A DNA stretch of 64,000 nucleotides from Cylindrotheca closterium (taxonomy: Eukaryota; Bacillariophyta; Bacillariophyceae; Bacillariales; Bacillariaceae). The stretch spans positions 168,120-232,119 of the forward strand of contig CAKOGP040001446.1 of the NCBI GenBank assembly GCA_933822405.4. The letters run 5' to 3'. This document shows positions 1 through 64,000 of the stretch, one piece after another. Both the position numbers and the translations under genes were made by a program. Within the stretch, counting starts at the first letter, position 1. Every line of letters starts with the position of its first letter. The notes under the pieces were generated by a model that worked only from the letters and a program-made list of their open reading frames with translations, ran no database searches and was not told the DNA's origin.

Positions 1-182
1 TCCGACTAGAATGTCCGACGGTCTGAATGTCGGTCATTTGGTGGTCGCAAGGGATGAACGAGTGCGAATGTATTTATGGATTTGGTTTCGAGTGTCTTAC
101 ATCAAGATTGAAATGTTGAAAACGTAAAGCTCATTTTCTGCACAACGAGCACAAAAAAAGAAGACTAAAGGACGAGATCACC

Positions 183-2249
183 ATGTTGGACGAAGAACTC
201 CAAGAGCTCAAAACAAACGGAAACGTCAAGACTAAGACCAGCACCAAGATCAAGAAAAGCATGAGGAAGAGCAAAAGAATAAGTGTTGATCCCACCGGTT
301 TCCATGTTTCTGAAGTTGATCACCACAGCAAAGAAGATGATGATCCTGAAGAAGTGAATCACAGAATCGACGCAGCTTGGATGGCACCACGCGATCACTC
401 GGTCTTTGAATTCCGAGATATTAGCTACATTGTTGGGAAAAGAAAGAAACAAAAGCAGATCCTTACCAATGTTAGTGGACGAGTTTCTGATGGATCCACC
501 GTGGCCATTCTGGGACCTTCTGGTGCCGGAAAGACGTCTCTGCTGAAGGCTCTTTCGTTGGGGATCACGTCGGGGGAAGTGATGGGTAGCATCGAGCTAA
601 ATGGAAAGAAATTAACTAGTCAAGGTTTCAAAGACCACTGTTTCCTGGTTGAGCAATCTGATCATCACTGGTCGTTCTTGAGCTGCCAGGAAACCCTAAT
701 GTATGCGGCATCGTTGCTACTTGGTCCCGGAAATCACTCCGCCGTGGTGGAGAACGTTATTGACAAGATGGGGCTTCAATCCTGCAAAGACACTAAGGTT
801 GGTAATGACTTTGTGCAAGGTTTGAGTGGAGGACAAAAGAGAAGGCTTTCGATCGCCATTGCTTTGCTGAAGAAACCGGCTGTGATAATGTTGGATGAAC
901 CAACATCCGGTTTGGACTCTGCTGCGTCTGTTGCCATCGTGAGTGAACTGAGAAAGTTGGCCAAGAGCGAAAATTTGATTGTCATCATGACGATTCATCA
1001 ACCTTCCACAAAGGTCTATAATGACTTTGATCAAGTCATGTTAATGTCCAAGGGTCGACAAGCCTACATGGGAAAGGCGGCATCTGCACATGAGTACTTT
1101 GAAACCATTGGATACCCAATGATGCAGATGACCAATCCTGCTGACTTTTTGGTGGATCTAGTCAATGCTGACTTTACCAGTGAAGACTCGGTGATTGCAA
1201 TTCTGGACGAATGGAAGCGACACTTGGCGTATAAGACGAAAAGGTGCAAGGGTCGGAAGGTGGAAGTGGATTCGAACGACGACTTCCATCAGCTGATGAG
1301 AAGGAAAAAGAGCTTCCTGCACCAATTATCTACAGTCTTCCGACGGCATGGACTATTAGTTGCAAGGGATCCCATTCTCTACGTCGGACGCATTGTGGTG
1401 CTATTGATCTCTAACACCGTATTCTCACTGGCCTATTGGAGCTCTCGTGACAAAGTCCAAGAGCAGAGCATCAACTTCTACTACGCCAATGCCTGGCCCA
1501 TCTCACTTGGCTCAATGTTCGCCGTGGTAGCAGTATTCGTATTGAATTCCGAATTCAAGTCTATCATGCGAGAAGTAAGGAATGGCATGATCAATCCAGT
1601 GACTTACATTATGGCGAAGACAATACTGGTTTTGCCAGTGATGCTACTGTTTGGTGCCGCAGCCCTCAGTACTGGTGTCTATGCCATTTTGGGGCTCAAG
1701 GCAAACTACGGGGTCTATATGGTGATGTATGCCATCAGCGTTTTCGTCTTCGAATGCATCGCCGAAGTTCTTTCCGTCGCCTTCATCAACCCTTTGATGG
1801 GTATGCTATGCTTTCTATCGATCTGGTTCACCTCCTTTTTGTTTGGGGGAACCTTTCTTCCGCCGGACGATCTTTCAGTAGTGATACGATGGCTCTACCA
1901 TGCCATGCCACTGTCCTACACCTTCAACGCCATTTCTTATCACGTCTTCGCCGGCGAGGAGTGGCCCAGTTGTATTCCTGATGCAAACGCTGGAGCTGTC
2001 TGCGTTGACTTCAATGAGTTTCCAAGGGAGGAGCCAATCACTTTGATCCTCGAATCTCTTTCCAAGATCGTACCAAATGTATCTGGAGATGACAATCGGA
2101 TGGATGCCATGGCTATTATATTGGGCATGGCGCTTGGTTACAAGTTTCTATACGTTGCAATATTTTTGTTCAGGACCTCACAGAGCACCAAGCTACGCGG
2201 CGTTTGCGAGGATACTTTTATCAACAGAGATGACGTCCAATCGACCTAG
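183..2249 (+). CDS. ABCG-type half-transporter, copy 1 of tandem array
   Basis: A 688-residue ATP-binding cassette half-transporter of subfamily G, which exports lipids or other hydrophobic compounds across a membrane as a dimer. The nucleotide-binding domain comes first: Walker A GPSGAGKTS at residues 111-119, signature LSGGQ at 214-218, Walker B VIMLDE near 234-239, and the switch histidine in IHQPS near 272. An ABC2-type membrane domain with about six hydrophobic segments fills residues 390-685. This NBD-then-TMD order is typical of ABCG. The basic, lysine-rich N-terminus (residues 8-35) shows no targeting peptide. The ATG at 183 is preceded by GATCACC, also found before the start of copy 2. 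It is single-exon, whereas copy 2 has an intron. Substrate is unknown. Confidence 0.93.
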   Translation: MLDEELQELKTNGNVKTKTSTKIKKSMRKSKRISVDPTGFHVSEVDHHSKEDDDPEEVNHRIDAAWMAPRDHSVFEFRDISYIVGKRKKQKQILTNVSGRVSDGSTVAILGPSGAGKTSLLKALSLGITSGEVMGSIELNGKKLTSQGFKDHCFLVEQSDHHWSFLSCQETLMYAASLLLGPGNHSAVVENVIDKMGLQSCKDTKVGNDFVQGLSGGQKRRLSIAIALLKKPAVIMLDEPTSGLDSAASVAIVSELRKLAKSENLIVIMTIHQPSTKVYNDFDQVMLMSKGRQAYMGKAASAHEYFETIGYPMMQMTNPADFLVDLVNADFTSEDSVIAILDEWKRHLAYKTKRCKGRKVEVDSNDDFHQLMRRKKSFLHQLSTVFRRHGLLVARDPILYVGRIVVLLISNTVFSLAYWSSRDKVQEQSINFYYANAWPISLGSMFAVVAVFVLNSEFKSIMREVRNGMINPVTYIMAKTILVLPVMLLFGAAALSTGVYAILGLKANYGVYMVMYAISVFVFECIAEVLSVAFINPLMGMLCFLSIWFTSFLFGGTFLPPDDLSVVIRWLYHAMPLSYTFNAISYHVFAGEEWPSCIPDANAGAVCVDFNEFPREEPITLILESLSKIVPNVSGDDNRMDAMAIILGMALGYKFLYVAIFLFRTSQSTKLRGVCEDTFINRDDVQST

Positions 2250-2954
2250 CTAGACATAATGGGGGCATATTCAATGTGAAGCATCATGTCGATGTTATTT
2301 CGTCACTAATTTTTTATCCGCAACGGATGAAATCTACTGGTTTCAAGAATCTAAAAGACGTGCCTTGATAGATTAGTTGACTAGATCAACAGGATTTCAA
2401 AAAATGGGGTAATCAAGCGGTTTATCCCCCCAGACTGTGATGATCTTTTTTGGTTTAGCGATATGACAGATGTGCCCATCACCGTTGGAGTATCGATTGG
2501 TTGATATCCTTGTTGATAGCAAGCAGGGCCAATGACGTACTACAACGGAGAAAAGTGGGTATGCTGACCCTATCAACGACGCAGGTGGAAGGGGGCGGAA
2601 AGTCCACACTACAGTAGAAACAGGCGGAGTCTTTTGAGCAATTGTTTGTTCGCCGCTTCGTTGACGTTAAAGTTGGTCATCTTGGATTCGGATTCAGAAA
2701 ACAATTATAATAATCGAATCGTCTGATTGCAAAATTTGACGGTACGGTCATTTCGTGGTCGCTCCATGGGGTTAGCGTAGAATATCAGGCATATAATGTG
2801 GACTAACCATTTTGAATTTATGGATATGGTTTGTCTGGCACCATGACTGAAAATGTTGGCGCAGAAATCACAGTAAAGGGCAGAATATTAAAAAAACGCG
2901 GACACAAGAACACAAGACCCAAAAGACGAAACACAAAAAATCAAAAAGATCACC
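2250..2954. other. Spacer between ABCG copies 1 and 2
   Basis: About 700 bp between the stop of copy 1 and the start of copy 2. I see no convincing gene. The longest frame here, on the minus strand, has no recognisable protein character. The segment just before copy 2 (about 2880-2955) is A-rich and resembles the leader of copy 1, so it probably holds the copy 2 promoter and 5' UTR. Confidence 0.5.
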
Positions 2955-5006
2955 ATGATGGTGGACGAGGAAGTACAAGAGCCCAAGATCAAGACCAAGA
3001 CCAAGATTAAGGTCAGGAGCAACCCGAAGAAGATTAACAGAACAATTGTTGATCCCACTGGCTTCCATGTTGCCGAAGTTCATCATGCAATTGGTAAGAA
3101 GGGAGTAAATCGAAACATCGAAGCAGCATGGATGGCACCACGCGATCACTCGGTCTTTGAATTCCGAAACATCAACTACATTGTTGGTGAGGGAAAGGCA
3201 CAAAAACCAATTCTTACCAATGTCAGTGGGCGAGTTTCTGATGGATCCACAGTGGCCATTCTGGGGCCTTCTGGCGCTGGAAAGACCTCTTTGCTGATGG
3301 CTCTTTCATTGGGAATTACCTCTGGAAAAGTGACAGGAAGCATCGAGTTGAACGGAAAGGCGCTCACAAACCAGAGCTTCAAAGATCACTGTTTCCTGGT
3401 TGAGCAATCTGATCATCACTGGTCGTTCTTGAGCTGTTTGGAAACCCTAATGTATGCAGCATCTTTGCTGCTTGGTCCCGGAAATCACTCCGCTGTTGTT
3501 GATAGTATCATTGAAAAGATGGGGCTTCAATCCTGCAAAGACACTAAGGTTGGCAACGACTTTGTGCAAGGTTTGAGTGGAGGACAAAAGAGAAGGCTTT
3601 CGATCGCCATTGCGTTGTTGAAGAAACCTGCAGTGATCATGTTGGACGAGCCAACCTCTGGTTTGGACTCTGCTGCGTCTGTTGCCATCGTGAGTGAACT
3701 GAGAAAGTTGGCCAAGACCGAGAACTTGATTGTAATCATGACGATTCATCAACCCTCGACAAAAGTCTATAACGACTTTGATCAAGTCATGTGAGTTGGA
3801 CGTTTGGTATGTTGCAATACTGATCATATGGCTGACGTCAAACACTACTCGTTTTCATTATTTAGTCTCATGGCACGGGGCCGACAAGCCTTCATTGGAG
3901 AAGCAGCGGCCGCACATGACTACTTTGAAACCATTGGACATCCAATGGTGCACATGACTAACCCTGCTGAATTTCTCGTGGATCTAGTCAATTCTGACTT
4001 TACCAGCGAAGATTCCGTTCTCTCGATTCTGGACGAATGGAAACAACACACTTCTGAGACGCATAGGAGCAAGAATGAAACCTTGGTGGTTGGCTCAAAC
4101 GACGACTTTCACCAGCTGATCAAACGAAAAAAGAGCTTTCTGCACGAATTGTCAACAATCTTTGGCCGACATGCACTATTGGTTGCAAGGGATCCCATTC
4201 TCTACGTAGGACGCATTGTGTTACTATTGATCTCGAACACTATATTTGCCCTGGCCTATTGGAGCTCTCGGGAGAAGGTTCAGGCACAAGCGATCAACTT
4301 CTACTACGCCAATGCCTGGCCCATCTCACTTGGCTCAATGTTCGCCGTTGTGGCAGTGTTTGGATTGAATGCCGAATTCAAGTCTGTTATTCGCGAAGTC
4401 AAGAATGGTATGATCAATCCATTGACTTACATCATAGCGAAGACGGTTCTGGTCTTGCCCGTGATGCTGTTGTTTGGTGCCGCAGCCATCAGTACTGGTG
4501 TCTATGCGATCTTGGGACTCAAGGCAAACTACGGGATCTATCTGGTTCTCTATGCTATTAGCATGTTTGTCTTCGAATGCATCGCCGAGGTTCTCTCTGT
4601 CGCTTTTATCAATCCGCTGATGGGTATGCTATGCTTTCTGTCGATCTGGTTCACCTCCTTTTTGTTTGGGGGAACCTTTTTGCCGCCAGATGATCTTTCA
4701 GTAGTGATTCGGTGGCTCTACCATGCCATGCCACTGTCCTACACCTTCAATGCCATTTCTTATCACGTATTTTCAGGCGAGGACTGGCCCAGTTGTGTTC
4801 CTGATGCAAACACTGGAGCTGTCTGTGTTGAATTTGATGAGTCACCAGATGAAGCGCCAATCGCTTTGATTCTCGAATCACTTTCGAAGATCATACCAAA
4901 TGTATCTGGGGATGACAATCGTGTGGAAGCCATGGCCATTATATTGGGCATGGCCCTTGGTTACAAAATTCTGTACGTCGCAATCTTTTTGTTTAAGTCC
5001 TCATAG
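2955..5006 (+). CDS. ABCG-type half-transporter, copy 2, two exons
   Basis: Second ABCG half-transporter of the array, spliced from exons 2955-3790 and 3866-5006 (1977 coding bases, 658 residues). The 75-bp intron 3791-3865 starts GTGAGT and ends TTTAG. Splicing restores DQVILMARG where the intronless copies read DQVMLMSKG, which supports the junction. Walker A is at residues 104-112, followed by the same LSGGQ, Walker B and IHQPS motifs as copy 1, then a six-helix ABC2 membrane domain. The membrane half is closest to copy 1 (both have LFGGTFLPPDD). Without splicing, a stop follows DQVM and the protein would lack its membrane domain. Substrate unknown. Confidence 0.92.
3791..3865 (+). other. 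Intron of ABCG copy 2
   Basis: 75-bp GT-AG intron (GTGAGT donor, TTTAG acceptor) placed just after the H-loop region of the ATPase domain. Copies 1 and 3 read straight through the same site. TCATG occurs at both exon edges, which could be a trace of an insertion event. Confidence 0.85.
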
Positions 5007-5467
5007 GGCAGCAAGCTTCCTTCAAGAACCATTTTGAACGATACGTCACACGGGAGTTTGAACATACTCGATGATTCATTCATTCATCATGCATTTTTAT
5101 TTCCATATTATAGAATATAATAATAGCCACAATAATTTTAAGCATCTCTTCGACGTTGGTTCATACTCTTGGTTGGTTAGAGCAAAGTGGGTCTGCGCTG
5201 TTTGCGCGCATATCTAGATTACCCCTCCGGAATGCGTACAGTGCACCAGTACGTCACACACAAAATCCAGCACATTCTCGCAATTCGCTGACGAAGCTGG
5301 TCGCGGAGCGCTTCCGTTAAGTATAAAATGAACACCATTGTGCCTTTTTATTCCGGTGCCAGTATGAGTCATGTGAGGAAATTACCTCAAGAATACTGAA
5401 GTGTGCGGTAGGTAGAACATTGCAACGTGGTGAAATCAAATGAGCGAAACAGACCTACCGTATATTA
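5007..5467. other. Spacer between ABCG copies 2 and 3
   Basis: About 460 bp without a recognisable gene. It contains a short ATTC-rich stretch near 5071-5090 and AT-rich sequence near 5105-5130 that could serve 3' end formation of copy 2. No other structure was recognised. Confidence 0.45.
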
Positions 5468-5485
5468 ATGAAAGGAGATATCATC

Positions 5486-7447
5486 ATGGCGGAAGAAGAA
5501 CTAGAAGTAACCATTTTGGAGCCCAAGCTCAAGCGCAAGAGTAAGAGAAAAAGCAAGAAAAGCGAAAGTGAAAGCAAAAGAGGGAGCGTTGATCCCGCTG
5601 GTGTCCATGTTTCTGAAGTGGACCATCTGATTGATACAGCATGGATGACTCCACGCGATCACTCAGTCTTTGAATTCAGAGACATTAACTACATTATCGG
5701 TAAGGGAAAGAAAGAAAAGCAGATCCTTACCAATGTTAATGGGCGAATTTCCGATGGATCCACCGTGGCCATTCTGGGACCTTCTGGTGCCGGAAAGACG
5801 TCTCTGCTGAAGGCTCTTTCGTTGGGGATCACGTCTGGGAAAGCGACTGGAATTATTGAATTGAACGGAAAGAAGCTGACAAACCAGGGCTTTAAGGATC
5901 ACTGTTTCCTGGTTGAGCAATATGATCACCACTGGTCGTTCTTAACCTGTAAGGAAACCCTAATGTATGCGGCATCTTTGCTACTTGGTCCCGGAAATCA
6001 TACTTCGGTGGTGGAGAACATTATTGACAAGATGGGGCTTCAATCTTGCAAAGATACCAAGATTGGTAATGACTTTGTGCAAGGTCTTAGTGGAGGACAA
6101 AAGCGAAGGCTTTCAATCGCCATTGCTTTGCTGAAGAAACCGGCTGTGATTATGCTCGACGAACCAACCTCCGGTTTGGATTCGGCAGCATCCGTTGCGA
6201 TTGTGGGCGAACTGAGAAAGTTGGCCAAGAGCGAAAATTTGATTGTTATCATGACGATTCACCAACCCTCGACAAAGGTCTACAATGACTTTGATCAAGT
6301 CATGTTGATGTCCAAGGGTCGACAAGCCTACATGGGAAAGGCAGCATCTGCACATGAGTACTTTGAAACCATTGGATACCCAATGATGCAGATGACCAAT
6401 CCTGCTGACTTTTTGGTGGATCTAGTCAATGCTGACTTTACTAGTGAAGACTCTGTACTTTCCATTCTGGACGAATGGGAGCATCGCACTTCCAAGATCC
6501 AAATGAATAACGATCAGAAGATGGTTGTGGACTCTGATGATGATGACTTTCATCAGCTGATGAGAAGGAAAAAGAGCTTTCTGCACGAATTGAACGTTCT
6601 CTTCCGACGACACGCAGTTTTGATAGCCCGAGATCCCATTCTCTACGTCGGACGTATTGTGGTGCTTCTGATCTTCTGTACCATTTTTGCTTTGGCTTAT
6701 TGGAGCTCTCGTGACAAGGTGCAAGCACAAGCTATCAACTTCTACTACGCCAATTCCTGGCCGATTTCGCTCGGCTCGATGTTCGCTGTAGTTGCAGTAT
6801 TCGCATTGAATGCTGAATTCAAGTCCGTCATGCGAGAAGTCAAGAACGGTATGATCCATCCGGTGACGTATATCACGGCCAAATCCATACTGGTGTTGCC
6901 AGTGATGCTACTGTTTGCTGTAGCTGCCCTCAGTACTGGTGTCTACTCCATTCTGGGAATCAAAGCAAACTACGCGACCTACGCCGGTATGTTTGCTATC
7001 AGCATTTTCGTTTTTGAATGCATTGCAGAGGTTCTTTCCGTCGCCTTTATCAATCCGCTTTTGGGTATGTTATGCTACCTGTCGGTTTGGTTTACCGCCT
7101 TTTTGTTCGCTGGAACTTTTCTACCGGCGGACGACCTCCCAGGTGTCATTCGGTGGATCTACTATGCGATGCCACTTGCCTACACCTTTGATGCCTTCTC
7201 TTACCACGTTTTTTCCAGCGAGGATTGGCCCAGTTGTATTCCTGATGAGAATGCTGGGGCCGTGTGTGTTGATTTCAGTCAGGTGCAAGGGGAAGAACCG
7301 AGCACCTTGATTCTCCAAGTACTTTCCAAGATCGTCCCAAATGTAACTGGAGAAGACAATCGCATGGAAGCTATGGGTATTATATTGGGAATGGCACTTG
7401 CTTACAAGCTTCTATATGTCACAATATTTTTGTTCAAGTCCTCATAA
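5486..7447 (+). CDS. ABCG-type half-transporter, copy 3
   Basis: Third ABCG half-transporter, single exon. Two in-frame ATGs exist, at 5468 and 5486. I choose 5486 (653 residues) because the context GATATCATC-ATGGCGGAAGAAGAA aligns with the starts of copies 1 and 2; the upstream one would give 659. All ABC motifs are present (GPSGAGKTS, LSGGQKRR, VIMLDEP, IHQPS). The membrane domain is the most divergent of the three, with LFAGTFLPADDLPG instead of LFGGTFLPPDDLSV, so substrate preference may differ. Part of the ATPase domain is nearly identical in DNA to copy 1, as if converted. Substrate unknown. Confidence 0.92.
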   Translation: MAEEELEVTILEPKLKRKSKRKSKKSESESKRGSVDPAGVHVSEVDHLIDTAWMTPRDHSVFEFRDINYIIGKGKKEKQILTNVNGRISDGSTVAILGPSGAGKTSLLKALSLGITSGKATGIIELNGKKLTNQGFKDHCFLVEQYDHHWSFLTCKETLMYAASLLLGPGNHTSVVENIIDKMGLQSCKDTKIGNDFVQGLSGGQKRRLSIAIALLKKPAVIMLDEPTSGLDSAASVAIVGELRKLAKSENLIVIMTIHQPSTKVYNDFDQVMLMSKGRQAYMGKAASAHEYFETIGYPMMQMTNPADFLVDLVNADFTSEDSVLSILDEWEHRTSKIQMNNDQKMVVDSDDDDFHQLMRRKKSFLHELNVLFRRHAVLIARDPILYVGRIVVLLIFCTIFALAYWSSRDKVQAQAINFYYANSWPISLGSMFAVVAVFALNAEFKSVMREVKNGMIHPVTYITAKSILVLPVMLLFAVAALSTGVYSILGIKANYATYAGMFAISIFVFECIAEVLSVAFINPLLGMLCYLSVWFTAFLFAGTFLPADDLPGVIRWIYYAMPLAYTFDAFSYHVFSSEDWPSCIPDENAGAVCVDFSQVQGEEPSTLILQVLSKIVPNVTGEDNRMEAMGIILGMALAYKLLYVTIFLFKSS

Positions 7448-8383
7448 AATAGCAAGCTGCAAGGGTCAACACACGATATCAACAAAAGAGATATATCAGT
7501 GATGATTGCCATTTAGATGGCGGATCTTGCTCACTCCAATGTCCATAAAGTATAACATTTTGCTATTTGGATGATTCCAACGATGCAACTACCAGCTGCC
7601 TGGAATGAGTCCACCGAACTATCGAGGATGACCAACTGGTGGCGCCTTCTGCTCGGGCTCTTCTGCTTCGGGTTTCTGGTTGGATTTTTATAGTTTGCAG
7701 CTGGTCGTTGGACTTGATGGACCAATCTCAGGTTGGCTGCTCGTAAAACTTGTGTGAAGGATATCCTGTCAAGGCTCAGAAGGGTGCATGGGGATGGGAA
7801 AGAGAGACAGATAGAAAGAAACAAAGAAAGAACACGTTCGATAAACTGTTCGGACTTACTACAGTTCGTACCTGCTGGTACTGGTTGCGTCCGTGAAATA
7901 TTACAGAGATGATCGACTTCTGATTGTCGTCCAATGAATTTTTCTAAATTTTTATTGGTTCGACCACGTTCTTCCGCCCAATGATGGGCAGAAGCGAATG
8001 TGCGTGGCGAAATGCGAAGTCTGCCCATTTTTGCGGCACCATATTTTCTTTTAAACTACACTTAGAGCAAATAGGATAGTTGATCTTCGCTAGTGAATAA
8101 AGAATATTTTCGTGGACTAAAAAGCCAAAAGTGTTGACGTGAAATGTGCTAATGCATTATTTCGAAATAATCTACAGAGACATCAACTTTTCGGCTCACA
8201 TGTCTGATCAGATATCTTTCGAATCAGAAGCATTCTCTCATTTGCGGGACCAAGTCATAATATGTATAATGTACGGGTACACGTAGAGTGTACCAGGTAC
8301 ACGTACCTGGTACCGTACAATACCAGTTCCGTTCGGTGAAATTCGCGAATTCTCCACTCACAATTTTTCTCAACAAAAAAATA
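7448..8383. other. Spacer with a possible short minus-strand gene
   Basis: About 930 bp between ABCG copy 3 and the helicase-associated-domain gene. A minus-strand frame of 165 codons (8028 down to 7531, ATG in context AAAAATGGGC) is the only candidate. Its first roughly 50 residues look protein-like, while the middle is low-complexity and may be intronic. No family was recognised and it may not be a gene. The rest is AT-rich. An inverted repeat at 8291-8312 lies near the next gene's start. Confidence 0.35.
8291..8312. promoter_or_regulatory. Perfect 10-bp inverted repeat upstream of HA-domain gene
   Basis: Arms TACCAGGTAC and GTACCTGGTA separated by 2 bp, centred about 82 bp upstream of the ATG at 8384. 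It lies in a longer GTAC-rich stretch (about 8271-8325). This could be a dimeric transcription factor site or a hairpin in the 5' UTR. The sequence shows only the symmetry; any function is inference. Confidence 0.4.
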
Positions 8384-9367
8384 ATGTCTATCATGTTCTC
8401 TACTAGTCCCGACAACGACAAGCTTCAAGAGGATAGCTACAGCTTCCCAAATATAGCAGATGACAGCCTGCTGTCGCTTATGCGATGCCCTTTGCCGCTC
8501 TGCTTGGATCATGCACGCCCTGTACCTGTACCAAGCTCGTCGTCCCCTTCTTCCTCCTTTCTCCCTTTGGCGTCCTCTTTTGAGGACCCATTCAATGATC
8601 CAGGCATGGAACCTTTGCCTCTCAGATCACAGGGTCCTGTCAATCATCATGCGCCTCTAACGCAATCAATGAGAGATGATTATCTCGCCTCTTCCTTCAT
8701 GGAACTCCTGAACAAGCCAAATGACACCAAACTTCGACAAGAAGACCTGGTTAGCATTGCGAACTCCAAAAGAAGCTCTGAAGCTTTCTTTCCCAACCAA
8801 AACCAAGGATCATGTAAGCGCCAACGAACGAGTCACATGGAAGCCGCCTATGGCGAAGAAAGCATGCCTCGTTTTCGCCCCTACCAAGACAAGCAATGGC
8901 GAGCTCAGTTCGCAAAGCTCGTCCAATACAAGCTCCTTAATGGACACTGTTGTGTTCCTCATTCTTACTCAGGAGATCCTACCCTCGCTCGATGGGTCAA
9001 GAGACAAAGATACCAATACAAGAAGTTCCGGGACTGTGACGCAACATCCACCATTACAGCTGCTCGCATTCAAGAGCTTGAGTCGATTGGCTTTGTGTGG
9101 CACTCGCATGCTTCAGCGTGGCTAGAGAAGGTCAACGAGCTCAAGGTCTTCATGCAACGAACGGGACACTGTAACGTCCCATCTCACTATCCAGAGAACA
9201 CTGCACTCTCCACTTGGGTAAAGTGTCAACGTCGGCAATACAAAGTAAAAATCTCTGGGTCTTCTTCTTCGACTATGACGATGGAACGCTTCCAAATGTT
9301 GCAATCCTTGGGTTTTGTGTTTGAACCACAACTATCGAGACGAACGGAGTTGAATATGATGCAATAA
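8384..9367 (+). CDS. Protein with two helicase-associated (HA) domains
   Basis: A 327-residue protein. The N-terminal half (about residues 1-160) is polar and low-complexity. The C-terminal half has two copies of the helicase-associated domain at about residues 170-235 and 238-312. Each has the family pattern: a tryptophan start, GHCxVP, LxxWVKxQRxQY, and LxSxGFVxx at the end. In diatoms such domains usually occur without a helicase core, as here, and their role, possibly nucleic-acid binding, is unproven. The ATG at 8384 is the first in frame; the frame is open further upstream but without an ATG. An inverted repeat lies about 80 bp upstream. Confidence 0.82.
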   Translation: MSIMFSTSPDNDKLQEDSYSFPNIADDSLLSLMRCPLPLCLDHARPVPVPSSSSPSSSFLPLASSFEDPFNDPGMEPLPLRSQGPVNHHAPLTQSMRDDYLASSFMELLNKPNDTKLRQEDLVSIANSKRSSEAFFPNQNQGSCKRQRTSHMEAAYGEESMPRFRPYQDKQWRAQFAKLVQYKLLNGHCCVPHSYSGDPTLARWVKRQRYQYKKFRDCDATSTITAARIQELESIGFVWHSHASAWLEKVNELKVFMQRTGHCNVPSHYPENTALSTWVKCQRRQYKVKISGSSSSTMTMERFQMLQSLGFVFEPQLSRRTELNMMQ

Positions 9368-9931
9368 CTGTAGTTTTATAAATTTTGAAAAGATCACCCA
9401 GAAATACTGTGGGACTATAGTATTTGTCATCAGAATTCTTGAAGTGGAGGCCCCAAGAACACAGTCTCTGATACATGGTCAATGTTGCAGCAAAGATTCC
9501 TCTTGTGACCATTCGAGTCCAATGGCCTTCAATAGCTGATGTTGTTCTTTGCTGATTTCGAATAATCTCTTTTCAAAAGAAAAATACCACGTCTTCGTTT
9601 GCTACATACAGTACCGTACCGGTAGGATAAAACAAGCATGCTGAGGAGATACTAACATAGGCCTGGTACTAGGAGTAGGGCAAAACTATTTGCTCTCCTT
9701 TGTCACATCTGCATTCAACAGTTAACAACCGTTCTGTCAGGTCGGGTCAATCCAAAATATGTAGAATTGTCAATTTCTTTCATCATATGGACGAGTGATG
9801 TGATGTGTGATGTGAGTCAACCTCAAAGTGGTCCGACTCGTCCGACTTCATGAATTGTGCTGCCAGTCAGTACAATAAACGCAGTGTCAATTGCGGAACT
9901 CTTATCAACAATAATCTGCGCAGTCGGCAAC
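9368..9931. other. Intergenic spacer
   Basis: About 560 bp between the HA-domain gene and the CobW gene. There is no convincing gene. It holds one copy of the palindrome TACCGGTA (9617-9624) inside a GTAC-rich tract and a TGTGATGTGTGATGTGA repeat near 9797-9815. The frame of the following gene is open back to about 9857 but without an ATG before 9932. Confidence 0.5.
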
Positions 9932-11134
9932 ATGGACCATACTTGTAGCGGTGTTACCGTCGTTCCCGTTACCATTATTACAGGATTTTTAGGATCCGGG
10001 AAGACCACTCTCCTGAATCACATTCTTAAAGACAAGTCTCATGGAATGAAATTTGCCATTATTGAGAATGAATATGGAGACGTCAGTGTTGACGATACGG
10101 TCATTACGGAGCAGCCCCAGGATGAAGTAATTGAGGTCATGAATGGATGTCTATGTTGTACTGTCCGGGGTGATCTTGTCAAGGTTCTGAAGAGATTATA
10201 CAGACGAATGAGCCAGTTTGACGGCATTATCATTGAGACTACTGGAATGGCGGATCCTGCACCTGTTTGCCAAACCTTTTTCGTAGAAGAACACATGAAA
10301 AGGCTTTTCCGCTTGGACGCAGTCATCACCGTTGTTGATAGCAAGAATATCATCGAACGCCTCAACGAAGAAAAGCCAGCGGACGCAGTCAACGAATCCG
10401 AAGCTCAAATTGCATTTGCAGATAAAGTTCTGCTAAACAAAGTGGATCTTTCGTCGGAAGACGAATTGGTCAAGATTGAAGAAAGAATCAAGTCCATCAA
10501 CCCAAATTGTTCCATTACTCGCTGCAAAGATGGGAACGTTAATCCCCAAGATCTTATAAATATCCAAGCCTTTGACGTGAGGCGGGCTCTTGATCTGGAC
10601 GAAGACTTCCTTGACGAATTTAGTGAACCAACTCAGCACGACTCCACTATAGGCAGTATTGCTGTCAAGCTCGAGGGAAGTGTCAACATGGCCATGCTTG
10701 AGACTTGGATCCAACGACTCCTTGGAGAAGATGGCGCCAAGCTCTATCGATACAAGGGAATTATTTCGGTGAAAGGAATGCCGTTAAAGTTCATCTTCCA
10801 AGGTGTTGGTATGAACTTCGATGGTGGATTCTGTGACATTGAATGGGGAGAAGATGAAAGACGTGAATCTCGGTTTGTTTTTATTGGCAAGAACCTCGAT
10901 GATAAACTGTATCGCGATGGATTCATAGCCTGCAAAGCGGATACGCCACTTCGTTTTGAAGTTGGCGACATGGTTGAATGCCAAATTGACGAAGCCTACG
11001 TAGTCGGGAAAATCCTCATGCAGTGGGAGGAAGGGAACGCCTACCGTATTGAAGTGCAAAATGCGGATAGGTCAAATGTTTGGGCTCCTGTTGACATTGA
11101 CGCATATGTTCGGACCGTCAAGTCCCCTAGGTAG
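9932..11134 (+). CDS. CobW/COG0523 family GTPase, putative metallochaperone
   Basis: A 400-residue G3E-family GTPase of the CobW/COG0523 group, whose members deliver zinc or other metals to client enzymes or assist cobalamin metabolism. Walker A GFLGSGKTT lies at residues 18-26, and the metal-binding CxCC motif (GCLCC) at 72-76. An ETTG/DPAP motif and the guanine-specificity motif NKVD follow. The CobW C-terminal domain spans about residues 235-335. The last 65 residues form an additional module beginning RFEVGDMVEC and ending NVWAPVDIDAYVR, which resembles a small Tudor-like domain recurrent in algal proteins. The first in-frame ATG is at 9932. No targeting peptide is apparent, so it is probably cytosolic. 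Which metal it handles cannot be told from sequence. Confidence 0.88.
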   Translation: MDHTCSGVTVVPVTIITGFLGSGKTTLLNHILKDKSHGMKFAIIENEYGDVSVDDTVITEQPQDEVIEVMNGCLCCTVRGDLVKVLKRLYRRMSQFDGIIIETTGMADPAPVCQTFFVEEHMKRLFRLDAVITVVDSKNIIERLNEEKPADAVNESEAQIAFADKVLLNKVDLSSEDELVKIEERIKSINPNCSITRCKDGNVNPQDLINIQAFDVRRALDLDEDFLDEFSEPTQHDSTIGSIAVKLEGSVNMAMLETWIQRLLGEDGAKLYRYKGIISVKGMPLKFIFQGVGMNFDGGFCDIEWGEDERRESRFVFIGKNLDDKLYRDGFIACKADTPLRFEVGDMVECQIDEAYVVGKILMQWEEGNAYRIEVQNADRSNVWAPVDIDAYVRTVKSPR

Positions 11135-11401
11135 AAATGTGTCATGGACGCAAACGGATGAGTGCCTGTGATAGTCAGAACCATATCAGAAACATATCAA
11201 TAATTTCGAGGAGGAGAACTTGCGTGGAAGTGGGTCTGCAAAATTTCAGCTAGAGGAAGCTGATGTTCACAGTAATGGTGTAGAAAAGGACTACTTCAGT
11301 GCAGTCCGTAGTCGTGTTTGAAACTATGCACGTTTGCAATTACAACTTTTATTAGAGATTGGAAGAAGACAGCACAAAACTAAAAGATACTGCAACCAAT
11401 A

Positions 11402-12864
11402 ATGCAAGCAAACGAAGAAACAGAAGATCAGAAACTGTTACGACTGGCTTCCAGCTGGGACGGTTTTGTTGGAAGACATCGTGAAAGCGATGGGACACTT
11501 CCTGGTTGGAAAGAATGGTCGAGTAGGCACAAACAGAGAGTCGAAATGGTGCAAGTATGTCGGGGTCGGAAACAGTGGAGGAAGCAAATGCGGAGGCGTC
11601 AACGAAGTGATTTGACGCTATCCATAGTGTCTTGGAATGTTCTGTCCGATACATGGCTTAACTTTGGGCGAGTAGGATATGAACATACTCCTGTTGAGCT
11701 CAAATCAGATTGGTCCAAACGGATTGCCCTCTTGATGCAATGGGTCGAGGACCTCCAGCCGGATGTCCTCTGCTTTCAAGAAGTGGATTATGAAAAATTT
11801 GTTGAAAATAGGGATACCACTTTGAAAGGACCTTTTCTGTTGACGGAATTGTCCAAGAAGTTTGGCTACCAAGGAGTGATTCAAAAACCGAAACGAGGCA
11901 AGAAAGATGATCAGCCTTGTGGGGTTGCCACTTTATGGAAAGACGATCAGTTTGAATTGATCAAGGAGAAATCTTTTTCACGGACGCAGTGTGTAGTACT
12001 GAACCGTCGTTCTTCGTTTAGTACTTTTTGTCTGGTAAATCTTCATTTGGAATCTCAACAAAGCGCTGCGGGGAGTGACAAACGGGCGCGGCAGCTGAAT
12101 TCAGTCTTGTCGCATGTCGCGAGAGAAGCACCAGGGATATCCTTTNNNNNNNNNNTAGTACTTTTTGTCTGGTAAATCTTCATTTGGAATCTCAACAAAG
12201 CGCTGCGGGGAGTGACAAACGGGCGCGGCAGCTGAATTCAGTCTTGTCGCATGTCGCGAGAGAAGCACCAGGGATATCCTTTGTCCTCGCTGGAGACTTT
12301 AATACTGGATCCGACAATGCCATCTTCAAGGTTCTTCGGGATCACGAGTGGCACGGCCATGCCATGAGTTCTGTCTACGAACATCCCAGGACCAGAAAGA
12401 CTCTGCCAGCGTGTCACGCTACATATATGCAACCTGGATCCCATTATTCGATTGACCACATTCTTTACACTCATTCGTCTCTACGAATGAAATGTGTCCT
12501 GGACGCTTTGGATCCACAAGAGAAACAAGAACATGTGCTCGAAAATGGCATGGCAAGCGGGTTTCCAACGATGTTTTGTCCGTCGGATCACATTCCAATT
12601 GGAGTCATATTCGAGTTTACACCGCCCAATCTAGACAGTGATGGTGCTGCAAGGATACCGCTGAAAGAACTGATGGAAGGTCGGAAAGAAGAGCTGCGAG
12701 CCCAATGGAAGGCATTACAGGCCCAAAAACCGACTTTTACAAAGGGCAAACCCCCTCCAGAAGAGATTGAAAAACGGAGAAGATACGCAAGCGCTGTGAA
12801 AGCGTGGAAAGCTAGTGTTCCGAAGGAAAACACACAGGAGATAGACTTCATAGCTCAATTGTAA
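11402..12864 (+). CDS. Endonuclease/exonuclease/phosphatase-fold protein, split by assembly gap
   Basis: A protein of the EEP superfamily closest in style to the CCR4/nocturnin/PDE12/Angel group, which removes poly(A) or cleaves related phosphodiesters. Visible motifs are SWNVLSDTWLN, the catalytic glutamate in CFQEVDY, GDFNTGSDN, and the terminal SDHIPIG. A 10-N gap at 12146-12155 interrupts it, but the 127 bases before the gap are repeated exactly after it. Counting the duplicate once leaves one frame (11402-12145 continuing at 12283) of 441 residues, so the break is almost certainly an assembly artefact. The last 70 residues are charged and lie outside the catalytic domain. There is no obvious transit peptide. 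The substrate is not determined. Confidence 0.85.
12146..12155. other. Assembly gap (10 N) flanked by 127-bp exact duplication
   Basis: Ten N bases. Positions 12019-12145 and 12156-12282 are identical over 127 bp. This is the signature of two contigs that overlap by one assembler word length and were joined without merging. No real sequence need be missing. Confidence 0.93.
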
Positions 12865-13177
12865 GCGCTATAAGCCAACACTACCGTAATACAATACTGT
12901 ACGCTTGGATGATTCATTCTTCTGTGTTTTGCTTCCAGGTGGAAGCATTTCTTGCATCAATGACAGCATTGGTTGACGGAATGACGACAAATTTGAAGAT
13001 GTTCCAAGAATCGATCTTCGACACTGTTCCAGCCCCCAAAACCACAACAATACTGCAAGATTCTGGTGTCATCATACTGTATATATAGGGTTGAATGAAT
13101 TGAATCAATTGTTGGTGTCATACTGTAGTTTCCTGCATTTTCTTATAATCCAGCTCCTCGACTTTCCCAGAACAGTC
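12865..13177. other. Intergenic spacer before GST gene
   Basis: About 310 bp. It contains AT-rich sequence and GTACTGTA-type motifs (near 12890-12902). No gene seen. The GST frame is open back to 13091 but without an ATG before 13178. Confidence 0.5.
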
Positions 13178-14134
13178 ATGTCAACTACTCCCAAAGAATG
13201 GACCATTGTCTACCATGGTGCTGCCAAGACCTTCAAGGGCAGAGCCGAGTTTTTGCGGTTGCTCTTGGAAGATGCTGGCGTGGACTACGCGATTACTGGC
13301 GACAACATGTATGGACCTACCGGCATTATGGATTGCTTTCGAGGATCCGCACAAGCCGTAGCGGCTGGTGATGGATCCACTCCTATTCCCAACCCAGTCT
13401 TTTTTCCTCCGGCGATTTGGCATCGACCCAAAAAGGATGGAGAAGAAGAAGAAGAAGTCATTATCAATCAAGTGGGTGCCTGCGTCATGTACATTGGTGA
13501 ACAGTTGGGATATGCCCCGCAGTCTGCCAAAGAGAAAGCCTTGGCGAATATGATTACTCTGAATGCTCTTGATTACATTGCCGAAGGAAGATCCAGTTTT
13601 CATCCTGTCAAGAATAGCATGAGCTACAGCGATCAAAAAGAAGAAGGAGACAAAGCCTCGAAGGAGTTCACCAAGACTCGCATGCCCATTTGGTTGGCTC
13701 ATTTTGAAAAGATGGTACGCAAACATGGCGCCAAGTCCCCTGTTGCCGGAGGTTCCAAGGTGACCTGCGCCGACTTTTGCTTGTTTCACGTGTTAGATGC
13801 CACCATTTCGCAATTCAACAATGACAAATACGACCATGCATGGGACAACCAAGACCCAAAGATTGATTTGCTCAAGGAGTACCATGCTTGGATGAAATCT
13901 CGTCCCAACTTGGTTGCATTTTTTGCATCCGATCGAGTGGCACGTAAGTTATTATTGTACTACTGTATCATATTCTTATCGTATCTTGTGATGGTTGACA
14001 GCACTGTGCGATCATTCATTTCACAATGCGTTGAGCCCAGTCAACAATGTTATGCTAGATGATTCTTCCTCACATTTTTTCTTTCATTTGATGCATCATT
14101 ACATTTAGCCTACGCTGGGGACAGTATGATGTAA
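13178..14134 (+). CDS. Glutathione S-transferase family protein, two exons
   Basis: A 263-residue protein assembled from exons 13178-13943 and 14109-14134, with a 165-bp intron (GTAAGT donor, ATTTAG acceptor). Splicing replaces an intron-encoded hydrophobic tail with the short end VAPYAGDSMM, a common GST ending. The N-terminal thioredoxin-like half (YHGAAKTFKGRAEFLRLLLEDAGVDY split over residues 10-38) and helical C-terminal half (KVTCADFCLFHVLD) fit the sigma/mu-like GST pattern. Family members conjugate glutathione to electrophiles or reduce peroxides in the cytosol. Compared with usual GSTs it has an insertion around residues 65-90 rich in glutamate. The ATG at 13178 is preferred, being the first in frame. 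Confidence 0.88.
13944..14108 (+). other. Intron of GST gene
   Basis: 165-bp GT-AG intron close to the 3' end of the gene, leaving a 26-base last exon. Reading through it adds a hydrophobic, non-GST-like tail, which supports it as an intron. Confidence 0.82.
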
Positions 14135-14595
14135 GGCTTCGTCTTCGCCTCTTTTGTTCGGAAGTAGTAGTAATCAGGTGGGTCCTTCTGCTGTTGCCCA
14201 GTATATTTACTTACATGGAGAATAGTCTTGGTTATGTGCTTGATAGGATTAGTAATAGAATTAGAAGTATAATGATAAGTATGATGGAAACCTACTTTCT
14301 ACCTAGAATGAATGAATGAATAGAAACACGTCGAAGGGAAAAGATTCGAACCTGCTGGTGGAGACTTGCTTTTTGTTTCCACGTCTGGATGCTTCGATTT
14401 CGGAACCTCAGTTTCAAGTTTCGAACCGTTGGATTCATTTTTAGTACTGGTTTCTACGTAGAAGACTTTGGCGACTGCCAGTCGTCACACGGGATTTGAA
14501 AATGCATTGCTTCCATATTGTGGTATTCCAATGATCAATAGCAAATCAACCCCGTGCTTCTCATACCTGTAATTCAAGTAAATAACAGTAAAACC
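14135..14595. other. Intergenic spacer
   Basis: About 460 bp between the GST and C-CAP/TPR genes. It contains a short GAATGAATGAATGAAT microsatellite near 14308-14323. No gene seen. A TTCGAACC element near 14345 looked tRNA-like but has no cloverleaf. Confidence 0.5.
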
Positions 14596-16323
14596 ATGAC
14601 AGCAGAATCCTCCGATACTGCAGAGACTACTGGCACTGCTTCCACTTCAGCCCGTCCAGGTAAAGCCGGACGCATCGATTACGACAAGTGGCACAAAGTC
14701 ACCAACGAGTTGGTCCACGAAACGGAACAAGAAGAGGAACGAGAAACTGAAGCTCAAAAGAAAGCCCTGGGATTGGACGGAAAGTATGCCAATTCCAAGG
14801 CCGAAGCGGATGAACGTCAAAAGGCCAAGGAAGTCAAACAAGCCAAAAAGATCCTGGAGAATTACACAAAGCGAGAAACTGCCGTCAGGTCGGTTTTGAA
14901 GGGACTCGTGGGACCCGTGCGAAAGAACGACGACGACGCTACCAATGAAGAAACCAAGTCTCCCGAGCCCCAAATTGTGCGCATTACCCGGGACATGATT
15001 GATGCTGGAAAGCGTGTGGTTTCGATAACAGACACTTCTGGTCAATCCATCCAAGACACCATTGTCATGACGTCGGACCTCAGTTTGTTGGAATCCAAAA
15101 TGAAGGCCAACGCTATGAAGCCAAAGACCTACGCGGAGGATGTTGAAAATGACGTTGTGGAAGACGAAGAGACAGAAGAAACTCGTAGTGTATTTGGGGC
15201 CATTAAGGGATTCATCTCCAATGTTCATCACTGTACCATCTTGGTCAAGTGTAAAATCATTTCGGGAACCATTGAAATGAGTCACTGCTCCAATGTTCGA
15301 TTGGTCATTGAAAAGGATGCCACTGTTGCTACCCTTCAAGTGGATCTCTGTCAAGACATCGAAGTGGAATTCCATGACGCACCATCCGGCAAGAATCCTG
15401 CCTATGGTCCCAAGGTCTACTGGGGCGAAGATAAGGAAGATCGTATCTTTCACGCTGGCGTCAAGAACATGAAGGTCCAAATCAAACGAGATGGATTTAT
15501 TGAAACCGAACGTCTCTGTGATTTTCGGAAAGATGGAGCCAAAAAGATTGGAAATGCTTCGGAAGAAGAATTTCAGTTTGTCACCTCGGTCGTGGAGGAA
15601 GAACTGGTCACCGAAGCCATTATCCGTGATGGAGCCACTACGGGAGACAACGCTCGTGCCATGACGCAACGAGAACTTGATGCTGAAAAGGAAAGGAGAG
15701 AAAAGGCCGCCAAGGTTGCTGTTGGCATGGCGGAAAATATGATCAAATTCAAGGAAAAGGATGGAGCCAAACCCAAGGTTATCAAGGACACTTCTGCCAC
15801 TGCTGCTGCAACACCAGATCCCAAGGTTGAGGAGGAAGAAGCGGTAGAAGAAGTCTATGGATCCATGGACAAAGACCAAATCGATGCTATTGTATTTGAA
15901 TGCAACAAAAACAAGGCTCGGGGAAACGAAGCTTTTGGAGCGGGAGAATACGCCCAAGCCATTCTTCTGTACAGCTTGGCCCTGGACAAGGCCGATGAAC
16001 TTCCCGATGCAGGAATCCCTGGAGCGAAACAACTATTTCCACGCGACGTTACTCTTTCCAATCGAGCAGCCTGCTTTTTGAAACTGGGGGAACACGAAAA
16101 GGCGGAAGCCGATGCCACCAAGGCAGCTGAAATCAATCCAAAAAATGTCAAGGCGCTCTTCCGAAAAGGACTGGCACTGCATGCCATGAAGCAATTCATG
16201 GAGGCAATCCCAGTATTGGCGGAAGCACACAAGATGGAGCCCAAGAATAAGCAAATCAAGGAAGCCTTGCAATTTGCCGAAGTGCGAATGACACAAGAGC
16301 AACGAAAGAGAATGGAGTCGTAA
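14596..16323 (+). CDS. C-CAP/cofactor C-like domain plus TPR repeat protein
   Basis: A 575-residue protein with two recognisable parts. Around residues 200-310 is a beta-helical C-CAP/tubulin-cofactor-C-like domain with the pattern HHCTILVKCKIISGTIEMSH and SNVRLVIE, used in cyclase-associated proteins and TBCC to bind actin or tubulin-related clients. At about 445-565 are three tetratricopeptide repeats (ARGNEAFGAGEYAQAI, SNRAACFLKLGEHEKAEADA, VKALFRKGLALHAMKQFMEA), a co-chaperone-type TPR. The N-terminus is charged and coiled-coil-like. The combination suggests a cytoskeletal or chaperone-assisting role, which is inference. The first in-frame ATG is 14596. The 3' end is 70 bp from the stop of the convergent LRR gene. 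Confidence 0.82.
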   Translation: MTAESSDTAETTGTASTSARPGKAGRIDYDKWHKVTNELVHETEQEEERETEAQKKALGLDGKYANSKAEADERQKAKEVKQAKKILENYTKRETAVRSVLKGLVGPVRKNDDDATNEETKSPEPQIVRITRDMIDAGKRVVSITDTSGQSIQDTIVMTSDLSLLESKMKANAMKPKTYAEDVENDVVEDEETEETRSVFGAIKGFISNVHHCTILVKCKIISGTIEMSHCSNVRLVIEKDATVATLQVDLCQDIEVEFHDAPSGKNPAYGPKVYWGEDKEDRIFHAGVKNMKVQIKRDGFIETERLCDFRKDGAKKIGNASEEEFQFVTSVVEEELVTEAIIRDGATTGDNARAMTQRELDAEKERREKAAKVAVGMAENMIKFKEKDGAKPKVIKDTSATAAATPDPKVEEEEAVEEVYGSMDKDQIDAIVFECNKNKARGNEAFGAGEYAQAILLYSLALDKADELPDAGIPGAKQLFPRDVTLSNRAACFLKLGEHEKAEADATKAAEINPKNVKALFRKGLALHAMKQFMEAIPVLAEAHKMEPKNKQIKEALQFAEVRMTQEQRKRMES

Positions 16324-16393
16324 TCCAAAATGGCAGATGGCGAAACAAATTTTAATTTTAAAAAGAAAGAAAAGTTGTATGCTTCAATCACGT

Positions 16394-17845
16394 CTAAGGG
16401 GTCGATATAGATATTGTAGCCATCCGTTCACTGGCGCTTGCTTGAAAATATGCCACAAGTTTGGGGATCAAGGACAACAGCAAGTCTTGTGCTTCTGCCG
16501 AGGGATTTTCAGCTAGAAGCATCAATGGAGACAAGCCAATCTTATCTTGTTCAAACAGCAACCCAAGGTTGAGGCTGTCCAGGCGCTCATGGAATAGATT
16601 GTGGCGGGGAAAACTCGAAGATGCCATGATATGAAAGAGATTGATATCGGTGGTTCCTGTGACAAATTTCGTTTTAGGCAATATACCTTCTTGTTCTCGA
16701 TGATACATTTGTATCGTTTTATCTAATTTTGCAATCTCGATATTGTCGTCATGATCATGGCGAGCAGTAGTGTAGGTAGTCCTGTGATTTTGAAGACTGT
16801 CAAATCTATCGGCGGCCATTTTTAAGACTGTTTTGTTCTGATTCCTCCTAGAATCATCATCGATAGCAGGGCGGTCAAAGGCTTCAGCCAGCAAATGAAA
16901 CCGATTGTAATGTCGCTTGTAGGTTGAATACGATACTACGATCCAAATCAGATTCGAGCAGCCCTTGAAAATGTCGTCCCCAATCCATAGGTGCGAACCA
17001 TTCTTGAATTCAACGGAATATAACATTGTGCAATTCTCAAAGGCCCTGGAGCTGATGCGTTCGACTGAATTGGGAATAGGAACCGCTCGGAGATTCTCAC
17101 AGTGAGCAAAGGCTTCTTCGTCAATAGTCTTTAATCTATAGTCCAAGCCAATAATCTCAACGTTTTCAAGGGTGGTACAAGATGCAAATGCCCTAGTACC
17201 AATACGCTCGACTGACCAGGGAATCGGTATTGTTTGAAGTTTTTCGCAGTGGCAAAAGGCCTCGTCGGAAATGCTTTTCAAGCCCTCATTCAATATCGTA
17301 ATCTCAAGATTGGTGCAAGATTTGAATGCTTTCTTCATCAAATGCTCGACCGTATTCGGAAGGCTGATCTGGCGGAGACTCGAACACCCTTCAAAGCAAG
17401 CCTCTGAAACGCTGCGAATTCCCTCTATAATTGAGACTTCGGTCAAGCTGCTAGCGTTCTTGAAACACTGAAAGCCTAGCCCAAACTTCCTTCGTGTCGT
17501 GATGGCTTGCGGCTGATGATTCATCATTGCATTCTTGTTGTTGTTCTTGTTGCTATCCATTGTTACGACTTGCAACCTTGGACACTGTTGAAATGCCATG
17601 AAACCAACGAGCCGAACAGTGGGTGACAGTTCCACCAATTCCAGGCTACCACAATCATAGAATGCGCTAGCCCCAATTCCTCGACAGACACTGTTTGGCT
17701 GAAATCGAACCTCTCGCAAGCATTGGTTTCCAGCACACAACGAACTTGGAATATCCAGCACGTTGGATGCAATCAGTAAATGACTGACATTCGGAGGTGC
17801 GTATCTGTCACCGCCTGCGAAGAAATACCATTGATTCTCAGACAT
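16394..17845 (-). CDS. BspA-type leucine-rich repeat protein
   Basis: A 483-residue single-exon protein. Residues about 20-310 carry a series of LRR_5 (BspA-like) units of about 23 residues with the pattern IPxSVERIGxRAFxxCxxLExVE, for example around LKSISDEAFCHCEKLQTI and VERISSRAFENCTMLYSV. The C-terminal 170 residues are non-repetitive and include FEQDKIGLSPLMLLAENPS, a segment shared in style with other diatom BspA-LRR proteins. No signal peptide or membrane helix is seen. The function of this large family in diatoms is unknown; LRRs usually bind protein. Two broken relatives lie at 28382 and 50028. Start at ATG 17845; convergent with the upstream C-CAP/TPR gene. Confidence 0.82.
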   Translation of the reverse strand: MSENQWYFFAGGDRYAPPNVSHLLIASNVLDIPSSLCAGNQCLREVRFQPNSVCRGIGASAFYDCGSLELVELSPTVRLVGFMAFQQCPRLQVVTMDSNKNNNKNAMMNHQPQAITTRRKFGLGFQCFKNASSLTEVSIIEGIRSVSEACFEGCSSLRQISLPNTVEHLMKKAFKSCTNLEITILNEGLKSISDEAFCHCEKLQTIPIPWSVERIGTRAFASCTTLENVEIIGLDYRLKTIDEEAFAHCENLRAVPIPNSVERISSRAFENCTMLYSVEFKNGSHLWIGDDIFKGCSNLIWIVVSYSTYKRHYNRFHLLAEAFDRPAIDDDSRRNQNKTVLKMAADRFDSLQNHRTTYTTARHDHDDNIEIAKLDKTIQMYHREQEGILPKTKFVTGTTDINLFHIMASSSFPRHNLFHERLDSLNLGLLFEQDKIGLSPLMLLAENPSAEAQDLLLSLIPKLVAYFQASASERMATISISTP

Positions 17846-18159
17846 ATTGTTAGAATAAGGAGTCTTGTCCAGTTTTTATTGTAGCATGGGCACAGTGGCG
17901 CTATGGCACGGAGTGTCAGATGTGTTTGTGAGGTTTGATATATATGATACTGTATAGCAGGATCAAAAGAATTTGAAGAGGATATTATTTCTCATCTGGG
18001 TACACTACAAGTCAAAATCTGTCGCTTTTATTTGTCGCGCGCGCAATCCTGCACGCCCCCCGAACGGTTATTTTCTGTCAACCGGTTCACACGGTTGTCA
18101 AACGAAAAAGAAACAGACCGTTGCTTCGTTTGCACCGTGGGTTTCATAAATTCGTGCTC
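17846..18159. other. Divergent promoter region
   Basis: About 310 bp between the minus-strand LRR gene and the plus-strand coiled-coil gene, so it must contain both promoters. It includes a GCGCGCG stretch (near 18035) and CCCCCCGAACGGTT. No gene was seen. Confidence 0.5.
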
Positions 18160-19215
18160 ATGACCACTTTATCTATCATTGATCTCAATCAACCCACAAG
18201 CTTTCCTCCAAAGCAAAACACAATGAAAGGCACCAACAAGAGCAACGCTAGCGTCACAACTACTACGCTCAAAAGAGCACCGTCGGGCAACAAGGAAAAC
18301 AACACACGAGCTGAGGGAGCCGTCAAACCCAACGGTGCTGTCAAAGCTCGGGGTCTAGCCATTCGAGATCCTACAACAATCACGAAAGAATCATGTCAGC
18401 CAGATTCAAGAGAGGATGACGATCCTCAAAGCAGCCAAAAGACTGTTCCTCGTCCAAAAGGGCATGAAAGGGAGAACGAGGAGACGCTTGCGACCGAGGA
18501 GTCGCAGCAGGGTTTTCCTTGTCAGCAGCCTTCAGATACCGCAGCTATGATGCAAAAATTCTTGGACCAAATGGCGTATATGTCTGGACAAATCAATACG
18601 CTTTCAACAGCGAATGGGTCTATGTCTCGACAAATCAATACGCTTTCAACAGCGAATGGGTCCATGTCCGCAGAAATGGCGTCTATGTCTAGACAAATCA
18701 ATACGCTCTTAGCAACGAATGCATCCAAGTCTGCAGAAGCCTCTCATTCTCGTCGGGTGGCCGCTGAAATGCAAAGCCAGATGCAGGCACAAGCTTTTCA
18801 ACTCGAAGCACAAGCTTTTCAACTCGAAGCACAAGCCACTAAAATCGATACACAAGCCTTTCAACTCGAAGCACGAGCCTTTCAACTCGAAGCACAAGCC
18901 TCTGAAATTGCTGATTTAAAACCAAAAGTCCAAAACCTAATGGAATTTCAAAGCTTGATTACCAAGCGGGAGATCGCGTTAAAGGTTGCTGAAGTCATAG
19001 TTCGAAGCTTGAAGTCAAAGTATCCCGCATTGCGAGGATATTTGCTTAGAAATTGTGTCGATTTCTTGAATGAAGAAGGAAACTGGGATCAGGTCAAACT
19101 GAGTGATAATGGACAAAAGTCTGGATTCTCACTGGAGAACATTTCCAATTATCACCACGTAATCAGTGGTATCCAACAGGATCGAAACGAAATCGCCCAC
19201 CAACAAATGCGATGA
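18160..19215 (+). CDS. Repeat-rich coiled-coil protein, C-terminus perhaps frameshifted
   Basis: A 351-residue protein of unknown function, starting at ATG 18160 (an alternative ATG is at 18223). The N-terminal 120 residues are basic and polar. The centre has two sets of internal repeats: 14-residue units of the MSRQINTLSTANGS type, about three copies, and 7-residue QAFQLEA units, about five copies. The heptad spacing predicts a long coiled coil. The last 80 residues (IVRSLKSKYPALRGYLLRN onwards) are non-repetitive. The stop TGA overlaps an ATG (ATGA) that opens a 49-codon frame, 19212-19361, with coding-like composition. This suggests that the true C-terminus continues after a frameshift. 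No homologous family was recognised. Confidence 0.65.
   Translation: MTTLSIIDLNQPTSFPPKQNTMKGTNKSNASVTTTTLKRAPSGNKENNTRAEGAVKPNGAVKARGLAIRDPTTITKESCQPDSREDDDPQSSQKTVPRPKGHERENEETLATEESQQGFPCQQPSDTAAMMQKFLDQMAYMSGQINTLSTANGSMSRQINTLSTANGSMSAEMASMSRQINTLLATNASKSAEASHSRRVAAEMQSQMQAQAFQLEAQAFQLEAQATKIDTQAFQLEARAFQLEAQASEIADLKPKVQNLMEFQSLITKREIALKVAEVIVRSLKSKYPALRGYLLRNCVDFLNEEGNWDQVKLSDNGQKSGFSLENISNYHHVISGIQQDRNEIAHQQMR
18593..18905 (+). repeat. In-frame 42-bp and 21-bp tandem repeats
   Basis: Within the coiled-coil gene, a 42-bp unit (CAAATCAATACGCTTTCAAC...) is repeated about 2.5 times near 18588-18705. A 21-bp unit (CACAAGCTTTTCAACTCGAAG) is repeated about five times near 18786-18900, two adjacent copies being identical. 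Both periods are multiples of three, so copy changes keep the frame. Confidence 0.85.
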
Positions 19216-19361
19216 ACGAAATTTTTGCATCCTTGAGAAAAGCCGCACCGGAGGGAAGCCACTACGGCGTGGATTTTGAGTTTGACAAAATCAGAAAACA
19301 GATTGTGGTTTCGCCACAATATCACCAAGAGCAGATGTTCCATTTTGACTCCTATTACTGA
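19212..19361 (+). CDS. 49-codon frame overlapping the upstream stop by ATGA
   Basis: This small frame begins at the ATG inside the ATGA that ends the coiled-coil gene and encodes MNEIFASLRKAAPEG... to FDSYY. It has codon usage similar to a real exon. It is more likely the displaced C-terminus of the upstream protein than an independent gene. A frameshift, an intron or a base error near 19210 would explain it. I cannot tell which from sequence alone. Confidence 0.4.
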   Translation: MNEIFASLRKAAPEGSHYGVDFEFDKIRKQIVVSPQYHQEQMFHFDSYY

Positions 19362-19677
19362 ACACATACTTCGGAGATTCTTTTCATTCCTTGTGTGCAC
19401 CAAACAGCCTAGTCATCGCGACGCGTACTGTTGAACTCGCTGTACACTTGTACAAGCAAATTTCACAAAACGAATCAATAATATTACTACTGTACTGTAC
19501 TTTTATAAGAATTGGCAACCGTTTTACAACATTGCCACCTCCTCCTTTTACACCAGCTTTTTCATGTTTCACCTTTCACTTGTCAGCAGGTCGACGCACA
19601 TTCGGTATTGAATCAGAGAATGTTTGTTCGGAAGATCAAGCTGTTGTCTCTGTTTCAATTATAATTGCGTCTGGACA
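19362..19677. other. Intergenic spacer
   Basis: About 315 bp between the coiled-coil gene and the minus-strand relic. It is AT-rich with a TACTGTACTGTACTTTT stretch near 19489-19505. The open frame across it on the plus strand does not look like protein. No gene seen. Confidence 0.4.
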
Positions 19678-20394
19678 CTAGGCTTCTTCGTACCTGCGCT
19701 TGGTTCCACTTTTTGCTTCGTCTTCTTCTTCTTCTTCTTCTGAAACGTTAGCCCTGTAGCAAAAACCCATTCTTGAACCAACAGCTGTCGCTTCCCTGCT
19801 CCCGTTCACATAATCCACAGCAAGAGTGCTCTTATCTTGTTGCACTGTGATGCGTCCAATTGTCATATCATCGGTTGATATGACGACACGGTCTATTAGG
19901 TCGACATCTGGAATGTTTTCATTTGTTGGCAATCGTAATATTTCATCTCCTCGCACAATATAAGTCTGGTACATCTCAGGGCACGGCGGCTGCTTGTCAA
20001 ATACTATGCAGTTGCACTCTTCCGGCGACTCGCCAAACCTTGCAAAGCTTCCTCCAAGAAAAAATATGCCCCTACTTTCTTCAAAATGCGTAATAGAACG
20101 TTATAACATCGCCAACCTCAAAACTCTTGCAGGAATATAAAGTCGGACGCGCCCATTGACTGGATTAATGTTTATGCTTCGTAGAATAGCTGAAAACTTC
20201 TCTTGGCAATCAATTCGTTTCGCATATAGTTGATAACTACGGTGAACATATTGAACTACACCATTTTTGTCGACAGTAGTATCGAATCTTGGATTCCAAT
20301 AAAGCAGATGTGTTTGTGAGTTCAATAGGTACCCGTGCAGAGTCAAGAGAAAAATCCAGTGCTTTCATGCTAAACTTCTTCCTCGACGTAACTC
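19678..20394 (-). pseudogene. Possible broken or spliced minus-strand gene
   Basis: Two minus-strand open segments lie in the same reading frame, separated by one TAA at about 20101-20103. The upstream segment (20346 down) reads through HGYLLNSQTHLLYWNPRF to RVLRLAML. The downstream segment continues RSITHFEESRGIFFLGGSF, then IVRGDEILRLPTNENI, and ends in an acidic/basic tail EEEEEEDEAKSGTKRR. The joint frame looks protein-like on both sides of the stop, and no ATG is seen at the upstream end. It may be a decayed gene, or a 36-bp GT...AG segment around the stop may be removed, though that is very short for a spliceosomal intron. No family recognised. Confidence 0.35.
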
Positions 20395-20832
20395 CTGGCA
20401 CAGTTTTCTAGTCCTAAACAATACACTTTGTGATACCAGTACTCTCTGAACCAATACTGCGGTGAACGACTCTCTTCCATTTCAAAAATGACATTCAATG
20501 TATGCTCTCACTTTATTTTATTATAATGACACATTGCAATGCGATCTTTCAAATCTTTCCCCTATTGTTTCACTCAAAATTCCTACCCCTTGTTCCGTCC
20601 TTCGGTCCACGGACCTACAGAAATGAATGGCCTGCCTGTCCTTCCAGTCTTCGACATGCTTGGCTTGGTCAGTCCAACGAAAAAAGTTGACTTCTCAAAT
20701 TCTGCAAACGAATAACCCATCACCCATCACTTCGAAAACATCAAAACATATATACCGGTATATCTCCATTCAAACCTACAGTAGTGATAGATTGGTGTCT
20801 ACATTTAAAAGACTGTCAATTGAAACAGAATC
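20395..20832. other. Intergenic spacer upstream of plastid Obg
   Basis: About 440 bp. It holds one TACCGGTA palindrome (20753-20760) about 75 bp before the Obg start and an AT-rich leader. No gene seen. Confidence 0.45.
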
Positions 20833-22698
20833 ATGAGCAGAATACGTTCAACATTCAATACAACCACAAGGCACAACAGAAATGCACAACAATTTCGAAG
20901 TGGGTGTCTTCTTTTGTTGTTGTCGATGGGAGCTTCGATGAGTGCAGCCTTTGTTCTGCCACACACGCAACAACAACAACAGGTTAGATCAACAATTGGA
21001 TCCAATCCCATCACTACCTTTGCTGCTTCTGTGGAAGACAAACTGGAAGTCTTTGATGCCGACAAGGAGGAGGCCATTCAACAACAAAAGAACTTGATGA
21101 AAAAACGACGAGAAGAGCAAAAATATCAACCCAAGGACGCTCAAGAATGGAAATTCTTTGATACAGCCCGGGTTCACGTCAGTGGAGGAGATGGAGGAAA
21201 TGGCTGTGTCAGTTTTCGACGTGAAAAGGGAGAAGCCATGGGAGGACCAAACGGTGGTCGAGGTGGCCGTGGGGGTTCCGTCTACCTCATTTGCGACAAG
21301 AGCATCAACACCTTGGCCCCCTTAAGGTATAGAGTCCACGTTCGAGCTACTAAGGGTCGCAATGGACTAGGAAAGGGTAAAGATGGTCAAAAGGGAAAGG
21401 ATATTGCCATTAAGGTGCCTCCAGGTACTGTCATTCGTGAACTCCGAACCCAAAAGTTGGCCGGCGAATTGAAAGAGGACGGCGAACGATTCCTAGTAGC
21501 CCGAGGTGGACGAGGAGGTAGAGGCAATGCTGCCTTTATGACTCAGCGCAACACTGCCCCCAAGATTGCGGAACGGGGAGAACCCGGTGCCAAGTCTTGG
21601 TTGTCGGTGGAATTGCGATTGGTTGCCGATGTTGGTTTTTTGGGAAAACCCAATGCCGGAAAGTCGACACTATTGGCATCCTCCAGCAATAACAAACCAA
21701 AGATTGCGGACTACCCTTTCACGACGATTGTTCCCAACTTGGGAATATGCAACATTGGAGAAGAAGGTGCCGGGCTCGTTCTCTGTGATATTCCTGGACT
21801 GATTGAAGGTGCTGCGGGAGGAGCTGGATTGGGGCCTGCCTTTTTGCGTCACGTCCAACGATGCAAGGTCCTATTGCACGTCGTAGATGGCTCCTCCGAA
21901 GATCCTATTGGAGACTTTAACACCATCAACAATGAACTGAAAATGTACGACGAATTTCTGGCCCAAAAGCCACAAGTAGTTGTGTTGAACAAGATTGATC
22001 TGCCTGACGTTCAAGACAAGCAAGAAGACTTGTTGGAGCAATTGCGAGAGGCTGCTGGTCATTCTCGTGTCTTGCCCATTTCGGCTGCCACCACGGAACG
22101 TGTGAAAGAACTGATGGGACGTTTGAAAAAGTTTGCCGAAGCCCAACCCGTCATTGACTTGCCCCCCATTCCCGAGATTGATTTGGGCAAGGCCGGTTTG
22201 GACTTTGACAGTGATGACTACGAAATCCTAAGTGATCCATCGTACCCAGGCCAGTGGAGGATCAGTGGGGAGTACATTGAACAGATTGCCAAGATGACGC
22301 ATTGGGAATATCCCGAAGCGGTTGCCCGATTTGGTCGACAATTGGATGCCGTGGGCATTGCCAAGGAATTGCAAGCCCGAGGTGCTCAGGATGGAGATTT
22401 GGTCATGGTGGACGAGTATGATTTTGAGTTCAATCCCAATCTTACCAATCCTTATATCCCCCAAGACTTGTTGGACCGTGAAGCCATGTTTGACGGCAGC
22501 AAGTCGAAAGGTGACGATGAGGACGAAGCGATTGCCTGGAGACCATACCAACAGGGTGGATTCTTGGATGAAGATGTGGGCGAGTTGGTTGGATTCACAG
22601 AAGCAGAAGAGTGGGATATGTTGGATGAAGATTTTGAGTTTGATGAAGACAGTGCCGACTTTGACTTTGGAGAGGACGAGGTGTGGATGTCACAATAA
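20833..22698 (+). CDS. Obg-family GTPase, plastid-targeted
   Basis: A 621-residue ribosome-assembly GTPase of the Obg/CgtA family, which binds the large ribosomal subunit and links GTP levels to translation. The glycine-rich Obg fold spans residues 108-265, with GGDGGNGCVSFRREK. The G domain follows: G1 GKPNAGKST at 271-279, G3 DIPG at 319-322, G4 NKID at 386-389, G5 SAA near 416. The OCT domain is at about 455-530, then an acidic tail. The N-terminus has a hydrophobic signal (LLLLLSMGASM) followed by SAA|FVLP with Phe40. That is the diatom bipartite plastid-targeting pattern, so it should act on 70S ribosomes in the chloroplast. Start is ATG 20833. Confidence 0.94.
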   Translation: MSRIRSTFNTTTRHNRNAQQFRSGCLLLLLSMGASMSAAFVLPHTQQQQQVRSTIGSNPITTFAASVEDKLEVFDADKEEAIQQQKNLMKKRREEQKYQPKDAQEWKFFDTARVHVSGGDGGNGCVSFRREKGEAMGGPNGGRGGRGGSVYLICDKSINTLAPLRYRVHVRATKGRNGLGKGKDGQKGKDIAIKVPPGTVIRELRTQKLAGELKEDGERFLVARGGRGGRGNAAFMTQRNTAPKIAERGEPGAKSWLSVELRLVADVGFLGKPNAGKSTLLASSSNNKPKIADYPFTTIVPNLGICNIGEEGAGLVLCDIPGLIEGAAGGAGLGPAFLRHVQRCKVLLHVVDGSSEDPIGDFNTINNELKMYDEFLAQKPQVVVLNKIDLPDVQDKQEDLLEQLREAAGHSRVLPISAATTERVKELMGRLKKFAEAQPVIDLPPIPEIDLGKAGLDFDSDDYEILSDPSYPGQWRISGEYIEQIAKMTHWEYPEAVARFGRQLDAVGIAKELQARGAQDGDLVMVDEYDFEFNPNLTNPYIPQDLLDREAMFDGSKSKGDDEDEAIAWRPYQQGGFLDEDVGELVGFTEAEEWDMLDEDFEFDEDSADFDFGEDEVWMSQ

Positions 22699-22829
22699 AT
22701 ACAAATATTTTTTAATATTACTAGTCTGTGTTACTTTCAAATCATCATGTCCTTTAGCTCAGTTTATCTTATTTTATGATCATGGTATGCCGTATCATCC
22801 CTTTACCTTTAGGCGTTGCTCCAATATTT

Positions 22830-23750
22830 CTAGCTCGTGTAAGGAACAATGTGACATCCAATCAATCCTCTGCCACTCCATGGCTTTGGTGTTAGCGACA
22901 AGACGACCGTATCCCAATCGTCCGGTGCCGCGTCTGGCTTTCGTCGCTTGACGGATATCGAGATGCTTCCTCCCTCTCCTGCCACGTCCGGTACCAAGGC
23001 CGAAATGGCCTTCAAGTGATTGTGATTTTCAAGATTGATATCTGCAAATTTGAAAATCAAATCGTCCTCCAGCAGTCCGGCATCTTGGGCGGGAGATTCT
23101 TGGGCCACGGCATTGACACGAGCAAAGGGGACTTCCAAAGGCGAGGCGGCTACTGGAGCGGGAACGACCAATGGTAAATCTTGTGTAGAATCATCTCGCC
23201 GTGAGCTATTCATCAATGAGTCTTCGGTCAGCTGAGAAACTTGTTTGGACAAATTTTGAAAGTTTCGTTTCTCTCCTCCTGGAACTCCCGCCACGGTGCC
23301 ATCCCAATTCATGACCACCCATTTGCCAGTGATGGGATCAAGCTTTGGCTTTGGTTTTTTCGTGGTCCGTGCCGCCATTTCGTCCTGCTGCTGTTTTTTG
23401 AGTTGCGGGTTCTTCAAGATGGCCAAATGACGCAGCATGGCATCAATCTTTTGCGAAATTGCCTTGTGATCGGTCTTGAGCACGTGGAATCGTTGTCGGA
23501 GTGTACGAGCTCGATAGACATCCACGTCTCCTCGCGGATATCCCTCGTGATCGACCAAGGGCGTGTCAATCCCCATGGGTTCCACACCTTCGGATGGGGG
23601 TGTCGTGAGTTCGGAAACAATGGCATCGGCTTCTAGTTCCATTGATTTCTTTTGGACGTCCAATGTTGCTAGGGAATGGCGAAGGGCCTTTTCTTCTTCG
23701 TTAGCTTGTTGTTGTTGTTGTTGTTGCTGTTGTTGCTGTTGTTCTGTCAT
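22830..23750 (-). CDS. PSMD9: 26S proteasome assembly chaperone PSMD9/Nas2-like
   Basis: A 306-residue homologue of PSMD9 (p27, Nas2), a chaperone that binds the Rpt5 C-terminus during assembly of the proteasome base. After a polyglutamine run (residues 4-15, encoded by CAA/CAG repeats) comes the helical N-terminal domain with LVDHEGYPRGDVDVYRARTL at about 75-95. A PDZ domain lies at about 205-290 (FARVNAVAQESPAQDAGLLEDD, ISISVKRR). The central linker is longer than in yeast or human. Start ATG 23750. The gene is convergent with Obg, 130 bp apart. The poly-Q stretch is probably length-variable. Confidence 0.9.
   Translation of the reverse strand: MTEQQQQQQQQQQQQANEEEKALRHSLATLDVQKKSMELEADAIVSELTTPPSEGVEPMGIDTPLVDHEGYPRGDVDVYRARTLRQRFHVLKTDHKAISQKIDAMLRHLAILKNPQLKKQQQDEMAARTTKKPKPKLDPITGKWVVMNWDGTVAGVPGGEKRNFQNLSKQVSQLTEDSLMNSSRRDDSTQDLPLVVPAPVAASPLEVPFARVNAVAQESPAQDAGLLEDDLIFKFADINLENHNHLKAISALVPDVAGEGGSISISVKRRKPDAAPDDWDTVVLSLTPKPWSGRGLIGCHIVPYTS
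23702..23743 (-). repeat. Trinucleotide repeat encoding polyglutamine
   Basis: A run of TTG/CTG on the plus strand (CAA/CAG on the coding strand) encodes 12 consecutive glutamines at the N-terminus of the PSMD9-like protein. Mixed codons reduce but do not remove slippage. Confidence 0.9.
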
Positions 23751-24516
23751 GTTGTTTGGATATGTTTTTGTGTCGTGTTATTGAGTTTTGTTGTGTTATT
23801 GTGTCGTGTCGTGTTGTTTTATATATTTGAATGAATGAATGCAATCAATCAATCAATCAATCAATCGTTGGCGATCGGGAAGCAGGTGAACAGTGTCAGC
23901 TGATTCGTTTTCGTGCACAGTACGATGGTTCTTTTCTTTCGTGCCTTCTGCTACCTAGCTAGTACTGTACTGTGGCGATGGAACTGGTGGTGTCACGACG
24001 AGAACTTTGACGGAGTAGAATAACTGCCAGATGATTCGCATCAGTGTTTTTTATGGTTTCAATAATGTAGGTACTTTGAACTTGTACGAATGAATGGTTT
24101 TGTGACACCTGATTGGAAGCATTTCGAAGGCAGGGGATGGAATACATTTGATTCATTTGACTTGATTGACCCACCCGATCAGTCAGTTTGCCTCAAGAAG
24201 TCTCATTTTGTTGATTTTCAAGATATGATATTTCAATTATTGAGACTGCATGTCATCGCATGCAAAGCGCTATCTTATTGGGTCCCATCATCAATGAGAA
24301 TATTGTTGTTAAAGACAGCAGTATCATCAATAATACCCAAAATAACATCACAAGCCACATACAAAGCAGTATCATTACCATGTCTTCTTCTCCTTCTTCC
24401 GTTCAATTGACCATTCGTCACGGATCCATCTTGGAATNNNNNNNNNNAAAGACAGCAGTATCATCAATAATACCCAAAATAACATCACAAGCCACATACA
24501 AAGCAGTATCATTACC
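23751..24516. other. Spacer containing microsatellite and unmerged duplicate
   Basis: About 765 bp between divergent genes (PSMD9 minus, macrodomain plus), so it holds both promoters. It contains GTGTTATTGTGTCGTGT-type low-complexity sequence near 23770-23820 and an AATC/GAAT microsatellite near 23829-23866. It also holds the 10-N gap at 24438-24447, whose left flank (24311-24437) duplicates the start of the next gene. No additional gene seen. Confidence 0.6.
24438..24447. other. Assembly gap (10 N) flanked by 127-bp exact duplication
   Basis: Positions 24311-24437 and 24448-24574 are identical over 127 bp, the same length as at the other gap. The duplicate includes the macrodomain gene's ATG (24380 left, 24517 right). 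This is an unmerged contig overlap, not a biological tandem duplication. Confidence 0.93.
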
Positions 24517-25899
24517 ATGTCTTCTTCTCCTTCTTCCGTTCAATTGACCATTCGTCACGGATCCATCTTGGAATTTTTCCATGAACGAAACCCGCAAGCG
24601 TCGGCCATTGTCAATGCGGCCAACCAAGTGTGCCTTGGCGGTGGCGGGCTGGATTCCGCCATTAACAAGGCTGGAGGTCCTCAGCTACGACAAGATCGCA
24701 AGGCCTTGCCCATATTGCGGAATCCCAACACGCGAAACGAAGTTCGATGTCCCAAAGGAGAAGCCCGTGCCACTGGCCCGGGAAACTATGGGAGTCTAAA
24801 AGTCCCCTATGTCATTCATGCCGTGGGAGCCGATTATCGATTGTGTTCCCATCCGCAACAGGGAGATGATATCGTGCAGTCGGCCTATCGATCGTCTCTC
24901 GAGGTGGCGGAACAGTTGCAACTGGAAGCCATTGCCTTTCCACTTCTTTCGAGTGGTGCCTTTCGGGCAAGTCGCGATTTGAAAGAAGTCATCAAGATTG
25001 GATTGCAAACCATGCAATCCTTTCCGGCCATGAGCCTCAAGCATATTTATGTCTATGCGTTTGATGTCAAGGACTTTGGGATCTTGCAATCCATCATGAC
25101 ACAAGATCTGGGCATGAGACCAACCGAAATGTCGTATGTCATGGTTCCCACCTTGCAGCCCTTTCAAGGGCAGCATGCGTCACCATCACTATCACCACCA
25201 CCACTATCACCACCATCATCATCATCATCACGTGCACCTGTACAACCAGTTGCGACCTTTGCGGCTTCCGCACCACCTGCTACGGCACCTTCTGCTGCTG
25301 CTGCTGCTGGTGGTGGTCCTCCTCCAGCGACTGCGCCTGGGTACAACCCAGCTGCTGCTGCTGCTGCTACTACTGCACCATCGGCACCCTCCTCGACAGC
25401 ATTTGGCGCAGATCTTTCCAGTTGGAACATACTCCCGCCACCAGTTGGAGCACCACCGCCTGCTACTGCGCCTGGTTACAACCCCGCTGCATCTTCTTCA
25501 CCTCCAGCCACGACTGCGCCTGGGTACCATGCCGCGGTCTTTGTGCACCATGGAGGCTCGTCGCCGTCTCCACTCGGTAAAAGTGACATTGCCCAACTAA
25601 ACATTATACAAGGCAATTTTCATGCCTTGATTCGACACGAGGTTCAACAAGTGACAGGTTCTCAACCACAGCAAGCATCCTTACCCAACTTGGTCGACTT
25701 GGCCAAGAGGGACGATGCTCCCACCAAGGGACAATATTATGCCATTCCAGGAATGAATGGGGGATACGATACTCAACTTGTGTATGATGCAAAATCACGC
25801 GATTGGTCCGTTACTTGTACGACCTGGATCAAAGGAGGAGATCAAGGAACAAGACCGAAACATTCCATTACCAAGGATGGACTGCATAATGTTGCTTAG
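24517..25899 (+). CDS. Macrodomain (ADP-ribose-binding) protein
   Basis: A 460-residue protein. Residues 8-190 form a macrodomain, which binds or hydrolyses ADP-ribose and its derivatives: IVNAANQ at 31-37, GGGGLDSAI at 41-49, and the late loop LLSSGAFRAS at about 148-157. Residues about 205-350 are a linker rich in proline, alanine and serine with several repeats of the type PPPATAPGYNPAA. The last 110 residues (LIRHEVQQVTG..., QYYAIPGMNGGYDTQLVYDA) form an unidentified globular tail that could be a second domain. No targeting peptide seen. Start ATG 24517. The reading frame is unaffected by the upstream assembly gap. Confidence 0.88.
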   Translation: MSSSPSSVQLTIRHGSILEFFHERNPQASAIVNAANQVCLGGGGLDSAINKAGGPQLRQDRKALPILRNPNTRNEVRCPKGEARATGPGNYGSLKVPYVIHAVGADYRLCSHPQQGDDIVQSAYRSSLEVAEQLQLEAIAFPLLSSGAFRASRDLKEVIKIGLQTMQSFPAMSLKHIYVYAFDVKDFGILQSIMTQDLGMRPTEMSYVMVPTLQPFQGQHASPSLSPPPLSPPSSSSSRAPVQPVATFAASAPPATAPSAAAAAGGGPPPATAPGYNPAAAAAATTAPSAPSSTAFGADLSSWNILPPPVGAPPPATAPGYNPAASSSPPATTAPGYHAAVFVHHGGSSPSPLGKSDIAQLNIIQGNFHALIRHEVQQVTGSQPQQASLPNLVDLAKRDDAPTKGQYYAIPGMNGGYDTQLVYDAKSRDWSVTCTTWIKGGDQGTRPKHSITKDGLHNVA

Positions 25900-26425
25900 T
25901 AGCGTAGTGTAGCACGCTAGCTAGCTAGCTAGCTAGGGACTATCAATGTCTCATTGACTGCAATCACTCCTTCTGCTGCTATTGCTATACTTCTACGGAA
26001 GAAGTATTCGGCTGCAAATGAAAAAGCGTGTCACGCTTTACTTTGAATACATCAACAGCTACTACTATCATTCACTACTTCTGTTGAAGAAGTGTCCGGA
26101 TGTGAATGAAAAAGTGTCTACTATTTTGTGAAAGTATGATGGCGGCAGTAAAATTGTGAAAAATGACGTCATTCTTCCTTCCCCTTGATCCATCTATATA
26201 TACAGTACTCTTTTGAGAATGGGGGCTACTCATAAAAGTGCCTGGCAGGTTTGATAAGAAAGGTTCTTCAATGGTCACCGTCACTGTCAAACATGTCATC
26301 GAACTCTCACTGGCTACCGATCATGTCACCGCTCAAGTGTTCTGTTTATTGGGAACCATCATACTCGGACAATGGTGAAATGTCTGGTGTCGACGTCGTA
26401 TTTGAACCGTGAGCTAAATCATCTG
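25900..26425. other. Convergent spacer with repeats
   Basis: About 525 bp between the macrodomain gene and the convergent BCS1-like gene. It holds a GCTA microsatellite (about 25915-25936), then two diverged direct repeats of about 80 bp (about 25975-26050 and 26055-26130). Each repeat contains an ACTTCT...AGAAGT inverted repeat followed by GAATGAAAAAGTGT or a close variant. No gene seen. Confidence 0.5.
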
Positions 26426-28113
26426 TCATTCACGTTTTTCCAAAGATGCAATCAGTTCCTCGGTAGTCTCATGCTCGATTGCCAGCTGTTCCAATTCAGC
26501 GGCTGTCATGTCCATACCATTCTGGATCAATGCTCTGATACGTATTTCTGCTTTCGAGTCTACCTTGCACTCAAAGTAATGCTCGAGCATCTCGACCATG
26601 TCCTGAGCAATCATGTATCCAAGATTCAGGCGCTTGTCAATACGGCCAGGTCGGACCAAGGCCTCGTCCAAGATCTCCGGGTGATTGGACGTCATGATCA
26701 CAATGCGACCGGGTGTATCGACGACGCCATCAAGTGCGTTTAGCAATCCTGTCAAGTCCAGCTTGTCCTCTCCATCGGCGTCTGCCCGCATTTTGGCTAT
26801 CATTTTCTCTCTCATTTGAGCACGCTTTCTGGCCTTATTGTCATCCTTACTGGCCTTTGCTGCGGATGCTTCAACGACCTCAACAGGACCTGCCTCCGCG
26901 CTCTCCTCAGCAATCAGCTTGCGGGACTTGACAACATCACTAGATGCATCGACATCTTCAAAGACGTAGATGATTCGATTAAAGTCCAAAGATGAGTGGG
27001 CACCACTGTCGTTGGTAATGTATTTCTTGTTGAACATTAAATTCATCAAGGATGCATTCGTTGAAATGCGAGACAATAGGACATTCACAATGTGACGGTC
27101 CGTATAGTGGGCCAGAGCCTTGATCAGACTGGTCTTTCCTGTACCAGGAGGGCCGGTCAACAAAAGCCCCAGCTTGTGTGGGTATCCTTTGATACGGTAC
27201 TTGCCAGATTTGGACTCGAATTGATCCACGATTGTCAAGAGGTCATGACATTGTCGGCTGAAGAGACTTTCAAAGGTCTTGTCATCTCCTAGCTTGTAGC
27301 GACGGAAATTAGGAATTTCTCGGCCTCGGCTGGAGCAGCTCTCCAACTCGAACAAGAATCGGTCGGTGTTTTCCATGCTTTTCAGCTGATCTGTATACCA
27401 ATCGAAAGCAACCTGCAGAAAGGCATTGATGGATTGCTTAGAAGGTGACTTGACTTGGATGGTCATGTCACGGATACTTCCAGTCCCGCCGTTATTGCCA
27501 CCATCCTCCTTACCATTGCTCAAGGAATCTTCCATAAAGAGCTTTACAGGTGAATCAGCGAATGTACCAACATCCAACCACTGTTTGGACAGTGGCCGCT
27601 CTACCATACTGAAGGATTTGAGCAAGTCAGACGTGGACATATCATTTCGCCGTTGTTGGCTGCTGTTGCCACCAAGTAACGTCAGATTCATTTCAGCTTG
27701 TTTCAGGTCAGGCTTACAATTAGAATACACATAAAGCTGAAGAGCCTTGATCAGGCATAAGTTGTAGTTTTCTTCGTCAATATCTGTATTCGACAAGAAA
27801 GGATGGATTAGACACAAGAAAAAACCGTTTGCTGACAACAAGCGACCATTCACATACCAACATGGACGCCACCCGCAGTGACAGTTGATCGATGAGTGAT
27901 GTTACGTTCAAAGTCAGCTTTGACGATTATTACCTCCTTGGCAACTAACTTCTTGATCCATCGTAGTAAATCGCTTCGTAGCATATTCAGTAGATATGGC
28001 AACGCCATTGCAATGAGCATATCCACTTGTGGATTGCCTGTTTTCATGGCATTGACCATACCCAGCATTTGGATAAATATAAAATTTTCTGGGCTACTGT
28101 TGTTTGAAATCAT
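26426..28113 (-). CDS. BCS1-like AAA ATPase, paralogue A, two exons
   Basis: A 537-residue AAA ATPase spliced from exons 28113-27858 and 27783-26426; the 74-bp intron starts GTATGT and ends ATACAG. Splicing gives HVDIDEENYN, matching paralogue B. The AAA domain has Walker A GPPGTGKTS at about residues 296-304, Walker B YVFEDVD, and the arginine-finger region VRPGRIDKRL. These fit the BCS1 group. Mitochondrial BCS1 translocates folded Rieske protein, but in plants and algae many relatives have other roles. The N-terminal region has the hydrophobic stretch MLIAMALPYLLNML but no canonical transit peptide. The insertion after Walker B is lysine/alanine-rich. Exact function and location are uncertain. 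Confidence 0.85.
27784..27857 (-). other. Intron of BCS1-like gene A
   Basis: 74-bp GT-AG intron (GTATGT...ATACAG). Paralogue B has an intron (102 bp) at exactly the same codon, so the intron predates the duplication. Confidence 0.88.
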
Positions 28114-28381
28114 GTTTGATGTTGTTGCTGATCAATAAATTGTATCGGTGTTTGGGATCAAATCTTTACCAGTATTGGCACGTTTCGAGATGTTACTGTT
28201 GAAATTGAGTGGAGGAAAAAAGTGACCCGGCATCAAATTTATATTGAGACATCAATGAGACACAAAGGTGAAAAAAATCCACGCATCAAATCAGACAGTA
28301 TATCTTTAAAACGGTGTTGGCGACGTATATGATCGTATTCCAAAAGTGTACACCTCCAAAGTGTTGGTAGAACGACTCAAC

Positions 28382-29982
28382 ATGGACGACCATTCCGACG
28401 ATAGCGAGGAGGAGAAACAAAGTCACTTCGGAGATGGTTCGACCGTAGATGAACTTGATAGCACCGATGAATAGGAAGCTCTGATGAATTCCGAAGAAGG
28501 TGAAAATGATCAAGAAGATATCAGTATTCAGGCACTGGTATATCGCCACAGAAGGGACGTTCGGAATCCACAGCTCGATGACCTGATATATCTTGTATTT
28601 GGTCGACCAACTCGTTATGTACCTGTTGCGGCCTTTTCAGATTGCCATGCACTGCAGAACGTGACATTTTGTGAGGGTATCCAAACCATTGGCAAAAAGG
28701 CATTCCGTTGTGCCAGTCTTTGAAAACAATTGCCTTTCCAAAATCTTTGCAGCGAATCGAGGAAAAAGCATTTCACAATTGTGGATTGGAATCCATTGAG
28801 TTCAATTAAGGTCTTCAAGTCGTTGCATTTGAAGCCTTTTCATTGTGTCGTAATCTGAAGAAAATCAAGTTTCCTTTGACTGTCAGTTGCATCGCAACTT
28901 CAGCGTTTTCCAGCTGCTTGCTCTTAGAATGTGTTGACTTTGGCACAGGCGCTTGATTTTTCATTGGCCGAGGTGCTTTTTTAAACTGTGCTTCGTTGAC
29001 AGTGATTCACTTGCCAACCTCAGTCCAGGGTATCAATTCACATGCTTTTGGAAATTGCCCCAGTTTACTATCAGTTGAGTTCCCATCAACTGGATTACGA
29101 AGCATTGACGCATCTGCGTTTGCCCAATGATACATTTTGACCAACGCAGTAGTATCATCATCCCCAATTGAAATTTCCGCAACTTGCTTCAGTAGATGCG
29201 GACGACTCGAGGAGATGTTCCTACCAGATCTAGCCCACAATACTCTCAATACATACTACACTGCCACCAAACGACGATACAGCCGATATCCGATCCATGA
29301 TTTCTGTTATAAGCAGTCATATTTACCACAAAAGGAAGCACTCGTCAAGTTGCCTGCCTTACTGAATTCAGAAGCTTCATCTGATGCAATACTACTGAGA
29401 GTGGATGCAGCTGGTATGACAGCTTTTCACGTCTTGGCACTGTCGTCAAGACCAGAGATTGGGCTATTCAGGATACTACAAAGTTACAGTAGTCCTAATA
29501 ATAGATGGCCAATGGATGTTCCGGATAGGTGGGGGATCCGTCCAATTCAGTACATATACGCGAATTCGAGTGTTCCAATGAGCGAACGAAAGAGGCTGGT
29601 AGAGTATCTTTTCGAAGCTACAGTGATGTACCGTGCACACAAGTTAGAATTGCCAGACTGGAGGGTAGCTGTCATTTCAAAGGCTCGCGAGCTTTTCTTT
29701 GCAAAAGAAGAAAACATGACACTAGAAAAGAGCCGCGGTGTTGATGCGATTTGTCACATCTTGGAGCGACATGAACTAATGGAAATACTCTCCTCGTTGG
29801 AGTTAAGGATCTGGTCTTGCAAACTACTAGAAAATGAGATCGACGAAGGACCCGCCGGGGACATATTGGATGTCTGTCAACCAAAAAGGGTGAAGCTTGA
29901 CGATCGCGAATTCGCTCGGGTGAATTGTGGTGCTGATATTATCATTGGCAACATACTGCCCTTTCTGAGGGAGCCCTCGTGA
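28382..29982 (+). pseudogene. BspA-type LRR pseudogene
   Basis: A decayed relative of the LRR gene at 16394. From ATG 28382 the frame runs through an acidic leader, then a TAG stop at 28472, then LRR units (HALQNVTFCEGIQTIGKKAF). A frameshift follows at about 28721. The frame then continues with SLQRIEEKAFHNCGLESIEF, a TAA, further LRR units, two TGA stops (about 28960 and 29127), and an intact 280-residue C-terminal part ending at 29982 (TAFHVLALSSRP, DVPDRWGIRPIQYIY). Four stops and one frameshift make a functional protein unlikely. The C-terminal part contains ADIIIGNILPFL, a conserved ending of this family. Confidence 0.82.
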
Positions 29983-30286
29983 GTATCAGGATGTGTAATA
30001 ATTGCAATGATTGTACAGTATGCATGCCTGATGAATTCAGTAAAGGAGAACTGCCCAATGAGTTGATGTAAAAGCAAAGGATAGAAATACCACCATAGCT
30101 TATCATATCATAGCGTCATGGGACTTATTCCAGCGTTTGTTCTAAAGTCTACTTTTCGATTTTATACCGACCAAATACAGAGTTTGTTCTAAAGTCTACT
30201 TTTCGTTTTTATACCGACCAAATACAGAGTTGTTGTACCAAGAGATTTTTAAATTTTACAGAGCTCTAATGGCACGACTGGCTTTC
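29983..30286. other. Convergent spacer with tandem duplication
   Basis: About 300 bp between the LRR pseudogene and the 3' end of BCS1-like gene B. It contains a two-copy 47-bp tandem repeat (see separate entry). No gene. Confidence 0.6.
30135..30227. repeat. Two-copy 47-bp tandem repeat
   Basis: Unit GTTTGTTCTAAAGTCTACTT... to ...CCAAATACAGA occurs at 30135-30181 and 30182-30227, identical except for one missing A in the second copy. It lies just downstream of the stop of BCS1-like gene B, on the 3' UTR side. Confidence 0.9.
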
Positions 30287-32110
30287 TTACTCCTTCGAGG
30301 CTTTCCCTGAATCTGAATTGCAAGAGGAGCTGTCTGAGCTCACTGTGCGGTCGGTCCCGTCCAAGTCACGCTTCTCCAGTGATTTTACCAGTTCATCCAC
30401 GGTCTCATGTTCGATTGCCAGGTACTCAAGCTCAGCTGCTGTCATTTCCAGACCCTTCTCAATCAAGTCTTCAATTCGCTTCTTCATCTCGACATCCAGT
30501 CCTCCCTCAATCTCAAAATAGTGCTCGATCATATCAATCATATCCTGACCAATCATGTAGCCTAGATCCAAGCGCTTGTCAATACGGCCAGGACGGATCA
30601 ATGCTCCATCCAAAATCTCGGGGTGGTTTGTAGTCATGATCACAATACGACCAGGTGTGTCCACGACACCATCAAGTGCATTCAGCAGTCCCATTAAGTT
30701 TAACGAGTCACCGCCATTCACGCAGCTGGATCTCACTGGTGGACCTAGCGCAGCGCCTACAGGTTTGGTATTAGTGTTAGTACCAACTTCTGCATCGCCA
30801 CGGAACATTGCGGCGCGTTTGCGTGCTTCCTCTGCTGCATTCGCACGCTCCTCAGCAATCAATTTGCGGGACTTGACAACATCACTAGATGCATCGACAT
30901 CCTCAAAGACGTAGATGATTCGATTAAAGTCCAAGGACGAATAGGCACCACTGTCGTTAGTCATGTAGCGCTTGTTGAACAGTAGACTCATCAAGGATGC
31001 ATTCGTTGAAATGCGAGACAATGGGACATTCACAATGTGACGCCCAGTGTAGTGCGCCAATGCTTTGATCAGACTGGTCTTTCCTGTACCAGGAGGACCA
31101 GTCAACAGAAGCCCCAACTTGTGTGGGTATCCCTTGATGCGGTACTTGCCAGATTTGGACTCGAACTGATCCACGATTGTCAAGAGGTCATGACATTGCC
31201 GGCTGAAGAGACTTTCAAAGGTCTTGTCATCGCCTAGCTTGTAGCGACGGAAATTAGGGACACCTCCGTTTCGACTGTTATAGTCCTCCAAGTCAAAGAG
31301 AAAGCGATCGGTATTTTCTACGTTTTGAAGTTGGTCCACATACCAGTCGAAGGCAATCTTGAGAAAGGAGTTAATAGCTTCTTTGGAATTGGACTTGACT
31401 CGAATTGTGATGTCTCGAATCTTGGCGTTTCCTCCATCACCACCACCATCTTCCTTGCCCTTGCTCCCGCCCTTGCTTAGAGTGTCTTCCACATAGAATT
31501 TAATAGGTGTGTCTTCAAAGCTTCCGATGTCTAACCATTGCTTGGACATTGGGCGCTCGACCATGCTGAAGGACTTGAGCAAGGCAGAAGTGGACATTTC
31601 GGCACGGCGTCTGTTATTATTGTTGTTTTTGTTTTTGTTGTCTAGCATAGTGAGGTGCATTTCGGCTTCACGAAGCTCTGGTTTGCAGTTGGCATGAACA
31701 TACAGTTGGATAGCTTTGATCAGGCACAAGTTGTAGTTGTCTTGGTCAATGTCTACAGGTATGACAGGGTATATTTAAGCAGTTAGGGCAAGTCTCAATT
31801 GAGGGATACGAAAGATGCCATCTCACAGTCAGAAAAACAAAAAATATGACATACCAACATGAGAGCCCCCAGATGTTAGTGTGGATCGATGAGTGATGCT
31901 ACGCTCATACTCGGGTGTACCCAGTTTGACCTTCTTCACAGAGAGTTTCTTTATCCATCGTTGTAAATCGTTCGTCAGCATGCTAATGAGGTACGGGAGC
32001 GCCATGGCAATCAGCATGTCTACTTGTGGATTGCCCGTTTTCATAGCGTTGACCATACCGAGCACCTGGATGTATAGAAAGTTGCCTGGATTGCCAGTGT
32101 TTGGATTCAT
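30287..32110 (-). CDS. BCS1-like AAA ATPase, paralogue B, two exons
   Basis: A 573-residue paralogue of the gene at 26426, spliced from exons 32110-31855 and 31752-30287 with a 102-bp intron (GTATGTC...CTGTAG). The protein order is the same: a hydrophobic MLIAMALPYLISML segment near the N-terminus, a conserved pre-AAA region, Walker A GPPGTGKTS, Walker B YVFEDVD, then TPGRIVIMTTNHPEIL and IRPGRIDKRL. It differs from A mainly in the insertion after Walker B (residues rich in Ala and Arg with GTNTNTKP) and in a longer, serine-rich acidic C-terminal tail. The two genes are co-oriented and separated by the LRR pseudogene. Role uncertain beyond AAA remodelling activity. Confidence 0.86.
31753..31854 (-). 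other. Intron of BCS1-like gene B
   Basis: 102-bp GT-AG intron (GTATGTC donor, CTGTAG acceptor) at the same codon as in paralogue A. The spliced product reads HVDIDQDNYN. Confidence 0.88.
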
Positions 32111-32672
32111 GTTGAATGGATTGTTTTCGTTTTTGTTGTTGTTGTTGCTGGTGTTGTTGTTCTGAGAATTTTATGAATGTTTGAGAGGAGAAGATAGATT
32201 TGGTGGCATGTTTGAATCCTTCGAGAAGTGGGTTTCATCGATCATACTGTTGAACCAAGATCCATCAGACGTGCCAAGATTTCTTTGTTAAACAAGTGAT
32301 ACTATAGGATCGCTCGTCCAATATCAAGTGCACGTTATGTTCAGGGCATGCCTTGTTCCAGATACTGTGCACTCCCTGGGTCAACCCGCATGTTTGAACT
32401 TGGAGATTTGAAAATATACATTTTTCAAGTCTTTTTATATGGTAGACTTCGATCGATTGACGGCTTTCTCACAGACGAGGTTTAAAAAAATGTACTGTAC
32501 AGTAAGTTGCGCTTCTGTGAAACTCCGGTGCGCACAGCCGACGTGGGAGTTTCAAAGCTGACATAATTGTGCCTGACCGGACGAATTCTCAAACGTTAAA
32601 AACGTTCATTCGCCATTTCGAGTGGCCCACATTTCCCAGAAAAACAACGGATTGATAACGTGTGAACAGACC
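32111..32672. other. Intergenic spacer
   Basis: About 560 bp upstream of BCS1-like gene B (minus) and upstream of a possible small plus-strand gene. It has an AT-rich leader and a TGTACTGTACAGTA motif near 32491-32504. No gene seen. Confidence 0.45.
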
Positions 32673-33152
32673 ATGAAGTATAAACCGCAGACCTTTCGGA
32701 AGGGACGCCTTGCTGCATTCTATGAGAGTAGAGAATACCTCACTGATGAAGATGTCCGAGACGAGCGATACACGGAAAGAACGCAACAAGATTCCCCACC
32801 AGAACGACCCAATCGAAGTTACCGCCGACGAAGGAAGCAACGAGAATCGTCCAGAAGAAATGAAGACGCTGAGACGATGATTACCTCATCCAACCTTTTC
32901 AAACTTGGATCCGCTGGATTGAGCATTGCGATCGATATGGTTTTGACTGCATTTGATCCATGTGGAGCCCTTCAGGATATCATACCTGATCCTCCTCGCC
33001 ACGAGGATGATCCATTGAACGAATCCCGGCAAAATAGAAAGAACCAACCAGAGGAGATCCACCTAGAGCGAACACTTACCGTGCCATATGCTGACGAAAA
33101 AGGCTGCGAAGATGCGACACTGATAAGTGGGCTGACGGATGTGTTCACGTGA
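32673..33152 (+). CDS. Hypothetical small protein
   Basis: A 159-codon frame starting at ATG 32673. It encodes an arginine- and glutamate-rich first half (ERPNRSYRRRRKQRESSRR), one moderately hydrophobic stretch (NLFKLGSAGLSIAIDMVL) and a charged end. No family was recognised. It may be a real lineage-specific gene or chance. In its favour are its length and the lack of any competing gene in the region; against it is the low-complexity composition. Confidence 0.35.
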   Translation: MKYKPQTFRKGRLAAFYESREYLTDEDVRDERYTERTQQDSPPERPNRSYRRRRKQRESSRRNEDAETMITSSNLFKLGSAGLSIAIDMVLTAFDPCGALQDIIPDPPRHEDDPLNESRQNRKNQPEEIHLERTLTVPYADEKGCEDATLISGLTDVFT

Positions 33153-33443
33153 TAGAAGAGTGGCATGCGACATATAAAACATGAATACGACGTTGCCCAA
33201 AATTTAGAATAGATGCGACACCGATAAATGAAAATAGACAACGCTGAAAGATATGGTACATTTTTTGCTATATTATAAGTGCATTGGTTCATAGGCGTCT
33301 TTCATCGAGCGAGGCTACAGATGCAGCATATCGGTTCGATGTTCACGTCAGCAGGAATCAAAGTAATGGTTCGATCGGTGGATATAACCACGCATTACCT
33401 GATGTTTGACTGGGAATCATCCTTTCAATAGTTCAGTACGCGA

Positions 33444-35104
33444 TCACTCGTCCATGTCTGCAGAAACGACAGTGTGGACGGACCCGTCCATCAATACGAT
33501 TGATGAACTTCGTTCAGGAGATTCCTTCGGATCAGCTTGATGATCGTTACCGTCGACCACTGACCGTCTTGAATCCTTCCCTTCCTTTGACTCGGTCGTA
33601 CTATCAGGTGCAGAAAGATTGCCTGAGGTGATAGCACCTTCTTCACTCTTAGCGGTCTGTGATGTCGTCCTCCTTTCCACCTTTCTGGTGCCCCCCTTCA
33701 GCGGTACTGGTTCGTTGGCTCTGTTGCTACAGTCCTCAGGATCACCAAAGATGGCATGTCGAAAACACCATAGCTTGGACTCGGAAGGAAAGCTCGTTCG
33801 AAGCCTCAAGTAGGAAGGTCTCAGAAAGACAAACATGTTCACCCATCCTTGAAGCGGATAGAGCATAGCTTGTAGTACCAAGAAAGGAAAGGTTGTGACT
33901 GGCAGCTCTTTGAGGCCAATACCAGAGCCGACAATTACTTCCCTTCCTCGAAGCGAATAGGCTATAACATTACAAAGGAGAAAACCGCCTACAAACAAGA
34001 AAGCTTGTGTTCTGAGTTTCTGCAATTTCTCTTGATGTTGCTTCTGTGTTTCTTCAAGTCGCTGGAAAGCTCCTTGAGATGGACTCCTTTCAGCATTCTT
34101 CTTCTTCGATGACCCATTGGTGCCTGCACTCTGCTCGGTGGCATCTAGGTACGCGTTTCTTGCAAACGAAAGTCGCTCTTTGTGAGCCTGCACATGCTTC
34201 CGAACATACGCCCAAATCCGAACGTTATTGACAATCATCGAAACAAGACAAGAAAAAATCATTGTCGCCCCAAACACGACATTATAGAGTATACCTTTAC
34301 ATGGTTCTCCTGTGCCATCTGGACCGCAGTTCTCTGGAATATCGATTTTGATCCAACAGCCCATATTTACTGTTGATGCATCATAATGATTAAAATACCA
34401 CACTATACAAACGACACAATTTCTGCTTCAGCAACGACTTACTTTTACGTTCGCCATAAAAGCCCCAGTACAAAGCTGCATAGGCACTCAGCATCGGCCA
34501 GCCCAAACAGACCACATGCATTGAAGTTTCAAACTTTCTCGCAATGTCACTGTCACTATACTTGAATCTGGTTGTCAACAGAAAGTAGAAGCTCAACATG
34601 GTCTGGTAAAGCATAGCGGCAGGACCGCTGAATTGGTTGAAGAATCCGATGGCATCGCATGAGGCTTATTGCGAAAGGAAATGCATAAGTTAGTATTGTG
34701 TAGAGGAGCAAGCAGCAACTTCTGGAAGAGGTGTTCGCGATTCTTAGTCCCTGATCGTCCAACGACGAGGGACTTCTTCTTTCCGTCTGAGATGGTTGAT
34801 GAGACGCACCTTCGTTGCCAAAAGCCCAGAATCGACTTGATGTTTCCCTTGGATATAGAAAGCTTCCTACTGCCAGATTAACAGAGAAGATAATATTGCA
34901 GATGGACATTCCTGTCAGCAATCCATGGTATGGAGTCCAGTGTGTTTTCTGGCGAGACTTGAACGCCATAGTGATGATGACAACACTTCCAAATATGCTT
35001 AGAATAGCCGACGGTATCGGTAGGATTACAAGAAGCGTCTCTTGTTTTTCAGACAACTGACGAATATCCATGTTAGTGTCTTCATATGCATCCTGATACT
35101 CCAT
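33444..35104 (-). CDS. Seven-transmembrane receptor A (GPCR-like), three exons
   Basis: A 480-residue predicted seven-transmembrane receptor, spliced from exons 35104-34810, 34664-34443 and 34369-33444 (1443 bases). Introns are 145 bp (GTGCGT...AATAAG) and 73 bp (GTAAGT...CAACAG). Splicing gives GNEASCDAIGFF and GERKINMGCW, matching paralogue C. TM1 is LLVILPIPSAILSIFGSVV, TM2 covers HGLLTGMSICNIIFSV, and TM7 lies near AMLYPLQGWVNMFVFLRP. The long third cytoplasmic loop is glutamine/lysine-rich. The cytoplasmic tail is Ser/Thr-rich and acidic. The layout recalls slime-mould cAMP-type and secretin-related receptors seen in diatoms. Ligand unknown. The retroelement sits in its upstream region. 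Confidence 0.8.
34665..34809 (-). other. Intron 1 of receptor A
   Basis: 145-bp GT-AG intron, highly similar in sequence to intron 1 of receptor B (42786-42931) and absent from receptor C at the same codon. Confidence 0.85.
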
Positions 35105-35439
35105 CGTTTCTCTGTTTGTTGGGTCAAAAAGTGTGGATTTGTGTTTTCTCGGCGAAAAGTGGCTGCAGATGGTTGATGCGAGTTTCGCCGTGTCGGTGCA
35201 CCCAAAGTTTCACCGAACAGAAGTCATTTCTCAAGTTTGCGCCACAAGTGAAAATGCAATGTAAAACTTACGCCGAAGGAAGAAATTCTCGTTTGGACAG
35301 AAAACCACACATACTATTTTATTTATATACGAGTATTATCATTATACTTAATATAATATATATATATATTATAAAAATACTGTAGATTTTTTTATAATTG
35401 GTTTTATACTGGTATGCCGGTAGGTCCTAGGTGTATATA
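35105..35439. other. Upstream region of receptor A
   Basis: About 335 bp between the receptor A start and the 5' LTR of the retroelement. The part nearest the gene is related to the matching region of receptor B. The distal 100 bp are very AT-rich (TATATATATATTATAA near 35358). This is the truncated native promoter of receptor A, with the retroelement inserted distally. Confidence 0.55.
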
Positions 35440-35632
35440 CAAATAAAGGTGACTGTGCTATAGGATGCGAGACGCGCAGTAGTAAGGATAAATTGGCTGC
35501 TTACGAAAGCTGTCGATGAACGATGAACACACTCTTTCTAAGAATACGTTTGATTGCAATATTGTCTACCGTCTATCATAGCTACTACTTCGTAAGCCAA
35601 CAACATCGTAACGTTGTAACGATAATATTTAT
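35440..35632 (+). repeat. 5' LTR
   Basis: 193 bp, starting CAAATAAAGGTGACTGTG and ending GATAATATTTAT. It matches the 3' LTR except for two substitutions and absence of a 39-bp segment. Ends are set by where the two copies stop matching, so they may be off by a few bases. Confidence 0.9.
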
Positions 35633-35635
35633 TGT

Positions 35636-35651
35636 TTATCAGATCCAGCAA
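35636..35651 (+). promoter_or_regulatory. Possible primer-binding site
   Basis: TTTATCAGATCCAGCA lies immediately after the 5' LTR and resembles the initiator-tRNA-Met primer-binding sites (TATCAGA core) of many copia elements. The match was judged by eye. Confidence 0.45.
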
Positions 35652-35763
35652 TAACTGCCGAAAGTTATTCAACGAACAAAAATGAAAATGAAATGAAAAT
35701 GAAAATGAAAAAATGAAAATCACAACGACAACGACAACGGCATCGAGCGTACTACGAACGCTA

Positions 35764-36194
35764 TGATGGGTGACACAACACCAATGGAAAATGTTGTGAT
35801 GGGTGCCGCAACACCAACGCAAACTGCTTTGATGGGTGCTGCAACACCAACGAAAACTGCTTTGATGGGTGCTGCAACACCAACGAAAACTGCTTTGATG
35901 GGTGCTGCAACACCAACGAAAACTGCTTTGATGGGTGCTGCAACACCAACGAAAACTGCTTTGATAGGTGCCGCAACACCAACAAAAACTGCTTTGATGG
36001 GTGCTGCAACACCAACGAAAACTGCTTTGATAGGTGCCGCAACACCAACAAAAAACTGCTTTGATGGGTGCTGCAACACCAACGAAAACTGCTTTGATGG
36101 GTGCCGCAACACCAACAAAAACTGCTTTGGTGGGTGCCGCAACACCAACAAAAACTGCTTTGATGGGTGCTACAACACCAACAAAAACTGTAGC
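35764..36194 (+). repeat. 33-bp minisatellite in gag leader
   Basis: About 13 head-to-tail copies of a 33-bp unit (core GATGGGTGCTGCAACACCAA), with the first and last copies diverged. The period is a multiple of three, and on the plus strand the unit encodes the 11-residue peptide MGAATPTKTAL. One extra A in the ninth unit (about 36050) shifts the frame, so the open frame that enters Gag is the one opening at about 36034. Confidence 0.93.
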
Positions 36195-37330
36195 CTTTAA
36201 CACACTGAAAACAAAAACTTTAACCAACAATACGATGTATGACATTGATATAGGCAACATGGCCGCCATTCCTCCTCTCTTCACTGTTCATGACAATATG
36301 GTCATCTGTGGTATTAACGATGCAACCCTATTCCAAGGATGTACGCAAGCTGAGAGAATTGCTCATGAAATATTCTCTGACAATTTTAGCACTACAATGG
36401 ATGTATCTATCGACAAACTCAACGATGAACTCAAAACCCTAGCAGGAATGACTGCTGCACAAGGGCAAATTCGATTATGCCTGGCATCAAGAAAAATATC
36501 CCCACCTTCATCCAATGGTGCAGAGACGAATTCCGCATGAGACGGGACCCAGCAACAGTACCATTCCCAGTCACTGATGCAGCCCAACTCCTTCGACGCA
36601 TGAAAACACACGAGCAATATGTATATGGCTCCAAGTTGATGTCACAACAGGCACTAGCTCAAGACTTCACCAACAATGTCCAATGGGAGGATTGGCACCC
36701 AACGTTTGTAAACTACCCCCGTACCATACCAGGAAGAGATGGAGTCCCGCTCCAATATGTAGTCCGAACGAACAAGCATCAGTTCCGACATACCACGAAG
36801 ACTTCCTAGAGATGTACATCCAAATGGCACCACTCAATGGCGAAGCCTTTACAATTGACAACACCAAAGTTTTAGTCCTCTTGAGAAAATTTACCGTGGG
36901 CAATACCGAGGCCGAGGCGACACTACAAGCCATTGATGTCAAAGGCAAGGGAAGGGATGCATTTATCGCCCTACGCACCCACTACGAAGGTGAAGGACTC
37001 CTAGCCCACCTATGCTACGTGGGAGAAAAGCCTACAATGAACTGGGCCATGTTTGAACGCATGCTGAAGGAAGCATACGCAGCATACGACAAACATGAGG
37101 GGAGAGTAGTACATTTGGTGGCAATGAAACTACGTAACCTGCAAACCAAGGTTACCACATCCTTTCTACAACTGAACAAGACGGCGATTGATACGGAAAT
37201 TGTCGAACGGCCAATGGTGATGAATTTCACAACGGCATTACAAATCTACCGAACTGCAGTAAGGGAAAATTTTCCCAAGGAAACAACAATGCCACTGACA
37301 GGGACAACACTTGGGCGAAGCTCGAGCTAG
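36034..37330 (+). pseudogene. Gag polyprotein remnant of the copia element
   Basis: Remains of the retroelement Gag in three frames. The first piece (36034-36540) carries MGAATPTKTAL repeats then a Gag N-terminus (VHDNMVICGINDATLFQG). The second (about 36477-36809) has QWCRDEFRMRRDPATVPF, VTDAAQLLRRMKTH and IPGRDGVPLQYV. The third (about 36770-37330) has VPTYHEDFLEMYI to MVMNFTTALQIYR. At least two frameshifts break it. A basic, asparagine-rich stretch follows (37311-37553). Identification as Gag rests on the position before the protease and similarity in style to CoDi Gag. Confidence 0.75.
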
Positions 37331-37809
37331 TAACGATAGGAACAGGCAAAACGACAACAGGAGCAGGATCCAAAACGGAGGAGGAAAAAACAGACACCGA
37401 GACAAAGAAGAGATTACCCTGAGCAATGGGGAGAAGATCTGGTTATCACTTCCCTTGGGATCAGCTACGGGCGTGTCAACTGAAAGGGCTGCACATCGTG
37501 CACGTCAGGGAATGCCGGCAAGACAAACGCAACAGACTACCACGGAAGCATAACTGTCTGAGGCTGTTGAAACGGGAGAATCAGCTGCACGGATATCACA
37601 AGTGACGATGGGGACTGGTGGAAGTTCCGTAATGGGCGGACGCAACCAACAGGCAAGCGGTTGCAACCAACAGGCAGGTGGATTGTCACCATGATCCACG
37701 GTAGGTGAGGTCAGACGAATTGTGCGAGTGATCTCATCCAACACAGCCGCATCCCAACAACCGGTACAACAACCAACACCAGGAACCAGGAACGCTGGCG
37801 AGCAATGAA

Positions 37810-40800
37810 ATGGACACTAATGCCGACACTAGTTGCCTTGGCAAGAACTTCGTGATCATGAGTTACACACCAAGATCAGCAGATGTATATGCATATGACC
37901 CAGCGTTACCACCGACGAACGTTCCTATCGTGTCGGGAGCAACTGCTTTTGATTGTCCACAGACTGGTAATACGTTCATCATGATAATTAACGAAGCACT
38001 CTACTATGGGAACCGATTGGACCATTCGCTAATAAATCCAAACCAGGTACAAAGTTTCGGAATTCCCCTATGGGATAACCCTTTTGACGAAACAAGACAT
38101 GTTGGTATTGAATCCAAAAATATATTCATAGCATTAAAGGCAAAAGGCACAAAGTTACTTTTTGATTCAAGGGCACCAACTGAACAAGACCTTGCAACCT
38201 GTCTCCACGTCGATATGACAAGCAAGGTGCCGTGGAACCCAGGAACTGTCCAACTTGGTAAGGTCTCAGCAGCCCACGAAGACACTGAGGACCATGTAGA
38301 CAATCCGAGATCCAACGAGGCAGAACTGAGACAATTGGATCCCATAATGCAAGGGATGAACACGAACTATTCAAGGTATTCTGATGGAAGAGTGCCATTG
38401 GAAGTGATCACTGGCATCACACCCGACATAATGGAGTACATGGACTTTACTATCTACGGATGGGTATACTATCGCACGGATGGTGCCTTAGGGGCAAATG
38501 AGATTGGTAGGTGGTTGGGAATGTCACACCAAACGGGTCCAATGATGACGTATTGGATATTATCAATGAGTGGCCGCCCAATCTCTACTGACACCGTTCA
38601 AAACATCATGGAAGCCAAAAAGCAAACAGACGTTATGGTGTTTTCAACATGCCATCTTTGGTGATCCTGAGGACTGTAGCAACAGAGCCAGCGAACCAGT
38701 ACCGCTGAAGGGGGGCACCAGAAAGGTGGAAAGGAGGACGACATCACAGACCGCTAAGATGTATCCAAAGTTCTTGATGCAAAAACAGGAGACATCAGTT
38801 GGGGGAAGAATGAAATACCGCCACAATTGATGTTTGACCTTGAATTGGAAGATGCTGAATTCAAATGCAGTTTCAACAAGTTGATCGAGGCTGAGAACGT
38901 TGATGATGGCATGCTCCAGGGGACTACGGAAACAGACGACATCAACACACAAAACTATGTCAACATGGAAATTGGTTTAAGGCGAGGCCAAGAAGGGGAA
39001 CTACAGCGTGCCCTTGTACGTAGGCAAATTGTTGATGCAGAAGGAAGCCCAATCGGTGTGGCAAGCAACAACCAGTTACTAGACACAAGGCAATACGAAG
39101 TCGAATATGAAGACGGAGGCACCGAGATATTCTCCGCAAATTTACTAGCAGAAAGCCTACTGGCGCAAGTGGATGAACATGGCCACAAACACTTACTGAT
39201 GGAAGAGATCACAGAACACCGTTCTAACAAAAAAGCAGTAAAGAAACAAGACGGTTTTTATAGCTTGAAGAGAGGAACGCAACGAAGACGACATACTACA
39301 GCAGGTTGGGACCTTTATGTCACTTGGAAAGATGGTTCCTCGAACTGGATACCTTTGAAAGACATGAAAGAGTCCTTCCCAATTGAAGTAGCAGACTATG
39401 CAATAAGCAAGGACATTCAAGACAAACCCGCCTTTGCATGGTGGGTACCACACGTTGTTCGAAAACGCACACAATTCCTTGGCAAAGTCAAATCAAAGTA
39501 CTGGGAACGTACGCACAAGTATGGGATACGTATACCAAAATCAATCAGAGAAGCCATCAAAATCGACAAAGAGAATGGGGACACCCTATGGCAGGATTCC
39601 ATCCAAATGGAAATGAAGAACAATCGAATAGCCTTTGAAGAATTTGATGGAGACGTAGAGAAGCTGATGGGATACAAGAAAATCACGGGACACTTGGTAT
39701 TTGATGTGAAATTGGGAGAAAACTTCCGAAGGAAAGCCAGGTACTGCGCTGACGGACACAAGACTGGAGCACCGGCAGCATTGACCTACAGTACTGTAGT
39801 ATCTTGTGATTCAGTTCGGATACTACTCATGATAGCAGTGCTAAACGGATTAGACTTGCAGTGTGCGGACATACAGAACGCTTTCCTCACTGCACCAGCA
39901 ATCGAAAAGTGCTACATGGTAGCAGGACCCGAGTTTGGGGACAAAGAAGGCAAAGTTTTCATTGTAAGAAGGGCATTATATGGTCTAAAAGGATCATCAG
40001 CGGCATTCAGGTCACATCTGGCAGAGACATTGGAGGAATTGGGCTTCTGGTCATCCACTGCCGATCCTGATGTTTGGATGAGAGCTGCTGTTAAACCTGA
40101 TGGGGAGGAGTATTATGAATACATCCTATGTTACGTTGATGACATACTATGTATGTCAATGAAACCATTGGAATGTTACGATGGGCGATTGGACAAGTTG
40201 ACATCTTATTGGAAGTATCACTACTAAGCCAATATCAAGCAGTGCCAAGGGAAGGGCATACCGGTATGAAACAAGCATTGAGGATATTTGCTTTCTTGGA
40301 TACGTTTCCAAAGTTGACCTTGTACTATGATTATAGGGCGCCAAACTTCCAGGAATATTGCCGAGACGCAAAAGAGGAAATGCCGCACAACGCACCCAAG
40401 CCAAGGGGACGAAGCGTAGGGAGTACCGCATGGGTAGATGCTTCTCACGGTGCTAACAAGAAGACACGAAAATCACATACGGGTTACGTGATCTTCCTCA
40501 ATCAAGCTCCCATATTATGGCACAGCAAAAGGCAGAACACGGTAGAAGCGAGCACTTTTGGTTCGGAGTTTATCGCCTTGAAAGCATGAATTGAGGCCAT
40601 CACACATTTGAGATTCAAGTTGAAAATGTTTGGAATCCCTTTGGAGAATGAACCAACACACATATTTTGCGACAATGAGAGCGTGGAGACAAATGCAACA
40701 AAGGTCAAATCGACCTTGAACAAGAAGCACAATTCCATAGCATACCATTATACGAGATGGAACGTGGCTCCTGGAGTTGTCGATGTATCATGGACGCCAG

Positions 40801-40883
40801 GAATGTTAAACCTCGCTGATGTCTTCACGAAGCTATTGACCCTGGAAAGACGGGGACGCCTGTATGGCGAATGGACGTACTAG
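37810..40883 (+). pseudogene. Pol polyprotein remnant (protease, integrase tail, RT, RNase H)
   Basis: The aspartic protease motif DTNADTSCLG begins near 37813. At 38325-38630 is the integrase C-terminal region (VITGITPDIMEYMDF, EIGRWLGMSHQTG); the integrase catalytic core that should precede it is absent. A 126-bp host insert with stops follows (38634-38759). RT resumes in the original frame from about 38761, with AKTGDISWGKNE readable, then the copia RT with NAFLTAP and YVDDIL (about 40132). The thumb is deleted near 40150 with a frame change. RNase H runs 40149-40880 with WHSKRQNTVEASTFGSEF, interrupted by TGA at 40587, and ends in ADVFTKLL. Not functional. Confidence 0.88.
38634..38759 (+). 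other. Captured 126-bp fragment of receptor gene B
   Basis: Identical at 125 of 126 positions to the reverse complement of 41768-41893, the exon 3 coding sequence of receptor B. The one difference is G to A at 38646. It carries the B-specific AGCCAGCGAACC (Ser) rather than the A version AGCCAACGAACC (Asn). It is in the receptor sense orientation on the element's plus strand. In another frame it still encodes HAIFGDPEDCSNRASEPVP. In the Pol frame it introduces stops. Confidence 0.95.
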
Positions 40884-40921
40884 TCATATTATCGAACTGA
40901 ATTCCATCGTTGGTATCCAGC

Positions 40922-40930
40922 TTGAGGGGA
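40922..40930 (+). promoter_or_regulatory. Polypurine tract
   Basis: TTGAGGGGA immediately precedes the 3' LTR, the expected place for the plus-strand priming tract of an LTR retrotransposon. Confidence 0.6.
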
Positions 40931-40931
40931 C

Positions 40932-41163
40932 CAAATAAAGGTGACTGTGCTATAGGATGCGAGACGCGCAGTACTGATGCGAACGTGTGCGATTGTAAGC
41001 GGTCTGTGAGTAGTAAGGATAAATTGGCTGCTTACAAAAGCTGTCGATGAACAATGAACACACTCTTTCTAAGAATACGTTTGATTGCAATATTGTCTAC
41101 CGTCTATCATAGCTACTACTTCGTAAGCCAACAACATCGTAACGTTGTAACGATAATATTTAT
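40932..41163 (+). repeat. 3' LTR
   Basis: 232 bp, equal to the 193-bp 5' LTR plus a 39-bp segment (40970-41008) bounded by AGTA on both sides. There are two G-to-A differences (GCTTACG versus GCTTACA; GAACG versus GAACA). Confidence 0.9.
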
Positions 41164-41570
41164 ATTTATATGGCTGTGGAAATAAAGCCATTTCACTGCT
41201 GTGTACTTGTAAATTGGAGAACTCTATGATATCGCGCTCGCAAAATGCAACATTGGTTGCCACAGAATAGTGTTCTATTCTTCCGACCCAACCACCTCCA
41301 ACCCAGCTGAGTAGACATCCACTGGAGTAGAGGACACTGAGAGATGCCCCTACTCGTACAAGCACAAATGGCAAGGGCGCTGGCACTTCACGTGGACTGA
41401 TAGGTCAGTCCCATTTATCATAACTGCTGAGGCAGGAGTTTGCTTCTACGCCAAGGTTTTCGCTGTTTCTGTCAGCAGGAATCAACATTTCCATGGTTCG
41501 ATTGCTGGATTAACAAGAATTACTTGATTTTTGACTCGAAATCATCCTTTCAAAACTCAATATGTGATCA
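41164..41570. other. 3' flank of receptor B
   Basis: About 405 bp between the 3' LTR and the receptor B stop. It is related to the region downstream of receptor C (about 43430-43580), for example GTAAATTGGAGA and TGCAACATTGGTTG. It therefore belongs to the ancestral duplicated receptor unit. No gene. Confidence 0.6.
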
Positions 41571-43226
41571 CTAGTCCATATCTGCAGACCTGACAGTGTG
41601 GACGGACCCGTCCATCATTACAATTGATGAACTTCGTTCAGGAGATTCCTTCGGATCAGCTTGATGATCGTTCCCGTCAACCGCTGACCGTCTTGAATCC
41701 TTCCCTTCCTTTGACTCGGTCGTATCGGATGCAGAAAGATTGCCTGAGGTGATAGCACCTTCTTCACTCTTAGCGGTCTGTGATGTCGTCCTCCTTTCCA
41801 CCTTTCTGGTGCCCCCCTTCAGCGGTACTGGTTCGCTGGCTCTGTTGCTACAGTCCTCAGGATCACCAAAGATGGCATGTCGAAAACACCATAGCTTGGA
41901 CTCGGAAGGAAAGCTCATTCGAAGCCTCAAGTAGGAAGGTCTCAGAAAGACAAACATGTTCACCCATCCTTGAAGCGGATAGAGCATAGCTTGTAGTACC
42001 AAGAAAGGAAAGGTTGTGACTGGCAGCTCTTTGAGGTCAATACCAGATCCAACAATTGCTTCCCTTGCTCGAAGCGCATAGGCTATAACATTACAAAGGA
42101 GAAAACCGCCTACAAACAAGAAAGCTTGTGTTCTGAGTTTCTGCAATTTCTCTTGATGTTGCTTCTGTGTTTCTTCAAGTCGCTGGAAAGCTCCTTGAGA
42201 TGGACTCCTTTCAGCATTCTTCTTCTTCGATGACCCATTGGTGCCTGCACTCTGCTCGGTGGCATCTAGGTACGCGTTTCTTGCAAACGAAAGTCGCTCT
42301 TTGTGAGCCTGCACATGCTTCCGAACATACGCCCAAATCCGAACGTTATTGACAATCATCGAAACAAGACAAGAAAAAATCATTGTCGCCCCAAACACGA
42401 CATTATAGAGTATACCTTTACATGGTTCTCCTGTGCCATCTGGACCGCAGTTCTCTGGAATATCGATTTTGATCCAACAGCCCATATTTACTGTTGATGC
42501 ATCATAATGATTAAAATACCACACTATACAAACGACACAATTTCTGCTTCAGCAACGACTTACTTTTACGTTCGCCATAGAAGCCCCAGTACAAAGCTGC
42601 ATAGGCACTCAGCATCGGCCAGCCCAAACAGACCACATGCATTGAAGTTTCAAACTTTCTCGCAATGTCACTGTCACTATACTTGAATCTGGTTGTCAAT
42701 AGAAAGTAGAAGCTCAACATGGTCTGGTAAAGCATAGCGGCAGGACCGCTGAATTGGTTGAAGAATCCGATGGCATCGCATGAGGCTTCATTGCGAAAGG
42801 AAATGCATAAGTTAGTATCATGCAGAGGAGCAAGCAGCAACTTCTGGAAGAGGTGTTCGCGATTCTTAGTCCCTGATCGTCCAACGACAAGGAACTTCTT
42901 TTCGTCTGAGAAGACGGTTAATTCGACGCACCTTCGTTGCCAAAAGCCCAGAATCGACTTGATGTTTCCCTTGGATATAGAAAGCTTCCTACTGCCAGAT
43001 TAACAGAGAAGATAATATCGAAAATGGACATTCCTGTCAGCAATCCATGGTATGGAGTCCAGTGTGTTTTCCGGCGAGACTTGAACGCCATTGTGATGAT
43101 GACAACACTTCCAAATATGCTTAGAATAGCCGACGGTATCGGTAGGATTACAAGAAGCGTCTCTTGTTTTTCAGACAACTGACGAAAATCCATGTTACTG
43201 TCTTCATATGCATCCTGATACTCCAT
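41571..43226 (-). CDS. Seven-transmembrane receptor B (GPCR-like), three exons
   Basis: A 478-residue receptor nearly identical to A, spliced from exons 43226-42932, 42785-42564 and 42490-41571 (1437 bases) with introns of 146 and 73 bp. It shows the same seven hydrophobic segments, the same Cys-rich second extracellular loop (GCWIKIDIPENCGPDGTGEPC) split over about residues 174-195, and the same glutamine/lysine-rich loop and acidic Ser/Thr tail. Even the introns align closely with A, so the A/B duplication is recent. Its exon 3 is the best source for the fragment captured in the retroelement. Ligand and G-protein partner unknown. Confidence 0.8.
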
Positions 43227-43731
43227 CGTTTCTCGGTTAAAAGTGTGGTTTTGTGTTTTCGTGGCAAAACTGTAAGATGTTTGCTTCCAATAAAAGGTTC
43301 GCCGTGATATTATCTCATGTGTGGTGCATCCGAAGTTTCACCGTCTTCTTGAACAGAAGCCATTCTTCAAGTCTATATATAAAATATATAAATCGTGAAA
43401 TTTAGAATGTGGAAAGCTATTTTACTACTTGGTGTAAATTGGAGAGCTCTGTGATATAGCGCTCACAAACTGCAACATTGGTTGTGAATGGTGTTTTATT
43501 CTTCCAACACAACCAGCATAAATGGCAAGGGCGCCATTCCATTGCGTAACATGACGCACTTCACGCGGACTGATAGATCCATAACCCCAAAGTCAATTGG
43601 GCCGAAGACTGCTCCACAATTTCCGTCACAGTAACTGGCTGCTCCGTTGAATTGCAAAAGACAGCCTCTTTCTATACTTGCTTCCCAGAGAGTAGAAATC
43701 GTCATCAAAATGTGTCTTGAACTCTTCGTCG
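43227..43731. other. Spacer between receptors C and B
   Basis: About 505 bp containing the promoter of B and the 3' flank of C. Part (about 43430-43580) matches the 3' flank of B. AT-rich TATATATAAAATATATAA lies near 43374-43391. No gene. Confidence 0.55.
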
Positions 43732-45292
43732 TTACTGAGGACGGTCGTATCCGGTAGACTGAATAGTCCCATCCATCATAACTGCAGATGCATCAGTGTT
43801 TTTCTGCGCCAAGGATTTCTTCACCATGGTCGCTCGAGCATCATCTTGTTCGTCCAGTTCAATAGGTGTCCATACAACCTCCTTTACCTGATTTGGATCC
43901 ACTTCCGGAGGCACCGAAGCAGTGGACGAGACGCCGTCTCCAGTACTTGTCGCTACAATGTTGGTCCCATTCTTATTTCCAATGATGCTCTTGTCCAATT
44001 TTCGAAAGCTCTGTACAGGCAACGAGTGAATTTTGGGTCTGGTGTCACTGTGCAATGGCTCCACGGAATCACCCAAAATGGCACGACGATAACACCATAA
44101 CTTGGACTCGGATGGATGGCTCTTTCTATTGCTCAAGTACGTCGGTCTCATGTACACAAACATATTGATGAATCCCTGAAGTGGAAAGGTAATTGCTTGG
44201 AGCAGAAGTAGAAAGAAGAATCGATATGGAAGCTCCTTCACTTGGAAATTTGATTCCGCGCGTGATTCCAATATTCGAAGCAAGTAAGTGGCAAAGTTGC
44301 AGAATGCGAATCCCCCAACAAACAGCATTGCCTGAAACCTCAAAAACATGAGTCGCTTGTGTTGTTGCTCCTGTATTTCAGCAAGTCTCTGCTCTTTGGT
44401 CGGTCTTGCCGGAGCTGCGTTTTCGTTTTCTTCACTCGATTCCTCGAAATTGACTATTGTAGCTGGGGTCTGTTGCTTTTGGAGTCTTGACAATCGTTGG
44501 TCATGGTGATTCACCTGTTTTCGAACATACGTCCAGATGACAATATTTGTAATTACCAGGGAGCACAAACAAACGAAAAGAATGATACCTCCAAAGACGT
44601 TGCCATAAAGGAAGGATTTGCATGGTTCTCCAGTTTTGTCGGGCCCTTTACCACAGTTGTAAGGGATGTCTTTTCGGACCCAGCAACCAATGTTTACTGT
44701 CCAAAGTAATACGACATCGTTAGAATTGATCATAAACCATGCATTTATGTAGAAATGGTCTAGTATCGTCATGCCCCCCACACTACTAACCTTCACGTTC
44801 TCCATAGACATCCATGAAAAGACCTGCAAATGCCGTCAGAAGTGGCCATCCCAAACAAACCATATGCATGGAAGTCTCAAACTTTGCCGCAATGTCCATG
44901 TTGCTATATCTGTATTTTGTAGTCAACAAGAAGTAATAGCCGAGCATTGCATTGTACAACAACGCCGAGTATGAAAATTGGTTGAAGAATCCAATGGCAT
45001 CGCAGGTGGCATCGTTCCCCATGGCCAAGGCGCGATCGGAGGTCGATTTAGGATACAGAAAGTTCCCTGCGGCCAATGTGATGGAAAATAAAATATCGCA
45101 CAGCGACATGCCCGTCAACAGTCCATGATAGGGTGTCCATGGCTTTTTCTGACGAGAATGAAAGGCCATGGTGATAATGATCACGCTTCCAAACATACTG
45201 AGAATTGCTGATGGAATGGGAAGGATGGCCAGTAACAACTCTTGACCCTGGGACAGTTTTCGAAAGTTCATCTCGGGGTCTGCATTGTCCAT
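43732..45292 (-). CDS. Seven-transmembrane receptor C (GPCR-like), two exons
   Basis: The oldest-diverged member of the receptor trio: 488 residues from exons 45292-44791 and 44696-43732, with a 94-bp intron (GTTAGT...GGACAG). Splicing gives GEREVNIGCW. It lacks the first intron of A and B and reads GNDATCDAIGFF straight through. Hydrophobic segments match A/B (LLLAILPIPSAILSMFGSV as TM1, ITFPLQGFINMFVYMRP near TM7). The extracellular loop keeps a cysteine pair (NIGCW, NCGKGPDKTGEPC). The third loop and the C-terminal tail have diverged most. Start ATG 45292. Likely a plasma-membrane sensor; ligand unknown. Confidence 0.8.
44697..44790 (-). other. Intron of receptor C
   Basis: 94-bp GT-AG intron at the same codon as intron 2 of receptors A and B. 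Confidence 0.85.
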
Positions 45293-46080
45293 ATTGGTAG
45301 TAGTGTATTTCTTATTAAAAAATACAATATCAATGCCTTTGGTGCTTGCGGTTTGGGGCGATCGTTGACAGAACCAGAAAGGAGAATGATACGATGACGA
45401 CGATGACAGGGGAGTACTGGTACAGTAGTATCAAATTGTTTCTGTTACCGAAGGCAAATTGGCGTATTTGTGGTGGTAACCGAGTGAGCCGAGTGGTTCG
45501 TTACCACACGAAATTCAGAATTCCATATATGTAACGACATGCACTTGTGTCACAAAACCCAGAAGATAACTTTTCGTTTATGAAACTAAATATGAGTTGG
45601 TTTTAAAAAACTCCCAGCATCTATGTAAATAAATATTTAAGGGTACTGTTCAAGAGTACGGAAGCGGAAAAACCACCCAAAGTGTACCTGCATAAAAATT
45701 GAAACTACAGGAGGACCTGGTAGTGGGCTGAGGCTTCGTTAATCTGCAAAGTGGCCCGTCTTCTTTTCCCCGGGCAGTACGGTGGGGTTTGGTGTTCGGG
45801 TGTCAACAATTAAGCTATTTATTTAGTATACATTTTCGTCTAGCTCCGTGTCGCACCATGTCGCACCATGTCGCAGTTGACCACACTCAATTGACCAAAT
45901 GTTCGACTCAGTCGACTTTCTATTTCTTCTATTTTAGCTTTTACGGCACGTTGCTTTTCGCACCGTTTGCAGACCCTACCCTGTACATTATATTACGTAT
46001 TTATTCGGTAGTGTAGTGTAATCTATTTTAACAGGCTTGAATATTATTATTATTATTAGCAGTATTTGATAGTAGTACTC
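45293..46080. other. Intergenic spacer
   Basis: About 790 bp between receptor C and the next gene. It has a short direct repeat CGTGTCGCACCATGTCGCACC near 45847-45870 and an ATT trinucleotide run near 46039-46060. No gene seen. Confidence 0.45.
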
Positions 46081-47445
46081 TTAGTGTAAGCAAAACTGCT
46101 GGTTGTTCCGCCGCCTCGTCCCAGCAGTCGTTCCACGCAGCGGTGATGGTTGAGTAAGACGACCCCCCAAGACAAAACTACTACGACTACCAAGAGGACT
46201 GCCCCCGACCCGCGTCGTCATGGATGTCAAACTCGTGCTCGTTTGCATTCGGCTGTCGAGTTCATCAACAATGGGTGAAAAGCGACGATTATTATTCTTG
46301 AGAATGGATCGGGGAATGAAGGTTGGTGGTGGTGGTGACTGCGATCGTGGTGGCGATGGTGTAGTAATGTGTGTACGCAACTGTGGTTCTGGTTGTCGTT
46401 CTGGTGGTAGTGTGGGTACTATGCGTACTCGTTGTACCTCCGGTAGTTCCAGAAGCGGTGCTGCTGGAGCCGCCCATCGCCGATGATTATTGTCCCATGG
46501 CAATCCCCGCGACTTGCAAAGACTCATCCATTCGGAACACCAGGAATCCCTAGTAATGGACTGGGTCAAGGGCAAGGTCGTGGGTGGATTCAAGGTGACC
46601 GTAGCCGAGGTGCGCGGAGTAGTGCTCACAGTACTAGTATTGGAATCGTCCTCCATGGATGTGCTGGTGGTGGATGGAATCCTACAAGTAGTAGTAGGGG
46701 ACTTGTTGTTGCTGTTTTTGTTTTTGTTTTTGTCCACTGCTGCTCCTACAGCATCCGCCGCCATGACCTTTTCGGGCAAGACGGTAATGGCCGATCCTCC
46801 CCAGACTTGCACCATGGGATACAAGACTTTGTTTTGAAATTGCTCTGGCAAATCGATCCGTAAGGTATCTTGGCGATTGGGCCAATTGAGGAGTAGTTGA
46901 TTTTGTGCATAGTCCACTGCAACTCCCATGGCATTGGACGTGGAGTGATACCGTGTCCTCAATAGCCAATCCAACAAAGTGGTGACATTTTCCTCCTTGC
47001 CCTTGCCAAAATGAAAGCATTTGGTAGAGACAAAAAAGCCACAGGAATCCACCATGCCGCTGCTGGTTGTGCAGGAAGGATTGGTGGTGACACCAAATCC
47101 CACCTTGAAACCCATCGATCGGAATCGAAAGAATTGCAAATGCGGCAAAGGTTGATGGGATCTCGCATGGATCATTCCCTCGGCATCCGTCTGACACGAC
47201 TGATCAGTGACAAAACACCTCCGACTTGGAAGTCGTCTCGTGGTGCAATCGAGTCGGGCTTGGAGTGGAAATTGCGGCAAGTACTCGAGGATCTGCAAGT
47301 AAATTTCATGCGGCAACTGCAAATGCTCTTGACTAGAAGGCACTGGAATGGAAACGTGCTGCAGAATTTCGTAAACATTGGTGCGCGACTGCGAAATTCG
47401 TTCCTGAAGTTGTTCTTGTTCCTGTCGTTGCTGATTAGAACTCAT
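46081..47445 (-). CDS. Unknown protein, possible F-box-like and SPRY-like regions
   Basis: A 454-residue protein starting at ATG 47445; the frame continues upstream but without ATG. A glutamine-rich N-terminus (QQRQEQEQLQERISQ) is followed by HLQLPHEIYLQILEYLPQF, which resembles the start of an F-box. The middle (about residues 110-230: FKVGFGVTT, DSCGFFVSTKCFHFG, AMGVAVDYAQNQLLLNW, LYPMVQVWGGSAITVLP) has the alternation of a SPRY/B30.2 domain. The C-terminal half is low-complexity, rich in Ser, Thr, Pro and Arg. If both readings hold, it would be a substrate adaptor, but neither motif is strong enough to name it. Confidence 0.55.
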   Translation of the reverse strand: MSSNQQRQEQEQLQERISQSRTNVYEILQHVSIPVPSSQEHLQLPHEIYLQILEYLPQFPLQARLDCTTRRLPSRRCFVTDQSCQTDAEGMIHARSHQPLPHLQFFRFRSMGFKVGFGVTTNPSCTTSSGMVDSCGFFVSTKCFHFGKGKEENVTTLLDWLLRTRYHSTSNAMGVAVDYAQNQLLLNWPNRQDTLRIDLPEQFQNKVLYPMVQVWGGSAITVLPEKVMAADAVGAAVDKNKNKNSNNKSPTTTCRIPSTTSTSMEDDSNTSTVSTTPRTSATVTLNPPTTLPLTQSITRDSWCSEWMSLCKSRGLPWDNNHRRWAAPAAPLLELPEVQRVRIVPTLPPERQPEPQLRTHITTPSPPRSQSPPPPTFIPRSILKNNNRRFSPIVDELDSRMQTSTSLTSMTTRVGGSPLGSRSSFVLGGRLTQPSPLRGTTAGTRRRNNQQFCLH

Positions 47446-48347
47446 AGTTGAAAAATAATGCTGTCGTTCTATTTTCTTTGTTGTTTTTCTTCTTGTTGCT
47501 ATCGTTGATGACAAGTTACAGTGTTTATTGGTGTAAAGTGTTGACACGCTGCCTGTATTTTCAAACGAATGTTATTATACTTGATTCGCAATGCACTACC
47601 GTACCGGTACAACTGTACCCGCGCTGTTCTACAAAATGGGAACTGCATGCAAACGAACTAATCGTTGAATACCGCATGGTTGGTGCGTGTCTATCCCGCC
47701 CTTTTTGGCCGAAGGGCCGCTCGGAGGTCATTATTTGCCGGTGCGACCATCGAAACCAGCGGTTCGTTTGGGTTCCGGAGGCGATTGATTGATTCATTCA
47801 TTCATTCATTCATTCATTCGCCTTCCTCCTTCTGATGGACAAGCATTCGAACGAATCAATCAATCAATCCATCAGTCGTGCCAGCTTGCACCGCCAGCAC
47901 GCCAATTTCAGAAATTTGCAAACGAACCAGAATTTGCTGGGCGTCGCGTCGATCCGAATACCGGTACAAGCCAAAGCCGCGCAGAACGACCTACTCTTTC
48001 ATTCCGTTTTTTTTCTGGTACAGTGACTACAGCTTGACATCTTCTTCTCTTTCTCGTGTGAGAGCCGATAGATCCAATAAAAAGCAGCAACAATCCAATC
48101 CGTTCAGGTCATTGTTTGAACGAAGCAATCGAAACGAGTAAACAAAAGAGTCACGTTGACATCTTTCTTCTTCTCATTCATTCATTCATTCATTCATTCT
48201 CCTTCATTTTTCAAATTCGGAATTTTGTTCCAACTGATCCGAAAGAAAATCTGCCATCTGTCAATCCGTGTGACACCAACAATTCTAACACAACTGTATT
48301 GATATCAATATCAATACCAATATCAATATCAAATACAAGTAATCAAC
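47446..48347. other. Divergent promoter region with tetranucleotide repeats
   Basis: About 900 bp between divergent genes. It has ATTC microsatellites at about 47790-47820 and 48175-48200, an AATC run near 47856-47870, and two TACCGGTA palindromes (47602-47609 and 47959-47966). Several short open frames across it are dominated by repeats. No convincing gene. Confidence 0.5.
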
Positions 48348-48902
48348 ATGCTTCGAGTCGTCTCCCGCTTTGCCGGTAGGCCACAGGTGACCGCACCCTT
48401 TGCGTCGCTCACTTCTACTGCGACTGCAACTGCAGCTACTCCCTTTACTCCTTTTACGACTACTCGGTTATTGTCCTCTACCAGCAAGTCCAATGATGAC
48501 AAGTACTTTCAAAGGACATCCTTTGTGCATCCTCTTTCTCAAGTGGTCTTGGAATATCTACAAGCCAAAAAGGGTGGCTGGCTGCTGCAACAAGGACTCG
48601 ATCGCCACCTTACGATCAACCCCGATGGTTCCTTTCAACTCCAGTACGCAAATGAAGATCCAAACGTGAATCAGGCCCGAATATTCACCACCTATGACCG
48701 GATGGAAGCCAAACATTACCTGGTAGTCCAAAAGGGTTATTTGAATGAACGATACCTGCTCCAAGACAACAAGGCATCTCCGTGGCATGCCAATAAAAAG
48801 TCTGTGTACGATCGCATCCATGTTTCGGTGGACGAATTGATTCATGCCGTCGAACGAGTGGATGGTCTGCAACGAGAAAAGAACTTTTCATCAAGAAAAT
48901 AG
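48348..48902 (+). CDS. Small protein, probably mitochondrial, function unknown
   Basis: A 184-residue protein starting at ATG 48348. The first 45 residues are rich in Arg, Ser, Thr and Ala with few acidic residues (MLRVVSRFAGRPQVTAPFAS, TTRLLSST), a typical mitochondrial presequence. The mature part (about residues 50-180) contains SFVHPLSQVVLEYLQAKKGG, LTINPDGSFQLQY and SVDELIHAVERVDG. I do not recognise the family. There is no membrane segment. Confidence 0.65.
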   Translation: MLRVVSRFAGRPQVTAPFASLTSTATATAATPFTPFTTTRLLSSTSKSNDDKYFQRTSFVHPLSQVVLEYLQAKKGGWLLQQGLDRHLTINPDGSFQLQYANEDPNVNQARIFTTYDRMEAKHYLVVQKGYLNERYLLQDNKASPWHANKKSVYDRIHVSVDELIHAVERVDGLQREKNFSSRK

Positions 48903-50027
48903 AAAGAGAGAAACTGCACCATGTATCATCCATGATTTATTCTGCCTCTCTCTCTCTTGTATGCGTTCTCTCTCGACCCTTTTTGAATTGATGTTAGGAG
49001 AGAAACTTTTTAAAAATTTAAACTAAATTGTAGGTAATAAATAGAACAAATAGGTATTTGTTTCGTGTGCTTTCTTGTACCGTATGTCACAAAAGGCCAG
49101 CAATATCTCCTTTTACATGATCGCTGTGGGGCAAATGCTGTACTAAGGAATGATCATCAATCAACCATGTGTGATTGTTGCCACTCGGGGTCAATTTCAA
49201 GCGATGTATATGCCTTGATCATTATTACTATTATTATCGTAGGTACATGGATATCGCTATGAATGAATCTGCCGTGTCATAAGACTTTAGGTTTGGCAAA
49301 GGGATACGGCGGTTCCTAATATTGAATATATAAAAGATAAAAGTATATGGTACCGGTGAAGCTATTGCATTGGACTCAGTGGACCTGGATCTGGAAGCGG
49401 GGTATCTGAGATTTGGTTCATCCTGACCATACAAGCCCCTGAATGAATGGAATGAGTGATAGGGTGGAGAGGAGGGGAGATAGACAGAAATGAAACTACA
49501 GCATCTTACTGGTACCGCAGTATCATAGAATTCTCGCATACCGGTACAAGAAGATATCAGGCAGATCATGATTCAAAAATGATGGGCGTCTGACCATCGT
49601 CCACCAATGGACATTTAGTCCAATGGTTCGAATGAATGTTCGAGATCTATTATTTTTTTACAGCTCGCAATAAAAATAGAAGGCTGCGAACGATGGATGA
49701 CACAGATGATGAGGACGAATGAATCACGGTCCCATCAACGGGCGTTCATTTTCAATGGTCGAAACTTCGGCGATACTCCTGACAACGTTGCTCATCTCGT
49801 TGTTCTTTCTTCAGTCGACTGGAATGATCCATATACTGTACCCGTATCGATTTTTCTATGATATTTGGCCGACCACTATAGTCCGTGTTTCACTGCTAAA
49901 TGAATGGAATGGAGACAATAGGCGACACTGCCTCCATGTACTGTAGGTCGTTGAACATAGTATCGATATTATACCTCCAACAGCGAGGATCATTGGATAA
50001 AACGTATTCTCTTATTGAGAATCACTT
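48903..50027. other. Long intergenic spacer
   Basis: About 1.1 kb. A CTCTCTCTCT run lies near 48945-48957 and one TACCGGTA palindrome at 49539-49546. The open frames (for example minus strand 49569-49234) have no protein-like character. Nothing else recognised. Confidence 0.45.
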
Positions 50028-50854
50028 GTGAATGTAAAACTACACGGAGGGCTTTTGCGAGATTGGCGCAGAGGCCTTTGCTATATTCAATATAGCTGTA
50101 AATCATTGTCTCGTGTGTCTCTACCTTCCACGGTGCACACAATCCGTTGGGACGCCTTTATAGATTGTAAATGTATAGTGGAAGTGGAACTCCAAGAGGG
50201 ACTACGGCACATCCACAACGGAGCTTTTCAAAATTGTGTCTCGTTCTCGGGATGCGAGAGCCTTCTTGGAGTCGAATTTGCAAAGGATTCATCTCTGAAA
50301 ACGCGCTATGGAGGTCATGTTTTGTTGAATGCCCAGCACTTGTCAACGTTTTCCTTCCTTTCCCCCCAAAGATGTTGAAGCCGCTATGTCTGCTGGACTA
50401 TTTATTGATGAACTCAACGCCACGAGCTATTCCAATGATCAAGTTAGTTCTTCACAAGATCATTATCGAACCAATGGCTCGATTTCGCATCGCAGGCGCA
50501 GCGATGGAGCTCTCTTCAAATAATCGAGTCAATGAATTGGAACGGTAATGTAGAGGCCCGACGCCATTCGTTGGGCACGGTATTGGAGCTATTTTCTCTC
50601 CATATCAAGGAAGCCGCGATACCTCTTTTGGAGCATTGTGTGTCACAGAGCTGGCACTATGGAAGAAAAATGTCAAGGCTCTAGAGAAAGAGTATTTCTT
50701 TGTTCCAAGAAGTAAGGAGCGACGAAAGGTGGAACGAGCTACCTGTCGAGTGACAAGTGGCGCATCAATTGTGATTCCCAATGTGATTGTTTTCCTTAAA
50801 GCGTCCCAGTTCCAGTCGACCTTCCCGTGCTTCCATCGCAGCTTTCTTGGATGA
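50028..50854 (+). pseudogene. BspA-type LRR pseudogene, second copy
   Basis: A heavily frameshifted relic of the LRR family. It reads SLSRVSLPSTVHTIRWDAF, VEVELQEGLRHIHNGAFQNC and GCESLLGVEF in one frame. Frameshifts then place HSLGTVLELFSLHIKEAA and later ELALWKKNVKALEKEY with RVTSGASIVIPNVIVFL in other frames. The last motif corresponds to the conserved family C-terminus. At least three frame changes and several stops are present. The left edge is uncertain because similarity fades near 50028. Confidence 0.75.
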
Positions 50855-50993
50855 AATATCAGAACGAATGAGCTATTATAGTCTGTGGATCAGACATTCG
50901 AAAAGTGGATATCACTCACTTCAGCGTACATGTACTGGAAAAGTTTGCGAGTATTGTGTGTGTTCTACAATTAAAAAATGACTTGGGTTTCTG

Positions 50994-53900
50994 CTAGCTT
51001 TGCATTTCGGCAGCTTGTTCGTCATCGTCGTCTAGTACTACTTCTTCTCCTTCTGTTGCAACAGTAGCAACATTGCTGGAAAGATTTTGGCCACTCTTCT
51101 TGTTGTCATCGTCACCACCCGCATAGAGTTTGGATATTTGCTCAAATATCTTTTTTCCCAACACCTTTCGCTCTGCTCGATGCAGCTTGGCAAACAGTTG
51201 CAAGTTGGATCGTAATTGTGCGGTTTGGACCTTGCGTTCTTCTTCGCCATCCTCGGAACGCCCCAGCGATTTCAAAATCATTTGGGAGACTTGCTTGGCC
51301 ATTTTGTAACGTGCTGGTTTGGTCCTTCCATTGGTCATGATCAACAATTGACTCAAGATGGTTCGCTGGGTCTTACTACTAGGGACTTTGTGCAACACCA
51401 AGCAGAATTCGTCCCACTCGACATCAAATGAAGAGACTGAAGTGAAGAGTGAATTGTGTTAGAATCGCAAAAGGAAAACAACAATGGCAATGGCAGCCCA
51501 ACTATGCTTTTGCTTACCATGGCTCAAGGTTTGGATCGTATGGTCCGCGCTATCTTCCAGGCTTCGTCGTCGTTTGGGGCGATTCCTTCGTTCTGGACTC
51601 ACATTGGATGCTACTACAGTACATTCATCGTTGTCAACATAGTACAAGGATTCCAAAGAAGAGACGGTACGTTTGTGCATTACAAATGGTTGCGACAACG
51701 ATGATGGATCCCCTATAGTAGCAGTCTTTCTCCCTTCTGGATCGTCGTATCCGTCTTCGTCATCCAAATCGGAGGAACCAGTGGTGCGGAATTCCGCAAG
51801 GGTCACAGAATTGGGATCCACCTGTGGTGATGTTCGGAACTGACCAAAGGAAATCATGTCAAAGGGATTTTCAGCAGTAGATCGCTGTTGTTTTGTGCTA
51901 TTATCGTCTTCTTGTGTTTCTCCACTGCTCAAGTCAACCAAAAGATCCTGTCCTGAAATGAAAATGTCATCTTCGTCATCGTTGTCTAGTGACTCTTCAC
52001 CTTCGTCGGTGTCATCCTCACTGTTGTTGTCAAAGGAATCAAGGTCTTCGCTATTCTCCTCTTGAATAAAACCAGGCTCAAATTCGTGCTCGTTGTTTTC
52101 TTCCCCAACCCCCTTTGTGTTGCGGTCCATTTCCTCCTGACTAGCGGCAAACGAAACAGGATCGACACTATTCTCGTCTTGGATGGAACGTGGCGCCAAG
52201 TCTTCTTTGTTCTCGTGGTCCTCCTCCTTCGTGTTGTCCATGTCATCCTCATCGTTGTTGTCACCACCGAAGGAATCAATCCTTTCGTGGATCAAACGAG
52301 GCTTCGATTGGTCTTTATTTTCTTCGTCGTCCTCCTTTGTACCGCCCGTGTCCTCATTGCCAGCAAACGAAAGAAGATCTTCACTGATATCTTCGGAATC
52401 AAAGGATGGCTTCAATAATAACAGCTCTCTTTTGCTATCGGACACGTGAAAGGAATCGTCGCATTCATCGTGAGGTAGAGGGGCCGATAGAAGGGTCGTG
52501 GGAGGCGATGATACTGCAGAACTAGATTTGTATTCAAGCATACTCTCCTCCTCGCTCATCGATGTGGTGGGTATAGTGTCAACGTCGTCGGCATCCAAAC
52601 CCTCGGAAGAGTCTTCCGAAGGGCTTTTAACAATAAAGTCCGTGGATTCTTCTTCCACCGCGGTGTTTGGTTCAGCTGCTGCTGGCTCAATATTGTTGTC
52701 GTCGTACACGTCAGGCAGATTCTGAGGACCCACACTTTCATCATTTGCAACGGACTCCGGTGCTACACTTTCATCGTTCGAGGCAGCATCAGGTCCGGAC
52801 TCCCCCTTCACCACCAGTTCCTCCACAGCACGATTGTTACTTGGAAGAGTCTGGTCCTCACCCGGGGCATGGTCCAGGGTAGCTGCTAGCGCAATAGCTT
52901 TGTCGTTCATACTCTCCAGACTCGGACTTTGGGTATTCGTATCAGCGTCAGTTGTGGGGGCGTCGGTCTCGCAGACTTCTGGTTCTTCAGAAGGGACTGG
53001 GCTATCCATCTCAACAACTTTGTCGCTTACATGCTCTAGACTCGAAGTTGCGTTGTTCATATCAGCGTTGGTGGAATTGGTGTCAGCATCACAGACTTCT
53101 GGTTCCTGGGGACGAGGAGGGCTATCAATGGAAACAGTTGCTTTAATGGGACTTTTTTCTTCACTAGTCGCGGCTGCGACATCAGCCTCATCAGGATCCT
53201 GTTCGGAACTCGACTGCTTATCATCCGTGCCATGATTGAGTGACGACTCCTTTGCCAACACATCTTCTTCTTCTTCTTCTTTCGAGGCGGCATCAGTCTC
53301 AAACGCGTCTGCCAAAATCGATTCGGAGTTCTGAAAGTTCTCGTCTTGTTCTGGTTCTTTGTCTATTGTTGTTTCTTGAATAGTAGCTGCATCCACGACT
53401 GTGTAGTTATTTTCTTCAGTATCAACACTCTCTTCCTTTTCTTCTCCGTCAGTCGAGCTCTGACGGCTCTCCTCTTGTTCTAGTTCTTTGTCCATTGATG
53501 TTTCTTGAATAATAGCTGCATCCACGACTGTGCAGTTATTTTCTTCAGTATCAACACTCTCTTCCTTTTCTTCTCCGTCAGTCGAGTTCTGCAAGTTCTC
53601 GTCTTGTTCCGGTTCGTCGTCCATTGATGTTTCTTGAATAGTAGCTGCATCCACGACTGTGCAGTTATTCTCTTCAGTATCAACACCCTCTTCCTTTTCC
53701 TCTCCGTCAATCGAGCTGTGACTAGCTGATTCAACTATATTAATATTGTGTTGATCCAAGTCTTGGAAAATCTTAGATGCTTTCGTCGATTCTGTCGTCT
53801 TGTCAGAAGGCAAGACATAGGGTTTTTGTTGATACTGCGGTTGCTGCTCCTGTTGAATGATTTGATGGACTGCAACTGCCAGCCCAATGGGTGCACCCAG

Positions 53901-54083
53901 GGACTTCCACTGAAAGGAATCCAGTGCGGACAATTGCCAGTCGGTCACGACGTATTCTTGTTTCATCAGTTGTATCACATGTTCGACGTTCGGAATGCCC
54001 AATCGCGATGCCACCTCACGAACCGAGCGTTCTGCAGAAGAAGGCTCTGGAGGAGCTATTGGAGCTATTGTCAGTGTGGCCAT
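50994..54083 (-). CDS. Large acidic repeat protein with conserved C-terminus, two exons
   Basis: A 1002-residue protein from exons 54083-51518 and 51436-50994; the 81-bp intron begins GTAAGC and ends CTTCAG. Splicing turns a dead-end tail into HVSSFDVEWDEFCLVLHKV and joins the two parts in frame. The N-terminal 80 residues look folded (REVASRLGIPNVEHVIQLMK). Residues about 120-700 are extremely rich in Asp, Glu and Ser, including three 43-residue repeats. The C-terminal 130 residues are basic and helical (TKPARYKMAKQVSQMILKSL, LFAKLHRAERKVLGKKI). No family recognised. The long disordered acidic centre suggests scaffold or chromatin-type function, which is speculation. Confidence 0.75.
51437..51517 (-). 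other. Intron of acidic repeat protein gene
   Basis: 81-bp GT-AG intron (GTAAGC...CTTCAG). Without it the first reading frame ends soon after SHGKQKHSW. Confidence 0.85.
53331..53717 (-). repeat. Three 129-bp in-frame tandem repeats
   Basis: Units 53717-53589, 53588-53460 and 53459-53331, each 129 bp and encoding 43 residues of the form STDGEEKEESVDTEENN... The copies differ at a few codons, for example ENNC versus ENNY, so the expansion is not brand new. Confidence 0.92.
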
Positions 54084-54632
54084 GGCGCCACAAACCGGAG
54101 GATATAATGATGAAGGTAGAAACGGGGCTTTGGTGTGAATGTCTGCAATCGAAATCCAAAATAGAAACCACGTGCAAGACGGACGTCATGTCCAAAACCT
54201 GTTTTTGGTATTTAACGGGCGTACAAATTTGCCTCCTACAACTGATTCCCGAATACGATACACATGGATAATCCGGCGTCATTTTATTAGCATGTGGGAG
54301 ATCCTGGTGTTAGTAGAGCTAGCTTTGCTTGCTGGATTGGAGAAAAATAACGTGCGAAGATGAATATGTATCATGCCCGTCGCTAATACTAGATCCAAAA
54401 AACCAAAAGATATCAATAATCGACCGATGAATGAATCAATCAATCAAGTGGTCCGTTTCGCTGCATCCAACAGCAGCAGCATCGCGATGGCAAATGGTGC
54501 GCTTCGTTTCATTTGTCCACCTTCTTGGGTCCACGTTCTCCTTTTTCTGTATTTCAAGGATTACAAGTAAGCCCGGTTGTTGTCGGTCAGTCATACGTTG
54601 TGCACCAATAGTAGGCGTATCTATCAGCACAT
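54084..54632. other. Intergenic spacer
   Basis: About 550 bp between two minus-strand genes; it contains the promoter of the acidic repeat protein. GAATGAATCAATCAATCAA lies near 54428-54446. No gene seen. Confidence 0.45.
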
Positions 54633-55670
54633 TCACTCATTTTTCTGTTCTGTTCCACTATCATCATTTTCGTCACGATCGTCCGTTTGTAAGGTTCCGG
54701 ACCCAAAGACACTCGAATTGAAGATTAATCGGGTCGAGATGACCATTAGCAACAGCATGAAATGACCCACAAGTGGCACCCACCACTCCATCTGGCAGCT
54801 TCCTGTGTCATAGTTGCAAAAGATGCCTGCCAATATGGCGCAAGGCAAATAGGCAAGAAGTACCCCCATCAAGACGTCCAGCATGTGATGTGCCATCCAA
54901 TACATGCGTCCAAAACAAGATAGCAGAACAAATATCATGCCTAGTAGTCGGACGCCTGGATTGGATGGGTGGTGCAAGAATATCAAAGCGTACATGGAAG
55001 ACATGGCACCGGCAGTATCCCCTGATGGAAAGGAAGCATAAGCGTCCAGTGCAAACATTCTTGGCAGTGTGTTGATGTGTTTTTCTTGCACTGCCTTTTG
55101 GAGCAGCTGTATTCGTTCGTCGCCAGCATTCGAATGATTATTGTGTAATATCCAGGATGCCGGACGTTGCCTTGCCACCAATGGTTTCAGACAAGCAGTG
55201 GGAATCACGCCAATGGACCATGCGCAAACTTGAAAGTAACCCATGTTTCGAGACATTGTAGGAAGAGGAGAGATTGCCAAAACTATCACCCCAATAATAG
55301 GTGCCAAAGCTCCTGTCAAAGGTCCATAAAAGAGGATTCGGGCTCGTTTGCTAGTCGCCGATTTGATCGGTGATATCAACAGAATCCATAGCGTAAGATT
55401 CATTAACACCAAGCCTCCCACTAGCATATACCAAGGATACCACTCCTCTGATGAAATTCCACCATTCACGAAAATGGCAACCAGCGATGGTAACGTCAGC
55501 GATGCAAAACAACAGGAACCAAACCAGTTTCCTGGAAGTGAAAGGAGAAATTCCAAAAGGTAAAAGGGAAGCCGCGCTATAAAGATGGGTTCGGAAAGTT
55601 CCTTATCCACTTCATCCAGCCGTTCCCAATACATTCTTCTATCTGGCTGGTTGTAATGGTTGGCTTTCAT
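54633..55670 (-). CDS. PAP2-superfamily membrane phosphatase
   Basis: A 345-residue multi-spanning membrane protein of the PAP2 family, which dephosphorylates lipid phosphates such as phosphatidate, or polyisoprenyl diphosphates. The three catalytic motifs are visible: KPLVARQRP (Lys162, Arg169, Pro170), SFPSGD at 213-218 (Asp where most members have His), and R255 followed by H261/H262 and D265 (MYWMAHHMLDVLMG). About seven hydrophobic segments surround them. The Asp replacing the PSGH histidine is notable, since that histidine is normally the acid catalyst, so activity may be altered. Start ATG 55670; divergent from the OSCA-like gene. Confidence 0.82.
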   Translation of the reverse strand: MKANHYNQPDRRMYWERLDEVDKELSEPIFIARLPFYLLEFLLSLPGNWFGSCCFASLTLPSLVAIFVNGGISSEEWYPWYMLVGGLVLMNLTLWILLISPIKSATSKRARILFYGPLTGALAPIIGVIVLAISPLPTMSRNMGYFQVCAWSIGVIPTACLKPLVARQRPASWILHNNHSNAGDERIQLLQKAVQEKHINTLPRMFALDAYASFPSGDTAGAMSSMYALIFLHHPSNPGVRLLGMIFVLLSCFGRMYWMAHHMLDVLMGVLLAYLPCAILAGIFCNYDTGSCQMEWWVPLVGHFMLLLMVISTRLIFNSSVFGSGTLQTDDRDENDDSGTEQKNE

Positions 55671-56197
55671 TTTTCAAACTGAGGAATGTGAGTGAGTGGT
55701 GATGATGAGATGGGCGTGTGAAATATTTGATGATGGTGCATTTTCTGAAAGAAATGTATGTTCCCCAAAATATTACCCCTTTTACGAACCTTGCTCGACT
55801 GACGAATGAATATCTCTTGGGCTAGTACTTTTAGATACGTGGATCTACTGTCTTTAAGTACAGTGTTCCATTCAACTAGGCTTTTTAGCTCGAAAATACA
55901 CCCGCAAATGTCCGAATACGAAAAAGTCCTTCCCAGAGGTGGTACTGCATGTACACCGTTGCAACAGCTGAATTCCGACAATCGACAACAGGCTCCCATT
56001 TTGGCATTGCATACAGTAGAAACCTTTCCTATTCACAAACGAGACTCGACAATTCTTGGATATACAATAATACTTCACATGTGGAGAGCTGCCCATTCAT
56101 CAACACTTCCCAAAGCCTGCTGATAGATTCATTGGTCGTTCCTTGGAATAACTGTGGTATCTTCTTCGTCTTCGTCTTTTGGGGAAATAATACAGCA
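55671..56197. other. Divergent promoter region
   Basis: About 525 bp between the PAP2 gene (minus) and the OSCA-like gene (plus), which must contain both promoters. The frame of the latter is open back to an ATG at 55949, but residues encoded there (YTVATAEFRQSTTG...) do not look like a channel N-terminus. Confidence 0.5.
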
Positions 56198-59100
56198 ATG
56201 GCAACCTTGGCGGCCATTGGCATTACGGCAGGAGGTGGTTTGGGGATTCTTACCATTACATTGGGATGTTTTACTGCAGCCGTGATCAATCGAAATATAT
56301 TTGTGGCGGGTCGCTGTGTGGCGCGTCCCAAGGATGTCATTTACAATCCAAACCCAAAGCATCCATCGCAAGATCGGGGGTACACTCCACTGGGATGGAT
56401 GATCTGGGCCATGTCATTGTCATATGATACGTTATTAAATGGGGTACCGGGGACGGGGACAAGAGATGGAGGGTTGAAGGGGCATCTTTTGAAAGTTAAT
56501 TTGGATTACATTGTCATTTTACGGTATCATCATTTGGGGATGAAGGTCTGTGCGTTGGCATCCGTTCTGTATTTGGCCGTGATCATGCCATTGTATTCGA
56601 CGGCTAGGTGTTCCAGTCTGAGGGGAGATTTGGACACACCCGAGTGCATAAATACCACCTTGACGGATTACCAGCAATTGACTCTGGCCAATATTCCGGA
56701 GCTCGACCCGTATGAAGACGAAGATAGTATATTGATGGCATTAGTCAATGTTGCCAAACGAACAAACATGGGAAGACTTTATACAGCTGTGGCGTGTACG
56801 TGGATCATTACATGGTATACGATGAAATTGCTTCACCTGGAATGGTTGGACATTCTGGCTATGAGAAGAGTCTACTACCTCGAAGCGGATCATTGGAAAG
56901 ATCGAAGGGAAGAACTAGACAATATTGCAGAGGAGCAGAATCGAAAAGATGCCTCTCGGATTGAAAAGCGGTCGATATGGGTGCCACATCCAGAATTGCG
57001 CGATACAGTTCCAAATATTGAGCTCTACAGCATCCTTGTAGGAGGGCTTCCATCTCTGCCAACGGATGCTGTGCAGGACGTAGAGGCAGTCTTTTCCAAA
57101 AAGCAAAGTATGGATTGGCAATTGTCTGTGACTACAGCTTTCTTTGACCACTGTGTCCCAAATCAGCCCGGATTCAGTTCGAGTGTGGCAGCAGTTACCA
57201 TTTTACCAGCCGCAACACAAATCACAGATGCCTGGCAACAATGGTACAAGGCGGCTGCCAAAGTTCGAAAGTTACGGTACATTCGGGAGCGGATAAGATA
57301 TGTCAAGGGGAAGGAAGGGAGTGACACGGAGGGGTCTGGGAGTGATGTCGACTTGGGGGTCGACCAAGAGACGGGACATCCAATATTGCGACGACGAACC
57401 TCGTTGCACCATGACGATATTCTCGGTTCGCAAACGGATGTGGAAGTAGAGGACCATCTCTTCCATGCACTGAACCTTGGACCAGAACAAACAGCCGTAT
57501 ATGGGAGAGAATTCGCACAAGGAGCAGCCAACTTTGCGCCACATGGCTGGTTTGAATGGAGAATCAATAATGCAGGCTTGAAAGAGCTCTTGGTCATGGA
57601 GGAAGCAGCTGCTCGGGCTGTCTCACGAGCCAATGTAGAGCTACAGGAAGCTCGAGATCGAATTGGAGAGAATAGTGAGTCGGAGCACATTTCAGTGGCA
57701 TCTGAAGATATCAACACAAACATTACGATGCAGCAGCAGATATTTACACCATCGTTATCGGAAAATCAAGCACCAACCCTGGTATTGCCCACGTCAATGA
57801 AGTCGAATAAATCGGTTGCGCCATTATTGTCAGAAAGACACAACCCAGCAAGCTCTATGAAATCCGAGAATAGTCAGAAAAGAAGTTTTTCATCCACTCA
57901 CTCGCATCATTCTATTGACCTTGATGGTTCGAACAAATCCAACAAATCCAATGAAACTCATTCCCCTAGGAACTCGGGGAAAGGCGGAAAATCGAAGAAG
58001 TTGTCGAGGGAAAGCATGGCACAACTTCCTACAGCTCTAGGACTGGAAGTAGGGTTATGGGCGGAACGAAATAATTCTGGCCAAGCGCAAACCAGGAAAT
58101 CAAGGGGACGGGGTGGGACATCAAGAATCATGTCGGTGGATCTTGACGGAGCGCGACAAATGGACAGTACGCAGAAAAATTACTACAATGATATGGCAAA
58201 AATGAGAAGTCGGCATTCGACCGGCACACAAAACAGAACATTGGCGAAGAGGACCTCTTTCGATGACGACGATACACTTGCGAATAAAAGTCGGATACAA
58301 AGACCATCGCTGAAAAAAGCTGTTACAACTGGAACTCCAAACGTTGACATGGGGAATATTTCAACGCTACTAAAAAACATTCTGAAGACAGGTGAAGGGA
58401 GGATGGAGAATGGGGCTGAAAGTGTCTCATCGAACGGTAAAAACGGCGGAAGTGGCAGCTCCTCTGAGATTTGGGAAACCCTGGACAAGGAGACGGAAAG
58501 GAAAGAGTCCCTTCGAGCTCGTATAACTAAAAGGAAGCTGGAAGTGGATGCGATGGACACGACGGGACCGACGGCAAGTGATACTGACAAAAATGATTCG
58601 AAAGAAACTACATCAGTTGCACCGACCGCAAACAAAACGGATACGAGTGCGGCAGCTGCACCAGAATCAAAGGGGAATGGAACTGAGAACGAAACCAAAA
58701 CAAATACGCCGTCGTCCATCATGCGGCCACGAGAGCATAATGAAAATACTAATATGTATGCCGATTGGGTGAACGAAGATGTCGAAGATGAAGTTGAGGA
58801 GAATCTTGAGATTGCTTACAATTTCGAACAACGTGCTGGACTTCGCAAACGAGAAAATGCTGTTTCATTTACTGAACACGCCAGTCATACTGAAAAATGG
58901 GGGAAGGTGATGAGGATTGTAGAAGAGACGGCAAAAGATATGAATGGTGGGAACTCAAGGAAACGAGTTATTTCCAACGGTCGTTGGACTTGTCCATCCT
59001 TTCGAAGCATATGTGGGGGAGTGAGCGATAGAGTATCTCAGTGCTTGGACAACTTCAAAATAAAGTCACCAGAACTATTGGATGATTTTGCTAGCGATTC

Positions 59101-61579
59101 TACGTATGCTGTGGTGACGTTCACTTCCAGACAAGCTGCTGTGGCAGCAAGGCACAGTCTAGCAGATTCAAGAGGGGCCGATCGATGGGTAAATCTCAGC
59201 GACTTGCCCACTCCCCCACTGGCTGATGCTCCTGTGTGCAGCACGTCATGTCGAGGCTGTGCGAGGCCAGTCACATTCAGCATCAGTGATACGCAAAAGA
59301 AAATACGCCACTTTGTGTAAGTACCTGACTGGAGAATCAGAGTGACCATTTATTGTGTTGCTCAACTTTGTATTGCAGTGCTCTCTTATGCTTGGCGATC
59401 GTATACTTTTTCTACACAATTCCACTGACGTGAGTAACTTCAGCTGTGGTGTAGAAGCAAAGCAATTGCAAAATCATGGTTCTCACCTTTTCAACTTCCC
59501 AATCTAGTGCCGTCCAAGACATGGTGTCTGAAGAGAGGTTAACCGAGCTGTATCCAGAAATCAATGAAGCGCAAGCATCAAACCCCATAATGGCAAATAT
59601 TTTCCTCGGTTTGATTCCAGCCCTCATTTGGATATTGTTTTTTGCGTAAGTAAAAAGAGTCTCACTAGGGCACAATGTTATGCGACAGACTGTCTCACTC
59701 TTCAATGTTTGGCAACAGCATTTGTCCACCTCTATTCAAGATTATATCCAATTTTGGTAGTAACGCTACAAGCACGGTAAAAGCAGGTACGCTTGGCTGT
59801 GTCATTTGTCGCTCGCGAGTTCGACCTGTGGAAAGTGTTCTAACGAATCTTCGGCACTTCAGAAAATAGTGCGTTGAAGTATTTCTGGTGGTTCATGGTC
59901 CTCTCCGCATTTACTGGGACAGGCTTTCAGAGAGCAGTTGTTGATGGGTTTAGAGATGGAATTCGCATCGGCTCTGAGCTACAGAAGTTGGCTGAGGAAA
60001 CTGCGGAAAATATTCCAATAAAGGTGTCATCAAACTGGCTGAATTGGATCATCGCAAGAATGTTCGTGGTCTTACCCACACAGTACCTATTACAAACCAA
60101 CACGTGCGTCGACTAGGAAAATTGACCTATGTCCATGGTATCATACGCTCACCTTTTATTTTTCAACAAACACAGTTTTCTGTTTACTTGGTTGGGATGG
60201 AACTGCTGCCAAAGAGCTGTAAGGGGAGGAGGTACGTTTCATTACTTAGACTAGGTGTGTTCCAACATCGCAATACTGACGTCTTGCTTTCTCGAAAGGC
60301 GCTGGACCTCCAATTCCGTATAGAATATACGTTGACTCCGGGGTGGTCCTACTGTGTTTGTTCGGACTTGCTCCGGCATCACCGTTGATCGCGCCTGCTG
60401 CATGCCTTTACTTCCTTCTTTGCTTGCCACTGCTCCGCTGGACCATGATTTTCTTGTATAAACCAAAATTTGATGTTGGAGGTGGAAGGTTTCCATTCAT
60501 TTTTGATGTTTGTGTCAGTGGAATGGTGGTTGGCCAGATCTTGCTGTTTACGATGATGCTACTTAAAAAGGCGACTGGACCAGCCCTTGCGGCGATCATA
60601 CCATTTCTTCCCACCATATTCTATCGATATAAGCTTCGAAGGAAGTATCTTAGAGCTTTTGAGGATGCTGCCCTCTTGCAGACTTCGTTGTTGGTATGTT
60701 GATGCATTAATTCTCCATGACGTGCCTCTTGCCACTGCCAATGCTCACTGCTTCTTTTCTGATTTTAAAAGGATGGATGGGACAATCAAGATGATGCGAT
60801 TGACCAGGATCGGGAAGAGTTCCGAAAATTCTTAGTTGATTGTCATAAAGCTGCCGTAAGTTGCTGATGCCTACAGTTCTCGCTTGGATGCCCTTTCCTA
60901 ACCCACACTTTTTCGCCAGTATGTACCGGTGTGTATTGCCAGTGGCGACGCTAGGACGCTTATAACTGCAGAACCTGCAGTAGTCATCCCTATGGAGCGC
61001 GAGATACCAGGTGATGAGACAATTGGCCATGCTTTGTCCGACGATTCGACAGACAATTTGCCATCAACGCTACAGCCGCGGAGAGTCAAGAGTACAACAC
61101 CAACCTTTAAATCGCCGCAGCAGAGAGCGCGAAAGTCAATTGAAGAAGGTGTCGCTTTGCCAAGTCTCCCAAGTCTTCCACTCCACCAACCAGGCGTGAT
61201 GATGCGGCGCCCAAGTTATACTATTCGCACTCCACGAGCAGCTCCCGACAGCCCAGTAGCACATCCTTCTCCGCTAAGTGTGAGGACAACTATGCCTGCT
61301 TCCCCTGGAAATGGAAGGCGAGCTAGTAATGGATCATCAGGAAGTCGAAGAAGAGCCCGTGATGTGTCGCCAGGGCAGGAGCGAAGAGGGAGCAATGGAG
61401 TGAAAGCTTCAGGTTCACCTCGGTCCTCTTCCCCAAGAGGGAATTCCCTGCTTCTTTCCCCCCTCCAACAGTCGCAGAAAAGGCAACCTGGAAAGATGAT
61501 GAGGCGTGCGAGCCGGCGGATGTCAACAAGCAACTCCTCACTACCTGCTACCCCAGAACTACCATTCAGCTTTGACTGA
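56198..61579 (+). CDS. OSCA/CSC1/TMEM63-type ion channel, nine exons
   Basis: A large membrane protein of the calcium-permeable stress-gated channel family (DUF221/OSCA/TMEM63), mechanosensitive cation channels or related scramblases. Exons: 56198-59316, 59379-59429, 59508-59645, 59719-59786, 59863-60103, 60176-60231, 60299-60693, 60772-60855, 60920-61579, giving 1603 residues. All eight introns are GT-AG and 62-78 bp. N-terminal helices surround NPNPKHPSQDRGYTPLGW, then a cytoplasmic region (IELYSILVGGLPSLP). An unusually long Ser/Asn-rich insert lies within exon 1 (about residues 370-1000). The channel core follows in exons 2-8 (IVYFFYTIPLT, FFAICPPLFK, FWWFMVLSAFTGT, GAGPPIPYRIYVD). The tail is basic and serine-rich. 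An ATG at 55949 is an alternative start (1686 residues). Confidence 0.87.
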
Positions 61580-61667
61580 GACCTTGCACTGCCTATCACC
61601 GTTTCGTTGCTAGAAAGTGACAAATGATAGATCACAAATTGTAATATAGACATCCTTTTCTCTAGAA

Positions 61668-63297
61668 TTATGATGATGCTGCTTCGGTTCCCTGGACAAC
61701 ATCAGAAAAGGTTGAACTTCTCACTTGAACGAGATTCAACTTTCCGAAATCGTCAACAAATGTTGCATCGATTACGTCGTCAGCTTGCAAAGATTGAAAT
61801 ATTGACATGCCATTGATAATGAATCCAAAAGGTGCATATTGATTGTCCAACAATTTTCGCTTTCCATTGGGAAGGTCGTCCTCCTGAAGAGCGAAGAACT
61901 CTGAGGAGCCTCCATTCGGATAGTTATCTGGATGATTCATTGCGACCAAACCAGGAACATCAAATGTAAGCAACGGCTTACTGTTCATGGAGGGTATCAG
62001 TGAAACTCCCTGTCCAGCCTCGGGAAATGCTGCAGCTGAAACACCTTGGGTGAAGCTACTCGATCCAAAACTTAAAACATCCAGCGAGGTAAAATCTGGC
62101 CGTAAAAACGAATAGGATAATTTCGCGGCGCCACTTAGACGCTCCAGCCGGATAATCTCTAGCGGAACCCGTCGCAGCTTGCCTGTCAGTGGACTATAGA
62201 AACCTTCATCATAGGATCCCAAGACATTGATGGGCACCGATACAGGTCCCGATGTGGGCCCAAACTTTTTGTTCATCGTTTTGACTGGAAGACCAGTGTA
62301 AAAATTTCGTAAGCAAAGATCAACAAAATTGCCAGCCGTAATGGGAGCCGTGAAGCCATCCGCCACAATGGTAATATTCCCAAGAACTTTATTCTTTCGT
62401 CGTATGCGAAACGTCACCGTAGCACGACCCAATAGACGAGGTAGAAAGGAAAATCTTCCAGTGGAAGGGACACGGTATGGGAATTCCCTAACCAAGAGCT
62501 CACCAAGACGTCCTAATGTAAGCAGTGAAGATTTCTCCCTTTCTGTCACTAGCGTAGAATTCTTCTTCTTCAAAGCAACAAGTACAGAATCCAGATCCCC
62601 CAAAAGCGTTTCAATAAGTCCTTCTCCTCGCTCTCCTTTTGCAATTGCAACTTCCGTGCTGTCTTCGGGATAGAAAACAGGTTGTAGTTGGGCTCGCTTC
62701 ATTTCCGTCGCCTTTATGGCGTCTTCAATCGCCAGCTCTGCCTTTTTGAAGTTATTCATGGCTTCTTTTTCCGAAATGTCGTCCCCTGGACAAGAAAAGA
62801 GAAAAGCATCCCTTAGTCAAATGTAAGTCAACATATCAGTCTCCTGATTGACACCACTTACTTAATTCCCGAAATACCGACAGTTTTTCAATGCTTTGCT
62901 CCAGAGTGCGAAATACTGGGTTTCTTACTGGAAGGGTTTTGAGGAGAGCATATTCGGAGCTCAAGGCAGGGATTGGCGTGTCAACCTGCTCCTTTGGTTC
63001 GGCTAACGATCTGTCGTCAATGACGTACAAACCAGTTTTTCGTCCCAACCATTTCGCGGCACTGGCAGGTTCCGCCTGAGCCACAAGTGGCACCAGGCCA
63101 ATAGCAAGCAAAAACGATCGGCGGCTTTCCGAGGCTTCCTCGCTTCCATTCTCGTCGTCGTTCCGTATTCTTAGTGCCGGTGATTGAAGCCTCCGATCCG
63201 TTCTTGGACATGAATTCCCTTGGAAAGCGACAGTAGCGTGGATAAATAGTAACAGTGCAATCCAATATATTATGTGAAACATTGCCATTTTTATCAT
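61668..63297 (-). CDS. CYP38/TLP40-like cyclophilin, thylakoid lumen, two exons
   Basis: A 517-residue protein from exons 63297-62862 and 62785-61668; the 76-bp intron starts GTAAGT and ends GTCCAG. The C-terminal half is a cyclophilin-type domain (ADGFTAPITAGNFVDLCLR, GLVAMNHPDNYPNGGSSEFF, YAPFGFIINGM) preceded by the helical region seen in CYP38. CYP38 assists photosystem II assembly and usually lacks strong isomerase activity. Targeting is tripartite: a signal peptide, ATVAF with Phe25, then SRRSFLLAIG with twin arginines at 59-60 and an ASA|AKW site near 80, a thylakoid Tat signal. ATG 63297 is the first in frame; ATGs at 63288 and 63282 are alternatives. Confidence 0.9.
62786..62861 (-). 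other. Intron of CYP38-like gene
   Basis: 76-bp GT-AG intron. The spliced junction reads FRELRDDISEKEAMNN, bridging the transit/N-terminal exon to the cyclophilin exon in frame. Confidence 0.87.
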
Positions 63298-63858
63298 TTC
63301 TATCTGCCAAAACTTTTTTTCTAGAGTCTCTGCCTTCAATTGTTTGAACGCTAAGAAGATGTATTATTATAATATCAATGGCACGATTATTTTTTGAATC
63401 TTCATCTTTCACCTTCAAGTGGAAGGCGTGAACTGAGTCAATGTAGTCGGCCAATCATTTTGTTACTACTTCAGAGTCCCAACGATACATTTTTATGCAA
63501 CTGAGTTTGGATAGCTGGTGCTTGAACGACATGGAATTTTGTTTTATAGTAAAGTGGCACTACGCTGTCACAATGGATGCCGGCTGTATAGAAAGTTGCT
63601 GAATATGGTGATGCATGAGCAGAAACTAACCACCGACAGCAGTGTAAGATTTAGCAGGAGCAACACGCGCCACAGATACGATGAATTGGCAATTCTAAAA
63701 AGAGGAAACATTCAATCTACTGTATGGTTTAAGAAGTCAAAAACTTTAAGAGGATATAAAAGTAACAAAACTTAACGCATTGGCAGTCGGCTGGGAACAG
63801 TAGGTTCTAAAATCATTTTCAAATTCGTCAAAACAGACTCACATACGAGCGAAGAACC
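63298..63858. other. Intergenic spacer
   Basis: About 560 bp. It holds the promoter of the CYP38-like gene and the 3' flank of the edge gene. Short open frames on both strands look random. Confidence 0.45.
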
Positions 63859-64000
63859 CTAATGTTCTTCCTCACTTCCCATCAAAATCGCGGCAGCACA
63901 GGCTCCAATGATAAGTGATGCACCAACGTAATCAGAGGCACCAAATGTTTCTCCCAAAGCGAGAGCGCCAATCAACGCAGCAAACAGAGGCTCTGTTGTC
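63859..64000 (-). CDS. EamA/DMT-family transporter, C-terminal end (partial)
   Basis: The last 46 codons of a minus-strand gene running off the right edge; the stop TAG is at 63861-63859. The visible protein, TTEPLFAALIGALALGETFG then YVGASLIIGACAAAILMG, has the two closing helices of an EamA-domain drug/metabolite transporter. In this family the EP-L-A-L--GE pattern marks the ninth helix. The tail GSEEEH is acidic. Subfamily and substrate cannot be judged from this fragment. Confidence 0.72.
   Translation of the reverse strand, partial: TTEPLFAALIGALALGETFGASDYVGASLIIGACAAAILMGSEEEH

Follow-up and report, generated by a model that had tools for sequence, protein, structure and literature searches.

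The Pol region of a Ty1/copia-type LTR retrotransposon in the diatom Cylindrotheca closterium contains a piece of exon 3 of a receptor gene, in receptor sense, at a site where sibling copies of the element have 31 bp of element sequence. As judged from the sequences compared below, it most likely adds one more example to a known type of event, namely, templated repair filler from a neighboring gene in a broken retrotransposon. The element lies in the window, by which we mean the whole 64,000-nucleotide stretch of DNA analyzed here (contig CAKOGP040001446.1, positions 168,120 to 232,119), and the wider searches were run over the 47.6-Mb assembly, which comprises 572 contigs. The features needed for the argument are as follows, in window coordinates.

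33444..35104 (-), receptor A, tandem paralogue of receptor B
35440..41165 (+), Ty1/copia-type LTR retrotransposon, a rearranged copy between receptors A and B, recognized by its LTR pair, RVT_2 and sibling copies
35440..35632 (+), 5' LTR, lacking 41 bp present in the 3' LTR, with AGTA at the deletion ends
38362..38364 (38361^38365) (+), deletion scar containing 3 unmatched bases, where siblings have about 700 to 710 bp more
38634..38759 (+), receptor B exon 3 fragment in receptor sense, of which 38634-38757 substitute for 31 bp of the element
38662..38664 (+), first of four fragment-borne stops in the Pol frame
40165..40166 (40164^40167) (+), deletion scar containing 2 unmatched bases, where siblings have about 290 to 300 bp more
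40932..41165 (+), 3' LTR, about 234 bp
41571..43226 (-), receptor B, three coding blocks, matching Cylindrotheca closterium protein P0001
41768..41893 (-), donor stretch in receptor B exon 3, assigned by sequence match

The receptors and the host element

Three receptor genes, A, B, and C, form a tandem row on the minus strand. Exon 3 of receptor B has 305 residues identical to P0001, and both coding blocks of receptor C are 100% identical to the Cylindrotheca closterium protein P0005; the Pfam 7tm_1 profile scored 30.1 bits against P0001, slightly below its cutoff of 30.5. Over 1830 aligned bases, receptors A and B are 95% identical. When 41884-42765 was compared with the corresponding part of receptor A, the divergence proved to be uneven, with only 2 of 630 bases differing in 42136-42765 but 14 and 20 differences per 126 bases toward the two ends of the gene, a pattern suggestive of either a recent gene conversion or strong constraint. 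A 1-bp indel that at first seemed to disrupt receptor A lies in an intron, directly before the exon 2 acceptor, and receptor A is therefore not considered broken by it. A literature search on diatom receptors gave no papers.

Between receptors A and B, two LTRs enclose an RVT_2-type reverse transcriptase (63.9 bits; E value of 2.2e-17), the arrangement of a Ty1/copia LTR retrotransposon, so that the receptor fragment does lie inside a copia-type element, as the first-pass annotation had it. The LTR edges were fixed against 18 LTR loci from other parts of the assembly, of which two are truncated by contig ends. In the A-T-rich flanks, a target site duplication, TATAT, can be read only if each side is shifted by one base, and it is ambiguous. 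The open reading frame at 37810-38661, on the expected integrase side, gave zero Pfam matches at E values up to 1, and this is the region that has lost about 700 bp. A minisatellite with a 33-base unit (35760-36190) lies within the element's 5' part and is present in siblings too. Elsewhere in the window are tandemly repeated units of about 129 bases, 90 to 91% alike (53326-53722), and a 669-base direct duplicate with 85% identity (3124-3792 and 5637-6305).

Replacement of 31 bp by receptor sequence

The fragment and the reverse complement of 41768-41893 are identical at 125 of 126 positions, and a BLAST search of 38501-38900 against the window recovered the match to receptor B with an E value of 1.7e-60, which bears out the match given in the first-pass annotation. 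The longest exact match between fragment and receptor B is 113 bp. Receptor A (33647-33772) matches at 124 of 126 positions, and two sites are variable among the three. At 38646 the element has A, where both receptors have G. At 38691 the element and receptor B have G and receptor A has A, in agreement with the earlier claim that a base separating B from A is present in the fragment. The residue at this site is Ser in receptor B and Asn in both receptor A and the nearest outgroup protein, P0002; the three more distant outgroup sequences (P0003, Glu; P0004, Lys; P0005, Lys) do not settle the matter. The Ser of receptor B thus looks derived and common to the fragment, which points to receptor B as the likely donor on the strength of the single site 38691. 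Used as the sole query against the assembly, the fragment was found at three places, namely, itself, receptor A, and receptor B. Together, fragment and donor make up a 126-bp inverted repeat with its arms some 3 kb from each other, and the near edge of the donor (41768) is 603 bp from the 3' end of the element (41165).

Sibling copies reveal what was lost. All nine siblings readable on both sides (C138, C508, C370, C557, C540, C509, C47, C132, and C469) have 31 bp of element sequence at the site, against 124 bp of receptor sequence plus 2 shared bases in this copy, a net change of +93 bp (31 codons). The 31-bp spacing was read as sequence in five of the nine and from coordinates in four, and in C509 and C132 it is obtained only with unaligned edge bases counted. 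In sibling C156 a deletion runs across the site; C144, C422, C350, and C24 match its right side only. At the left joint no base is common with the receptor, and at the right joint GA (38758-38759) is common to element and receptor. At the sequence level, these alignments show the replacement of 31 bp, its donor, and its joints.

It had been proposed that the length of the fragment, 42 codons, leaves the Pol flanks in frame. The flanks are indeed in the same frame, but the event replaced 31 bp for a net gain of 31 codons, and it brought in four in-frame stops, at 38662 (TGA), 38668 (TGA), 38677 (TAG), and 38755 (TAA), the first of them ending the Pol frame 29 bases into the insert. Because the insert contains these stops, the shared frame of the flanks is without coding effect, and on its reading frame the fragment has no coding role in Pol.

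Origin of the fragment

We consider the fragment to be probably filler templated on adjacent DNA, by way of break repair or a replication template switch. In the proposed order of events, the element would first have inserted between receptors A and B, and a break or stalled replication fork in its Pol region would then have cost it 31 bases. One broken end may have primed DNA synthesis on receptor B by 2 bp of homology (GA), with a polymerase presumably copying about 124 bases before the new end was joined to the opposite side without homology. The outcome would be a copy-and-paste templated filler, inverted with respect to a donor 3 kb off. The features seen are those of templated insertions: the donor is intact, the joints have little or no homology, and bases were lost at the acceptor. 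Donors a few kilobases away are favored in repair. In the available portion of PMC11724301, most break repair insertions in yeast and humans are about 50 to 300 bp with 0 to 20 nucleotides of microhomology, and "local" donors on the same chromosome are recognized for them. Against the repair reading, the same portion gives about 5 to 34 bp for most local foldback inversions, with a maximum of about 150 bp, and 2 to 35 bp for local Alt-EJ insertions; beside these mostly short sizes, a strictly local event of 124 bp would be a long one. The median of 2 bp (range, 0 to 4) that it gives for break end homology applies, moreover, to complex insertions in yeast mutants.

This copy has been damaged elsewhere as well, which supports repair. 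It holds two further deletions, one closed with 3 unmatched bases and the other with 2, and the AGTA-flanked 41-bp deletion in its 5' LTR necessarily followed insertion, because a fresh insertion has both of its LTRs copied from a single template (according to the part of PMC13317346 at hand). The absence of the fragment from the assembly except at itself and receptors A and B is a further point in favor of repair.

The first-pass annotation had named both repair and an RNA route and had favored the latter, which leaves the adjacency of the donor, at 603 bp, unexplained. By that route, reverse transcriptase would have switched from the element RNA to a copackaged receptor B mRNA and back, skipping 31 nucleotides, and the chimera would have inserted beside receptor B. 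Minus-strand synthesis would be expected to exit the element RNA at the position of the GA joint, and plant LTR elements do capture host sequence, an example in the accessible text of PMC13317346 being Bs1. The receptor-sense orientation, an even chance under repair, suits the mRNA route equally well. Yet the chimera would have had to land by chance 603 bp from its own donor, or else under a strong local preference; if insertion is assumed to be uniform, the chance is 2.5e-5 within 603 bp on either side and 4.2e-4 within 10 kb, and even given a hundredfold local preference the mRNA route falls well behind. Neither an exon-exon joint nor poly-A is present in the fragment. The lack of the former follows from the location of the fragment within a single exon, and as no intron is spanned, it does not exclude an mRNA origin. 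The assembly-wide check for other copies with the insert that had been suggested earlier found none, which falls on the side of local repair but is weak evidence against the mRNA route, because the closest copies by internal sequence (C437, C101, and C156), plus C331, are without the site and because stops in Pol would hinder the spread of any copy that has them. Divergence dating does not separate the two routes. The LTR pair differs at 2 of 155 aligned bases, both CG versus CA, and the single private change in the fragment (1 of 126) is likewise CG to CA; per CpG the two divergences are alike (Fisher P value of 0.54), so that fragment and insertion may be of the same age, as the mRNA route would have it. 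Methylation of elements is known in diatoms, and the CG-to-CA changes would fit decay of a methylated element. Overall, we regard the mRNA route as unlikely.

An assembler or gap-filling step might also have placed receptor sequence in the element. The window has two 10-N gaps (12146-12155 and 24438-24447), each with identical 127-bp repeats on both sides, as expected if a de Bruijn assembler was run at k = 127, and the length of the receptor match, 126 bp, is similar. At these gaps contigs were apparently joined with the k-mer overlap left unmerged, and the 127-bp duplicates there are probably artifacts. Two further 10-N gaps, in sibling regions, are not flanked by identical 127-bp repeats; near a 10-N gap (4993-5002) in the C555 sibling region (L038), we noted a 109-base repeat, 99% identical (4863-4971 and 5443-5551). 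An artifactual fragment is nevertheless quite improbable, given that the base at 38646 is found in neither receptor, that the longest exact match to receptor B, 113 bp, is shorter than k, that an artifact would require errors at both element-receptor joints, and that the assembly yielded no contig in which this copy runs on uninterrupted. Still another source would be a loose piece of receptor B DNA, either a genomic fragment or cDNA, captured at a break by end joining. The near-blunt joints of the fragment would suit such an event, and capture of extrachromosomal DNA at breaks is among the insertion mechanisms proposed in the part of PMC11724301 available, but a loose piece, cDNA above all, is not bound to the adjacent gene, which makes this origin very doubtful.

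Comparable systems and meaning

Within the sibling stretches traced, templated filling appears not to be a habit of the family. In 17 sibling regions we scanned for stretches of at least 25 bp that match no other compared copy and traced three internal ones, in C469, C101, and C350, in the assembly; most of the other stretches lay at the ends of regions or past a point of truncation, and C509 also contributed to them. Those of C469 and C101 are repeats, with 94 and 83 assembly matches, respectively, and the C350 stretch recurs at a single further locus, C496, a truncated element that has an LTR of its own. None of the three is a second filler from a single-copy gene, and within the traced stretches the receptor filler looks like one event.

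The filler resembles the templated double-strand break insertions of yeast and humans, as presented in the excerpt of PMC11724301, in being copy-and-paste, within the 50- to 300-bp range, with an intact donor, 0 to 2 bp at the joints, and bases lost at the break. Unlike them, it is a fossil in a diatom retrotransposon, known from sequence alone, and it is longer than most of the local inverted events described there. With maize Bs1 (PMC13317346) and the rice and sorghum sets (PMC3726574), again as far as the available parts of these papers go, it shares a host gene fragment in sense orientation between LTRs; it differs from these captures in that the donor is adjacent, the copy is single, no intron was removed, and stops lie in Pol. 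RNA template switching in Veju and BARE-2 likewise joined foreign sequence within an LTR element, whereas these variants, in the same part of PMC13317346, are multicopy or a new class and the fragment here is single and next to its donor. A literature search, judged by titles and abstract openings, yielded no report of retrotransposon-captured gene fragments in diatoms.

With respect to function, the scar could conceivably act as a local silencing locus for receptors A and B via small RNAs. A rightward transcript running past the 3' LTR into receptor B would carry receptor sense and antisense sequence and could fold as a long hairpin, feeding small RNAs against both receptors. This is a long shot, drawn from the layout of the repeats. 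Were the mRNA route true, we would be looking at a recent capture of a receptor fragment by a diatom copia element. More broadly, host sequence between two LTRs is readily counted as retrotransposon gene capture. In the accessible part of PMC3726574, any gene inside a full-length LTR element is defined as captured, and 672 such genes were counted in rice and 1,343 in sorghum. Since the distance to the donor, the lost element bases, and the readable siblings favor repair in the present case, capture counts can include repair scars.
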